This document shows, piece by piece, positions 1 through 36,145 of a stretch of 36,145 nucleotides of DNA (its first letter is position 1; each line of letters opens with the position of its first letter). The DNA is taken from the IMG/VR virus record IMGVR_UViG_3300031586_000015, positions 1 to 36,145 of that record; one strand, 5' to 3'. The notes beneath the pieces were generated by a model. The model ran no database searches, was not told the origin of the DNA, and saw only the letters and a program-made list of their open reading frames with translations. The translations under genes and the position numbers were made by a program. The stretch is from a virus.

Positions 1-127
1 AATATACTTTATTTGGTGGGCAAAAGATTACACTTGAACGTGAGGCTATTTTACATTTCAAACAATTAGACCCCGGAAATTTGTTTATAGGCATGGGGGC
101 TATTCAAGCAGGTGGTAGAGTAATCGA
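1..127. repeat. 127-bp terminal direct repeat, left copy
   Basis: Bases 1-127 are identical by eye to 36019-36145. The repeat lies inside the portal gene and carries its reading frame across the junction. An exact repeat of 127 bases matches a common assembler k-mer length, so this most likely marks a circularly closed contig and not a biological terminal repeat. The unique genome would be about 36,018 bp. Confidence 0.95.
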
Positions 128-1523
128 TACCTACAATGAGGCATTAGACACTCAGAAGGTTAGTATGCAGAATAGGGGTATGCCTTCTGGACATCTGTTT
201 CCTGAAGAGCCTATGACTCCTGAGCAGTTCGATGAATTTAAACGCAAGTATCGAGAGCAGTATTTAGATAAGACACACCGCAGGGAGCCGTGGTTATATC
301 CCCGTAAAATGAACTGGGTTGAGGCATCACAGACTGCTGTTGAGATGGACTATACTAATTCTCAAGCGCAGTTAATGAGAGTAATAGCAGCGGTTATTGG
401 GGTAGACCCCTGGTGGATTGGTGATAAGTCGAACTCTACTTACAACAATGTCCAAGAGGCTAGAAAGGCTTTGTATGAAGATGTAGCTTTACCTTTATTG
501 GATGATGTAAAAGCTACTTTGAATTTGAAGGTTGCTCCGTTATACGGGGATATCAATATCACATACAACACCTCGAATGTACCAGCGTTAAGAGCTGATA
601 TGGGATTGAAACTAGACCAGGCTGGTAAGTTGTGGGCGATGGGACTCCCCTTCGAGCAGATTAACAACAAACTTGAATTGGGATTTGAAGAGTTCCCGGG
701 CTGGGATATTGGATATTTACCATTTTCCGTAGCGCCTGTGGGTGAGCAAGGACTTCCGGTAGAGACTCCGGTAGAAGATGAAGGCAAGAATTTTAAATCC
801 CTTGAACCTGATTCAGAAGAATGGAAAACACAGGAATGGAAGCGTGTCGACTCACGGAGACAAGCGTATTGGGGGTTACTGACAAAGAAGTTCACTCCGT
901 TATATAAAGAGATTGGCAAGGTTGCCTCTGCCTCCGTGAAGGGTAATATCGAAAAGAACGTTCTATCAGCGATAGACAAGCAAGAGGATAAATGGCTGAA
1001 AGTCATGACCGCCGTGTATTTCACTTTAATAGAGGACTTTGGAAACCAGGTCAAAGCGTTTGATGTCTTCTCAGCGTTTGTCAGGGCATGGATAACCAGG
1101 AACGCAGCAGAAAAAGTCAAAACTGTCTTAGATACTCAGAAAGAAGCGATGGCTGATTTAATCCGAGCAGGGGTTAAAGACAATTTAACTAATCAGCAGA
1201 TAGCACAATCAATAAGGTCATTCTACACCGAGAGAGCGTCATTCTTTGCACAAAGAATAGCAAGGACTGAGACGACTTCGGCCTCTTCCTTCGGGCAATT
1301 AGCAGCAGCCAAAGAGACAGGGAGAGGTCGCAAGAGATGGCTTACATCTAGAGACGATAGGGTAAGAGGATTAAAGCCTAGTGACAGAGCAAACCACGTA
1401 AAAATGGATGGTGAGACTGTGGGTATAGATGAGAAGTTCAGTAATGGATGCGAAGGTCCCGGAATGTGCGATGACCCAGCAGAAGCGATTCAATGCCGCT
1501 GTTCATTGCTATTCTTGAAGTAA
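3..1523 (+). CDS. Portal-MuF fusion protein, C-terminal part (5' end wraps to 35538)
   Basis: This is the continuation of the portal gene that starts at 35538; joined across the circular junction it encodes about 667 aa. The first half is an HK97/SPP1-type portal, the dodecameric ring through which DNA enters the head. It has the usual helix-rich stem and the region around VIGVDPWWIG. The last roughly 130 residues form a phage Mu gpF-like head morphogenesis domain (PF04233 type): RIARTETTSASS, then WLTSRDDRVRG, a later H-MDGE, and a terminal QCRCSL. Portal and MuF are separate genes in SPP1 and many other phages, so this is a fusion. The next small gene follows after 8 bases with an AGGAG site. 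Confidence 0.9.
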   Translation, partial: YTLFGGQKITLEREAILHFKQLDPGNLFIGMGAIQAGGRVIDTYNEALDTQKVSMQNRGMPSGHLFPEEPMTPEQFDEFKRKYREQYLDKTHRREPWLYPRKMNWVEASQTAVEMDYTNSQAQLMRVIAAVIGVDPWWIGDKSNSTYNNVQEARKALYEDVALPLLDDVKATLNLKVAPLYGDINITYNTSNVPALRADMGLKLDQAGKLWAMGLPFEQINNKLELGFEEFPGWDIGYLPFSVAPVGEQGLPVETPVEDEGKNFKSLEPDSEEWKTQEWKRVDSRRQAYWGLLTKKFTPLYKEIGKVASASVKGNIEKNVLSAIDKQEDKWLKVMTAVYFTLIEDFGNQVKAFDVFSAFVRAWITRNAAEKVKTVLDTQKEAMADLIRAGVKDNLTNQQIAQSIRSFYTERASFFAQRIARTETTSASSFGQLAAAKETGRGRKRWLTSRDDRVRGLKPSDRANHVKMDGETVGIDEKFSNGCEGPGMCDDPAEAIQCRCSLLFLK

Positions 1524-1531
1524 GGAGAGAT

Positions 1532-1669
1532 ATGAAATTTACACCATCACCTACTAAGTTAGTCCGCATAGTAGAGGACGGAAAGGTTATTAAAACAGTA
1601 CCAATGAATAGAGCTACCAGGCGCAAATTAAGGATTAAAAACAATGCCCATACCAAAGCCAACAGATAA
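1532..1669 (+). CDS. Small basic protein, unknown function
   Basis: 45 aa, starting at ATG 1532 behind the good ribosome site AAGGAGAG, too short for most gene callers. The sequence is strongly basic, with MNRATRRKLRIKNN near the C-terminus. It overlaps the start of the prohead protease gene by 26 bases in another frame, so the two are probably translationally coupled. The position between portal-MuF and protease suggests a minor head-assembly role, but that is inference; no family was recognised. Confidence 0.6.
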   Translation: MKFTPSPTKLVRIVEDGKVIKTVPMNRATRRKLRIKNNAHTKANR

Positions 1670-2519
1670 CGAAACAGAAGACGAATTTCTACAGCGTTGC
1701 ATGGGCAACGACTTAATGAATGACGAATACCCTGAAAGTGACCAGCGCTATGCTGTTTGCCTTACTCAATGGGAGAATAGAGACAAATGGAGGGATTACC
1801 CGATGGAACGCAAAGAATTTAAATTTGAAATAAAAGAGGTTAATGAAGAGGAAGGGGTGCTAGATGGCTACGGGTCTACATTCGATACTGTACCCGATGC
1901 TTATGGGGATATTGTTGACCAGGGGGCGTTTACTAAAACGATTAAAGAGAACGGCGATAATTTCGTAAGCCTGTTTAATCACGATGTGAATCTACCAATC
2001 GGTAAGCCCGAAGTATCAGAGGATAAGAAGGGACTTTTGACTCATATCAAGCTCGTCAAAGGGGTACAGAAAGCAGACGAGGTACTTCTGCTTGCTAAAG
2101 CCGGTGTCATTAAAAAGTTCTCTATAGGTTATGACGTTGTAAAGGCTGATGTAATAAAGGGGATACGCCATCTCAAGGAAGTTAAGTTGTACGACATATC
2201 GCCGGTAGTCTTTGCTGCTAATAACAACGCAGAGATTACCGCTGTTAAATCAGAATTAGACAGATTACTAAAATCCGGGAGAGTTCTCAGCTCTTCTAGC
2301 AGAAGCAAGGTTGAAGCTGCTGTTGACGCACTCCAGGCACTTCTTGACTCTACTGAAGAGGATGAGCCGTCAAAAGACACTCTACCTCCAGAGGAAGATA
2401 AAGAAGCCGCAGAAATGGAAGCTGTGTTAGCAGGGATAGAGGCTGAGATAGAAGGGGTTGATGTAAAGGCAGCCGAAGCCAGGATTGACCAATTTATTAA
2501 AAACTTGGAGGACAAATAA
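1644..2519 (+). CDS. HK97-family prohead protease
   Basis: 291 aa. Matches the phage prohead serine protease family (PF04586, U35), which processes scaffold and capsid proteins during head maturation. The core runs from about residue 60 to 215: GYGSTFDTVPDAYGDIVDQGAF, the catalytic-His segment LFNHD (H113), and the catalytic-Ser segment KKFSIGYD (S160). The C-terminal 75 residues are acidic and helical, which fits a scaffold-like tail. Residues 1-50 are an extra N-terminal part with two spaced cysteines (QRCM and AVCLTQW). An internal ATG at 1803 could give a protein lacking it. The ribosome site for 1644 is weak, so coupling to the upstream small ORF is likely. Confidence 0.88.
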   Translation: MPIPKPTDNETEDEFLQRCMGNDLMNDEYPESDQRYAVCLTQWENRDKWRDYPMERKEFKFEIKEVNEEEGVLDGYGSTFDTVPDAYGDIVDQGAFTKTIKENGDNFVSLFNHDVNLPIGKPEVSEDKKGLLTHIKLVKGVQKADEVLLLAKAGVIKKFSIGYDVVKADVIKGIRHLKEVKLYDISPVVFAANNNAEITAVKSELDRLLKSGRVLSSSSRSKVEAAVDALQALLDSTEEDEPSKDTLPPEEDKEAAEMEAVLAGIEAEIEGVDVKAAEARIDQFIKNLEDK

Positions 2520-2520
2520 A

Positions 2521-3738
2521 ATGCCTGAATTGAAAGAATTTTCAGAGAAAATAGCAAACACATGGGAACAGATGAAGGCTAAAAACGATGAAGTTATAGC
2601 CGAGTCAAAAAAGATCACCGATGCCCGGGCTGAAGATAAAGCTACTTTAGAGAAGATGTCAGCAGCTATGGACGGGTACAAGGCACAACTGGACGAACTG
2701 GGGACAAAACTGGAACGGGCAAAGATGCAAGTCGATCATGAATTAAAGACACCTGAGCAGAAAGCCCAAATAAAAGCCTTTTATAAATTCCTGCGGGTAG
2801 GCAAGAAGGGCATGGAGCCTGACGAAAGAAAAGCACTGGTAGAAGATACTACCGGACTGTATGCAGTTCCTGAAGAAATCGAGTCGGAGATAATCCGCGC
2901 ATTACCGCAGTATAATGTTTTCAGACAGCTTGCTTCTTCACGAACTACCACACGAGACAAGCTGCGCAAACGCACTATCACTGAAGTCTCAATGGGCTGG
3001 GGAAAACTTGAGACCGGTACTGAGATTACCGAGTCTACGCTGGTACCTGCAACCGATTATATCTACGCTGAGGATTTGTACGGATTAACCAAAGTCGGCG
3101 AAGACGAACTTATGGACACCGATGCCAATCTCCAGGCTATCATAGCTGACAGCTTTGCAGTAGCACGTGCTAACGCAGAAGAGGCGGCTTTCGTAATCGG
3201 AACTGGACATACTTATTCTCAGCCATGCGGAATAGCAGTCGATACTACGTTAATATCTGGGCTTACCGCTGCGGAAAACACCACTGGCACTTATGGTATT
3301 TCCTGGGCAACCGATGACACTGTGACTCTCGATGAGTTACTCGAAGCTGAATATGCACTCCCTGCTCAGTATCTACGGGGCTCAGCCTGGCTAATGCACC
3401 GGAAGACAGAATTAGCTGCAAGGGTACTGAAGGAGGCAACTACCGGGGCGTATCTATGGCAGCCTTCCCTTACCGCCGGAGAACCAAACAACTTTGACGG
3501 CTATCCTGTTTTCAACAACAGCTCACTCCAATATCCTGCTGATACCGTTGAAGGAACTAACATAATCTTCGGTAACTTCAAACTCGGCTACAAGATAATC
3601 GATAGAATGGGAATGTCCATTCAGAGATTAGATGAACTGTACGCTGAGGCAGGGCTAATCGGGTTCAAGGCTCATTTCAGGGTTGGTGGTGACGTTATTC
3701 GCCATGCAGCCTTCCAGGTAATCTATAACGACGCTTAG
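2521..3738 (+). CDS. Major capsid protein, HK97 fold
   Basis: 405 aa, starting at ATG 2521 behind GGAGG, one base after the protease stop. Residues 1-90 are charged and coiled-coil-like, as in the HK97 delta domain that the protease removes. The remainder has the HK97 capsid family pattern (PF05065): an entry segment DTTGLYAVPEEIESEII, a region rich in E-loop-type residues, then LMHRKTELAARVLK and GYPVFNNSSL followed by a C-terminal GGDVIRHAAFQVI strand. It builds the icosahedral shell. A strong terminator follows immediately. Confidence 0.92.
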   Translation: MPELKEFSEKIANTWEQMKAKNDEVIAESKKITDARAEDKATLEKMSAAMDGYKAQLDELGTKLERAKMQVDHELKTPEQKAQIKAFYKFLRVGKKGMEPDERKALVEDTTGLYAVPEEIESEIIRALPQYNVFRQLASSRTTTRDKLRKRTITEVSMGWGKLETGTEITESTLVPATDYIYAEDLYGLTKVGEDELMDTDANLQAIIADSFAVARANAEEAAFVIGTGHTYSQPCGIAVDTTLISGLTAAENTTGTYGISWATDDTVTLDELLEAEYALPAQYLRGSAWLMHRKTELAARVLKEATTGAYLWQPSLTAGEPNNFDGYPVFNNSSLQYPADTVEGTNIIFGNFKLGYKIIDRMGMSIQRLDELYAEAGLIGFKAHFRVGGDVIRHAAFQVIYNDA

Positions 3739-3744
3739 ATTTCA

Positions 3745-3778
3745 AAGAGGCGGTGAAATATCCGCCTCTTATCTTTTT
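3745..3778 (+). terminator. Rho-independent terminator after the capsid gene
   Basis: Perfect 9-bp stem AAGAGGCGG (3745-3753) with CCGCCTCTT (3762-3770), 8-base loop, then ATCTTTTT. It is likely to cut transcription after the capsid gene, giving high capsid expression relative to downstream genes, with partial read-through needed for the rest of the late operon. Confidence 0.85.
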
Positions 3779-3795
3779 AAATGGAGGGAAATAAA

Positions 3796-4179
3796 ATGGG
3801 ACAAACAATAGCAGAACAAGTCTTGGATGTAGAGTTCACCGTAAGTGACAATGACTCCACGACACCTAACATTGCGATGCAGTTTAAGGATATTGCAGGC
3901 AATGATATCGATCACCCTGTATGCGTAATCTGTTATGTATCTTCTGATACCGCAGGTCAAGCACTATCGGGTGGCGATGTAACAGAATTAGCAATCGGGA
4001 CGGACGGTACACTACTGGCCGAACTTACAGCAAACCAAATAGGTGCATTCGTGTCAGAGGCAGACGGGGCCCTTGACGTAGAGGTTACAGTTGGGGATGC
4101 AGACACGGCATATTGGAACGTGGTCATGCCTAACGGGGAAGTAAAAACCTGCTCAACAGGACTATATTACACAGCATAA
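3796..4179 (+). CDS. Putative capsid decoration protein, copy 1
   Basis: 127 aa. ATG 3796 is chosen over the in-frame ATG 3781 because ATGGAGGGAAATAAA supplies the ribosome site for it. The protein is acidic, lacks cysteine clusters, and looks all-beta (QVLDVEFTVSD, MQFKDIAGNDI, AIGTDGTLLAELT, WNVVMPNGEVKTC). Placement directly after the major capsid, and its size, suggest a head decoration or Ig-like surface protein. It is paralogous to the next gene at 4192 over its whole length. The function is inferred from context. Confidence 0.6.
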   Translation: MGQTIAEQVLDVEFTVSDNDSTTPNIAMQFKDIAGNDIDHPVCVICYVSSDTAGQALSGGDVTELAIGTDGTLLAELTANQIGAFVSEADGALDVEVTVGDADTAYWNVVMPNGEVKTCSTGLYYTA

Positions 4180-4191
4180 CGGAGGTTAAAA

Positions 4192-4584
4192 ATGGGAACA
4201 ACAATAGCAGAACAGGTACTAGATGTAGAGTTTACTGTTAGTGATAATATTACGACAGCGACTCCAAATGTAGCTATGCAGTTTAAAGACATTGCAGGTA
4301 ATGATGTTTCACATCCTGTGACTGTCACTTGTTATCTAACTACCGATTCGGCAGGGCAGACGCTAGCTGTAGACAGTACAGATACTTCAGAGATAGCAAT
4401 AGGAACGGATGGGACCATACTTGCCGAACTCGTAACGGACATCATGGCCGTATGTGTGTCAGAGGATGACGGGGCCCTCGACTTGGAAATCACAGTAGTA
4501 GATGGGAAGACGGTTTACTTCAATGTAGTTATGCCTAATGGAGAGGTTAAAACTTGCACAACTGCACTTAACTACACATCCTAG
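4192..4584 (+). CDS. Putative capsid decoration protein, copy 2
   Basis: 130 aa, GGAGG site, 12 bases after copy 1. It shares the blocks TIAEQVLDVEFTVSDN, MQFKDIAGND, HPV, AIGTDGT-LAEL, VSE-DGALD and VVMPNGEVKTC with the previous protein. This is a clear tandem duplication that has diverged mainly in surface loops. Two related decoration subunits may occupy different capsid sites or be alternatives. A hairpin terminator follows. Confidence 0.6.
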   Translation: MGTTIAEQVLDVEFTVSDNITTATPNVAMQFKDIAGNDVSHPVTVTCYLTTDSAGQTLAVDSTDTSEIAIGTDGTILAELVTDIMAVCVSEDDGALDLEITVVDGKTVYFNVVMPNGEVKTCTTALNYTS

Positions 4585-4605
4585 TATCACAAAATGAATT
4601 TACTC

Positions 4606-4650
4606 GGGGCTAGAGTGGCGTTACTCCTTGCGTCATATCTAGCCCCTTTC
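4606..4650 (+). terminator. Hairpin, probable partial terminator
   Basis: GGGGCTAGA (4606-4614) pairs with TCTAGCCCC (4638-4646). The inner bases TGGCG and CGTCA extend the helix with one wobble. It is followed by TTTCTAT, a weak U-tract. With the terminator at 3745 it brackets the two decoration genes, so expression probably steps down after each. Confidence 0.6.
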
Positions 4651-4664
4651 TATAAGGAGAGGAT

Positions 4665-4955
4665 ATGAGAATAAGACTATTAAGAAATGTCAGGATGACA
4701 GGGGCAAGCTCCGTAGAACTCTTAGCTGGTACGGTGGTTAAAACGACAAACGAAGTGGCTGAGAAGTGGCTAAAACAAGGCCTGGCTATGGAGGATAAGA
4801 GTATAGACGGTGGGATCGAGACCAAATCAGTTAGCGAAGACAACTCTAATCACAGCACGGTTGCTGCTGATATTGCCTATAAAACGACAGAGGGAGAGGT
4901 AACCGTTGAAAGAAAAACTAGGAACAAAAGAAAAAATAGGATTAAACGAAAATGA
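4665..4955 (+). CDS. Hypothetical protein with basic tail
   Basis: 96 aa, AGGAGAGG site. Residues 1-45 (RIRLLRNVRM, VELLAGTVVKTTNEVAEKWLKQGLA) resemble the short phage proteins often found between capsid and connector genes, with a small beta domain and a helix. The C-terminal 20 residues are almost entirely Lys/Arg/Asn, as in DNA- or RNA-binding tails. No firm family; structural role inferred from place in the head block. Confidence 0.55.
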   Translation: MRIRLLRNVRMTGASSVELLAGTVVKTTNEVAEKWLKQGLAMEDKSIDGGIETKSVSEDNSNHSTVAADIAYKTTEGEVTVERKTRNKRKNRIKRK

Positions 4956-4964
4956 AGGTGAACT

Positions 4965-5378
4965 ATGGCTACAGAGTTCCTAGTCACGAAAAACAACGCA
5001 GAAAGTACATTAAACGGAGCGGTAACCGCTGCTACTACAACATGGATTGTTAATGATGGCAGTCAATTCCCATCGACATATCCGTATCATTTATCCTGTA
5101 ATAGCGAAATAGTCAAGGTTACCAATCGAAGTAGTAATACTTTAACAGTAGAGCGGGCGCAGGAAGGGACTACTGCTGCTCTACATTTGATCGGTGCTAA
5201 TGTCTATCTTAATATCACAGCACAACATTTATCTGATTTGAACACCGCTGTCAATACCCTAGAAGGCATAGCATCAGACGGGGAGATACATTTGACTCCT
5301 AAGAGTTCCTCAAGCGGTGCTGAAGGAACTATGTTTTATGACTCAGGCGACAATCATGTCTATGTAGGTACTGAATAA
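4965..5378 (+). CDS. Putative virion fibre-like protein
   Basis: 137 aa. Contains TLTVERAQEGTTAALHLIGANVYLNITA, a pattern seen in N-terminal parts of many phage fibre and receptor-binding proteins (a short beta domain with V-RGQEGT-A-H-GA). The C-terminal GTMFYDSGDNHVYVGTE resembles the repeated display-type strands of fibres. It is likely virion-associated. It lies in the head half of the operon, so it may be attached to the capsid and not the tail. A good AGGTG site precedes the ATG. Confidence 0.55.
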   Translation: MATEFLVTKNNAESTLNGAVTAATTTWIVNDGSQFPSTYPYHLSCNSEIVKVTNRSSNTLTVERAQEGTTAALHLIGANVYLNITAQHLSDLNTAVNTLEGIASDGEIHLTPKSSSSGAEGTMFYDSGDNHVYVGTE

Positions 5379-5387
5379 GGAGGGTAT

Positions 5388-5543
5388 ATGCAATCAAACA
5401 TCTGGATCAAACAGGCTACTACAATCTATATCGGAGGCGATCCTGCCAAGGGCAAGGCTCCGCAGGTGACTATTACTTTAAATAATCCGCAGGTTTTAGT
5501 AGACCATGAAAAAAATACAATAACTATAATCGAATCAAAGTGA
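5388..5543 (+). CDS. Small beta-strand protein
   Basis: 51 aa starting at ATG 5388 behind AAGGAGGG, between two fibre-like genes. Composition is beta-rich (QATTIYIGG, QVTITLNN, NTITIIESK), with no cysteine or membrane segment. It ends 8 bases before the next gene. Probably a small structural component; no family recognised. Confidence 0.55.
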   Translation: MQSNIWIKQATTIYIGGDPAKGKAPQVTITLNNPQVLVDHEKNTITIIESK

Positions 5544-5551
5544 GGTGAATT

Positions 5552-6391
5552 ATGGGCGTAATATGGGAAAAATTAGCATATGAAGGTGACGTTGTTACTA
5601 AGGCGTTGTTTGATGCTCATACAGTCCTGTATGCAACAACTGATGACACGCCAGCAGCATTGGAAGTAACAGAGCAAACATTAGTCGGTCGATTAACAAG
5701 CGGTAATATATCAGCGGTAGCAATCGGGATAGCTGACAATAACATAGTCCAGATTGACGATGCCGCGGCTGCGGATGATGAATTTGCAAGATTTACGGCT
5801 AATGGTATAGAGGGTGTGGCTTATGCGGACGTGTTAGCTGCTTTATCAGGGCAGATGGGATCGGCATTCGACCTGAATGGGCAGGACTTAACGAATGGTG
5901 GAGTTCTCTTTCTATCCGAGCAGGCAGCGGCTGAGGATGATGTGGAAGCAAAAGGGCAATTATGGGTTAAGACGGTTACTCCAAACGAGTTATGGTTTAC
6001 CGATGATGCGGGGACAGACTTTCAATTAGGACTCGGTTCTGCACATGCCCTGTTGGATGGTGATATCATAAGCGACTCTGTAGCAGATGATGTTACTAGA
6101 GGATCAATAATCTATGGTAATTCAACTCCCAAATGGGACGAGCTCGATCTAGGTGCTGCTGATACTTTCTTAGGTTCAGATGGTACTGACTTGTCTTATC
6201 GGACTGCTGCACAGGTAATGGCATCATTGAGCGGGGAATCTGCCGCCGCGTTTAGCTTAAACGGGCAGGAACTCCAGGAATTTATAGTACACACTGTAGC
6301 CAATGAAGCAGGACGGCCAACTGCTGCGGTAGGTAAAATCTGCTGGCAGACTGACACCCTGGCTCTATATGCCTGCACATCTGACGCATAA
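5552..6391 (+). CDS. Putative head or tail fibre protein
   Basis: 279 aa, GAGGTG site. Low-complexity, Ala/Asp/Thr-rich fibre-like sequence with repeated short modules: LSGQMGSAFDLNGQDL and, later, LSGESAAAFSLNGQEL are an internal repeat. GQLWVKTVTPNELWFTDDAGTDFQL and the C-terminal AVGKICWQTDTLALYACTS are typical of phage fibre repeats. The protein ends abruptly right after ACTSDA, where such modules usually continue, so the C-terminus may be truncated. Surface-exposed virion protein; receptor or host-surface binding is inferred. Confidence 0.6.
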   Translation: MGVIWEKLAYEGDVVTKALFDAHTVLYATTDDTPAALEVTEQTLVGRLTSGNISAVAIGIADNNIVQIDDAAAADDEFARFTANGIEGVAYADVLAALSGQMGSAFDLNGQDLTNGGVLFLSEQAAAEDDVEAKGQLWVKTVTPNELWFTDDAGTDFQLGLGSAHALLDGDIISDSVADDVTRGSIIYGNSTPKWDELDLGAADTFLGSDGTDLSYRTAAQVMASLSGESAAAFSLNGQELQEFIVHTVANEAGRPTAAVGKICWQTDTLALYACTSDA

Positions 6392-6401
6392 AGGAGTAAC
6401 G

Positions 6402-6656
6402 ATGACAAAGAAAAAGGAGATTATCCAAGAGGATGTACAAGAGGACGTATTCAAGCCTGTTATGGAAAGGTTTCAACAACAGTATAACTACGCCCGGGTT
6501 GAGCTTATGGCGAAATACCAGAATAAGCTGGTAGCAGACTATAAGGAAAGCAAACTATTACCACATGAAGCGGTGATGATATTGCTTATTGTTTCCGATG
6601 CCATACGGGGTAATTTCGTGCAGGCAATGATTAGGTCAAACGAAGCGAAGGTGTAA
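6402..6656 (+). CDS. Hypothetical helical protein
   Basis: 84 aa. ATG 6402 behind AAGGAG is preferred over an in-frame ATG 33 bases upstream inside the preceding gene. The sequence is helical and charged at the N-terminus (TKKKEIIQEDVQEDV) with a hydrophobic helix near LPHEAVMILLIVSDAI. No family recognised. It sits within the virion adhesin block. Confidence 0.5.
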   Translation: MTKKKEIIQEDVQEDVFKPVMERFQQQYNYARVELMAKYQNKLVADYKESKLLPHEAVMILLIVSDAIRGNFVQAMIRSNEAKV

Positions 6657-6657
6657 A

Positions 6658-7059
6658 TTGACAGTAGAATGGAAGAAAATCCCATTTATAGATGAACTGG
6701 ACGGCTCGATAAACTTCGTAATAGATGGTGGTGGTTCAGCAATTACCACAGGAGTTAAGGGTGATATCGAGGTAGGATTTGATTGTACTATTAAAGCATG
6801 TCGCATACTGGCAGACCAGTCAGGTTCTATACAGATTGATATTTGGAAAGACACATACGCCAACTTCCCGCCTACAAATACTGATTCGATAACTGATGCT
6901 GGTACGACTCCCGCGATATCTTCTGCAACCAAGATGGAAGATACGAGTTTGACGTCGTGGACTACCTCTATAACCGCAGGGAATATATTACGGTTCAATG
7001 TTGACTCCTGTACTACGATTGAGAGGGCAACTATTAGTCTAACAGTGGAGAGAACTTAA
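6658..7059 (+). CDS. Putative virion structural protein (beta-sandwich)
   Basis: 133 aa with TTG start at 6658, one base after the previous stop, ribosome site GAAGGTG. Pattern IEVGFDCTIKACRILADQSGSIQIDIWKDTYANFPPT followed by SWTTSITAGNILRFNVDS recurs in phage fibre or adhesin C-terminal domains and looks like a jelly-roll or beta-sandwich. Likely a surface-exposed trimeric domain. No other in-frame ATG exists near the N-terminus, which supports the TTG. Confidence 0.6.
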   Translation: MTVEWKKIPFIDELDGSINFVIDGGGSAITTGVKGDIEVGFDCTIKACRILADQSGSIQIDIWKDTYANFPPTNTDSITDAGTTPAISSATKMEDTSLTSWTTSITAGNILRFNVDSCTTIERATISLTVERT

Positions 7060-7106
7060 TGTCCTGGCTTTCAGGATGGACATACCGCAAGGAAATACAG
7101 GAGTGA
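7059..7106 (+). pseudogene. Vestigial duplicate of the start of the DUF2341 gene
   Basis: ATG 7059 opens a 15-codon frame, MSWLSGWTYRKEIQE then TGA. It closely copies the first residues of the gene starting at 7144 (MAWLSNWTYRKEITV), including the upstream GAGAACTTA. It is best explained as the stump left by loss or replacement of a duplicated adhesin gene. Confidence 0.6.
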
Positions 7107-7143
7107 TACTGAGTTTGAAACTGATAACTTGTAGGAGAACTTA

Positions 7144-8475
7144 ATGGCATGGCTTTCAAATTGGACATACCGTAAAGAGATAACCGTCACCAATGCTTCT
7201 GCCGACTATCAGACCAAGATATTAGTTGGCGAGAGTAGTGGAGCGACAGGGGAAGAAGTAGATTGTGGCGGACACGTTGCCGCAGACTTCGATGACCTAA
7301 GATTTACGGCTGCCGATGGTACTACCTTACTTGACTACTGGATAGAGTCTATCACAGGAAGTACGCCTAACGGATTAGCTACGGTATGGGTTCAGAACAA
7401 TGCTGGGGCTGATGCCACACTCTATATGTACTATGGTGGTACGGAGTCTGCCGTAAGTAGTGGTGCTGATACCTTTGATGATTTTGATGATTTTGAAGCT
7501 GGTACTAATGATTGGGCTATATACAATGGTGGCACTATAAGCTCTAGTACCACTGAAGAAAAACATGGTACACATTCTTTGGAAATAATAGATGATAGTG
7601 GTTCAGCAAGTGAGGGTGCCTATCGTTCATCATTAACGATAGGCAGTAATAAAATGATTACGTTCTGGGACCGTCTCACTGCAGCTAGACAAATACAATT
7701 CATAATACGCGACAGCGGTGCTACCATAGAGAATATCTACTTTGATACTGATGGTGATATTAAGGGACTTGGTGCTGGCGGAGTTATCCAAGCATATAAT
7801 ATAAATCAGTGGTACAAGTTTGATATTAACTTATTCTCTGACACTAACAAGTACAAACTATGGATAGACGATGTTTATAAAGGTGAATATAATCTGTTTG
7901 CTGCTGGTTCAGAAGTAAATGCACTATATAATATCTGTAAATCAACTGAAACTGCAACTTGGTATTTTGATACCTTCCGAGTAAGAAAATACACTGCCAC
8001 AGAACCAACCTTTGCTTTTGGTGCAGAGGTAGAAAGTCCTTGGATTTCCCCCACAGGTCATGTAGACCCTGATACTGCATGGTCTAACGAGACAAATGCT
8101 TATGATGAGAATACGGCAACGGCTGCAACAGAAACTCCAGAAGCAAGTTCATGGGGTTCATATTTAGAACTAACTCATGCTAGTTTATCTTGTGACAAAG
8201 TAAGGTTCTATGCTGAAAGCACTTGGGGTTCAGCAACGGAAATAAGTTTAGATGTTTATTACTCTGATGGATGGCATAATATTTTTGAGGGTGCTTTTGC
8301 AGACCAAGCATGGGTAGAGAAGTCAATAGGTTCTACTCAGCAAGTCACCGCAGCTAGAGTTAAGTTTCTTGGGGATAATCCTATTAGCGACTACTTTTAT
8401 CTCTACGAGTTTGACTTCCATGAGGCTGAGGCTCCAGCAGGATATCCGCACTCATTCGGGGTGATAATCTTCTAA
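7144..8475 (+). CDS. DUF2341 / LamG-like / discoidin-like adhesin
   Basis: 443 aa. Residues 1-100 match DUF2341 (WLSNWTYRKEITVTN, DDLRFTAADGTTLLDYWIES, LYMYYGG), a beta domain frequent in surface proteins. Residues about 115-290 look like a concanavalin/LamG-type sandwich (FEAGTNDWAIYNGG through WYFDTFRVRKY). Residues about 300-440 resemble a discoidin/F5-8-type carbohydrate-binding domain (AYDENTATAA, YLELTHASLSCDKVRFY, YLYEFDFHE). It is likely a glycan-binding virion appendage. Its location upstream of all connector and tail genes hints that it decorates the head or neck. AGGAG site; stop overlaps the next ATG. Confidence 0.7.
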   Translation: MAWLSNWTYRKEITVTNASADYQTKILVGESSGATGEEVDCGGHVAADFDDLRFTAADGTTLLDYWIESITGSTPNGLATVWVQNNAGADATLYMYYGGTESAVSSGADTFDDFDDFEAGTNDWAIYNGGTISSSTTEEKHGTHSLEIIDDSGSASEGAYRSSLTIGSNKMITFWDRLTAARQIQFIIRDSGATIENIYFDTDGDIKGLGAGGVIQAYNINQWYKFDINLFSDTNKYKLWIDDVYKGEYNLFAAGSEVNALYNICKSTETATWYFDTFRVRKYTATEPTFAFGAEVESPWISPTGHVDPDTAWSNETNAYDENTATAATETPEASSWGSYLELTHASLSCDKVRFYAESTWGSATEISLDVYYSDGWHNIFEGAFADQAWVEKSIGSTQQVTAARVKFLGDNPISDYFYLYEFDFHEAEAPAGYPHSFGVIIF

Positions 8476-8723
8476 TGTTTAACGACCATTTATTTAATCA
8501 GCGTACTTTTAACTGGCCTAGGATAGTACGTATATTAGCTACAGGTAAAGTCATTTCTCTGGCAGCTAAACGATTTACGCTTGGTAAATTGCAGAGTTTA
8601 TATAATTTAGGCAAACGAAATGATAAGTACACGTTAGGTAGAACTAGCGGAAGTGACCTTGGACATACACAAGATAGTTATACATTAGGCGATTCTAAAG
8701 ACGATTATAACCTTGGAGGCTAG
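8475..8723 (+). CDS. Small protein with nine-residue LG repeats
   Basis: 82 aa, start overlapping the previous stop (TAATG). The C-terminal half is built of consecutive units of 8-9 residues ending in aromatic-x-Leu-Gly: FTLG, YNLG, YTLG, SDLG, YTLG, YNLG. Strict Leu-Gly spacing suggests a beta-solenoid or repeated beta-turn. No family known to me. Coupled to the adhesin upstream, so perhaps its anchor or a fibre tip. Confidence 0.6.
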   Translation: MFNDHLFNQRTFNWPRIVRILATGKVISLAAKRFTLGKLQSLYNLGKRNDKYTLGRTSGSDLGHTQDSYTLGDSKDDYNLGG

Positions 8724-8725
8724 AT

Positions 8726-9271
8726 ATGGCATTAAGTGATTATGCGCTGGTAACAGTAGCAGAAGCTAAAGTATATTTGAAAATCAACAACTCTGATAGC
8801 GATGCTGTTCTTGAGGCACTTGTTGAGACCGCTACCAGAAAGACTGAGGATTACTGCGGGACCCGGTGGGTTTCGCGCGAGATTGCAGAGACGCATATCG
8901 GCCAGGGTGAAAAGTACCTCTATCTGTACAGGATGCCAATTACAGAGATAACCTCCGTGACTATTGACGATGTAGCCTATACAAGCTATACGGAAAGATT
9001 ATCTATTGGCATGTTATATGGATTGTGGGAGAAGCTATCAGAGATAGTTGTAACCTACACAGCAGGGTATATCGCCAGCCGAAGCACCGCTGTTGCTACT
9101 ATCCCCGATGCGGTGATTGCGGTTATGCAATGCGTGGCTATTTGGTACAACAATTCTCTCAGTCTAACTTCTGAGAATATAAGCGGGGTTAATTCAGTTT
9201 CGTATGGTCAAGATTTAGTACTACCAGACTCCGTTAAGGCCAAACTATCATCTCTGAGAAGGATTATCTAA
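8726..9271 (+). CDS. Head-tail connector protein (gp6-like)
   Basis: 181 aa, GGAGG site. Matches the phage gp6/gp15-like connector family (PF05135 type): N-terminal VAEAKVYLKINNSDSDAVLEALVETATRKTEDYCGTRW, a middle beta part (MPITEITSVTIDD), and the C-terminal helices IPDAVIAVMQCVAIWY and LPDSVKAKLSSLRR. It forms the ring below the portal in HK97/SPP1-type phages. Overlaps the next gene by one base. Confidence 0.82.
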   Translation: MALSDYALVTVAEAKVYLKINNSDSDAVLEALVETATRKTEDYCGTRWVSREIAETHIGQGEKYLYLYRMPITEITSVTIDDVAYTSYTERLSIGMLYGLWEKLSEIVVTYTAGYIASRSTAVATIPDAVIAVMQCVAIWYNNSLSLTSENISGVNSVSYGQDLVLPDSVKAKLSSLRRII

Positions 9272-9570
9272 TGCTATTAACCGATAAGTGTGCTATATAT
9301 TTAAAATCATCTACCCTGGGTGCTAAGGGTGAAACGGCAACCTGGGGCGCGGCAAGTTATTACTGGTGCAGAAAAATATCATTGAGTGTTGATGCTATAG
9401 CTTCTTATCAGCAATTACATACTCAGGTGACGGATAAATTTATAATCGAAGGTACTGTGACTATAGGTCTAGGTACTCATAAGATTGTCTATAATTCGGT
9501 TACATACGAACCTCAGGCTACGGCCAGATATTTTAACAACATGACTGAAGTAGTGGTAAGGAAGGCATAA
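9271..9570 (+). CDS. Head closure / head-tail adaptor protein
   Basis: 99 aa with TAATG coupling at both ends. Size, position after the connector and beta-barrel-like content (CAIYLKSS, VTDKFIIEGT, HKIVYNSVTYEPQ) match the SPP1 gp16-like stopper/adaptor family (PF05521), which closes the packaged head. Confidence 0.7.
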   Translation: MLLTDKCAIYLKSSTLGAKGETATWGAASYYWCRKISLSVDAIASYQQLHTQVTDKFIIEGTVTIGLGTHKIVYNSVTYEPQATARYFNNMTEVVVRKA

Positions 9571-9977
9571 TGGGCGTAGAAATAGAACTCAAGAGCTATC
9601 TGAAGGAAGTCGAGGCTAAAATAGATTCTACCATCAAAGAGCGGATGAATGATGCTGTCAATGAGGTAAGGAATCAAACATTAGAGACTCTTTCAGGCGC
9701 ACGTTCAGGCAGACAATACAAGATACCCGGGACACAGAGAATCTACACTGCTTCAGCTCCAGGAGAGCCTCCAGCAACTGCCACCAGCAGGCTAAAACAA
9801 TCAGTTGCCACTGATGTTTCAGGTGATGGACTGGAAGGAATAGTTGGAACCGATATTGATTATGGTAAGAAGCTTGAATATGGAGACAGTAAAATAGAAG
9901 CTCGTCCGTGGTTAAAGGTTTCCTTTGAGAAATCAGCAAATGCAATAAAGGAGATATTCACAAAGAAATGGTTTTAG
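9570..9977 (+). CDS. HK97 gp10-like neck protein
   Basis: 135 aa. Long N-terminal helix (LKSYLKEVEAKIDSTIKERMNDAVNEVRNQ), then YTASAPGEPPATATSRLKQSV and the C-terminal EARPWLKVSFEKSANAIKEIF, matching the HK97 gp10-like family (PF04883), a neck/tail-completion component. Overlaps the next gene by 10 bases. Confidence 0.8.
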   Translation: MGVEIELKSYLKEVEAKIDSTIKERMNDAVNEVRNQTLETLSGARSGRQYKIPGTQRIYTASAPGEPPATATSRLKQSVATDVSGDGLEGIVGTDIDYGKKLEYGDSKIEARPWLKVSFEKSANAIKEIFTKKWF

Positions 9978-10405
9978 ATATTCAGGAATCACTAATAACA
10001 TCTATATATACGATTCTGACAGAAGACGAGACTTTACAAGGGCTCATGGGCGATACGGTAAGGCTTTATCCGGTGTGGGCTAAACCAGATGCTACCTTCC
10101 CTTATCTAGTCCATAGAATCGACATGGCTAATGTCGCCGACTGGTCACCTGTTAGAAGGTGTACCTATTATTTAGACATATGGTCAAACTCATCTGATTA
10201 TGAAGAGACTACAGATATAAGGCAGCAGATTATCGCTTTGATTGATAATTTAGACAGCTCAACAGCAGAGACTTCTGAATTTATAATGTGGCTACAAACA
10301 GACGGATTCATTCCTGAATCCACTGAAAATATATTTCATTATGCAATGCAATTCAATTTAAAATGGGTGAGGGATGGGCAAATCGGAGTATTATTAAAGA
10401 GATAG
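9968..10405 (+). CDS. Tail completion / terminator protein (DUF3168-like)
   Basis: 145 aa. The start QESLITSIYTILTEDETL, RLYPVWAKPDATFPYLVHR and the later YYLDIWSNSSDYEETTDIRQQIIALID follow the DUF3168 / lambda gpU-SPP1 gp17 type tail terminator that caps the tube for joining to the head. The position right before the tail tube genes is diagnostic for this role. Confidence 0.78.
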   Translation: MVLDIQESLITSIYTILTEDETLQGLMGDTVRLYPVWAKPDATFPYLVHRIDMANVADWSPVRRCTYYLDIWSNSSDYEETTDIRQQIIALIDNLDSSTAETSEFIMWLQTDGFIPESTENIFHYAMQFNLKWVRDGQIGVLLKR

Positions 10406-10415
10406 GAGGGTTAAA

Positions 10416-10847
10416 ATGACCACAGCAGCAGTATCAGGGAATGGAACAAAATTAAATTGGGATGGAGTCGACATAGCAGAACCGACCAGCATCACGGGGC
10501 CAAGCGAATCAGCGGGTTCTATTGATTTATCAAGCCATGATTCGGCAGATGCTTATAAAGAGTTCTGTGCGGGGATGCGTGATGGTGGCGAAATATCATT
10601 TGAACTCAATTTTGTATCGACCGATACCACTGGCCAGATAGCCATGCACACGGACTTTCAAGCAGGTTCTACTAAAACATGGATCATAAAACATCCTGCC
10701 TGGGTATCTTCGTCTCACGAATACCCACAAATCACCGGAAGCGGTCATGTTACCTCTTTCAATGTGAGCTTTCCGGACGATGACAAAATATCGGTAAGCG
10801 GGGCTATCAAGGTCACTGGTAAGCCTGTATTAACGGCCAGCGCATAG
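10416..10847 (+). CDS. Tail tube protein, short form
   Basis: 143 aa, AGGAGG site. Beta-rich and typical of the siphoviral tail tube: SSHDSADAYKEFCAGMRDGGEISFELNF, then the Gly-Thr linker and VTSFNVSFPDDDKISVSGAIKVTGKP. Hexamer rings of this protein form the tail tube. It is paralogous to the next gene, which adds a C-terminal domain. Confidence 0.85.
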   Translation: MTTAAVSGNGTKLNWDGVDIAEPTSITGPSESAGSIDLSSHDSADAYKEFCAGMRDGGEISFELNFVSTDTTGQIAMHTDFQAGSTKTWIIKHPAWVSSSHEYPQITGSGHVTSFNVSFPDDDKISVSGAIKVTGKPVLTASA

Positions 10848-10855
10848 GAGGCAAT

Positions 10856-11575
10856 ATGAGTAGTGGTTTATTAGCACATGGAACAGTCTTAATATGGAAT
10901 TTTCAGAAGGTATTGGAATTATCCAATATGAGCATATCTGAGAGCAAGTCCAGTATAAAAGTTTCCTCTCATGATTCTCCGGAAGGTTGGCATGAATATA
11001 TTGCAGGAATGGGAGATGGTGGAGAAATATCACTCGAAGGTAACTCTATTGTCGGCGATACCAAGGGGCAAATAGCATTACATACTGATAAACAGGCTGG
11101 AACTAAAAGATACTGTTATATTGTACCTCCGATGTCTCATGCTTGGGCTATGGAACAATATGCTATTGTGACTGGTTTCGGTAATTCCTTCCCTATGGAT
11201 GATAAAATCTCTCTAACCGGTACCTTAAAAGTCTCAGGAAAGCCTTTAATGTATCTAACACAATCTACCGGGATATCTGCACTCTCAGGCATAGAACAGA
11301 CCGACACTACGGCACTGGAAATAGCAGAGGACATAGCAGCGGGGACTTATGCTTATACCTGCACTGTTGATACTGCTTCTGATTGGGTAAAACTCACAGT
11401 GACCGCTGCAAGCCATACAATTTACGCAGACGGGGTTGCACAGACAACCACAGTCCAGGGAGATGAAATAACACTGGGCGCGGCCGGGACAACTACAGAC
11501 ATATTGATAATGGTATTCGAGTCCACGAAGTCACCTAGATTATATAAATTAACAGTAACGAGACCGGCAGCATAA
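10856..11575 (+). CDS. Tail tube protein, long form with added beta-sandwich domain
   Basis: 239 aa, AGGAGG site. Residues 1-140 repeat the tube fold of the preceding gene (SSHDSPEGWHEYIAGMGDGGEISLEGN, FPMDDKISLTGTLKVSGKP). Residues about 145-239 form an additional domain with a cadherin-like beta-sandwich pattern (ISALSGIEQTDT, AYTCTVDTASDWVKLTVTA, RLYKLTVTR), which would project from the tail surface. Two tube genes in tandem imply a mixed tube, or different tubes for shaft and tip. Confidence 0.78.
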   Translation: MSSGLLAHGTVLIWNFQKVLELSNMSISESKSSIKVSSHDSPEGWHEYIAGMGDGGEISLEGNSIVGDTKGQIALHTDKQAGTKRYCYIVPPMSHAWAMEQYAIVTGFGNSFPMDDKISLTGTLKVSGKPLMYLTQSTGISALSGIEQTDTTALEIAEDIAAGTYAYTCTVDTASDWVKLTVTAASHTIYADGVAQTTTVQGDEITLGAAGTTTDILIMVFESTKSPRLYKLTVTRPAA

Positions 11576-11586
11576 GGAGTAAAATC

Positions 11587-11805
11587 ATGAGTAGAGCTAT
11601 AGCGGGTCATGAAATAGGGAAACAGGTTGCAGACGCACTCGGATTGGAGAGACCAACTGACATTAAAATCCATATTCCACTTGATGATGTAGTGTTAGTT
11701 GAAGTTAAATACTTTCCAGACAAGGAACACATGGATAAATTAATCCCGATATTGGCTAAATATAATTTAGTTCCCAAGAAGGAGAATAATGGAAAAGCAA
11801 AATAA
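11587..11805 (+). CDS. Hypothetical small protein before the tail chaperone
   Basis: 72 aa, AAGGAG site. N-terminal helix GHEIGKQVADALGLE, then beta-type segment DIKIHIPLDDVVLVEVKYFPD and a helix with a basic Lys/Asn tail. It overlaps the chaperone start by 17 bases. I do not recognise the family. The position between tail tube and assembly chaperone suggests a tail-assembly role. Confidence 0.55.
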   Translation: MSRAIAGHEIGKQVADALGLERPTDIKIHIPLDDVVLVEVKYFPDKEHMDKLIPILAKYNLVPKKENNGKAK

Positions 11806-12211
11806 GACAAACAAACCTATCAAAGAGATGTCAGATGAAGAATTAAATGATATTTCTAAGTCTATCCCACCACACATACTGGAAAAGGTTGAAAGAATAT
11901 ATGAACCTAAATTAACAAAGGTAGAGGAAGAATCACGAGTTAAAGTTATGCTGGACAAGGAACGAACCTTGGTAATAAACCTTAACACGATGGATGATTT
12001 TGAATCAGTGGTTGGAGAGGGAGTAGATTTCAATGGGCATTGGAGGCACGTTAAGGTAATGGTATGGGCAGGATTGCTTGAAGATCAGCCTGAGCTAACA
12101 TTAAGAGATGCAGGTAAATTAGTACCATTTAAGCGTTTTCCACAGATAGCCCAAGCCTTAGCCAAGGTTTTTGAGATACCAGACCCTTTATTGGCAAAGT
12201 CTCCCGATTAG
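11789..12211 (+). CDS. Tail assembly chaperone, G-like
   Basis: 140 aa, AAGGAG site. Acidic helical protein (MSDEELNDISKSIPPHILEKVERIYEPKL; a DGH-type central part; LTLRDAGKLVPFKRFPQIAQALAKVFEIPDP) placed between the tube and tape measure genes, the place of lambda G and its relatives, which coat the tape measure during tail assembly. The frame carries a slippery heptamer near its end and would extend by frameshift into a second segment ending at 12513. Confidence 0.8.
   Translation: MEKQNKTNKPIKEMSDEELNDISKSIPPHILEKVERIYEPKLTKVEEESRVKVMLDKERTLVINLNTMDDFESVVGEGVDFNGHWRHVKVMVWAGLLEDQPELTLRDAGKLVPFKRFPQIAQALAKVFEIPDPLLAKSPD
12184..12190 (+). other. -1 ribosomal frameshift site CCCTTTA
   Basis: CCCTTTA is an exact X XXY YYZ heptamer, and its codon phase in the upstream frame is C CCT TTA as required. 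A one-base backward slip moves to the frame that stays open to 12513. The zero-frame stop is 19 bases downstream (TAG 12209-12211). This matches the G/GT programmed frameshift of long-tailed phages. Confidence 0.75.
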
Positions 12212-12513
12212 ATAGGTGGGCATTCGGGAGATATTGTCTTAATCTTAAAGAAGAGGAATACTGGAAGCTATCACCAAGACAATTCTATGCACTCAGCAAA
12301 CAATACCAGAAAGAACAGGAAAGTCTAGACCGCAGAGCAGCCTTAATCTGTTCTATATTGGCTGAGATTAACAGAGACCCTAAAAAGAAAAAAGACTCAT
12401 TTAAGATAGAGGACTTCATGCCTAAATTTGTAAAACACACGGAGCAATCACCTGAGGTTATGAAAAAACAAGCTATGTTAATTACTCGCATGTTGGGCGG
12501 TAAAGTTATATGA
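12190..12513 (+). CDS. Tail assembly chaperone T segment (frameshift extension, GT-like)
   Basis: 107 codons open with no start codon of its own near the beginning, read after -1 frameshift at 12184-12190. Fused product 11789-12513 would be about 241 aa. The segment begins IGKVSRLDRWAFGRYCLNLKEEEYWKLSPRQFYALSKQYQ and ends MLITRMLGGKVI. The YWKLSPRQFYALSK motif is typical of the T half of GT chaperones. Its stop overlaps the tape measure start (ATGA). Confidence 0.75.
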   Translation: MGKVSRLDRWAFGRYCLNLKEEEYWKLSPRQFYALSKQYQKEQESLDRRAALICSILAEINRDPKKKKDSFKIEDFMPKFVKHTEQSPEVMKKQAMLITRMLGGKVI

Positions 12514-14111
12514 ATGTATTCGATTTATTTGGGCAAATTAAATTAGACGGAGCTTCTGCTGTTAAAAAGGAATTATCAGAGACCGAGGCTCACGCCAAGA
12601 AAGTCTCCGATGCTATGAAAATAATGGGAACGATGTTCACTGCTGTTGGAGCTGCTGGTTTAAAGATGGTATCCGATGCAAGGCAAATGAACGCTCAACT
12701 CGGGCAGACAGCCTTGACTCTTGGAATATCTACTAAAGAGATGCGAGACCTGGCGCTCGAGACCACTAATGTAACGTTTCCTTTGGAGTCGGTAAAGAAT
12801 ACGTTTGATTTACTAACTAAAGCGGGCGTTAGAAATACTCAGGAATTAAAGAACTCGGCTGGCGCTTTTGATGCTCTGGCTGATGCAACCGGGTCGAGTG
12901 CTGAGACTGTAGCTGATATTCTGATACCAGCTTTAAAGGCTATGGGCGAAACCTTACCTCAAAACTCTGCTGATTTAGATAAATTCACCTGGCTAACTAA
13001 AAACACCACTACGGAGTTATCTGATTTCGGGTCGGTAATGGATTATGTGGCCATGTATGGCAAGGATTTAAATGTATCACTAGATGATATGATAGCTATC
13101 ATGGCTATTCTAGAAGACCAAGGCAAAGGTGGGGCTACTGCTACTAGATTGTTTAGAACTGCTGTTACTGAAGCAGCTGATGGTACGGTGACTCTTAATG
13201 AAGCGTTAGGGATTACACCTGAAGAGATAGCCAAATACAGGACAGAAATGGAAGGGGCTACAGGTATAACAGACGATTATGCCGAAGTTGCCAATGAGCA
13301 ATACGGTATCATGGACAAGATTAAGCAGAAGTTCTCAGAACTGACATTAGTAGCAGGGTCTTATCTAACTCCGTTAGAACCTATATTAGCGGCAATGACA
13401 GCTATGGGGCCTGCTATGATTTTATTATCCTCTGCTACAGGAATTCAAACGATTAAGACTGTAGCTCATACCGTTGCATTAGTAGCTCATACCGTGGCCC
13501 ATGGGGTTGCTACCGCTGCTCAGTGGGCTTTCAATGCTGCGGTGAGTGCTAATCCTATCGGGCTTATTATATTAGCAATAGCTGCTCTTGTAACAGGGAT
13601 TATTTTACTGGCTAAGAATTGGGATTTCGTAAAAGAGAAGATGTTAGTTGTCTGGGACGTGATAGTCTCGATTGTGAAAGGGCATATCAATTTAGTAATC
13701 GGATTCATAAACGGCATGATATGGGCTATTGAAAAGGCTATCAACTTTTTAGGCGATGCTATAAGACAACTACCATCTATAACTATTCCAGATTGGGTTC
13801 CGCTAATTGGTGGTAAAGAGTTTTCATGGCCTGCGCCTCCTCCAATCGAACTTCCTAGAATTCCTTTATTAGATACTGGAGGGCTAGTTCAGGGGCCCGG
13901 AGTGTTCCAAGTTGGCCCGGGCGTAAAAGAGGTTGTTAGAACACCTTCCGGTAACAAAGAGCTACATGTTCATATTGGTGTTTTTGCAGGCACTGAGACA
14001 GAATTTAGAGTTCTCGTTAAAAAGATAAAGGAGGTCATGGGTGAAGATGATAGGCGTAATGCCTTCGGACAGCTTGGGGAAGGTTATTTCTATGGCAGGA
14101 GTTCTATCTAA
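12510..14111 (+). CDS. Tail tape measure protein
   Basis: 533 aa. N-terminal coiled-coil-like region (VKKELSETEAHAKKVSDAMKIMG), Ala/Gly-rich middle resembling phage tail tape measure repeats (TLGISTKEMRDLALETTNVTF, FDALADATGSSAETVADILIPALKAMGE) and hydrophobic helices at about 285-380 (AMTAMGPAMILLSS, ANPIGLIILAIAALVTGIILLAKNW) that could insert in the host membrane. It is short, so a tail of about 80 nm is expected by the usual 0.15 nm per residue. ATGA overlap with the chaperone, TAATG with the next gene. Confidence 0.88.
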   Translation: MNVFDLFGQIKLDGASAVKKELSETEAHAKKVSDAMKIMGTMFTAVGAAGLKMVSDARQMNAQLGQTALTLGISTKEMRDLALETTNVTFPLESVKNTFDLLTKAGVRNTQELKNSAGAFDALADATGSSAETVADILIPALKAMGETLPQNSADLDKFTWLTKNTTTELSDFGSVMDYVAMYGKDLNVSLDDMIAIMAILEDQGKGGATATRLFRTAVTEAADGTVTLNEALGITPEEIAKYRTEMEGATGITDDYAEVANEQYGIMDKIKQKFSELTLVAGSYLTPLEPILAAMTAMGPAMILLSSATGIQTIKTVAHTVALVAHTVAHGVATAAQWAFNAAVSANPIGLIILAIAALVTGIILLAKNWDFVKEKMLVVWDVIVSIVKGHINLVIGFINGMIWAIEKAINFLGDAIRQLPSITIPDWVPLIGGKEFSWPAPPPIELPRIPLLDTGGLVQGPGVFQVGPGVKEVVRTPSGNKELHVHIGVFAGTETEFRVLVKKIKEVMGEDDRRNAFGQLGEGYFYGRSSI

Positions 14112-14659
14112 TGGCCCGCGATGTGGAAATGGAAGTCATGGTAGATTGGAATGCTACCGACTGGGCGGCTACTCCAGATTTCTCAGAGGATATTGACGAT
14201 ATTACCGATGATTTTATCAACATGGGGGGATCCCGGGGCAAAGAAAAAGAATCGGGTAACATTCCTGCAGGAACTGTTGATATCGAATTAAGAAACCTGG
14301 CAGGGAAGTACCATCCGAGAAATACCTCGAGCCCTTTATATGGCTTGATCAGGCCCATGTTGCCGATAAGAATTCGTGAAACATCTGATGAGGAAACTGT
14401 AACTCTTTATACAGGCTTTATTTCAAAGATTAAGATTCCAGACCAGAGAGATGTTAGAACTGCGCACCTATACTGCACCGATGGTTTAGATATCATATCC
14501 AGGAATTTAGTGTCGCAGGACGAGGAAGAGTTAACTACACAGTCAGACGGGGATTCTATCGGTGATTTATTGGATGCTGCGGGATGGCCTTCTGGTAAAA
14601 GAAATATAGACACCGATGGCGGAGATGTGCTCCAATACCCAAAGACAAGGGAATATTAG
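14111..14659 (+). CDS. Tail hub/tip protein, N-terminal part of a split gene
   Basis: 182 aa. Resembles the first domain of the common siphoviral minor tail (distal tail/hub) protein: VEMEVMVDWNATDW, the Gly/Arg-rich GGSRGKEKESGNIPAGTVDIELRNLAGKYHPRN, LYTGFISKIKIPDQR, and GDLLDAAGWPSGKRNID. In relatives the chain continues past VLQYPKTRE- into a domain that here appears only inside the next two genes. The TAG stop (14657-14659) is followed at once by the next ATG in the same reading frame. Confidence 0.72.
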   Translation: MARDVEMEVMVDWNATDWAATPDFSEDIDDITDDFINMGGSRGKEKESGNIPAGTVDIELRNLAGKYHPRNTSSPLYGLIRPMLPIRIRETSDEETVTLYTGFISKIKIPDQRDVRTAHLYCTDGLDIISRNLVSQDEEELTTQSDGDSIGDLLDAAGWPSGKRNIDTDGGDVLQYPKTREY

Positions 14660-15418
14660 ATGTCGAATAAAATCTCTACTACACAAAACAAACTAGTATA
14701 TAGAGGGGGAGTTGATGAAACTTGGGGGACTATCCGGGATGGAGCTGGTACGGGGGCAACCTACGATTCTGGTTGTGGTTTTAACTGCTCAACCACTAAT
14801 GGGCAATTTGCAGATTTGTTGCGGTCTATTATCACGTTTGATACATCCGATATAGGAAATAGAAAGATTAGCAGTGCTAGTGTTAAGCTAGAAGATTACA
14901 ACAATCTAGGTAGCTATGCTGGTACAACTCCAAATATAGGTATAGCTGTTTATGGCGCAACACCTTCAGACCCTGAGAGCATTGTTGCTGCTGATTATGG
15001 TAATTGTGGCACTACGATACTATCAGACATAGTTCGTAGAGATACCATAGTTGCTCAAGAATTATTACAACATGGCATATTTTTGGAATTGGATAAAACA
15101 GGAATAGACTACATCAATACATCAGGCTATACCTCTTTCAGTTTGCGCGACCCTATTTACGATGTCGCCGGTAGTGTACCCAGTTGGGAGTCTGAAAGGG
15201 CATCTTACATAGTGGATTTATCCGCCTGTACAGTATATCTGCTAGTCAGCTATACAGAGAGTGAATCGGAAATCAAGGATAGTAGTATCATAAAACGCAA
15301 GGTGACATTAGAGGCTGCACGGAATTTAGAGGTTCAATTCGGAGGGAGGATATATATATCAAAGTCAGGTAATTTCACTTATGAATCACGTTTCCACAGG
15401 CAATCGGAGGATTTATGA
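14660..15418 (+). CDS. Inserted adhesin-like domain fused to the middle part of the split tail hub
   Basis: 252 aa starting directly after the amber stop of the previous gene and in the same frame. Residues 1-210 (NKLVYRGGVDETWGTIRDGA, SIITFDTSDIGNRKISSASVKLED, IDYINTSGYTSFSLRDPIYD) form a DNRLRE/beta-sandwich-like surface domain. Residues about 215-252 (KVTLEAARNLEVQFGGRIYISKSGNFTYESRFHR) are the conserved middle of the tail hub family (compare the usual element -GGxxYxxxDGxLxxExRxHR). AAGGGA may be its ribosome site. See the findings on the three-part arrangement. Confidence 0.7.
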   Translation: MSNKISTTQNKLVYRGGVDETWGTIRDGAGTGATYDSGCGFNCSTTNGQFADLLRSIITFDTSDIGNRKISSASVKLEDYNNLGSYAGTTPNIGIAVYGATPSDPESIVAADYGNCGTTILSDIVRRDTIVAQELLQHGIFLELDKTGIDYINTSGYTSFSLRDPIYDVAGSVPSWESERASYIVDLSACTVYLLVSYTESESEIKDSSIIKRKVTLEAARNLEVQFGGRIYISKSGNFTYESRFHRQSEDL

Positions 15419-16263
15419 ACTGGACTGTTCCCAGTGGCATAATAAAAGCCTTCTCGTATGAATTGTCAGAGCGCGAGATATATAACGATATCCGCTCTGA
15501 AATTGGAAAAACAAACTCCGAGACGGTTATCGATGATGATGCAGATTACTCATGGAAGGTTTGGACTAAATATTCGGGGCTACCTGCTCCGGGCTATACT
15601 CATTTTGCATATTTTACAGCCACACAACAATCTCCCATATCGTGGAAATTAGTAAACGTATCAGCAGCTACATATGCAAAAGTGCCCTATTACGATTATG
15701 AGATTGAACTCCAAGATACTAATGACGATTTAACTAAGGCAGTAAGAATTAAAAATAAGGGTTCTTCCGGTGGGACAATACAATATACAGTCAAATATAA
15801 ATACCTTACATCAGAGGAAGTTACCCATGAAGAAACGACTGAGACAATTTTAACTGTACGGTCTACCGATGAGGAAAGTATATCGACGTATGCCAGGCGG
15901 TCAATGAACCTTGTATGGCCACAAGGGGCTACAGAGGAAACGGTTCAGGGGTTATGCGATTTTAATAGAAACAGGTATAAAGACCCTTATGGTTATGCAA
16001 CTCTGGTACTGATAGGTGACACGGCCGCGAAACGGGAGATAATCTTTAAGGCTGAGATGTCGGATATTATGACTGTGACCGATGCTTATTCCTACCTTCC
16101 TGAGACGGATTTCTTTGTAGACAGCATCGACTTTGACATAGATATAGAAAGGCTGAATATACCTATTGCTACATTCGGGCTCGTAGAACAGAGACCAGTT
16201 GAAACGATGGTATATTTCAGATTTGGGAGCGGGCATTTTGGCGGGCCAGAAGTATTTGGCTAG
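15415..16263 (+). CDS. Tail hub/tip protein, C-terminal part of a split gene
   Basis: 282 aa. GGAGG site and an ATGA overlap with the preceding gene. The beginning, VPSGIIKAFSYELSEREIYNDIRSEIG, corresponds to the segment that normally follows the ESRFHR element in single-chain minor tail proteins, so the third piece of one ancestral protein is here. The rest has beta-rich repeats (YDYEIELQDTNDD, DPYGYATLVLIGDTAAKREIIFKAEMSD, DSIDFDIDIERLNI) and a C-terminal FRFGSGHFGG. It is likely part of the tail tip, near receptor-binding machinery. Confidence 0.7.
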   Translation: MNWTVPSGIIKAFSYELSEREIYNDIRSEIGKTNSETVIDDDADYSWKVWTKYSGLPAPGYTHFAYFTATQQSPISWKLVNVSAATYAKVPYYDYEIELQDTNDDLTKAVRIKNKGSSGGTIQYTVKYKYLTSEEVTHEETTETILTVRSTDEESISTYARRSMNLVWPQGATEETVQGLCDFNRNRYKDPYGYATLVLIGDTAAKREIIFKAEMSDIMTVTDAYSYLPETDFFVDSIDFDIDIERLNIPIATFGLVEQRPVETMVYFRFGSGHFGGPEVFG

Positions 16264-16272
16264 GAGGTAAAC

Positions 16273-16806
16273 ATGGGCTGGACGACACCGATGACAGCAG
16301 TTGATGAGGCTGTCTATGCACACACAGAATATAATACATACGTCAGGGATAATCTTAATTACCTGAAATCTAATACTCAGGTATTCATGGGCAATGCCTT
16401 TCAATACCCTGCGCCTGGCACGGACTGGACACCTGCCTTGACCGGTGCTGGATTGGCGCAATCCTTAACCGCCAAGAAAGTCTGGCTACCGCTTAACTTT
16501 CTAAAGATAAATGACCAGATAGTCTCATATAAATTAGTTGGCGATGTGATTGAAGCTGATGCTGCTACACTAGATTGTAAATTGGTTAAAATAAACAAAG
16601 CGGACCCGGTTACAACAACAGATGTCACCGATGGGGATATTACTCAAATTGATGCTGATGGGAATTTCGATTCCGAGGCTACATTAGCAGCTAACGAGAC
16701 CGTGGCAACAGACAAACAATATACCTTAGAGATTACAGGAACTACAGGTACCGGCGATTCTATAATTGTCATGGGTGCTGAGGTAACTGTAGTAAGAGTT
16801 AATTAG
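16273..16806 (+). CDS. Tail fibre-like receptor-binding protein
   Basis: 177 aa, GGAGG site. The start MGWTTPMTAVDEAVYAHTEYNTYVRDNLNYL matches the common N-terminal module of phage fibre proteins (TTP-T---EVVTA--LN--VRDNL). The rest is acidic and beta-rich. It follows the hub genes, the usual place for a receptor-binding protein. Short for a fibre, so it may be a knob or adaptor. Confidence 0.65.
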   Translation: MGWTTPMTAVDEAVYAHTEYNTYVRDNLNYLKSNTQVFMGNAFQYPAPGTDWTPALTGAGLAQSLTAKKVWLPLNFLKINDQIVSYKLVGDVIEADAATLDCKLVKINKADPVTTTDVTDGDITQIDADGNFDSEATLAANETVATDKQYTLEITGTTGTGDSIIVMGAEVTVVRVN

Positions 16807-16817
16807 GGATTGTACTG

Positions 16818-17165
16818 ATGAAAAGATTAACTCGCCAAATATTGGCTCTAAGTGCCGTTTTTAGCCTTTTGTTATTGTGTTCATGCACGCCTGACATTAT
16901 TGTTGAGCCATCGCCTGTTGCAGTAGAGCCTGACGTTGCGGTAAATGTCCAGTCTGCCATTCCTGATATAATAGTGGAGTCTCAAATATATGAGCGCCGG
17001 TACACAGAAGAATTAGTTAATATCGCTATGGAGAACGCCCGACCTTGGAAACCCTGGATAGCAAAGAACATAACATCCGAATATATTGATAAGGGAATAT
17101 GGCTTGTAACTGTTGATTTTAAGTCCTTCAAAAGGCAGTACATATTTGATGAGGTGGATCCATGA
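16818..17165 (+). CDS. Phage-encoded lipoprotein
   Basis: 115 aa. Basic N-terminus KRLTRQ, hydrophobic core ILALSAVFSLLLLC and a lipobox-like LCSC with Cys23 as the likely lipidated residue (Cys at -2 is unusual), then a Pro/Glu/Val-rich linker (DIIVEPSPVAVEPDVAV) and a small domain with aromatics. It would sit on the outer face of the membrane. Possible roles are lysis (spanin-like), superinfection exclusion or envelope remodelling. The next gene is a membrane protein, so the two may act as a pair. Confidence 0.65.
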   Translation: MKRLTRQILALSAVFSLLLLCSCTPDIIVEPSPVAVEPDVAVNVQSAIPDIIVESQIYERRYTEELVNIAMENARPWKPWIAKNITSEYIDKGIWLVTVDFKSFKRQYIFDEVDP

Positions 17166-17425
17166 AGATAGACTTCGAGGCAAAAACGGATAGAGAGCTT
17201 TTAGTACTGGTAGCACAAGCCAGTAATGATTCCGCAGAGCATTTAAAAAGAATCAATGGGACTATCCTGAAACACGAAACTAGATTGCAATATCTTGAAC
17301 AGCATGTCCCAAAACAAAGCTTATCGCATAAATTACTGAGCAACAATTACATCTCATTCTTAGCTTTCGGTAGTCTCTTCGCTGGCGTATTATATGCTTT
17401 TGGCCAGGCTATAGGCTGGTGGTAA
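17162..17425 (+). CDS. Coiled-coil protein with C-terminal membrane helix (holin/XhlA-like)
   Basis: 87 aa, overlapping the lipoprotein gene by four bases (ATGA). Residues 8-50 are a helical, charged coiled coil (TDRELLVLVAQASNDSAEHLKRIN) and residues about 63-85 one membrane helix ending GQAIGWW. The layout resembles XhlA-type hemolysin/holin accessory proteins and places the protein in the late operon end, where lysis genes are usual. No endolysin follows. Confidence 0.55.
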   Translation: MKIDFEAKTDRELLVLVAQASNDSAEHLKRINGTILKHETRLQYLEQHVPKQSLSHKLLSNNYISFLAFGSLFAGVLYAFGQAIGWW

Positions 17426-17449
17426 ACAATTTACTGAGCATTTGTTTAC
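17422..17449 (+). other. Hairpin over the last late-operon stop codon
   Basis: GTAAACAA (17422-17429) pairs perfectly with TTGTTTAC (17442-17449) around a 12-base loop. The stem includes the stop codon of the membrane protein. It may stabilise the 3' end of the late mRNA or start the structured RNA segment described next. Confidence 0.4.
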
Positions 17450-17460
17450 TTAAATGAGCA

Positions 17461-17563
17461 ATGCCACCCGAAAGGGCTAGTGATGATTGAGTAGCACGAT
17501 GTTGGATTTACTTTCAGTGTAGGCTACTGGCATAATACTTCCCCAAAGGCTTCGGCCGATGGG
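17461..17563 (+). ncRNA. Candidate structured RNA (three-way junction plus UUCG hairpin)
   Basis: Read by eye on the plus strand: ATGCC (17461-17465) pairs with GGCAT (17529-17533). Inside are a CCC-GAAA-GGG tetraloop hairpin (17467-17476) and a second helix, AGTAGC (17490-17495) with GCTACT (17523-17528), directly abutting the outer stem. Downstream, CCCA-AA-GGC-UUCG-GCC-GA-UGGG (17542-17563) folds on a UUCG loop, and a terminator follows. No reading frame accounts for this stretch. No RNA family is recognised. Confidence 0.5.
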
Positions 17564-17565
17564 CT

Positions 17566-17601
17566 AGGGCAAGGTTTAATCGCCTTGCCCTCTATTTTTT
17601 T
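17566..17601 (+). terminator. Strong Rho-independent terminator at late/early boundary
   Basis: Perfect stem AGGGCAAGG (17566-17574) with CCTTGCCCT (17583-17591), 8-base loop, then CTATTTTTTT. Closes the late transcript or the structured RNA before the early promoter. Confidence 0.9.
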
Positions 17602-17663
17602 GTGCCCTATTCAACAAGTTATCTGCTGGACTCCACTTTTTATGATTTTCTTTGCCAAAAGAC

Positions 17664-17692
17664 TTGACAAACAATAAATAATAGTTTATTAT
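17664..17692 (+). promoter_or_regulatory. Early promoter, sigma-70 type, probably leaderless
   Basis: Consensus -35 TTGACA (17664-17669), 17-base spacer, -10 TATTAT (17687-17692). The expected start of transcription, about 7 bases downstream of the -10, falls within three bases of ATG 17702, so the first mRNA would be practically leaderless. A dyad AAATAATA / TATTATTT (17676-17683, 17687-17694) overlaps the -10 and could be an operator. Confidence 0.8.
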
Positions 17693-17694
17693 TT
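17676..17694. promoter_or_regulatory. Inverted repeat operator candidate at early promoter
   Basis: AAATAATA (17676-17683) is the exact inverse of TATTATTT (17687-17694), spacer GTT. The right arm covers the -10 hexamer, so any protein bound here would block RNA polymerase. The ribbon-helix-helix protein encoded just downstream is the obvious candidate ligand. Confidence 0.5.
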
Positions 17695-17701
17695 GGCTGA
17701 C

Positions 17702-17917
17702 ATGGGAAACAAGAACAATAAAAACAAAAGAATTAGCGTAAGATTCACAGAGGCAGAGTATAGTAAAATTGTCATACGCTGTAAGAAAAGAGGACTTACC
17801 ATATCTCAATTAGCAAGGGAATTGATTTTAGGAGGAGAGCATGTTTCCAGGAATGAAGGAACTCATAATTCTCGTATTCTCGGCTGGTTGCATAGGATTG
17901 GCAATTGGAATCTATAA
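17702..17917 (+). CDS. Ribbon-helix-helix (Arc/CopG-like) transcriptional regulator
   Basis: 71 aa from ATG 17702. Residues 8-45 follow the ribbon-helix-helix pattern (KRISVRFTEAEYSKIVIRCKKRGLTISQLARELILG): a beta strand for DNA contact, then two helices. As first gene of the early operon it is likely a repressor of its own promoter. The C-terminal 25 residues overlap the next small gene. Being at the 5' end of a nearly leaderless mRNA, it needs no ribosome site. An upstream in-frame TTG at 17693 lies within the promoter. Confidence 0.72.
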   Translation: MGNKNNKNKRISVRFTEAEYSKIVIRCKKRGLTISQLARELILGGEHVSRNEGTHNSRILGWLHRIGNWNL

Positions 17918-17930
17918 CTACTATCATTAG
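17841..17930 (+). CDS. Membrane microprotein
   Basis: 29 aa, ATG 17841 behind a perfect AGGAGGAG placed 4-8 bases upstream, inside the 3' end of the regulator gene but in another frame. Residues 6-24 (KELIILVFSAGCIGLAIGI) form one membrane helix, ending in YNYYH. No family assignment is possible; a small toxin, holin-like or membrane-modulating peptide is conceivable. The strong ribosome site is the main evidence. Confidence 0.5.
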   Translation: MFPGMKELIILVFSAGCIGLAIGIYNYYH

Positions 17931-17965
17931 TGACTGCCATCCTGACCAAGTGGCAGGGTTTTCAC

Positions 17966-18121
17966 CTCCTTTTGGGAAAGGAGAGGGAGCATCGACTGCC
18001 GAAAGGCGCTCCCTCTCCCTCCTCTAAGGAGATAAATAGTAAACAATTCACCCGCCAGGTCGAGCGGGTATAGGACAAATAAAGAGAGGGCTTGCTGATG
18101 CTACCAGGCTGAGCAAGCCCT
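17966..18121 (+). other. Strongly structured intergenic segment (series of hairpins)
   Basis: Three long hairpins in a row: GGAGAGGGAGC (17980-17990) with GCTCCCTCTCC (18008-18018), with GCC-GAAA-GGC inside its loop; ACCCGC with GCGGGT (18050-18069); AGGGCTTGCT (18087-18096) with AGCAAGCCCT (18112-18121). CTCCTTT-TGGG-AAAGGAG (17966-17983) overlaps the first and is mutually exclusive with it. No U-tract follows, so this looks like an RNA structure within the early transcript, upstream of the next ribosome site, and not a terminator. Confidence 0.55.
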
Positions 18122-18135
18122 ACAGGAGGTGAAGA

Positions 18136-18252
18136 TTGAGACACAGGTTAATTATACGGCTAACAGGGAAGGTCGCGCAAGTGGTGAGGTATATGGCTCT
18201 GTTAGCTGCGCAAAGGGGCAATGTCCGAATAATTGATTTAGTGAAGGAATGA
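18136..18252 (+). CDS. Small basic protein, TTG start
   Basis: 38 aa starting at TTG 18136, six bases after a perfect AGGAGG (18124-18129). Basic (MRHRLIIRLTGKVAQVVRYMALLAAQRGNVRIIDLVKE). It ends overlapping the next AGGAGG-bearing gap. There is no recognised family. It lies just after the structured segment, so its translation may depend on that RNA structure. Confidence 0.5.
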   Translation: MRHRLIIRLTGKVAQVVRYMALLAAQRGNVRIIDLVKE

Positions 18253-18264
18253 AGGAGGGAGGAC

Positions 18265-18507
18265 ATGAAAATCATAACAAGAAAATTAGAAGAGGATGCT
18301 GAGTTCATGAGGTCATCCGTATCTCAATTTGGAGTAGGCAGACTAGAAATCAGTAATCAGATGGATAATGGTCTTGGCTTCTCAAAGGAAATAACAATTT
18401 ACAAGGACAATAAACAGCGTGGTTGGGGAGAAGAAATCTTTGATGGGACACTAGCAGAGTTGATAGACAGAATAGAAAACAGTGAATGGCAGGGAGTAAC
18501 AGCATGA
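18265..18507 (+). CDS. Hypothetical early protein
   Basis: 80 aa, GGAGGGAGG site. Small mixed alpha/beta protein (KIITRKLEEDAEFMRSS, EITIYKDNKQRGWGEEIFDGTLAELIDRIE). No family recognised. ATGA overlap with the next gene indicates coupling in the early operon. Confidence 0.55.
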   Translation: MKIITRKLEEDAEFMRSSVSQFGVGRLEISNQMDNGLGFSKEITIYKDNKQRGWGEEIFDGTLAELIDRIENSEWQGVTA

Positions 18508-18704
18508 CATCACTAAACACAGAAGATAAAGGAAACTACGAGCAGAAATGGGAACGCTTAAGGCGGGAGATAGACTACTTGCAACAGAGAGAGGTGAATG
18601 CAATACATCCTGCCCTACTAGATAGCTACATGGATTACATTGGTAAGGTGGTTGACTACCAGGAAAGAGAAAATGAAAGAGAGCAGACTGATCCCATTCG
18701 ATGA
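18504..18704 (+). CDS. Hypothetical helical protein
   Basis: 66 aa. ATG 18504 overlaps the previous stop. Long charged helix (YEQKWERLRREIDYLQQREV) and an acidic C-terminus. An earlier in-frame ATG at 18486 lies well inside the previous gene. No function assigned. Confidence 0.5.
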   Translation: MTSLNTEDKGNYEQKWERLRREIDYLQQREVNAIHPALLDSYMDYIGKVVDYQERENEREQTDPIR

Positions 18705-18885
18705 GATAAGCACCAGGAATTGTGTACATTGCCACATGGCGGGAGGCCTCTATGTCAAATGCAAACTATCCGACCACAGGCTAACACCCCGAGGTATATC
18801 ACTATACCAATATGTAAACCGAGGAGTTCTACTATACAACTGCCAGAACTGTGAGGACTTCGAGCGAGACCACCCATTGCCATAA
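18673..18885 (+). CDS. Small zinc-ribbon-like protein
   Basis: 70 aa, ATG 18673 overlapping the previous gene. Four cysteines in two pairs (NCVHC near residue 13 and NCQNC near 60) with further Cys/His between them suggest a zinc knuckle. The rest is not recognisable. It sits in the early operon. Confidence 0.5.
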   Translation: MKESRLIPFDEISTRNCVHCHMAGGLYVKCKLSDHRLTPRGISLYQYVNRGVLLYNCQNCEDFERDHPLP

Positions 18886-18910
18886 TATAAAATGAACGAA
18901 GGAGGGAATG

Positions 18911-19111
18911 ATGACAGAAATACAGCAGATAATCTCAGACCTTAGGGAGACTACCATCCCAAGTGAAAAATACCGAATGATAGCCCTATTGAAAACCCTT
19001 GATGTTATCAATGAAAATTTACTCAGGCTTGCAGAAGCTACAGAGCATGTAGCTTTTATAGAACTAGAAAGGAGAAATGATGGAAACAAATCTTTATCAA
19101 TTAAACCATGA
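18911..19111 (+). CDS. Hypothetical helical protein
   Basis: 66 aa. ATG 18911 is favoured over 18908 because GGAGGG at 18901 would be too close to the first ATG. Helical (IQQIISDLRETTIPSEKYRMIALLKTLDVINENLLRLAEA), perhaps an oligomerisation helix pair. No family recognised. Confidence 0.5.
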   Translation: MTEIQQIISDLRETTIPSEKYRMIALLKTLDVINENLLRLAEATEHVAFIELERRNDGNKSLSIKP

Positions 19112-19352
19112 AGATATGGCTGTCTTGCTTAAAAACTCTTTAGATGCAGCGCATAAAGCAGGCCAGAAGGAAAATCCCTTTCTGCACAAACAAACACAGG
19201 GATTATTCCCCGGAGATAAGCTGTTTTGGGAATTAGTTAATTGTGCAAGGGAAAACAGGGAATTGGGAAGACGTGGGCTTAGGGCTATCTTGATCTATTT
19301 TGCATACGGGTATCTAACTGAGATATGGAAAAAGAGTGAGTATTATGACTGA
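19080..19352 (+). CDS. Hypothetical protein
   Basis: 90 aa. ATG 19080, five bases after GGAG, overlaps the upstream gene in another frame. Contains a helical N-terminus and WELVNCARENRELGRRGLRAILIYFAYGYLTEI. Unknown. Confidence 0.5.
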   Translation: METNLYQLNHEDMAVLLKNSLDAAHKAGQKENPFLHKQTQGLFPGDKLFWELVNCARENRELGRRGLRAILIYFAYGYLTEIWKKSEYYD

Positions 19353-19521
19353 CGAGGATGCCTTAAAAGAAATAACAGATGACCTTAACAGTTCTCTTGA
19401 AGATAATGGGATATTCACTCATAAAGTCTGGTTGCTATGGAGATTATTATATGACGAGGACGAGTTTCACGCCTTGGTAAATAAAATCATTTCACAATAT
19501 GAAGCAGGGCTAAATAGTTAA
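19345..19521 (+). CDS. Hypothetical acidic protein
   Basis: 58 aa, ATG 19345, overlapping the previous gene by eight bases. Very acidic (TDEDALKEITDDLNSSLEDNG). Small acidic early proteins of this kind are often DNA-mimic or inhibitor candidates, which is only a possibility here. Confidence 0.45.
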   Translation: MTDEDALKEITDDLNSSLEDNGIFTHKVWLLWRLLYDEDEFHALVNKIISQYEAGLNS

Positions 19522-19537
19522 AAGGAGAGTGAGATCA

Positions 19538-20218
19538 ATGGCAACAACAGTTAAAGATGCACCTAAAAAAGCCAAACAACACACGATTTACAAACTCAAA
19601 GATGGGACTAGGGTGCCTGGGGTTACGACTATTACAGGCATGGAAGCTAAACCTCACTTAATCCCATGGGCTAATAGGTTAGGGCTAGAGGGAATTAAGA
19701 CTACAGAATATGTCGATCACCTAGCAGAAATTGGAACTCTAGCTCACCAGATGGTAGCCGACCACCTGAGAGGTAAGGTAACAGATACTTCGGGATATAC
19801 CGGAGAACAAATAGACAAGGCCGAAAATTCATTCCTGAGTTATCTCGAATGGGAGAAGGGGAAGACCATAGAACCTATTTTGATTGAAGAGCCTTTGGTG
19901 TCAGAGAAGTATCAATACGGTGGGCAGATAGACTCTCTGCTTAAAGTTAATGGGACCATAGGCTTACATGACCTAAAAACAGGCAAGGCTATCTATGATG
20001 ACTGGTTTACTCAGTTAATAGCGTATACCTACATACTTTATGAGAATGGATATGTAGAGAATTGGGCCAACCTACCGGCGATTATATTGAGAATAGGCAG
20101 GGATGAGACTGAGGGCTTTGAAGTAGGGTACGGACACCACCACGAATTACTTTTTAAGAAGTTCTTGATATTACGCGACTTGTACCAGGTCAATAAGGAA
20201 ATAAAAAGGAATGAATAA
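19538..20218 (+). CDS. RecB/Cas4-type PD-(D/E)XK exonuclease
   Basis: 226 aa. ATG 19538 is preferred over a GTG nine bases upstream because of spacing to GGAGAG. The nuclease core is visible in the C-terminal half: EEPLVSEKYQYGGQIDSLL (first acidic residue), GLHDLKTGKA (D-L-K motif) and FTQLIAYTYIL (motif QLxAY). Such phage nucleases resect DNA ends and usually pair with an annealing protein; the next gene is exactly that. Together they form a two-component recombination system for replication and repair. Confidence 0.82.
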   Translation: MATTVKDAPKKAKQHTIYKLKDGTRVPGVTTITGMEAKPHLIPWANRLGLEGIKTTEYVDHLAEIGTLAHQMVADHLRGKVTDTSGYTGEQIDKAENSFLSYLEWEKGKTIEPILIEEPLVSEKYQYGGQIDSLLKVNGTIGLHDLKTGKAIYDDWFTQLIAYTYILYENGYVENWANLPAIILRIGRDETEGFEVGYGHHHELLFKKFLILRDLYQVNKEIKRNE

Positions 20219-20219
20219 T

Positions 20220-21005
20220 ATGGATGTATGGGATAAGGTCAAACAGCCTCCGGAATGGGCGTTAAGACAGATAACTGCCGGAAGGTTAAAGGGCAAATCA
20301 GACATCAATCCTCAGTGGCGGTACCAAGTTATGACTGAGCAGTTCGGCATGTGTGGTTATGGCTGGAGCTATACAATCGAAAGATTATGGACTGAGAAGT
20401 GTGATGATGGGCAAGCGTTTGCCTTCGCTCAAATAAACCTATGGGTAAAAGGTGCTGACAAACCTATCCCCGGAATTGGCGGTTCAATGCTTATTATAAA
20501 AGAATCAAGTGGGTTACATGCCAGCGATGAAGGTTATAAGATGGCAGTTACTGATGCTCTGTCTGTGGCTATGAAAATGCTTGGCATAGCTGCTGATGTC
20601 TACGCTGGACTATGGGACGGATCAAAGTATAAGAACCAAGATGACAAGCCTACCAAGAAAGACTCCCCACCAGCAGTTAAAAAAGAACACTGGTGTAATG
20701 AGCATCAAACAAATTTCTTTAAAACTGAGAAAATGAAATCATACGCACACCCAATAGAAGGTACAGATAAGTGGTGCTATGAACACAAAAACGAACCTAA
20801 AGAAGAGCCAGAACGTGAAACAAAAAAATCCAATAATACTTTTAACATGGGGACAATTCGAACTGCACTTGCAACGAAGGGTTATAAGACTGAATCAGAG
20901 CAATTAAAGGCAATGATGGTTAGTAGCTGGAAAGAGATAACAGACCTTGAAGGGGCGATGAAATGGGCTGAAGAGGTTGCAGAGAAACAACAGAATGATG
21001 AATAA
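20220..21005 (+). CDS. Single-strand annealing protein, Rad52/Sak-like
   Basis: 261 aa from ATG 20220 (an alternative in-frame ATG lies at 20211, overlapping the nuclease stop). Residues 20-130 carry the annealing core: INPQWRYQVMTEQFGMCGYGWSYTIERLW, FAFAQINLWVKGADKPIPGIGGSMLI, ASDEGYKMAVTDALSVAMKMLGIAADVY. This pattern is typical of Rad52/Sak phage recombinases. The C-terminal part has a charged linker, CNEHQTNFF and a helical end. Partner of the adjacent RecB-like nuclease. Confidence 0.82.
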   Translation: MDVWDKVKQPPEWALRQITAGRLKGKSDINPQWRYQVMTEQFGMCGYGWSYTIERLWTEKCDDGQAFAFAQINLWVKGADKPIPGIGGSMLIIKESSGLHASDEGYKMAVTDALSVAMKMLGIAADVYAGLWDGSKYKNQDDKPTKKDSPPAVKKEHWCNEHQTNFFKTEKMKSYAHPIEGTDKWCYEHKNEPKEEPERETKKSNNTFNMGTIRTALATKGYKTESEQLKAMMVSSWKEITDLEGAMKWAEEVAEKQQNDE

Positions 21006-21318
21006 ATTTCAGTGTCCTGCCTGTCATAGCAATAAAGTGACCTTTATCGGTGACAACATTCTATGTTTGAACTGTGGCAGGCAGGACTATCTCTACGATT
21101 ATAGAAATGCTTATGACCTGGGTGACTACGTGGAAAAGCCTTCAGAACTCAGCGAAATAAAAGAGCAGGTAAATAACCTGGAGGCTATTGTTGCGGAGCC
21201 TGGGCAAGCACCTAGGAGATACCACAACCAATTACAGCAGGTAAAAGGTGAAGTTACCTTTCTACGGAACAAGGTTAATGAGTTACAGGCTAAACGAAAG
21301 CCTAGAGGGCAATATTAA
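20998..21318 (+). CDS. Zinc-ribbon plus coiled-coil protein
   Basis: 106 aa. ATG 20998 (or 20995) overlaps the annealing protein gene. N-terminus FQCPACHSNKVTFIGDNILCLNCGR is a CxxC...CxxC zinc ribbon; residues 50-100 are a coiled coil (LSEIKEQVNNLEAIVAE, LQQVKGEVTFLRNKVNELQ). It sits between recombinase and replication ATPase, so a DNA-binding helper is plausible. Confidence 0.6.
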   Translation: MNKFQCPACHSNKVTFIGDNILCLNCGRQDYLYDYRNAYDLGDYVEKPSELSEIKEQVNNLEAIVAEPGQAPRRYHNQLQQVKGEVTFLRNKVNELQAKRKPRGQY

Positions 21319-22200
21319 ATGCCGAAACAATTAACGCAAGCTATTGTAGAGGAATGGGTTTCTCTAATCAAGGGGAAATTTAATGTCCGTGATATCTGGA
21401 ATGAAGTCGGTATTGAGTCACCTGAGAATAAACAACATCTACGAGTTATCTTAAGCAGATTAGAGGCTAAAGGGATAATTTCTGCTAATGGGGGGGGAGG
21501 TAATTACAGGAGAATAGACACAGAAGCGGCGGTCATAGAATGGCAACAGGCAGATCCAAATAAGACAGTTCCGTTAGAGTTCCCATTCGATGAACACGAA
21601 TTAGCTAAAATCTATCCTAAAAGCATAATTATTGTTGCTGGCAGCAAGAATGCTGGAAAGACGGCATACCTCTATAACTTTATCAACCTCAATATGTTTC
21701 AGTTTGAGATAGACCTTTTCAATTCCGAAACAAGCCCTGAGCAGATGCATGAAAGGTTTACTCCGCTTGAGATCCCAAAACCGGCACCGTTTACAGTCTA
21801 TGAGCGGTACGATAATTTTGCCGATGTGGTACATCCAGACCATGTATCCGTTATTGATTACCTAGACCTTAATAGTGAGGTCTATCTAGTGGGGACTGAA
21901 ATAGATGCCATATTCAGAAAGTTACGCAACGGCGTTGCAATAATAGGACTACAAAAGCCACCGCCAACAATAACCTATGTCAAGGGTGTTAAAAAGCTTG
22001 TTGATAGAGACCTGGCTTATGGTGGCGGATTTACGGCAAAAAGGGCAATCCTGTATATCACTATGGGAGATAACAAGCTCAAACTCTTATACGTCAAGAC
22101 ACCAAGAACACCGAAGGTTAATCCAAACAATATGACTTTCACCTACACCATCGGAGAGGACGGAATACATTTCGAGAATATACAGAGGTACTATGGATAA
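21319..22200 (+). CDS. Replication ATPase with N-terminal winged helix (RepA/DnaB-like)
   Basis: 293 aa. Residues 15-65 look like a winged helix-turn-helix (FNVRDIWNEVGIE, LSRLEAKGIIS). Residues 100-290 are a RecA-like P-loop domain: Walker A GSKNAGKT (108-115), Walker B VSVID (176-180), then EIDAIFRKLRNGVAIIGLQKPPP and DLAYGGGF. This layout fits a small DnaB/RepA-superfamily helicase or initiator-type ATPase. It starts one base after the zinc-ribbon gene and is followed directly by an iteron array, so it is the best initiator candidate. Confidence 0.75.
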   Translation: MPKQLTQAIVEEWVSLIKGKFNVRDIWNEVGIESPENKQHLRVILSRLEAKGIISANGGGGNYRRIDTEAAVIEWQQADPNKTVPLEFPFDEHELAKIYPKSIIIVAGSKNAGKTAYLYNFINLNMFQFEIDLFNSETSPEQMHERFTPLEIPKPAPFTVYERYDNFADVVHPDHVSVIDYLDLNSEVYLVGTEIDAIFRKLRNGVAIIGLQKPPPTITYVKGVKKLVDRDLAYGGGFTAKRAILYITMGDNKLKLLYVKTPRTPKVNPNNMTFTYTIGEDGIHFENIQRYYG

Positions 22201-22203
22201 TCT

Positions 22204-22276
22204 TGTTATGTTTGTTATGAATGTTATGTTTGTTATGAATGTTATGGCTTGTTATGCCATGTTATGTTTCATAACA
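22204..22276 (+). repeat. Iteron array, candidate replication origin
   Basis: TGTTATG occurs at 22204, 22213, 22222, 22231, 22240, 22250 and 22260, a period of 9 then 10 bases, and its inverse CATAACA at 22270. Another inverted copy lies at 22328. Near-helical spacing of a short direct repeat next to a replication ATPase is typical of iteron origins. Confidence 0.65.
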
Positions 22277-22443
22277 AAGCTAAACCAGGCAAATTCGTTC
22301 GTAATAAAACCATCAAAAAAGAAAAATCATAACAATAACGTACCCCCCTTATTAATTAATCAAACGAATAGCATCCACCCCCACCCCACCATCTCAGTCA
22401 ATAAATCAACCTTAAATTTCTATTTCAACACGGGAAGGAAATA
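22277..22443 (+). other. AT-rich, low-complexity spacer next to iterons
   Basis: Holds poly-A patches, TTATTAATTAATC, and a C-rich tract (CATCCACCCCCACCCCACC). A frame runs through it but is biased by the repeats and lacks a convincing start. It probably serves as the DNA-unwinding side of the origin. Confidence 0.45.
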
Positions 22444-22716
22444 ATGAAAGAGGAAAAGACACTAAAAGACAAAGCCTTAGAAGTAATTGAATGGCTTGTG
22501 TCAGATGATTTTATGGAGGATGCTGAATATAAGCTTTATTCGAAGGTTGAATTTAGCCAGGAAGATGCGCGATTCATGGCTAAAAAGCTACTGAGTATTT
22601 ATAGATATGCGCATTCCGTGCAGCCGCACACCTGCTATGTATCGCATGAAAATTGGCGCAAGGAACTAATTGATGCTTACGAGGAAATGAAACACCATGC
22701 GAATTTACAGAGATAA
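22444..22716 (+). CDS. Hypothetical helical protein
   Basis: 90 aa behind GGAAGGAA. Acidic and helical (DKALEVIEWLVSDDFMEDAEYKL, AKKLLSIYRYAHSV, WRKELIDAYEEMKHH). First gene after the origin. Overlaps the next by 20 bases. No family recognised. Confidence 0.5.
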   Translation: MKEEKTLKDKALEVIEWLVSDDFMEDAEYKLYSKVEFSQEDARFMAKKLLSIYRYAHSVQPHTCYVSHENWRKELIDAYEEMKHHANLQR

Positions 22717-22897
22717 AGACATACGGGGACTGAAACGCCTAAATTATGAATTAGGCTTACATATTGGCTACAGATTGGGCTACAAGATGGGCCAGGTGGA
22801 CAAGAATAATAAGAAAATTGTGAACGAGAGCTTATTGAAAAGTCCGCTGAGTGCCGATATCTTACGAGAACTGAATGATGCAGGGAATAAGCTGTGA
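22697..22897 (+). CDS. Hypothetical small protein
   Basis: 66 aa, start inside the previous gene with GAGG about a dozen bases upstream. Gly/Tyr/Leu-rich centre (LNYELGLHIGYRLGYKMGQVDKNN). It overlaps the methyltransferase start by four bases. Unknown function. Confidence 0.45.
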   Translation: MRIYRDKDIRGLKRLNYELGLHIGYRLGYKMGQVDKNNKKIVNESLLKSPLSADILRELNDAGNKL

Positions 22898-23592
22898 AAA
22901 TAAAAACAACAACTGAAGATTTAAGCAAGCAGAACAAAAACAATCGAGGGCACTTAGTGCAAGTTAATATGGCGTCACAATGGCCACCCCCTAATGTGAA
23001 TTGGTATTACTCGGATAAATACGTGGCTATAGCACACGGTGATTGCAGGGAGATACTACCTTCCTTGCCACAGGTGGACTTGGTGCTTACGGACCCGCCT
23101 TATGGGTTAAAGATAGCTAATAATCCCTTTAGACAAAAATATAAAAAGGCACAATGGGATGATAAACCTGTACTCAAAGCACTATTAGATATTGTCATCG
23201 CAAAAGCAGATAAGGCTATTATATGGGGCGGTAACTATTTTGATTTGCCTACTACGCAGTGTTTCCTAGTATGGGATAAGTTGCAACCGCAAAATTTTTC
23301 ATCAGCCATGTGTGAACAAGCATGGACTAATATTAAAATGCCAGCCAAGATATACCGCAAGTGGGTTGTATCATATGCTAAAGAGCATCCTACACAGAAA
23401 CCAGTACCATTGATGGAATGGTGCATCTTATTAGCAGGAGAAACTGTATCAATAATTGACCCGTTTATGGGAAGTGGTACTACTTTAAGAGCTGCTAGGA
23501 ATCTACTCCGCAAGTCCATAGGCATAGAAATCGAGGAGAAGTATTGTGAGATAGCAGCTAAACGCTGTAGTCAAGGGGTACTGGAGTTATGA
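22894..23592 (+). CDS. DNA methyltransferase (N6-adenine/N4-cytosine, DPPY type), copy 1
   Basis: 232 aa, GTG start overlapping the previous gene. Motif IV DPPYG at 67-71; HPTQKP at 165-170; DPFMGSGTT (SAM-binding motif I) at 189-197, then IGIEIEEKYCEIAAKRC. The order, catalytic motif before SAM motif, is that of beta-class methyltransferases (PF01555). The first ten residues (KIKTTTEDLS) copy the start of the HNH gene at 24214, so the true methyltransferase start may be ATG 22969 and the upstream part a transferred leader. The target base is not predictable from sequence. Confidence 0.85.
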   Translation: MKIKTTTEDLSKQNKNNRGHLVQVNMASQWPPPNVNWYYSDKYVAIAHGDCREILPSLPQVDLVLTDPPYGLKIANNPFRQKYKKAQWDDKPVLKALLDIVIAKADKAIIWGGNYFDLPTTQCFLVWDKLQPQNFSSAMCEQAWTNIKMPAKIYRKWVVSYAKEHPTQKPVPLMEWCILLAGETVSIIDPFMGSGTTLRAARNLLRKSIGIEIEEKYCEIAAKRCSQGVLEL

Positions 23593-24212
23593 GACCTTAT
23601 TATTCTGATAAATATGTGACCATATATAACTGCGATTGCAGGGAGATATTACCTGAATTGCCACAGGTGGACTTGGTGCTGACTGACCCGCCGTATGGAG
23701 TTGGATTTAAGTATTCTGCATATCAAGATACAGAGGAAAACTTCTTTGAAAATATCCAGCCAGTAATCATAAAATGTGTGGCTAGTTATCCTTCTATGGT
23801 TCTGTGTATGTCTATGAAAAGATTGTTTGATATGCCAAGACCTAAAAGTTTACTTTGTTGGGCAAAACCAGGTAGTGTTAGACGAAATCCTATGGGTGGG
23901 TTTTCTGAATGGGAGCCCATTCTAGTTTACGGCAAGGCAAGATACATGAATGATTTTAAGTATCTTCCTGACTGTCTTAACCATCTCAAAGAAGCTGGAA
24001 AGTTTCCTTGCCCTAAGCCTATTCGCTTATTTATGTGGTTAGTTGGTAGCAACCTTTCAAAACCACAGTCTATTCTTGACCCATTTATGGGAAGTGGGAC
24101 AACATTAGTAGCTGCCAAGCAATTTCTCCGTAAGTCAATCGGCATAGAAATCGAGGAGAAGTATTGTGAGATATCGGCCAAACGTTGTAGCCAGTCTGTT
24201 ATGGAGTTCTAG
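23589..24212 (+). CDS. DNA methyltransferase (DPPY type), copy 2
   Basis: 207 aa, ATGA overlap. DPPYG at 33-37 and DPFMGSGTT at 164-172, C-terminal FLRKSIGIEIEEKYCEISAKRC almost identical to copy 1, so the two arose by duplication. The middle differs strongly (WAKPGSVRRNPMGGFSEWEP, PCPKPIRLFMWLV), and the middle is where the target-recognition part lies. HPTQKP is replaced by CPKP. Expected to modify a different sequence. Confidence 0.83.
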   Translation: MRPYYSDKYVTIYNCDCREILPELPQVDLVLTDPPYGVGFKYSAYQDTEENFFENIQPVIIKCVASYPSMVLCMSMKRLFDMPRPKSLLCWAKPGSVRRNPMGGFSEWEPILVYGKARYMNDFKYLPDCLNHLKEAGKFPCPKPIRLFMWLVGSNLSKPQSILDPFMGSGTTLVAAKQFLRKSIGIEIEEKYCEISAKRCSQSVMEF

Positions 24213-24244
24213 TATGAAAATCAAAACAACAACTGAAGATAAGA
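24203..24244 (+). repeat. 42-bp junction repeat, copy A
   Basis: GGAGTTCTAGT plus the first ten codons of the HNH gene and the base after, exact match by eye to 25050-25091. A third, diverged match of the coding part occurs at 22894. Confidence 0.85.
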
Positions 24245-24576
24245 TGTTCTCTGAGTACATCAGAAAGAGGGCGCTGAAGCGATGTGGTGGTTGTGAACGA
24301 TGCCATGCTCCTAAGACTTCTTACAAAGAGCTTCAGTGTGCTCATGTATTCTCTCGAAGGCATAAGTCAACGAGATGGGATGAAGATAATGCCTACGGAT
24401 TGTGTTTCGGATGCCATCAGTATTTTGGAGAGAATCCCTTAGAATACATGACCTTTGCCAAGAATGAACTGGGTTCGCAGAGATTTGAGATATTAAGACT
24501 ACGCCATGAGACAACACAGAAAATGGATATAGGAGCGGTAAGTCTCTATCTAAAGCAGTTATTGGAGGGAGTATGA
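24214..24576 (+). CDS. HNH/NinG-like nuclease, copy 1
   Basis: 120 aa from ATG 24214. Zinc pair CGGCERC, then LQCAHVFSRRHKSTRWDEDNAYGLCFGCHQYF: the AH-SRRH...D-DN...C--CH pattern of small phage HNH/NinG-type proteins, which cut or resolve branched DNA. Ends LYLKQLLEGV. It lies between methyltransferase genes; whether it is a restriction, homing or recombination nuclease cannot be told here. It is paralogous to 25093. Confidence 0.7.
   Translation: MKIKTTTEDKMFSEYIRKRALKRCGGCERCHAPKTSYKELQCAHVFSRRHKSTRWDEDNAYGLCFGCHQYFGENPLEYMTFAKNELGSQRFEILRLRHETTQKMDIGAVSLYLKQLLEGV
24555..24570 (+). repeat. Junction repeat GCAGTTATTGGAGGGA, copy 1
   Basis: Codes the end of an HNH gene (KQLLEG) and provides the ribosome site of the next gene. 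Related copies at 25446 (two bases differ at the end), 26009 and 29689. Confidence 0.8.
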
Positions 24577-25064
24577 GAATAGCTTATGCAGACCCCCCGT
24601 ATCTAGGTTGTGCGAACCTATATCCTGAAAAGCAGGAAGTTGACCACGAAAAACTTATAAGCGAGCTCGAGACTTATGCTGGTTGGGCTTTGTCTTGCAG
24701 TTCTCCATCGTTAAAAAATCTTTTATCTTTATGTCCAACTGATGTGCGTATAGCCGCATGGGTTAAGCCGTTTTGTTCATTCAAGCCCAATGTTAATCCT
24801 GCTTACGCATGGGAACCAATTATATTTAAGCCAGCTCGAGTTAAAAGAGATAGAAAAGAGCCAACAATCAGAGATTGGGTTTCGGCTAACATTACGTTAA
24901 AGAAGGGATTAGTAGGTGCAAAGCCAGCTGTATTTTGCTATTGGTTATTTAAATTACTAGGGGCTAACCCAGAAGACGAACTGCATGATTTATTTCCTGG
25001 GACTGGCATTGTAACTAGATGCTGGGAGAATTGGGTTGCTACTAATCAGGGAGTTCTAGTATGA
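24573..25064 (+). CDS. DNA methyltransferase-like protein (DPPY...DLFPGTG)
   Basis: 163 aa. N-terminal IAYADPPYLGCANLYP (DPPY 7-10) and C-terminal DELHDLFPGTGIV (139-145) match a compact phage family whose shared core also includes VKPFCSFKPNVNPAYAWEPI. The order resembles beta-class methyltransferases, but the protein is shorter. Likely DNA or nucleotide modification; the substrate is uncertain. It is separated from copy 2 by an HNH gene. Confidence 0.7.
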   Translation: MRIAYADPPYLGCANLYPEKQEVDHEKLISELETYAGWALSCSSPSLKNLLSLCPTDVRIAAWVKPFCSFKPNVNPAYAWEPIIFKPARVKRDRKEPTIRDWVSANITLKKGLVGAKPAVFCYWLFKLLGANPEDELHDLFPGTGIVTRCWENWVATNQGVLV

Positions 25065-25091
25065 AAATCAAAACAACAACTGAAGATAAGA
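25050..25091 (+). repeat. 42-bp junction repeat, copy B
   Basis: Exact copy by eye of 24203-24244. Here the leader reads through MKIKTTTEDKK and stops at TGA 25094-25096, which overlaps the ATG (25093) of the second HNH gene. Confidence 0.85.
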
Positions 25092-25096
25092 AATGA
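25061..25096 (+). pseudogene. Leader remnant of an HNH gene
   Basis: ATG 25061 gives an 11-residue frame (MKIKTTTEDKK) that matches the first residues of the HNH gene at 24214, then a stop overlapping the next ATG. It looks like the broken start of a gene that was replaced by the present copy; it may still act as a translational coupler. Confidence 0.55.
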
Positions 25097-25467
25097 GCAT
25101 ATTTAAGATTAAATTAAGAACAACAGACAAAATGTGGACTAAATATATCCGCACAAGAGATAACTATACATGCCAGAAATGTGGGAGACGATACACAAAG
25201 GATAACTGTCAAAATTTGGGTGTTTCTCATTATCACAGCCGGAGGCATGAGAATATCAGATTCGATGATGATAACTGTATAGCTCTATGTTCTATTCCAT
25301 GTCACCGATACTGGGGAACTGAAGGCCGTGCTGAATATACAGAGTTTATGAAGCGAAGGCTAGGCGAAGAGAGGTTTAAAAACCTTGAGATTAGAAAGAA
25401 CATCATTAAAAAGAGAGATGACAAGGCTGACAAGATAATTCTAAAGCAGTTATTGGAGAAGATGTGA
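25093..25467 (+). CDS. HNH/NinG-like nuclease, copy 2
   Basis: 124 aa, ATG 25093 coupled to the leader remnant. CQKC pair, then VSHYHSRRHENIRFDDDNCIALCSIPCHRYW, the same SRRH...D-DN-C...CH pattern as the copy at 24214, and a similar end, LKQLLEKM. Sequence divergence suggests an old duplication. Overlaps the next gene by four bases. Confidence 0.7.
   Translation: MSIFKIKLRTTDKMWTKYIRTRDNYTCQKCGRRYTKDNCQNLGVSHYHSRRHENIRFDDDNCIALCSIPCHRYWGTEGRAEYTEFMKRRLGEERFKNLEIRKNIIKKRDDKADKIILKQLLEKM
25446..25460 (+). repeat. Junction repeat, copy 2 (variant)
   Basis: GCAGTTATTGGAGAA at the end of the second HNH gene, read as QLLEK, supplying the ribosome site of the C5-methyltransferase-like gene. Confidence 0.75.
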
Positions 25468-26033
25468 AAGTATTAGTCGCTTGCGAGTTCAGTGGAATAG
25501 TAAGAGAAGCATTTCGTAAACGAGGGCATGATGCCTGGAGCTGTGACTTATTGCCTACAGAGATTTCAGGACAGCACTACCAACAAGATGTTGAAGGATT
25601 GCTTGAAATGGGGTGGGATATGATGATTGCTCACCCACCATGTACTCATCTGGCAGTAAGTGGGGCTAGATGGTTTAAGGATAAAAGGAAAGAACAGGCA
25701 GAGGCGATAGAGTTTTTTATGATGTTGGTTGAAGCACCGATACACAGAATATGTGTTGAAAATCCCATTGGCATTATGAGTACAAAATATCGTAAGCCAG
25801 GCCAGATTATACAACCTTGGCAGTTTGGGCATGGGGAAACAAAGGCAACCTGTTTATGGCTTAAAAACTTACCCCTGCTAAAGTCAACAGACATTGTTAA
25901 AGGGCGAGAACCCAGAGTACACCATGAGTCGCCAGGAATAAACCGCTGGAAAAACAGAAGCCGTACATTCCAGGGAATAGCAAATGCAATGGCTGAACAG
26001 TGGTCAGAGCAGTTATTGGAGGGAGAGAAATGA
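25464..26033 (+). CDS. C5-methyltransferase-like phage protein (PPC/ENP)
   Basis: 189 aa, GTG start. VACEFSGIVREAFRKRGHDAWSCDLLP followed by HPPCTHLAVSGARWF (PPC 58-60) and ICVENPIGIMSTKYRKPGQIIQPWQFGH match a widely distributed phage family with the PPC and ENP elements of cytosine-C5 methyltransferases, but lacking a clear target-recognition domain. It probably acts on DNA or nucleotides; catalysis is not certain. Ends EQLLEGEK. Confidence 0.65.
   Translation: MKVLVACEFSGIVREAFRKRGHDAWSCDLLPTEISGQHYQQDVEGLLEMGWDMMIAHPPCTHLAVSGARWFKDKRKEQAEAIEFFMMLVEAPIHRICVENPIGIMSTKYRKPGQIIQPWQFGHGETKATCLWLKNLPLLKSTDIVKGREPRVHHESPGINRWKNRSRTFQGIANAMAEQWSEQLLEGEK
26009..26024 (+). repeat. Junction repeat, copy 3
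   Basis: GCAGTTATTGGAGGGA at the end of the PPC/ENP gene, read as QLLEG, supplying the ribosome site of the ASCH-like gene. Confidence 0.8.
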
Positions 26034-26338
26034 CTGAATGTATAGTAATACCATTTATGCCAGAGTTTGAGGAACGGATGCTGACTGGAAAGAAAACAGC
26101 TACTACCAGGCCTAAAAAGTACGGGACCAGTGGGGATTTGTTCTCTGCGTTCAATCATACTTTCCAGCTTACTAAAGTTACTAAAGTATATCTGCAAGAT
26201 GTCTGTAGTACGGCATACGAGCGAGAAGGTTTTGACAGCCAGCCTGAATTTATAGAATACTGGAAACAATTACACCCACGGAAAGGCTATGTACCAGAAC
26301 AATTAGTTTGGTTTCATGAGTTTAAGTTAGTAGTATAA
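26030..26338 (+). CDS. ASCH-domain-like protein
   Basis: 102 aa, ATG 26030 overlapping the previous stop. MLTGKKTATTRPKKYGTSGDLFSAF, a middle KVTKVYLQDV and the C-terminal WFHEFKLVV follow the ASCH fold (ASC-1 homology), a nucleic-acid-binding beta-barrel often found in phages beside modification genes. Good ribosome site GGAGGGA. Confidence 0.65.
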   Translation: MTECIVIPFMPEFEERMLTGKKTATTRPKKYGTSGDLFSAFNHTFQLTKVTKVYLQDVCSTAYEREGFDSQPEFIEYWKQLHPRKGYVPEQLVWFHEFKLVV

Positions 26339-26347
26339 GGAGGGAAT

Positions 26348-26581
26348 GTGAACGAAAAGGCGAAGAAAGATTTAATCGAGGAATTGAAGGTTGTATTACA
26401 TGATGCTGATTGTTATTCAAAGCATGCAGCTATTGAGTTTGAGTTTGAAGATTTACAGGGAAATTATCAGAAGCAAGCCGAAGCTCTTATTCCAATAATA
26501 GAGGAGATAATAGAAAACCAGATAGAGAAAAGGATAAGGGATATAAGGTTGCAGTCAGCGATTAGTTGCATGGGGCTTTGA
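26348..26581 (+). CDS. Hypothetical helical protein
   Basis: 77 aa, GTG start behind AAGGAGGG. Acidic helices (KKDLIEELKVVLHDAD, ALIPIIEEIIENQIEKRIRDIRL). Unknown function. Confidence 0.5.
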   Translation: MNEKAKKDLIEELKVVLHDADCYSKHAAIEFEFEDLQGNYQKQAEALIPIIEEIIENQIEKRIRDIRLQSAISCMGL

Positions 26582-26593
26582 AAAGGAGGGAGC

Positions 26594-26971
26594 ATGAAAG
26601 AGAAACCAATCAACTTAAATGCCAGGGAAGTGCAAGGGATTATGGATGGGTCTATCACTCTTCTATTGAGGGTGATTAAGCCTCAGCCTCCAAATGGGTA
26701 TATCTATGGAGGCAATGATGGGGGGGATCCGTATTTACCAAATGAAGATAGTAATTATTGGAAGAGCAACTATATTCGTTGGAGACCAAAGAGAAAATAT
26801 TCAGTAGGCGACAGGCTTTGGTGTAGGGAGCCTTTCACCTCCGTAACATTCTGGACGCCATCACAGCAAATGCCTCAATGGGCTAGTCGTAACAATCTTG
26901 AGGTCACAAGCATTGAGGCTAAACAGATTGATGGAATATGGAGCTGGGTTATAGGAGTAAAAAAGACATGA
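26594..26971 (+). CDS. ASCH/YqfB-like phage protein with altered core motif
   Basis: 125 aa, AGGAGGG site. REVQGIMDGSITLLLRVIKPQPPNGYIYGG, then YSVGDRLWCREPF and the C-terminal WSWVIGV match the phage family whose usual start is EV-AIL-G-KTQTRRVIKPQP. Here the KTQTRR-type basic run is replaced by SITLLLR, so nucleic-acid contacts may be lost or changed. Fold and context agree with the other ASCH-like gene nearby. Confidence 0.6.
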   Translation: MKEKPINLNAREVQGIMDGSITLLLRVIKPQPPNGYIYGGNDGGDPYLPNEDSNYWKSNYIRWRPKRKYSVGDRLWCREPFTSVTFWTPSQQMPQWASRNNLEVTSIEAKQIDGIWSWVIGVKKT

Positions 26972-27378
26972 AAGAGAAAGAGATTGAAAATCTACAGATA
27001 GAACTTGACCAGGCGAATGAGCTGATAGTCGAGCTGAAGCAAGAGTTGGCAGAACTAAAGAAGCCCCCAGCAGGCATAGAGGAGTGCTTGCTGAGTGATG
27101 AGGAGATAAAAACTATAGAAGGAAGAGTTTTTAGGGAGTGTCAACCAGCAGGTTACGACTTTGAATTTAAGGTACAGAAGGCAGTAGCCCAAGCCCAGCT
27201 TGACAAGTGTGCAGCCTACATCAACCAGAAAGTAGAGCAGAAAGTGAAAGAGGAGAGGGAGCGGGTTCTTAATGAGATGGCTGATGTAGTTTTTGGTTGT
27301 GATGATTTACAAACCATGGAAAGGGCTATAACAGAATATCTTGAAGACGAGCAAGCTAAATTAAAAAAGGAGGAATAA
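26968..27378 (+). CDS. Coiled-coil protein
   Basis: 136 aa from ATG 26968 behind AGGAG. Heptad-like acidic coiled coil (EKEIENLQIELDQANELIVELKQELAELKK), then a Cys-containing middle and a second coil (KVEQKVKEERERVLNEMADV). No enzyme motif. Possibly a scaffold or regulator; unknown. Confidence 0.5.
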   Translation: MKEKEIENLQIELDQANELIVELKQELAELKKPPAGIEECLLSDEEIKTIEGRVFRECQPAGYDFEFKVQKAVAQAQLDKCAAYINQKVEQKVKEERERVLNEMADVVFGCDDLQTMERAITEYLEDEQAKLKKEE

Positions 27379-27379
27379 G

Positions 27380-27556
27380 ATGAAATTTACAAATAACGAA
27401 GTAAGACAATTCATAGCTGTGGTATCTATATTTGTAATTACTGCAATGTGTGTGCCCTGGGGGTTAGGTTTATCACATATCGAGTGGCAAGAATTAGCTG
27501 GAGTGTGTGCTCCGTTTGTGGGCTGGATTGCTTGGTTCTTTAAAATTAGAGAATAA
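27380..27556 (+). CDS. Two-helix membrane protein
   Basis: 58 aa, ATG 27380 behind AAGGAGGA. Two membrane segments, about 11-29 (FIAVVSIFVITAMCVPWGL) and 38-54 (LAGVCAPFVGWIAWFF), with short charged ends. Holin-like topology, but it lies in the early operon, far from the late lysis position. Could affect the host membrane or superinfection. Confidence 0.55.
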   Translation: MKFTNNEVRQFIAVVSIFVITAMCVPWGLGLSHIEWQELAGVCAPFVGWIAWFFKIRE

Positions 27557-27584
27557 TAACACTAGATAAAAACTAGCTAGATAG

Positions 27585-27613
27585 TTGACAAATTATTATA
27601 CGGGTGTTATTAT
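27585..27613 (+). promoter_or_regulatory. Internal promoter with operator-like dyad, probably leaderless
   Basis: TTGACA (27585-27590), 17-base spacer, TATTAT (27608-27613): the same architecture as the early promoter at 17664. A 9-bp dyad ATTATTATA (27592-27600) / TATAATAAT (27611-27619) spans the promoter and ends one base before ATG 27620, where transcription should start. So the zinc-ribbon gene would be read from a leaderless mRNA. Confidence 0.75.
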
Positions 27614-27619
27614 AATAAT

Positions 27620-27760
27620 ATGATTATAATAAAGTCATTCAAGTGCAAGCGATGTGGTGCAGAATGGTACCCACGCTCTCCCAAAATACCTAAATTTTGT
27701 CCAAGATGCCATTCACCGTATTGGGATAAGGAACGCAAACATGAAAAATATAAGTCCTAA
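27620..27760 (+). CDS. Small SPYWD zinc-ribbon protein, copy 1
   Basis: 46 aa, starting at the predicted +1 of the promoter. FKCKRCGAEWYPRSPKIPKFCPRCHSPYWDKER is a classic CxxC...CxxC zinc ribbon with the SPYWD ending that I associate with Dehalococcoidia and archaeal small regulators. The leftward operon encodes a paralogue at 31485-31607. Likely DNA-binding; the target is not known. Its 3' end overlaps the HNH gene. Confidence 0.65.
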   Translation: MIIIKSFKCKRCGAEWYPRSPKIPKFCPRCHSPYWDKERKHEKYKS

Positions 27761-28274
27761 ATTAGGTGCTATTATAGAAAGTAAAGAAATTGGGCTTAAG
27801 GGACATAATAAGCTAATTTGGGCAGCTTGTGAAAGATGTGGGAAGGAAAGATGGTCTCAGTTAATTCATGGGGCGCCTCAGGATAAACTTTGTCTTAAAT
27901 GTGCAATAAAAGAAGCAGGACGATTGGGAGATAAAAGTCCAACTTGGGAAGGTGGTCGTTTTATAAATTCTCAAGGATATATTCTAGTTTGGATTTCTAA
28001 AGAGGATTTCTTTTCATCTATGCGTAATGCTAGTAATCATGTTTTGGAACATCGTTTAGTAATGGCTAAACATCTTAAACGCTGCCTTTTACCTTGGGAA
28101 ATTGTGCATCACAAAAATGGTATTAAAACCGATAATAGAATAGAAAACCTTGAATTAATAAGCAGCGATATTAAACATAATACTATAACTAAATTAAGCA
28201 CTTATATCAAAAAATTAGAGAAGCGAAACGAAGAACTAGAGCAAGAAGTACGACTTCTTAGAAAGACGAGGTGA
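27741..28274 (+). CDS. HNH endonuclease with zinc ribbon
   Basis: 177 aa. ATG 27741 is favoured (AAGGA nine bases upstream) over in-frame starts inside the zinc-ribbon gene. CERCGKERW...CLKC zinc ribbon at the N-terminus, then VLEHRLVMAKHLKRCLLPWEIVHHKNGIKTDNRIENLELIS, the HNH_3 core (H-HHK-G---DNR-EN), and a C-terminal coiled coil. Typical of free-standing phage homing nucleases or DNA-cutting helpers. Confidence 0.78.
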   Translation: MKNISPKLGAIIESKEIGLKGHNKLIWAACERCGKERWSQLIHGAPQDKLCLKCAIKEAGRLGDKSPTWEGGRFINSQGYILVWISKEDFFSSMRNASNHVLEHRLVMAKHLKRCLLPWEIVHHKNGIKTDNRIENLELISSDIKHNTITKLSTYIKKLEKRNEELEQEVRLLRKTR

Positions 28275-28279
28275 GTTAA

Positions 28280-28453
28280 ATGAAAGCAGTTAAATGTCCA
28301 GTATGTGAAGGGACAGGACAAGTACCATCATGGTTCTATTCTGATAAAACAGTACGTGCCGATAGCACAATAGTCAGTATAAACAGTGTAACTTGTAGGT
28401 CATGTAATGGCAAGGGTTATGTAGAAGTGTCAGAATGTGAGGCAAGCAAATGA
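28280..28453 (+). CDS. DnaJ-type zinc-knuckle protein
   Basis: 57 aa, ATG 28280 behind GAGGTGAG. Two CxxCxGxG-type motifs (CPVCEGTGQ and CRSCNGKGY), as in the DnaJ cysteine-rich domain. Such minimal proteins occur in phages, with unknown targets. ATGA overlap with the next gene. Confidence 0.6.
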   Translation: MKAVKCPVCEGTGQVPSWFYSDKTVRADSTIVSINSVTCRSCNGKGYVEVSECEASK

Positions 28454-28764
28454 CCAAACAGGGAGAGATTTATCTTGGATTATTACTCAACAGATATCGT
28501 CTGAGTAAACTTTACCGTGAGCACCACCTAAACTTTTGGGATATTCCGAAAGAAGATAGACAAATTTTTTATGATGAAGTTGATAAAGACTTTGCCTTTC
28601 TCCACTCTCAAGGCGTGGTGATGCAGAAAGACCGAGTGAGTACATACAATGAATTGTGGGATACCAAGGCTGAAGCGGAATTTGAAGCTTATAACGCAGG
28701 CAGAAATGATATGCTCCGTGAATTTTGCTATTCAATAGAGCCACTAATAGAGGAGAAGGAATGA
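28450..28764 (+). CDS. Hypothetical protein, PLIEEKE C-terminus
   Basis: 104 aa, ATGA overlap. Acidic helical protein (YLGLLLNRYRLSKLYREHHLNFWDIPKEDR, FLHSQGVVMQ, FEAYNAGRNDML) ending EPLIEEKE. The next gene has a similar start (KQG) and the same ending, though the middles differ, so they are diverged paralogues or mosaics. Unknown function. Confidence 0.5.
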   Translation: MTKQGEIYLGLLLNRYRLSKLYREHHLNFWDIPKEDRQIFYDEVDKDFAFLHSQGVVMQKDRVSTYNELWDTKAEAEFEAYNAGRNDMLREFCYSIEPLIEEKE

Positions 28765-29006
28765 GTAAACAGGGAAAACTAAAATTAGGTACAGCCAAGG
28801 CAATAGCTAAGGGGTTAGGTTTTACCTGGAAAAGAATTGTAGAGGATAGTCTCGTGGACGAATTTCTTTGTAATGCGGATTTGGTATTAGAATATCTCCA
28901 AACCCAAGGAGTGGTGATAAAAGTGACTGCAAAAGAAGATGGCCTTGAAACATTTGTATTTGCAGAGGAATGTATGGTCCAGCCACTAATAGAGGAGAAG
29001 GAATGA
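28761..29006 (+). CDS. Hypothetical protein, paralogous ends
   Basis: 81 aa from ATG 28761, ATGA overlap. The sequence SKQGKLKLGTAKAIAKGLGF and YLQTQGVVIKVTAKEDGLETFVFAEE, ending QPLIEEKE, is related at both ends to the preceding protein. Its C-terminal coding DNA (28943-29000) is duplicated at 29366. Confidence 0.5.
   Translation: MSKQGKLKLGTAKAIAKGLGFTWKRIVEDSLVDEFLCNADLVLEYLQTQGVVIKVTAKEDGLETFVFAEECMVQPLIEEKE
28943..29000 (+). repeat. 58-bp duplication, copy A
   Basis: Matches 29366-29423 with two mismatches by eye. It encodes LETFVFAEECMVQPLIEE in this copy, plus the following ribosome site. In copy B the same DNA is read in a different frame. Confidence 0.8.
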
Positions 29007-29206
29007 AAAACACCTTTACAGACAGAGAAAAACACGCTTTATACCAGGGATTGATGATGCCGATTAGTATACTATTTCACAAGCGGACTCCACTCTATGA
29101 CGATCTCTATTCTGACGAAGCTCACTACGTACAGTTGGGGGAGACAATCGCAGTTACTGGAATAGTAACTGCAATAGCCTTGCTGATTTGGAGGAAAAGA
29201 AAATGA
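29003..29206 (+). CDS. Small membrane protein, copy 1 (TDREKHAL family)
   Basis: 67 aa from ATG 29003 (AGGAGAAGGA site, ATGA overlap). N-terminus KNTFTDREKHALYQGLMMPISILFHKRTP; C-terminal membrane helix (ETIAVTGIVTAIALLIW) followed by RKRK. Paralogous to the protein at 30299. Single-span topology with a basic cytoplasmic tail. Confidence 0.55.
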   Translation: MKNTFTDREKHALYQGLMMPISILFHKRTPLYDDLYSDEAHYVQLGETIAVTGIVTAIALLIWRKRK

Positions 29207-29412
29207 ATCCATATTATAGATTGTTTGTTACTGGTACAACGGGGGATGTATGGGATTGTGAGAGAGACGGTCATTGCTTACATCCTTCAACAGACCCTAG
29301 ATTATATTGGTGTTGCAAGTGTGGGAAATATATAAGACCGAATGGAGCTACTGTTGAGAGATTGCCCTTGAAATATTTGTATTTGCAGAGGAATGTATGG
29401 TCCAGCCACTAA
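29203..29412 (+). CDS. Small Cys-containing protein with out-of-frame duplicated tail
   Basis: 69 aa from ATG 29203, overlapping the previous stop. Central DCERDGHCLHP and WCCKCGKYIRPNGA suggest a zinc-binding knot. The last 16 residues (PLKYLYLQRNVWSSH) are translated from copy B of the 58-bp duplication in a different frame, so the original C-terminus has been replaced. Confidence 0.5.
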   Translation: MNPYYRLFVTGTTGDVWDCERDGHCLHPSTDPRLYWCCKCGKYIRPNGATVERLPLKYLYLQRNVWSSH

Positions 29413-29423
29413 TAGAGGTGAAG
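29366..29423 (+). repeat. 58-bp duplication, copy B
   Basis: Second copy of 28943-29000. The start codon position that follows it is ATA (29426) where copy A has ATG (29003). Confidence 0.8.
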
Positions 29424-29425
29424 AA

Positions 29426-29593
29426 ATAATACTAATCCAAATAAATATATTTCAGGAAAATACGGACACCTGGTTAAACGATAAAAATTACACTGCAAAA
29501 CTAAGAGAGAACAATGATATTGATATTGACTCTGAGAATGTTAAGAAAGCTCCGGAAGATATGGTATTACCAGGGTTTGCAGAAAGGCTATGA
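29426..29593 (+). pseudogene. Small frame with ATA in place of its start codon
   Basis: 55 codons open from ATA 29426, positioned exactly like ATG 29003 behind the duplicated ribosome site (AGGTGAAGAA). Product would be acidic (NTDTWLNDKNYTAKLRENNDIDIDSENVKKAPED). Either a rare ATA start or a gene that lost its start. It overlaps the next small gene in another frame. Confidence 0.4.
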
Positions 29594-29687
29594 GCTTGGC
29601 CTGCAGCGGGCAAATATAGAGAAGCCTGCTGATGATTTAACCCTGGCAGAAGAGATTAACGAGATTCTCAACAAGAAGGGTTTTTAG
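29538..29687 (+). CDS. Small protein, GYELGLQ motif
   Basis: 49 aa from ATG 29538 (weak ribosome site), frame LRKLRKIWYYQGLQKGYELGLQRANIEK with an acidic helical C-terminus ending NKKGF. It looks like the C-terminal fragment of a longer helical phage protein; no family assigned. Followed two bases later by a GCAGTTATTGGAGGGA junction repeat. Confidence 0.45.
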   Translation: MLRKLRKIWYYQGLQKGYELGLQRANIEKPADDLTLAEEINEILNKKGF

Positions 29688-29688
29688 G

Positions 29689-29704
29689 GCAGTTATTGGA
29701 GGGA
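29689..29704 (+). repeat. Junction repeat, copy 4 (non-coding)
   Basis: Same 16 bases, here located after a stop codon, 27 bases before ATG 29732 and not coding, so it appears to be left from another gene end. Confidence 0.8.
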
Positions 29705-29731
29705 TAGAAATAAAACAGGAGGGTAAATAAG

Positions 29732-30094
29732 ATGAAGATTAGTGGATTCTATTTCAACAAGAGGATTAACGGACACTGGGTAGGTAAAGGTGGCGGTTAC
29801 TATCACTCTCAGCTAGTAGAAGGACTGGATAATGCACCTGTTGCGAACGTTAGCCAGAGAGAGTATCCACGGAGCAGGACATTCAATATCGAGGTAAGAG
29901 TTACATGTCCAGACGGGGACACACTGGAGCTATGGGATAAGTTGAGAGTCAAGGCATTCCGTAGTGCAGGTACGATGATTGGCACTCTAGGGACAGTCAT
30001 ACCTGGCATCTATAAATTTAGGGTTCGGGTATTCAATGACAAAGGAAGGCGGTTGTGCCAGCGATGGTACAAAGTGCAGACTACAAGGAGGTAA
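29732..30094 (+). CDS. Hypothetical basic beta-rich protein
   Basis: 120 aa, AGGAGGG site. Strong positive charge and beta content (RSRTFNIEVRVTCPDGDTLELWDKLRVKAFRSAGTM, YKFRVRVFNDKGRRLCQRWYK). Possibly nucleic-acid-binding. No family recognised. Confidence 0.5.
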   Translation: MKISGFYFNKRINGHWVGKGGGYYHSQLVEGLDNAPVANVSQREYPRSRTFNIEVRVTCPDGDTLELWDKLRVKAFRSAGTMIGTLGTVIPGIYKFRVRVFNDKGRRLCQRWYKVQTTRR

Positions 30095-30098
30095 AGCA

Positions 30099-30302
30099 AT
30101 GGAAAAGCCGACAATAGCAGATGAACTTGTGAAGCTAGCAAAAGGGCTGTACCCGATAGTAATAGGAATGATGTTTGCTTTCTGTATCATATTCTGTGTT
30201 ATAGAGCAGATAGATATACCAGATTGGTTCAAGGCTATGCTAACTACTGGAACAGGAACTGGCATAGGAGCAGCCGTTGTGAGTAGGAAGGCAAGCAAAT
30301 GA
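30099..30302 (+). CDS. Two-helix membrane protein, holin-like
   Basis: 67 aa from ATG 30099 behind AAGGAGG. A hydrophobic helix at 17-36 (LYPIVIGMMFAFCIIFCVIE) and a Gly-rich second segment at 46-62 (MLTTGTGTGIGAAVV), typical of small phage holins. Distance from the late genes makes that uncertain. ATGA overlap with the next. Confidence 0.5.
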   Translation: MEKPTIADELVKLAKGLYPIVIGMMFAFCIIFCVIEQIDIPDWFKAMLTTGTGTGIGAAVVSRKASK

Positions 30303-30562
30303 AGCTAGCACTAAACGATGAAATGAAAAACGCATTTACAGACCGAGAAAAACATGCACTCTATGAAGGGCTGATGATGCCGGTATCGTGGTTATTTCAC
30401 AAGAGAATACCGCTTACAGAAGACCACTATGCCAGTATAGAGGATAGCCAGAATGAAACGCATTATGTGCAGCTGGGAGAAACGATCACTGTAGTTGGTG
30501 TTTTGGGAACTATAGCAATAGCCTGGCTGATCTGGAGGAAACATGCAAATAGGAATGGATAA
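30299..30562 (+). CDS. Small membrane protein, copy 2 (TDREKHAL family)
   Basis: 87 aa. MKNAFTDREKHALYEGLMMPVSWLFHKRIPL and ETHYVQLGETITVVGVLGTIAIAWLIW match the protein at 29003, with an insertion of about ten residues before ETHYVQ. C-terminal membrane helix and basic end. The internal ATG 30323 would give a protein like copy 1, but 30299 has the coupled AGGAAGG site. Confidence 0.55.
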   Translation: MKLALNDEMKNAFTDREKHALYEGLMMPVSWLFHKRIPLTEDHYASIEDSQNETHYVQLGETITVVGVLGTIAIAWLIWRKHANRNG

Positions 30563-30752
30563 ACTGAAAGACCGGGTACTCTACTGCTGCGACTGCGGAA
30601 AGAGTTTCATATTCTCTTCCGGGGAACAGGCTTATTTCCAGAGTAAGAATCTGTCTCAGCCGAAGCGCTGCCCTGAGTGCAGGAAAAAGCGTAAAGACTC
30701 GATAGTCCCTGCCCATAATAGGAGTAGAGATGGCAATGAATCCATTGGATAA
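30543..30752 (+). CDS. Zinc-ribbon protein (CDCGKSF...CPECR)
   Basis: 69 aa behind GGAGG. DRVLYCCDCGKSFIFSSGEQAYFQSKN followed by KRCPECRKKRK is the probable zinc-ribbon domain of PF13451 type (CxxCGK-F-FT-GEQ-F...RCP-CR), common in phages and bacteria. Unknown role. Confidence 0.65.
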   Translation: MQIGMDKLKDRVLYCCDCGKSFIFSSGEQAYFQSKNLSQPKRCPECRKKRKDSIVPAHNRSRDGNESIG

Positions 30753-30906
30753 ATACGAGATAAATCGATTTCTGGAAGATAAAGAATCTCTTAAACTAAT
30801 GGCCCGGGCCTGTAGGGCATTATATGACAGTTTTGTTGCAGAAGGGTTTTCAGCAGTAGAGGCATTGGAATTAACAAAACATCTAATTCCTATGGGCAAA
30901 GGCTGA
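30730..30906 (+). CDS. Hypothetical helical protein
   Basis: 58 aa, ATG 30730 behind AGGAG, overlapping the previous gene. Helical (LDKYEINRFLEDKESLKLMARACRALYDSFVAEGFSAVEALELTKHL). Such short proteins with the end GFS--EAL-L are frequent in phages. Function unknown. Confidence 0.55.
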   Translation: MAMNPLDKYEINRFLEDKESLKLMARACRALYDSFVAEGFSAVEALELTKHLIPMGKG

Positions 30907-30965
30907 TTTATATGAGTTGAGATTGGTCTCTAAGCATCGATTCCAAACAGTAGGAGTTGTTTGAA

Positions 30966-31472
30966 GTGATAGAAACGTATTATAGCTATAGAGAAATCCG
31001 CTTTACCTGGGATCAGGTTGAATGGATTCTGGATAACTTATGTACTGTATCATTGGAGAGATGGCCAAAGGCACCGTCCGGGTATTCTGAGACTTGGATT
31101 AACACAAGCACACCGCGGCCTGAGAATGTTAGCACTCCGCAGCCTGAAAATGTTAGCACTCCGCAGCCTGAAAATAGTACAGACTACAAGGGATTCTGTA
31201 AGCCTGCACGATTTACCAAACCTGCTGATGTTGCTTCTGAGGTTAAGTGGCGATTAAAACAGTGTGGTACTGATGGCATGATGTTGAAGGATAGGTGCAT
31301 TTATGATAAGACGGACCGTGAGCTTGAGATAACCTACAGGCGGCCGATTGAATATATTGATGAGTGCATAGAATCAGTTAAGAAATATCTAACAGGGTGG
31401 AAACGGAAGGGAAGTTATCAGAGATGGAAATGGAGAAAAAAGAAAGCCCGCCATATTTCAGGCGGGCCTTGA
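30966..31472 (+). CDS. Possible late-gene regulator with (STP-PEN) repeats
   Basis: 168 aa; GTG 30966 is chosen because AGGAG at 30952-30956 is nine bases upstream, while a TTG at 30957 is too close. The N-terminal YREIRFTWDQVEWILDNL is followed by three tandem copies of an eight-residue unit STP(R/Q)PEN plus spacer, then a helical region with basic C-terminus (YLTGWKRKGSYQRWKWRKKKARH). Position before the terminase and the basic tail resemble RinA/ArpU-type late activators, but homology is not evident. Its end holds the hairpin used by the opposite strand. Confidence 0.5.
   Translation: MIETYYSYREIRFTWDQVEWILDNLCTVSLERWPKAPSGYSETWINTSTPRPENVSTPQPENVSTPQPENSTDYKGFCKPARFTKPADVASEVKWRLKQCGTDGMMLKDRCIYDKTDRELEITYRRPIEYIDECIESVKKYLTGWKRKGSYQRWKWRKKKARHISGGP
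31104..31175 (+). repeat. Three tandem 24-bp repeats within coding sequence
   Basis: Copies at 31104-31127, 31128-31151 and 31152-31175. The last two are identical by eye (GTTAGCACTCCGCAGCCTGA then AAAT). Encodes -STPQPEN- linker. Slippage at this site could change linker length. Confidence 0.9.
31436..31467 (-). terminator. Terminator for the leftward operon
   Basis: On the minus strand GCCCGCC (31467-31461) pairs with GGCGGGC (31452-31446), 8-base loop, then TTTCTTTTTT. Located inside the end of the opposite gene. It may terminate the minus-strand transcript just past the zinc-ribbon gene. Confidence 0.8.
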
Positions 31473-31484
31473 TGTATATAGTTA

Positions 31485-31607
31485 TCACATTTTTATTTTC
31501 TCTCTATCCCAGTAAGGCGATTTACATTTGGGACAGATAAGTGGCTTACTTGGTTTCCGTGCGGCCCACTCATGGCCGCACCGCTTGCATTGATAGATTT
31601 TAATCAT
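31485..31607 (-). CDS. Small SPYWD zinc-ribbon protein, copy 2
   Basis: 40 aa on the minus strand. IYQCKRCGHEWAARKPSKPLICPKCKSPYWDREK is a CxxC...CxxC zinc ribbon strongly similar to the protein at 27620. It overlaps the upstream gene (31600-31803) by eight bases. Two copies on opposite operons suggest they bind DNA sites shared between the two transcripts. Confidence 0.65.
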   Translation of the reverse strand: MIKIYQCKRCGHEWAARKPSKPLICPKCKSPYWDREKIKM

Positions 31608-31803
31608 AGGGCATCTCATCAAGGTTTTCTTGGAGAGATGCTAGTGCCTCTCCTTTGCTGGCAAATCCTCTACCTGACATATCTACTGCTTCTCCATCCT
31701 TTCCCCAATACCATCTACCAGCAACATCATTGCTAGTATTGAGGTAGCTCCCCTCGTAGAGGATGAATCCCAGTTCCCTTGCCTTTGCGATTGTCAAATT
31801 CAT
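31600..31803 (-). CDS. Hypothetical protein
   Basis: 67 aa on the minus strand behind AAAGGAGG. Mixed protein with Gly/Ser/Asp-rich middle (RWYWGKDGEAVDMSGRGFASKGEALASLQENLDEM). No recognised family. It is the middle gene of the three-gene leftward operon. Confidence 0.55.
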   Translation of the reverse strand: MNLTIAKARELGFILYEGSYLNTSNDVAGRWYWGKDGEAVDMSGRGFASKGEALASLQENLDEMPYD

Positions 31804-31822
31804 TTTCTTTTCCTCCTTTTAT

Positions 31823-32275
31823 TTAATCCCACATATGCTTTTCAGCAGTTTGTTTGTTTTCTAATTCTATGGCTTTAACAATTTCTGGATGGACTGCATC
31901 GAAGTCCTTTAATTCATTTTGTGCTTGCTTTATTTCTTTATCGAGGTTGGGCATTGTCCTCTCAAATCCATGCTCTTGCCATTTTGCAATTTGATAGTTC
32001 AAGTCATCGTATACGCCATTTATATTAGCTATTAGTTTCTCTCGTTTGTTTTTTAGTGCTATAGGAGTTCTTTCGTAGTGCTCTTGATATTCAGGGATAT
32101 CTTCTATTCTTATCTTTATTTCTGTTTTTCCAACTGTTCCGATAGTTATTAACCCACAACAAGCTTGGTATTTATAATTCTCTATATCAATTCTATATTC
32201 GCCTTTGGCAACTCCATCTAATATAGCAATCTTTACTATTTTGTTATTTTCCCAGGTTATTTCCTTTATTGCCAT
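31823..32275 (-). CDS. Hypothetical protein, first gene of leftward operon
   Basis: 150 aa on the minus strand, AAGGAGG site. N-terminal beta domain (KEITWENNKIVKIAILDGVAKGEYRIDIENYKYQACCGL, KTEIKIRIEDIPEYQEH) and a C-terminal charged helical part (LNYQIAKWQEHGFERTM, LDKEIKQAQNELKDFDAVHPE). No function assigned. Being first behind a strong promoter, it should be expressed at once on entry. Confidence 0.55.
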   Translation of the reverse strand: MAIKEITWENNKIVKIAILDGVAKGEYRIDIENYKYQACCGLITIGTVGKTEIKIRIEDIPEYQEHYERTPIALKNKREKLIANINGVYDDLNYQIAKWQEHGFERTMPNLDKEIKQAQNELKDFDAVHPEIVKAIELENKQTAEKHMWD

Positions 32276-32307
32276 CTCTAATACCTCCTTTATCTTATCT
32301 ACCTACT

Positions 32308-32336
32308 AGTATATACCTATAGATATATGTTGTCAA
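32308..32336 (-). promoter_or_regulatory. Leftward promoter, sigma-70 type
   Basis: On the minus strand: TTGACA (32336-32331), 17-base spacer, TATACT (32313-32308). Transcription should begin near 32301, leaving a leader of about 25 bases to ATG 32275. An imperfect palindrome, ATATACCTATAGATATAT (32311-32328), lies between the two hexamers and could bind a regulator. Confidence 0.8.
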
Positions 32337-32376
32337 GTATTTTACTTTACATAATTGGAGAAAATAAAAAGAAAAT

Positions 32377-32394
32377 CGGTAGTCCACACTACCG
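32377..32394 (+). other. Hairpin between divergent promoters
   Basis: CGGTAGT (32377-32383), loop CCAC, ACTACCG (32388-32394), a perfect 7-bp dyad of the size of a protein-binding operator. It lies between the leftward and the rightward promoter, so a regulator bound here could affect both. Confidence 0.4.
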
Positions 32395-32429
32395 CAGTAA
32401 AAATGTCCTTACGAACAAAACCAGTGGGC

Positions 32430-32458
32430 TTGACAAACCCGCACGAACGGAATAACAT
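32430..32458 (+). promoter_or_regulatory. Rightward promoter before the packaging genes
   Basis: TTGACA (32430-32435), 17-base spacer, TAACAT (32453-32458). The -10 is a weaker match than in the other promoters. It would drive the ORF at 32543 and the late genes. A weak hairpin with a T-run at 32497-32518 lies just downstream and could attenuate it. Confidence 0.6.
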
Positions 32459-32496
32459 TAGTAGCTGGGATATTACTATGCCTTAAAACAGAATGA

Positions 32497-32518
32497 CAGC
32501 TTTCAGGCTGCCTTTTTT
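32497..32518 (+). terminator. Weak terminator or attenuator
   Basis: CAGC (32497-32500), loop, GCTG (32507-32510), then CCTTTTTT. Short stem, so efficiency is probably low. Placed between promoter and first late gene, it could be the site of late-gene antitermination or attenuation. Confidence 0.4.
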
Positions 32519-32542
32519 ATTGCCCAAATTCCGGAGATATAG

Positions 32543-32743
32543 ATGGATGCGTTATCAGAAATTATAGCAGAATTACGCAGAGCAACAGAGGTCATGAAAG
32601 AAGCTGAGAAAGTGTTGAAAGAATCAAGATATAATATAATGTCCCAGGTACGGACAAATGATGATTTAATGATAGCAATGAGTAAGGCTAACCAGGTACA
32701 TGTAGAGCCCATAGAAAATGAATGTCTGGGTGATATGCAGTGA
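32543..32743 (+). CDS. Hypothetical helical protein before the ParB-methyltransferase
   Basis: 66 aa behind CCGGAGA. Helical, charged (LSEIIAELRRATEVMKEAEKVLKESRYNIMSQV). Overlaps the next gene by four bases (GTGA). First gene of the packaging operon; unknown function. Confidence 0.55.
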   Translation: MDALSEIIAELRRATEVMKEAEKVLKESRYNIMSQVRTNDDLMIAMSKANQVHVEPIENECLGDMQ

Positions 32744-33981
32744 AGGTGATTGAATCACTAAAAGGATTGCTCGTAGATATAAATACAATCAAGCAGGACC
32801 CGCGAAATGCCAGGCAGCACCCTGCTCGGAATATTGAGACTATAAAGAAGTCACTTGAAGCATATGGACAGCGCAAGCCTATCGTGGTTAATCTGAACAC
32901 AGGATTCATAGAAGCTGGCAATGGTATGTGGGAAGCTGCTAAGAGTCTAGGCTGGGATAAGATAGCAGTAGTCAAGGTTGATGATGATAAGGATGTTGCT
33001 AAGGCATATGGGATTATGGATAATCAGTCTGCATTATTGGCTGATTGGGACTTACCTACTTTGAAGGATTTACTACAAGAACTAGATGATGGCTCTGTTA
33101 ACATGGACTTGACAGGGTTTAATGAGACTGAGATTGAAGATTTAATGACTCAGTTCCATGTTTCTAAAACTTGGGATCCGGATGAGAAATATGAGGGGAC
33201 TGAAAATGGAGATAGTATTACTGAGAGAGTGGGGTATAATCTCAGTTCGTGTTGGTATGGATTAAAGCGTAATCCGCAACATGCTGACCAATTCATGATT
33301 GATTTGCCGATAAAACTTAACACTAATGATACAGCAACTGTAAAACATACATGGTCAAGAACCAACGCAGAAGCAACAGAGCGTATAGTTAGAACTTATA
33401 TGCGTGAAGGAGATTTATTTTATGAGATGTGTAGCGGGTGGGTTACATTTTCGTCAACTGCCAAATATTGGGGATTTAGTGGCAAGGCATCTGATATATG
33501 GGATAAGGCTATTGCCTTTGATAAGAAGCAGATAGCTAAAATGCCAGGGCAGGGGACTGTAGATATATTACAGGCTGATTGCCGCCATACTGGGGAACCA
33601 GATAATACCTATAACTTTGTGCATAGCAATCCCCCCTTTTTCTCATTGGAGGAATACAGCGATAACCCCAATGATCTGTCAGGGCTTGGCAGTTATGATA
33701 AATGGTTGTTAGCAATGGTAGATATGGCAAGGGAAGCAGAACGCATTCTAAAGCCTGGAGGATTAGCTAATTTTGTGCTGAATGACTATCGCAAGGATAG
33801 TTATTTGGTTAATATGCACGCTGATTTTATGACTGCTATTCTTAAAGGCACTAATTTAAAAATGTGGGATATGGTTGTTAGTGAGGTTGTATCACAGGCA
33901 CTAAGGTTTAGAAAACATGACTACGAGAAACGCAGAACCGTAAAATGCCATGAGTATATTATGACATTTAAAAAGAGTTAA
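32740..33981 (+). CDS. ParB-like domain fused to DNA methyltransferase
   Basis: 413 aa, GTG start. Residues 10-105 are a ParB/Srx-like domain (INTIKQDPRNARQHPARNIETIKKSLEAYGQRKPIVVN, AGNGMWEAAKSLGW, AYGIMDNQSALLADWD). In the usual G-hxR element, Trp replaces Arg. The C-terminal 240 residues are a methyltransferase: FYEMCSGWVTFS (degenerate SAM motif I) and SNPPFFSLEEYS (motif IV NPPF, 297-300), then RILKPGGLANFVLNDYR. Such fusions occur in phages next to terminase and probably methylate phage DNA. The altered motif I leaves activity uncertain. Confidence 0.78.
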   Translation: MKVIESLKGLLVDINTIKQDPRNARQHPARNIETIKKSLEAYGQRKPIVVNLNTGFIEAGNGMWEAAKSLGWDKIAVVKVDDDKDVAKAYGIMDNQSALLADWDLPTLKDLLQELDDGSVNMDLTGFNETEIEDLMTQFHVSKTWDPDEKYEGTENGDSITERVGYNLSSCWYGLKRNPQHADQFMIDLPIKLNTNDTATVKHTWSRTNAEATERIVRTYMREGDLFYEMCSGWVTFSSTAKYWGFSGKASDIWDKAIAFDKKQIAKMPGQGTVDILQADCRHTGEPDNTYNFVHSNPPFFSLEEYSDNPNDLSGLGSYDKWLLAMVDMAREAERILKPGGLANFVLNDYRKDSYLVNMHADFMTAILKGTNLKMWDMVVSEVVSQALRFRKHDYEKRRTVKCHEYIMTFKKS

Positions 33982-33984
33982 GTT

Positions 33985-34374
33985 ATGAAAATGGGTAGAC
34001 CAAAGATAGAAGTTAATATAAAAGAGTTAATCAAGCTATGTGCTATGCAATGTACCGAACAGGAAATTGCGGACTGGTTTCACTGTTCTGTTGATACCAT
34101 AGATAGACGGATTAAAGAAGAGTCAAATGAAACTTTTGCGGTATTCTTTGCGAAGCATAGAGTGGAGGGCAAAATTGCTCTACGTAGAAATATGTTTAAC
34201 CTAGCAGCCAAGCATCCGTCAATGGCAATATTCATGGCCAAGAACTGGCTGGGTATGAAAGAGACTCAGGAGATAACAGGCGCTGAAGGCGAACCGATAG
34301 CAGTTAAGATATTAGTCTCAACAGAGAAGGCCAAACAACTAACAGAGGCTATCACCCAGGGAGAGGGAACTTGA
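33985..34374 (+). CDS. Terminase small subunit
   Basis: 129 aa. RPKIEVNIKELIKLCAMQCTEQEIADWFHCSVDTIDRRI is a helix-turn-helix, the DNA-recognition domain of small terminases, followed by ALRRNMFNLAAKHPSMAIFMAKNWLGMKE, a hallmark of this family before TerL. The C-terminus interacts with TerL in relatives. Start ATG 33985 has only a weak ribosome site. Confidence 0.85.
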   Translation: MKMGRPKIEVNIKELIKLCAMQCTEQEIADWFHCSVDTIDRRIKEESNETFAVFFAKHRVEGKIALRRNMFNLAAKHPSMAIFMAKNWLGMKETQEITGAEGEPIAVKILVSTEKAKQLTEAITQGEGT

Positions 34375-34375
34375 C

Positions 34376-35524
34376 TTGGAATTCACAACAACACGAATCT
34401 ATGAAGAGAACGCTAAGGCATGGCTTACCAAGAAGAGACGGGCATTAAACGAGGGCGGGACTGCATCCAGTAAGACATGGTCCATACTCCAACTCTTAAT
34501 ACTGATAGCACAATACTCAAAGTCTAAACTACTTATCTCGATAGTCAGCGAATCATTACCGCATTTAAAACGAGGTTGTATCCGTGATTTCTTTAAGATA
34601 CTTGATGAGCAGCCTAAAAACAACCATAGATATAATATAACCGAGCAGACCTATACATTTGGTAATGGTGTCATAGAATTCTTTGGAGCTGATGAATCGG
34701 CCAAAGTAAGAGGCCCGCGTAGAGGGATATTATTTCTTAACGAAGCGAATAACATACCATGGGAGACGGCTAGAGGATTAGACATACGGACTCAGTTATT
34801 CACGATTGCGGATTGGAATCCTGTTAGTGAGTTTTGGGCGCACGAATACTGGATAGGTAAAGCTGAGAATGAGTACATACATTCTACATATCTAGATGCT
34901 GTTGATGTTATCCCGCCAGAGATTGTATCAAATATCGAGTCTAACAGGAATGATCCTAACTGGTGGAATATCTACGGGTTAGGTAAGATTGGCAAGATTG
35001 AAGGGTTAGTCTATCCGTACTTTGAGCAGATAGATGAATTACCAAAGGGTGATTATTTCTACGGGTTAGACTTTGGGTTCTCTACTGATTATACGGCTGT
35101 TACAAAGAACGTAATCATAAATAAGGAACTATACTCTCAAGAACTTATCTATGAGACTAATTTAACAAACGACATGATAGCCTCTAAGTTGATAGAGTGT
35201 GGTGTCAGGACTGGATTCGATGAGATATTTGCAGACTCAGCAGAGCCTAAGTCGATACAGGAGATATTTAATCTAGGGTTTAATATCAAGGGGGTTACGA
35301 AGGGGCCAGGTAGCGTAGAGTTTGGGCATCAGAAAGTAAGACAATATAAGCAGCACTGGACTAAGGGTTCTACGAACTGTATTAAAGAACAGCGCAACTT
35401 CCGGTACATTGCAGATAAAGATGGCAAGCTAACCGATAAGACCACACATCTTTACTCTCACGGAATGGACTCTAGACGTTATGCTTGTATGGGTAAAATA
35501 GGTAGCTATTTCGATATAGGATGA
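34376..35524 (+). CDS. Terminase large subunit
   Basis: 382 aa with TTG start at 34376, two bases after the small terminase stop, GAGGGA seven bases upstream. Walker A GGTASSKT (27-34), Walker B ILFLNEA (118-124), nuclease acid residues in GLDFGFSTD (D232), EIFADSAEPK (D287) and YSHGMDSRRYA (D365). Belongs to the Terminase_3-like (SPP1/P22-type headful) family, in agreement with the circular map. It packages DNA and cuts at headful. Somewhat shorter than many relatives, but all catalytic positions are visible. Confidence 0.9.
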   Translation: MEFTTTRIYEENAKAWLTKKRRALNEGGTASSKTWSILQLLILIAQYSKSKLLISIVSESLPHLKRGCIRDFFKILDEQPKNNHRYNITEQTYTFGNGVIEFFGADESAKVRGPRRGILFLNEANNIPWETARGLDIRTQLFTIADWNPVSEFWAHEYWIGKAENEYIHSTYLDAVDVIPPEIVSNIESNRNDPNWWNIYGLGKIGKIEGLVYPYFEQIDELPKGDYFYGLDFGFSTDYTAVTKNVIINKELYSQELIYETNLTNDMIASKLIECGVRTGFDEIFADSAEPKSIQEIFNLGFNIKGVTKGPGSVEFGHQKVRQYKQHWTKGSTNCIKEQRNFRYIADKDGKLTDKTTHLYSHGMDSRRYACMGKIGSYFDIG

Positions 35525-35537
35525 TATAGGATAGAGT

Positions 35538-36145
35538 ATGTTTGAAAACATAAGAAATAAAATAGCCCTGGGTTTAATCAGTAAGAAAGAGCAGATGACT
35601 CCCCTTATGTCTAGGATATTCAGCAATGCCTATTCTATGATGACTATGCCGGGACAACCGGTGTATACAGATATAACAGCTAACAAGGCCATTAGAGAAG
35701 GCTATAAAATGGCCGTTCCCGTTTATAGGGCTATCAGAACGATAGTCCAGGCGGCATCGGGTATCCCTTGGATAGTGTTAGATAATAAAGGGGAGGAGAT
35801 AGAAAATCATCCGTTTACTCAAGCCTGGTCAAAACCTAACCCTGAATTCTCAGGCCAGGATAATATGGAGTATATAATCGCTCATTTGATTCTTGCAGGC
35901 AATGCTTACCTGAGACCTATTTACAGAGGCAGAGAACCAATAGAGTTTTGGATAGAGATGCCAGACCTCGTAAAACCAATACCCGCTAACAATCGTGATG
36001 ACTGGATTCAAGGGTATGAATATACTTTATTTGGTGGGCAAAAGATTACACTTGAACGTGAGGCTATTTTACATTTCAAACAATTAGACCCCGGAAATTT
36101 GTTTATAGGCATGGGGGCTATTCAAGCAGGTGGTAGAGTAATCGA
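35538..36145 (+). CDS. Portal-MuF fusion protein, N-terminal part (continues at 3)
   Basis: Start ATG 35538, 202 codons before the window ends, then continues in the same frame at base 3. N-terminus FENIRNKIALGLISKKEQM, then YRAIRTIVQAASGIPWIVLDNKGEEIENHPFTQAWSKPNPEFSGQDNMEYIIAHLILAGNAYL, the conserved start of HK97/SPP1-type portals. The last 42 codons duplicate the left end. Confidence 0.9.
   Translation, partial: MFENIRNKIALGLISKKEQMTPLMSRIFSNAYSMMTMPGQPVYTDITANKAIREGYKMAVPVYRAIRTIVQAASGIPWIVLDNKGEEIENHPFTQAWSKPNPEFSGQDNMEYIIAHLILAGNAYLRPIYRGREPIEFWIEMPDLVKPIPANNRDDWIQGYEYTLFGGQKITLEREAILHFKQLDPGNLFIGMGAIQAGGRVI
36019..36145. repeat. 127-bp terminal direct repeat, right copy
   Basis: Second copy of the left-end sequence 1-127. 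It implies that the window ends join within the portal gene, with no base lost or gained. Confidence 0.95.

Follow-up and report, generated by a model that had tools for sequence, protein, structure and literature searches.

A phage tail hub gene divided into three coding pieces, the middle one bearing an exchangeable domain

The locus and its three coding pieces

The sequence studied here is the whole of IMG/VR record IMGVR_UViG_3300031586_000015 from an uncultured phage, 36,145 bases in length and referred to below as the window. As a portal gene exits one end of the window and re-enters at the other, the window is probably a complete circular map. On its plus strand, a tape measure protein gene (12510..14111; Pfam PhageMin_Tail, E 4.6e-14; phrog_991, E 3.7e-26) is adjoined on the 3' side by three consecutive open reading frames (ORFs), all on the same strand and here called pieces 1, 2 and 3, with the ATG of piece 1 overlapping the tape measure stop at 14111. 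The tape measure neighbour marks the tail-tip position of the pieces, which occupy the place of the hub gene in a siphoviral tail operon.

Piece 1 (14111..14659) encodes 182 residues and ends in a TAG stop (14657..14659), with the ATG of piece 2 directly 3' of that stop and in the same frame. Piece 2 (14660..15418; 252 residues, TGA stop) is made up of two unequal parts, an N-terminal insert of ~205 residues (14660..15289), which resembles DNRLRE/CBM96-type beta-sandwiches and is a putative surface-binding domain, and a C-terminal “plug” (15290..15415) of 37 conserved residues plus QSEDL, predicted to form a helix and a beta-hairpin that complete the hub domain HDII. Piece 3 (15415..16263; 282 residues, TAG stop) lies in the -1 frame and is joined to piece 2 by an ATGA overlap. 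The probable Shine-Dalgarno sequence of piece 2, AAGGGA (14647..14652; duplex energy -5.3 against a background median of -2.8), lies within the end of piece 1, and that of piece 3, GGAGGA (15406..15411; duplex energy -9.5), within the end of piece 2. An earlier sequence-only reading of this DNA had described the three frames, both junctions and the motifs it quoted from the pieces as they are found here. It had also placed a foreign beta domain between pieces 1 and 2; an unrelated beta domain does occur at that point, but it is ~205 residues long and forms the N-terminal part of piece 2 instead of a separate gene.

Homology to one hub protein and conservation of the split

When the window pieces were used singly as protein queries, scans of viral contigs gave no matches, as did a DNA-level search of phage genomes, and alignments, the tape measure protein and the capsid protein were needed as baits instead. 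A profile-bait scan yielded 80 viral contigs, in which the hub is one uninterrupted ORF in those not cut by a contig end. Relatives with a single gene, which the sequence-only reading had proposed to look for, were thus found: an uninterrupted hub gene is present in 75 contigs and in the Microcystis phage Mae-JY09. These hubs of uncultured Caudoviricetes (phrog_5313 type; Mae-JY09 and the contigs L009 and L014, for example) hold the same modules in the same order as the window pieces but in one gene, without an insert at the split site.

Along L009, the module profiles tile without overlap, piece 1 covering residues 1-175 (hhalign 99.9%, E 2e-33), the plug 176-210 (96.7%, E 4e-10) and piece 3 220-505 (99.4%, E 3e-21); the foreign ~205 residues of piece 2 have no counterpart in L009 by profile-profile comparison. 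Profiles built with the window left out recover its piece 1, plug and piece 3 at E 4e-72, 7e-17 and 5e-89, and L014 holds all of the modules in one ORF (piece 1, E 1e-24; plug, 2e-4; piece 3, 8e-12). Joined without the insert, the window pieces score 114.9 bits against a profile of three close uninterrupted hubs, compared with 92.8, 10.5 and 12.2 bits for pieces 1, 2 and 3 singly; the similarity of piece 3 by itself to uninterrupted hubs is weak, and its match depends on profiles. Among the PHROGs, piece 1 matches phrog_5313 (E 1.8e-12) and, weakly, phrog_35697 (E 0.016), and it resembles the N-terminal half of an uncharacterised protein of ~430 residues from Mae-JY09. Judged by these sequence comparisons, the similarity of the three pieces to the hub is far beyond chance, and the module tiling along L009 bears out the earlier proposal that one hub protein is spread over the three genes.

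The structural comparison that had been suggested for the concatenated pieces was run on L009, along which the window pieces align, and it returned a gp27/Tal-type fold. An AlphaFold2 model of L009, built on an alignment of 24 sequences (pLDDT 82.5), matches the MuSo2 43-kDa tail protein (TMt 0.68), Mu gp44 (0.70), T4 gp27 (0.64) and 80alpha Tal (0.55), and also VgrG and Neisseria tail proteins. As modelled, the hub family is of the gp27/VgrG/Tal type, with two barrel domains together with HDII and HDIV. With HDI to HDIV assigned on the model by analogy with gp27, piece 1 would comprise HDI, the N-terminal beta-barrel, and the first half of HDII, and piece 3 the second barrel and the C-terminal hub domains HDIII/HDIV. 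In L009 numbering, the predicted HDII is composed of a strand (168-178), a helix (179-190) and a hairpin (strands 193-196 and 202-205). The end of piece 1 falls inside this domain, at strand 168-178; the plug corresponds to the helix and hairpin, and the start of piece 3 precedes the second barrel. Both breaks therefore sit in the model at the edges of secondary-structure elements, with the insert site between strand 168-178 and helix 179-190. A model of pieces 1 and 2 together was too weak to use (AlphaFold, pLDDT 52), so the fold of the insert is assigned from its sequence.

Baiting with the tape measure protein, and then with alignments of pieces 1 and 3, revealed the piece 1, plug-bearing and piece 3 ORFs apart, and in the same order, in about 30 further contigs from many metagenomes, a count that includes some near-identical pairs such as L218/L219 and L190/L191. 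In a tree of the piece-1 region, the split contigs form one clade (SH-aLRT 99) with 30/30 uninterrupted hubs outside it, and 30 other contigs carry a piece 1 gene with the C-terminal end YPxTxEY or similar. In the close pairs available, a dN/dS of 0.01-0.15 indicates strong purifying selection on the pieces. One split contig, L205, lacks part of the plug. The “recent domain capture” considered in the sequence-only reading is wrong, because the whole clade has the split while the domain is the part that keeps changing.

The exchangeable insert and the proposed assembly of the hub

How far the domain changes is apparent from comparison of the inserts across the clade. That of the window groups in an alignment with the inserts of L180, L185, L211 and L214, and the NCBIfam model DNRLRE_dom matches 4 of the 5 members of this family (best E 6.8e-5), although its match to the window insert is sub-threshold (E 0.0031; 17.6 bits against a cut-off of 34). 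CBM96 likewise scores 14.5 against a cut-off of 26 on the L180 insert; a Pfam search of the window insert gave no match, and the insert family, searched by sequence against the PDB, gave chance matches only. Other inserts carry GLUG repeats (L101, L103, L105, L177 and L188, and on inspection by eye L102, L104, L178, L184 and others), a Vgb-lyase-like, beta-propeller-like repeat (L182) or, by eye, FN3-like or unassigned beta domains. They vary in size up to ~600 residues, the lower extreme being a naked plug with no insert. At least 13 changes are required on the piece-1 tree to account for the 10 insert types. Between L205 and L206, identity is 98% in piece 1 and 94% in piece 3 but 49% in the insert, and between L220 and L221 the corresponding values are 96%, 97% and 49%. 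In the pair L103/L104, dS is 0.04 in piece 2 as against 0.18 in piece 1 and 0.33 in piece 3, a pattern expected if piece 2 had moved between them. The insert of piece 2 is exchangeable, and the plug is constant. From its domain type and its variability, the insert is probably a host-binding adhesin.

Duplicated and further split genes in several relatives suggest that the plug is a functional docking unit. In L182, two consecutive piece-2 genes differ in their inserts, and each ends in a plug; in L217-L223, piece 1 is accompanied by two plug genes, one naked and of 60 residues, the other bearing an adhesin, and piece 3 is present as two genes. The plug has its own gene in L181, and most of the foreign domain of L210 occupies a separate ORF.

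The reading favoured here, with a probability of roughly three in four, is that the three genes provide one gp27-type hub subunit as three polypeptides, with the plug of piece 2 docking a swappable adhesin. Termination and re-initiation would yield the polypeptides one after another. HDI, the first barrel, and the beginning of HDII would come from piece 1, and HDIII/HDIV from piece 3. Piece 2 would contribute a variable surface-binding domain, presumably displayed on the virion, and a constant plug, the helix-hairpin of 37 residues, for docking into HDII; three copies of each piece would then form a trimeric hub beneath the tape measure. As the adhesin would belong to a separate small protein whose docking end is fixed, its exchange by recombination would spare the hub.

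A tentative and rather doubtful extension of this scheme is that the hub serves as a socket and the plug as a standard docking tag, so that any plug-ended protein is built in. Phages with two plugs or two piece-3 genes (L182, L217-L223) might then assemble mixed hubs within one virion population, with differing adhesins or with adhesin-bearing and bare subunits, and if this is true host range could change in the absence of mutation. The sequence-only reading had envisaged hub subunits both bearing and lacking an adhesin; the relatives that encode a naked plug beside an adhesin-bearing one lend that idea indirect support, but by way of gene duplication and not of read-through.

Among alternative explanations, one that leaves the hub in three polypeptides but takes the insert for a closer or shaper of the tail-tip tube, like the T5 pb3 HDII insertion/plug or lambda gpI, instead of an adhesin, deserves some weight yet appears unlikely. 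The GLUG, DNRLRE-like, propeller-like and FN3-like inserts are mutually unrelated, and a part that closes the tube should be more constant than a domain that varies from absent to ~600 residues. Moreover, the uninterrupted hub L014, which has no insert at the split site, carries a domain of the same, DNRLRE-like kind N-terminally. A further proposal, that the pieces are three independent proteins with folds of their own, having only ancestry in common with the segments of a hub, would agree with their separate starts and with the separate ORFs for plug and adhesin in L181 and L210. It is nonetheless improbable: a helix-hairpin of 35-40 residues is too small for a likely stable domain, yet the plug is kept after unrelated inserts, and piece 1 ends inside HDII, with boundaries that tile a single hub.

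The manner of translation bears on two other possibilities. All three pieces begin at start codons of their own, preceded in most cases by a Shine-Dalgarno sequence. Pieces 2 and 3 overlap in every case tested (-4, -1 or -8), a strong Shine-Dalgarno sequence precedes piece 3 in 96% of relatives as against 26% of background ATGs, and the gap between pieces 1 and 2 runs in relatives from -1 to about +9. These overlaps with Shine-Dalgarno sequences and short gaps are the signature of coupled re-initiation. In L102-L105, the TAG stop of piece 1 forms part of the piece 2 Shine-Dalgarno sequence, TAGGAG. Amber read-through at 14657, which had been suggested to fuse pieces 1 and 2 and so to produce hubs with and without the adhesin, is by comparison very improbable. 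A TAG directly followed by an in-frame ATG is found in the window and in L178 and L205, but the arrangement is not conserved: at 31 piece 1-to-2 junctions the stop of piece 1 is TAA in 17, TAG in 11 and TGA in 3, and frames 0, 1 and 2 occur 11, 6 and 14 times, so that piece 2 is in frame in only 11 (the start of L186 was entered 3 bases short of its ATG, which does not affect the frame). As the sequence-only reading itself had remarked, TAG is an ordinary stop in other genes here, ending 11 of 40 likely genes in the window; no tRNA gene was found in the window, and hence no suppressor tRNA. An ATG and a Shine-Dalgarno sequence belong to piece 2 itself, and stopping at TAG would not yield a complete adhesin-free hub, because the plug that the hub requires lies 3' of the adhesin.

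Frameshifting at 15415 was considered and rejected, because a slippery heptamer was not seen, the length of the overlap differs between relatives and piece 3 has a strong Shine-Dalgarno sequence; an intron was rejected since there is no Rfam match anywhere in the window, in which no intein features were seen by eye. Although most relatives have one gene and a foreign domain sits at the break, the idea of a broken gene, be it a remnant in decay, an insertion of recent date or a misassembly, can be set aside, as the same breaks recur in about 30 contigs of one clade from many metagenomes, with dN/dS far below 1, coupled starts and complete neighbouring tail genes, and this conservation and selection speak against a pseudogene or an error of assembly.

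Comparison with other hubs

The tail hub, a ring at the tip of the tail, counts among the best-conserved parts of a phage and has to keep the tube closed until a host is found. In the present lineage, the hub chain can be cut twice, stably and across the whole lineage, and the middle fragment is now an exchangeable carrier of putative host-binding domains. If its pieces assemble as proposed, the three-piece hub would be a natural case of split-protein assembly in a phage hub, pointing to a plug-in way for a phage to alter its grip on the host. Searches of metagenomes for new phage binding domains could also use the plug as a marker motif, and split hubs offer a clear test of whether the breaking of a gene speeds the exchange of binding domains.

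Hubs of the gp27 type formed from more than one polypeptide are known from lambda (gpL/gpI/gpJ) and RcGTA (gp13/gp15), in which, as here, the break lies in or beside HDII and a middle gene stands between those for the HDI and HDIII-IV proteins (PMC10721106, PMC13243795). In lambda, however, HDII stays in gpJ and the break is inside the HDII insertion, whereas here HDII is split between piece 1 and the plug, and the middle protein of lambda, gpI, is a tube plug, whereas here it would combine the helix-hairpin of HDII with an exchangeable foreign domain. Piece 1 gave no Pfam match at all up to E 1, so none to a gpL family, and it has a single cysteine, in contrast to the iron-sulfur cluster cysteines at the C-terminus of gpL.

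A different type of likeness is provided by the evolved Tal and Dit proteins of siphophages of Gram-positive hosts, in which a carbohydrate-binding-type domain lies within the gp27-like hub domain or within Dit (PMC7291167). The putative binding domain of the window, with its sub-threshold DNRLRE-like match, is similarly a foreign domain in a hub loop, but evolved Tal and Dit are single polypeptides, whereas here breaks before and after the plug-bearing piece divide the chain into three ORFs whose frame is not conserved. A search of the literature in open-access text found the lambda and RcGTA precedents for split hubs and no case like the three-piece hub. What looks to be new is the distribution of HDII over two chains, together with a middle gene in which an exchangeable domain is joined to a docking end that stays constant.

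A further break is found in the Thermobifida phage P1312, where the hub is interrupted by ATGA between genes 021 and 022, at the site that separates pieces 2 and 3, with a foreign domain at the break. It differs in having two pieces, with a phosphodiesterase domain added on the second and a LamG-like domain elsewhere, and probably represents an independent event. In Nocardiopsis lucentensis, one uninterrupted ORF spans both of the P1312 pieces.

Duplicated and possibly shortened hub genes in split relatives

Among the relatives with a split tail hub, several carry more than one copy of a hub piece. In one of these (L182, IMGVR_UViG_3300029812_000006), two piece-2 genes lie in tandem (6716-8197) between piece 1 and piece 3; their foreign domains differ, both genes end in the hub plug, the C-terminal helix-hairpin of piece 2, and a 132-aa ORF without assigned function lies upstream of both. 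The hubs of contigs L217-L223 are composed of five genes (e.g. 5922-9433 of L218), namely piece 1, a naked plug of 60 aa, a putative adhesin joined to a plug, and two differing piece-3 genes, which in L218 encode 155 and 363 aa.

A further variation involves the plug itself. Compared with its counterpart in L206, piece 2 of L205 (4589-5833) apparently lacks, in frame, ~16 codons of the plug hairpin, despite identities between the two contigs of 98% in piece 1 and 94% in piece 3. This gap represents either a real deletion or an assembly fault.

Hubs of other architecture

The uninterrupted hub of contig L014 (2331-4541, 737 residues) starts with a DNRLRE-like domain; the window hub has a domain of this kind too, but at a different position. 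In Thermobifida phage P1312 (L003, KT021004.1), hub genes 021 and 022 span 4311-9571. The former ends just past the plug, while the latter, annotated as a "phosphodiesterase", begins with the enzyme domain and continues with the remainder of the hub; in Nocardiopsis lucentensis (L091), one uninterrupted ORF covers both.

Possible decorations and record ends in the window

Two neighboring genes of the window encode similar tail-tube-like proteins (10416-10847 and 10856-11575). Because the second combines its Phage_tail_2 match with an additional cadherin-like β domain, the tail tube, like the hub, may have a decorated form. Another possible surface-binding decoration is encoded among the head-to-tail genes (7144-8475): this protein of 443 residues contains DUF2341 and weakly matches a sialidase-like CBM.

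The portal gene (Pfam Phage_portal; 35721-36145 and 1-1523) is interrupted by the record ends, its reading resuming from one end to the other, so that the map is probably circular and complete, with the record opened within this gene.
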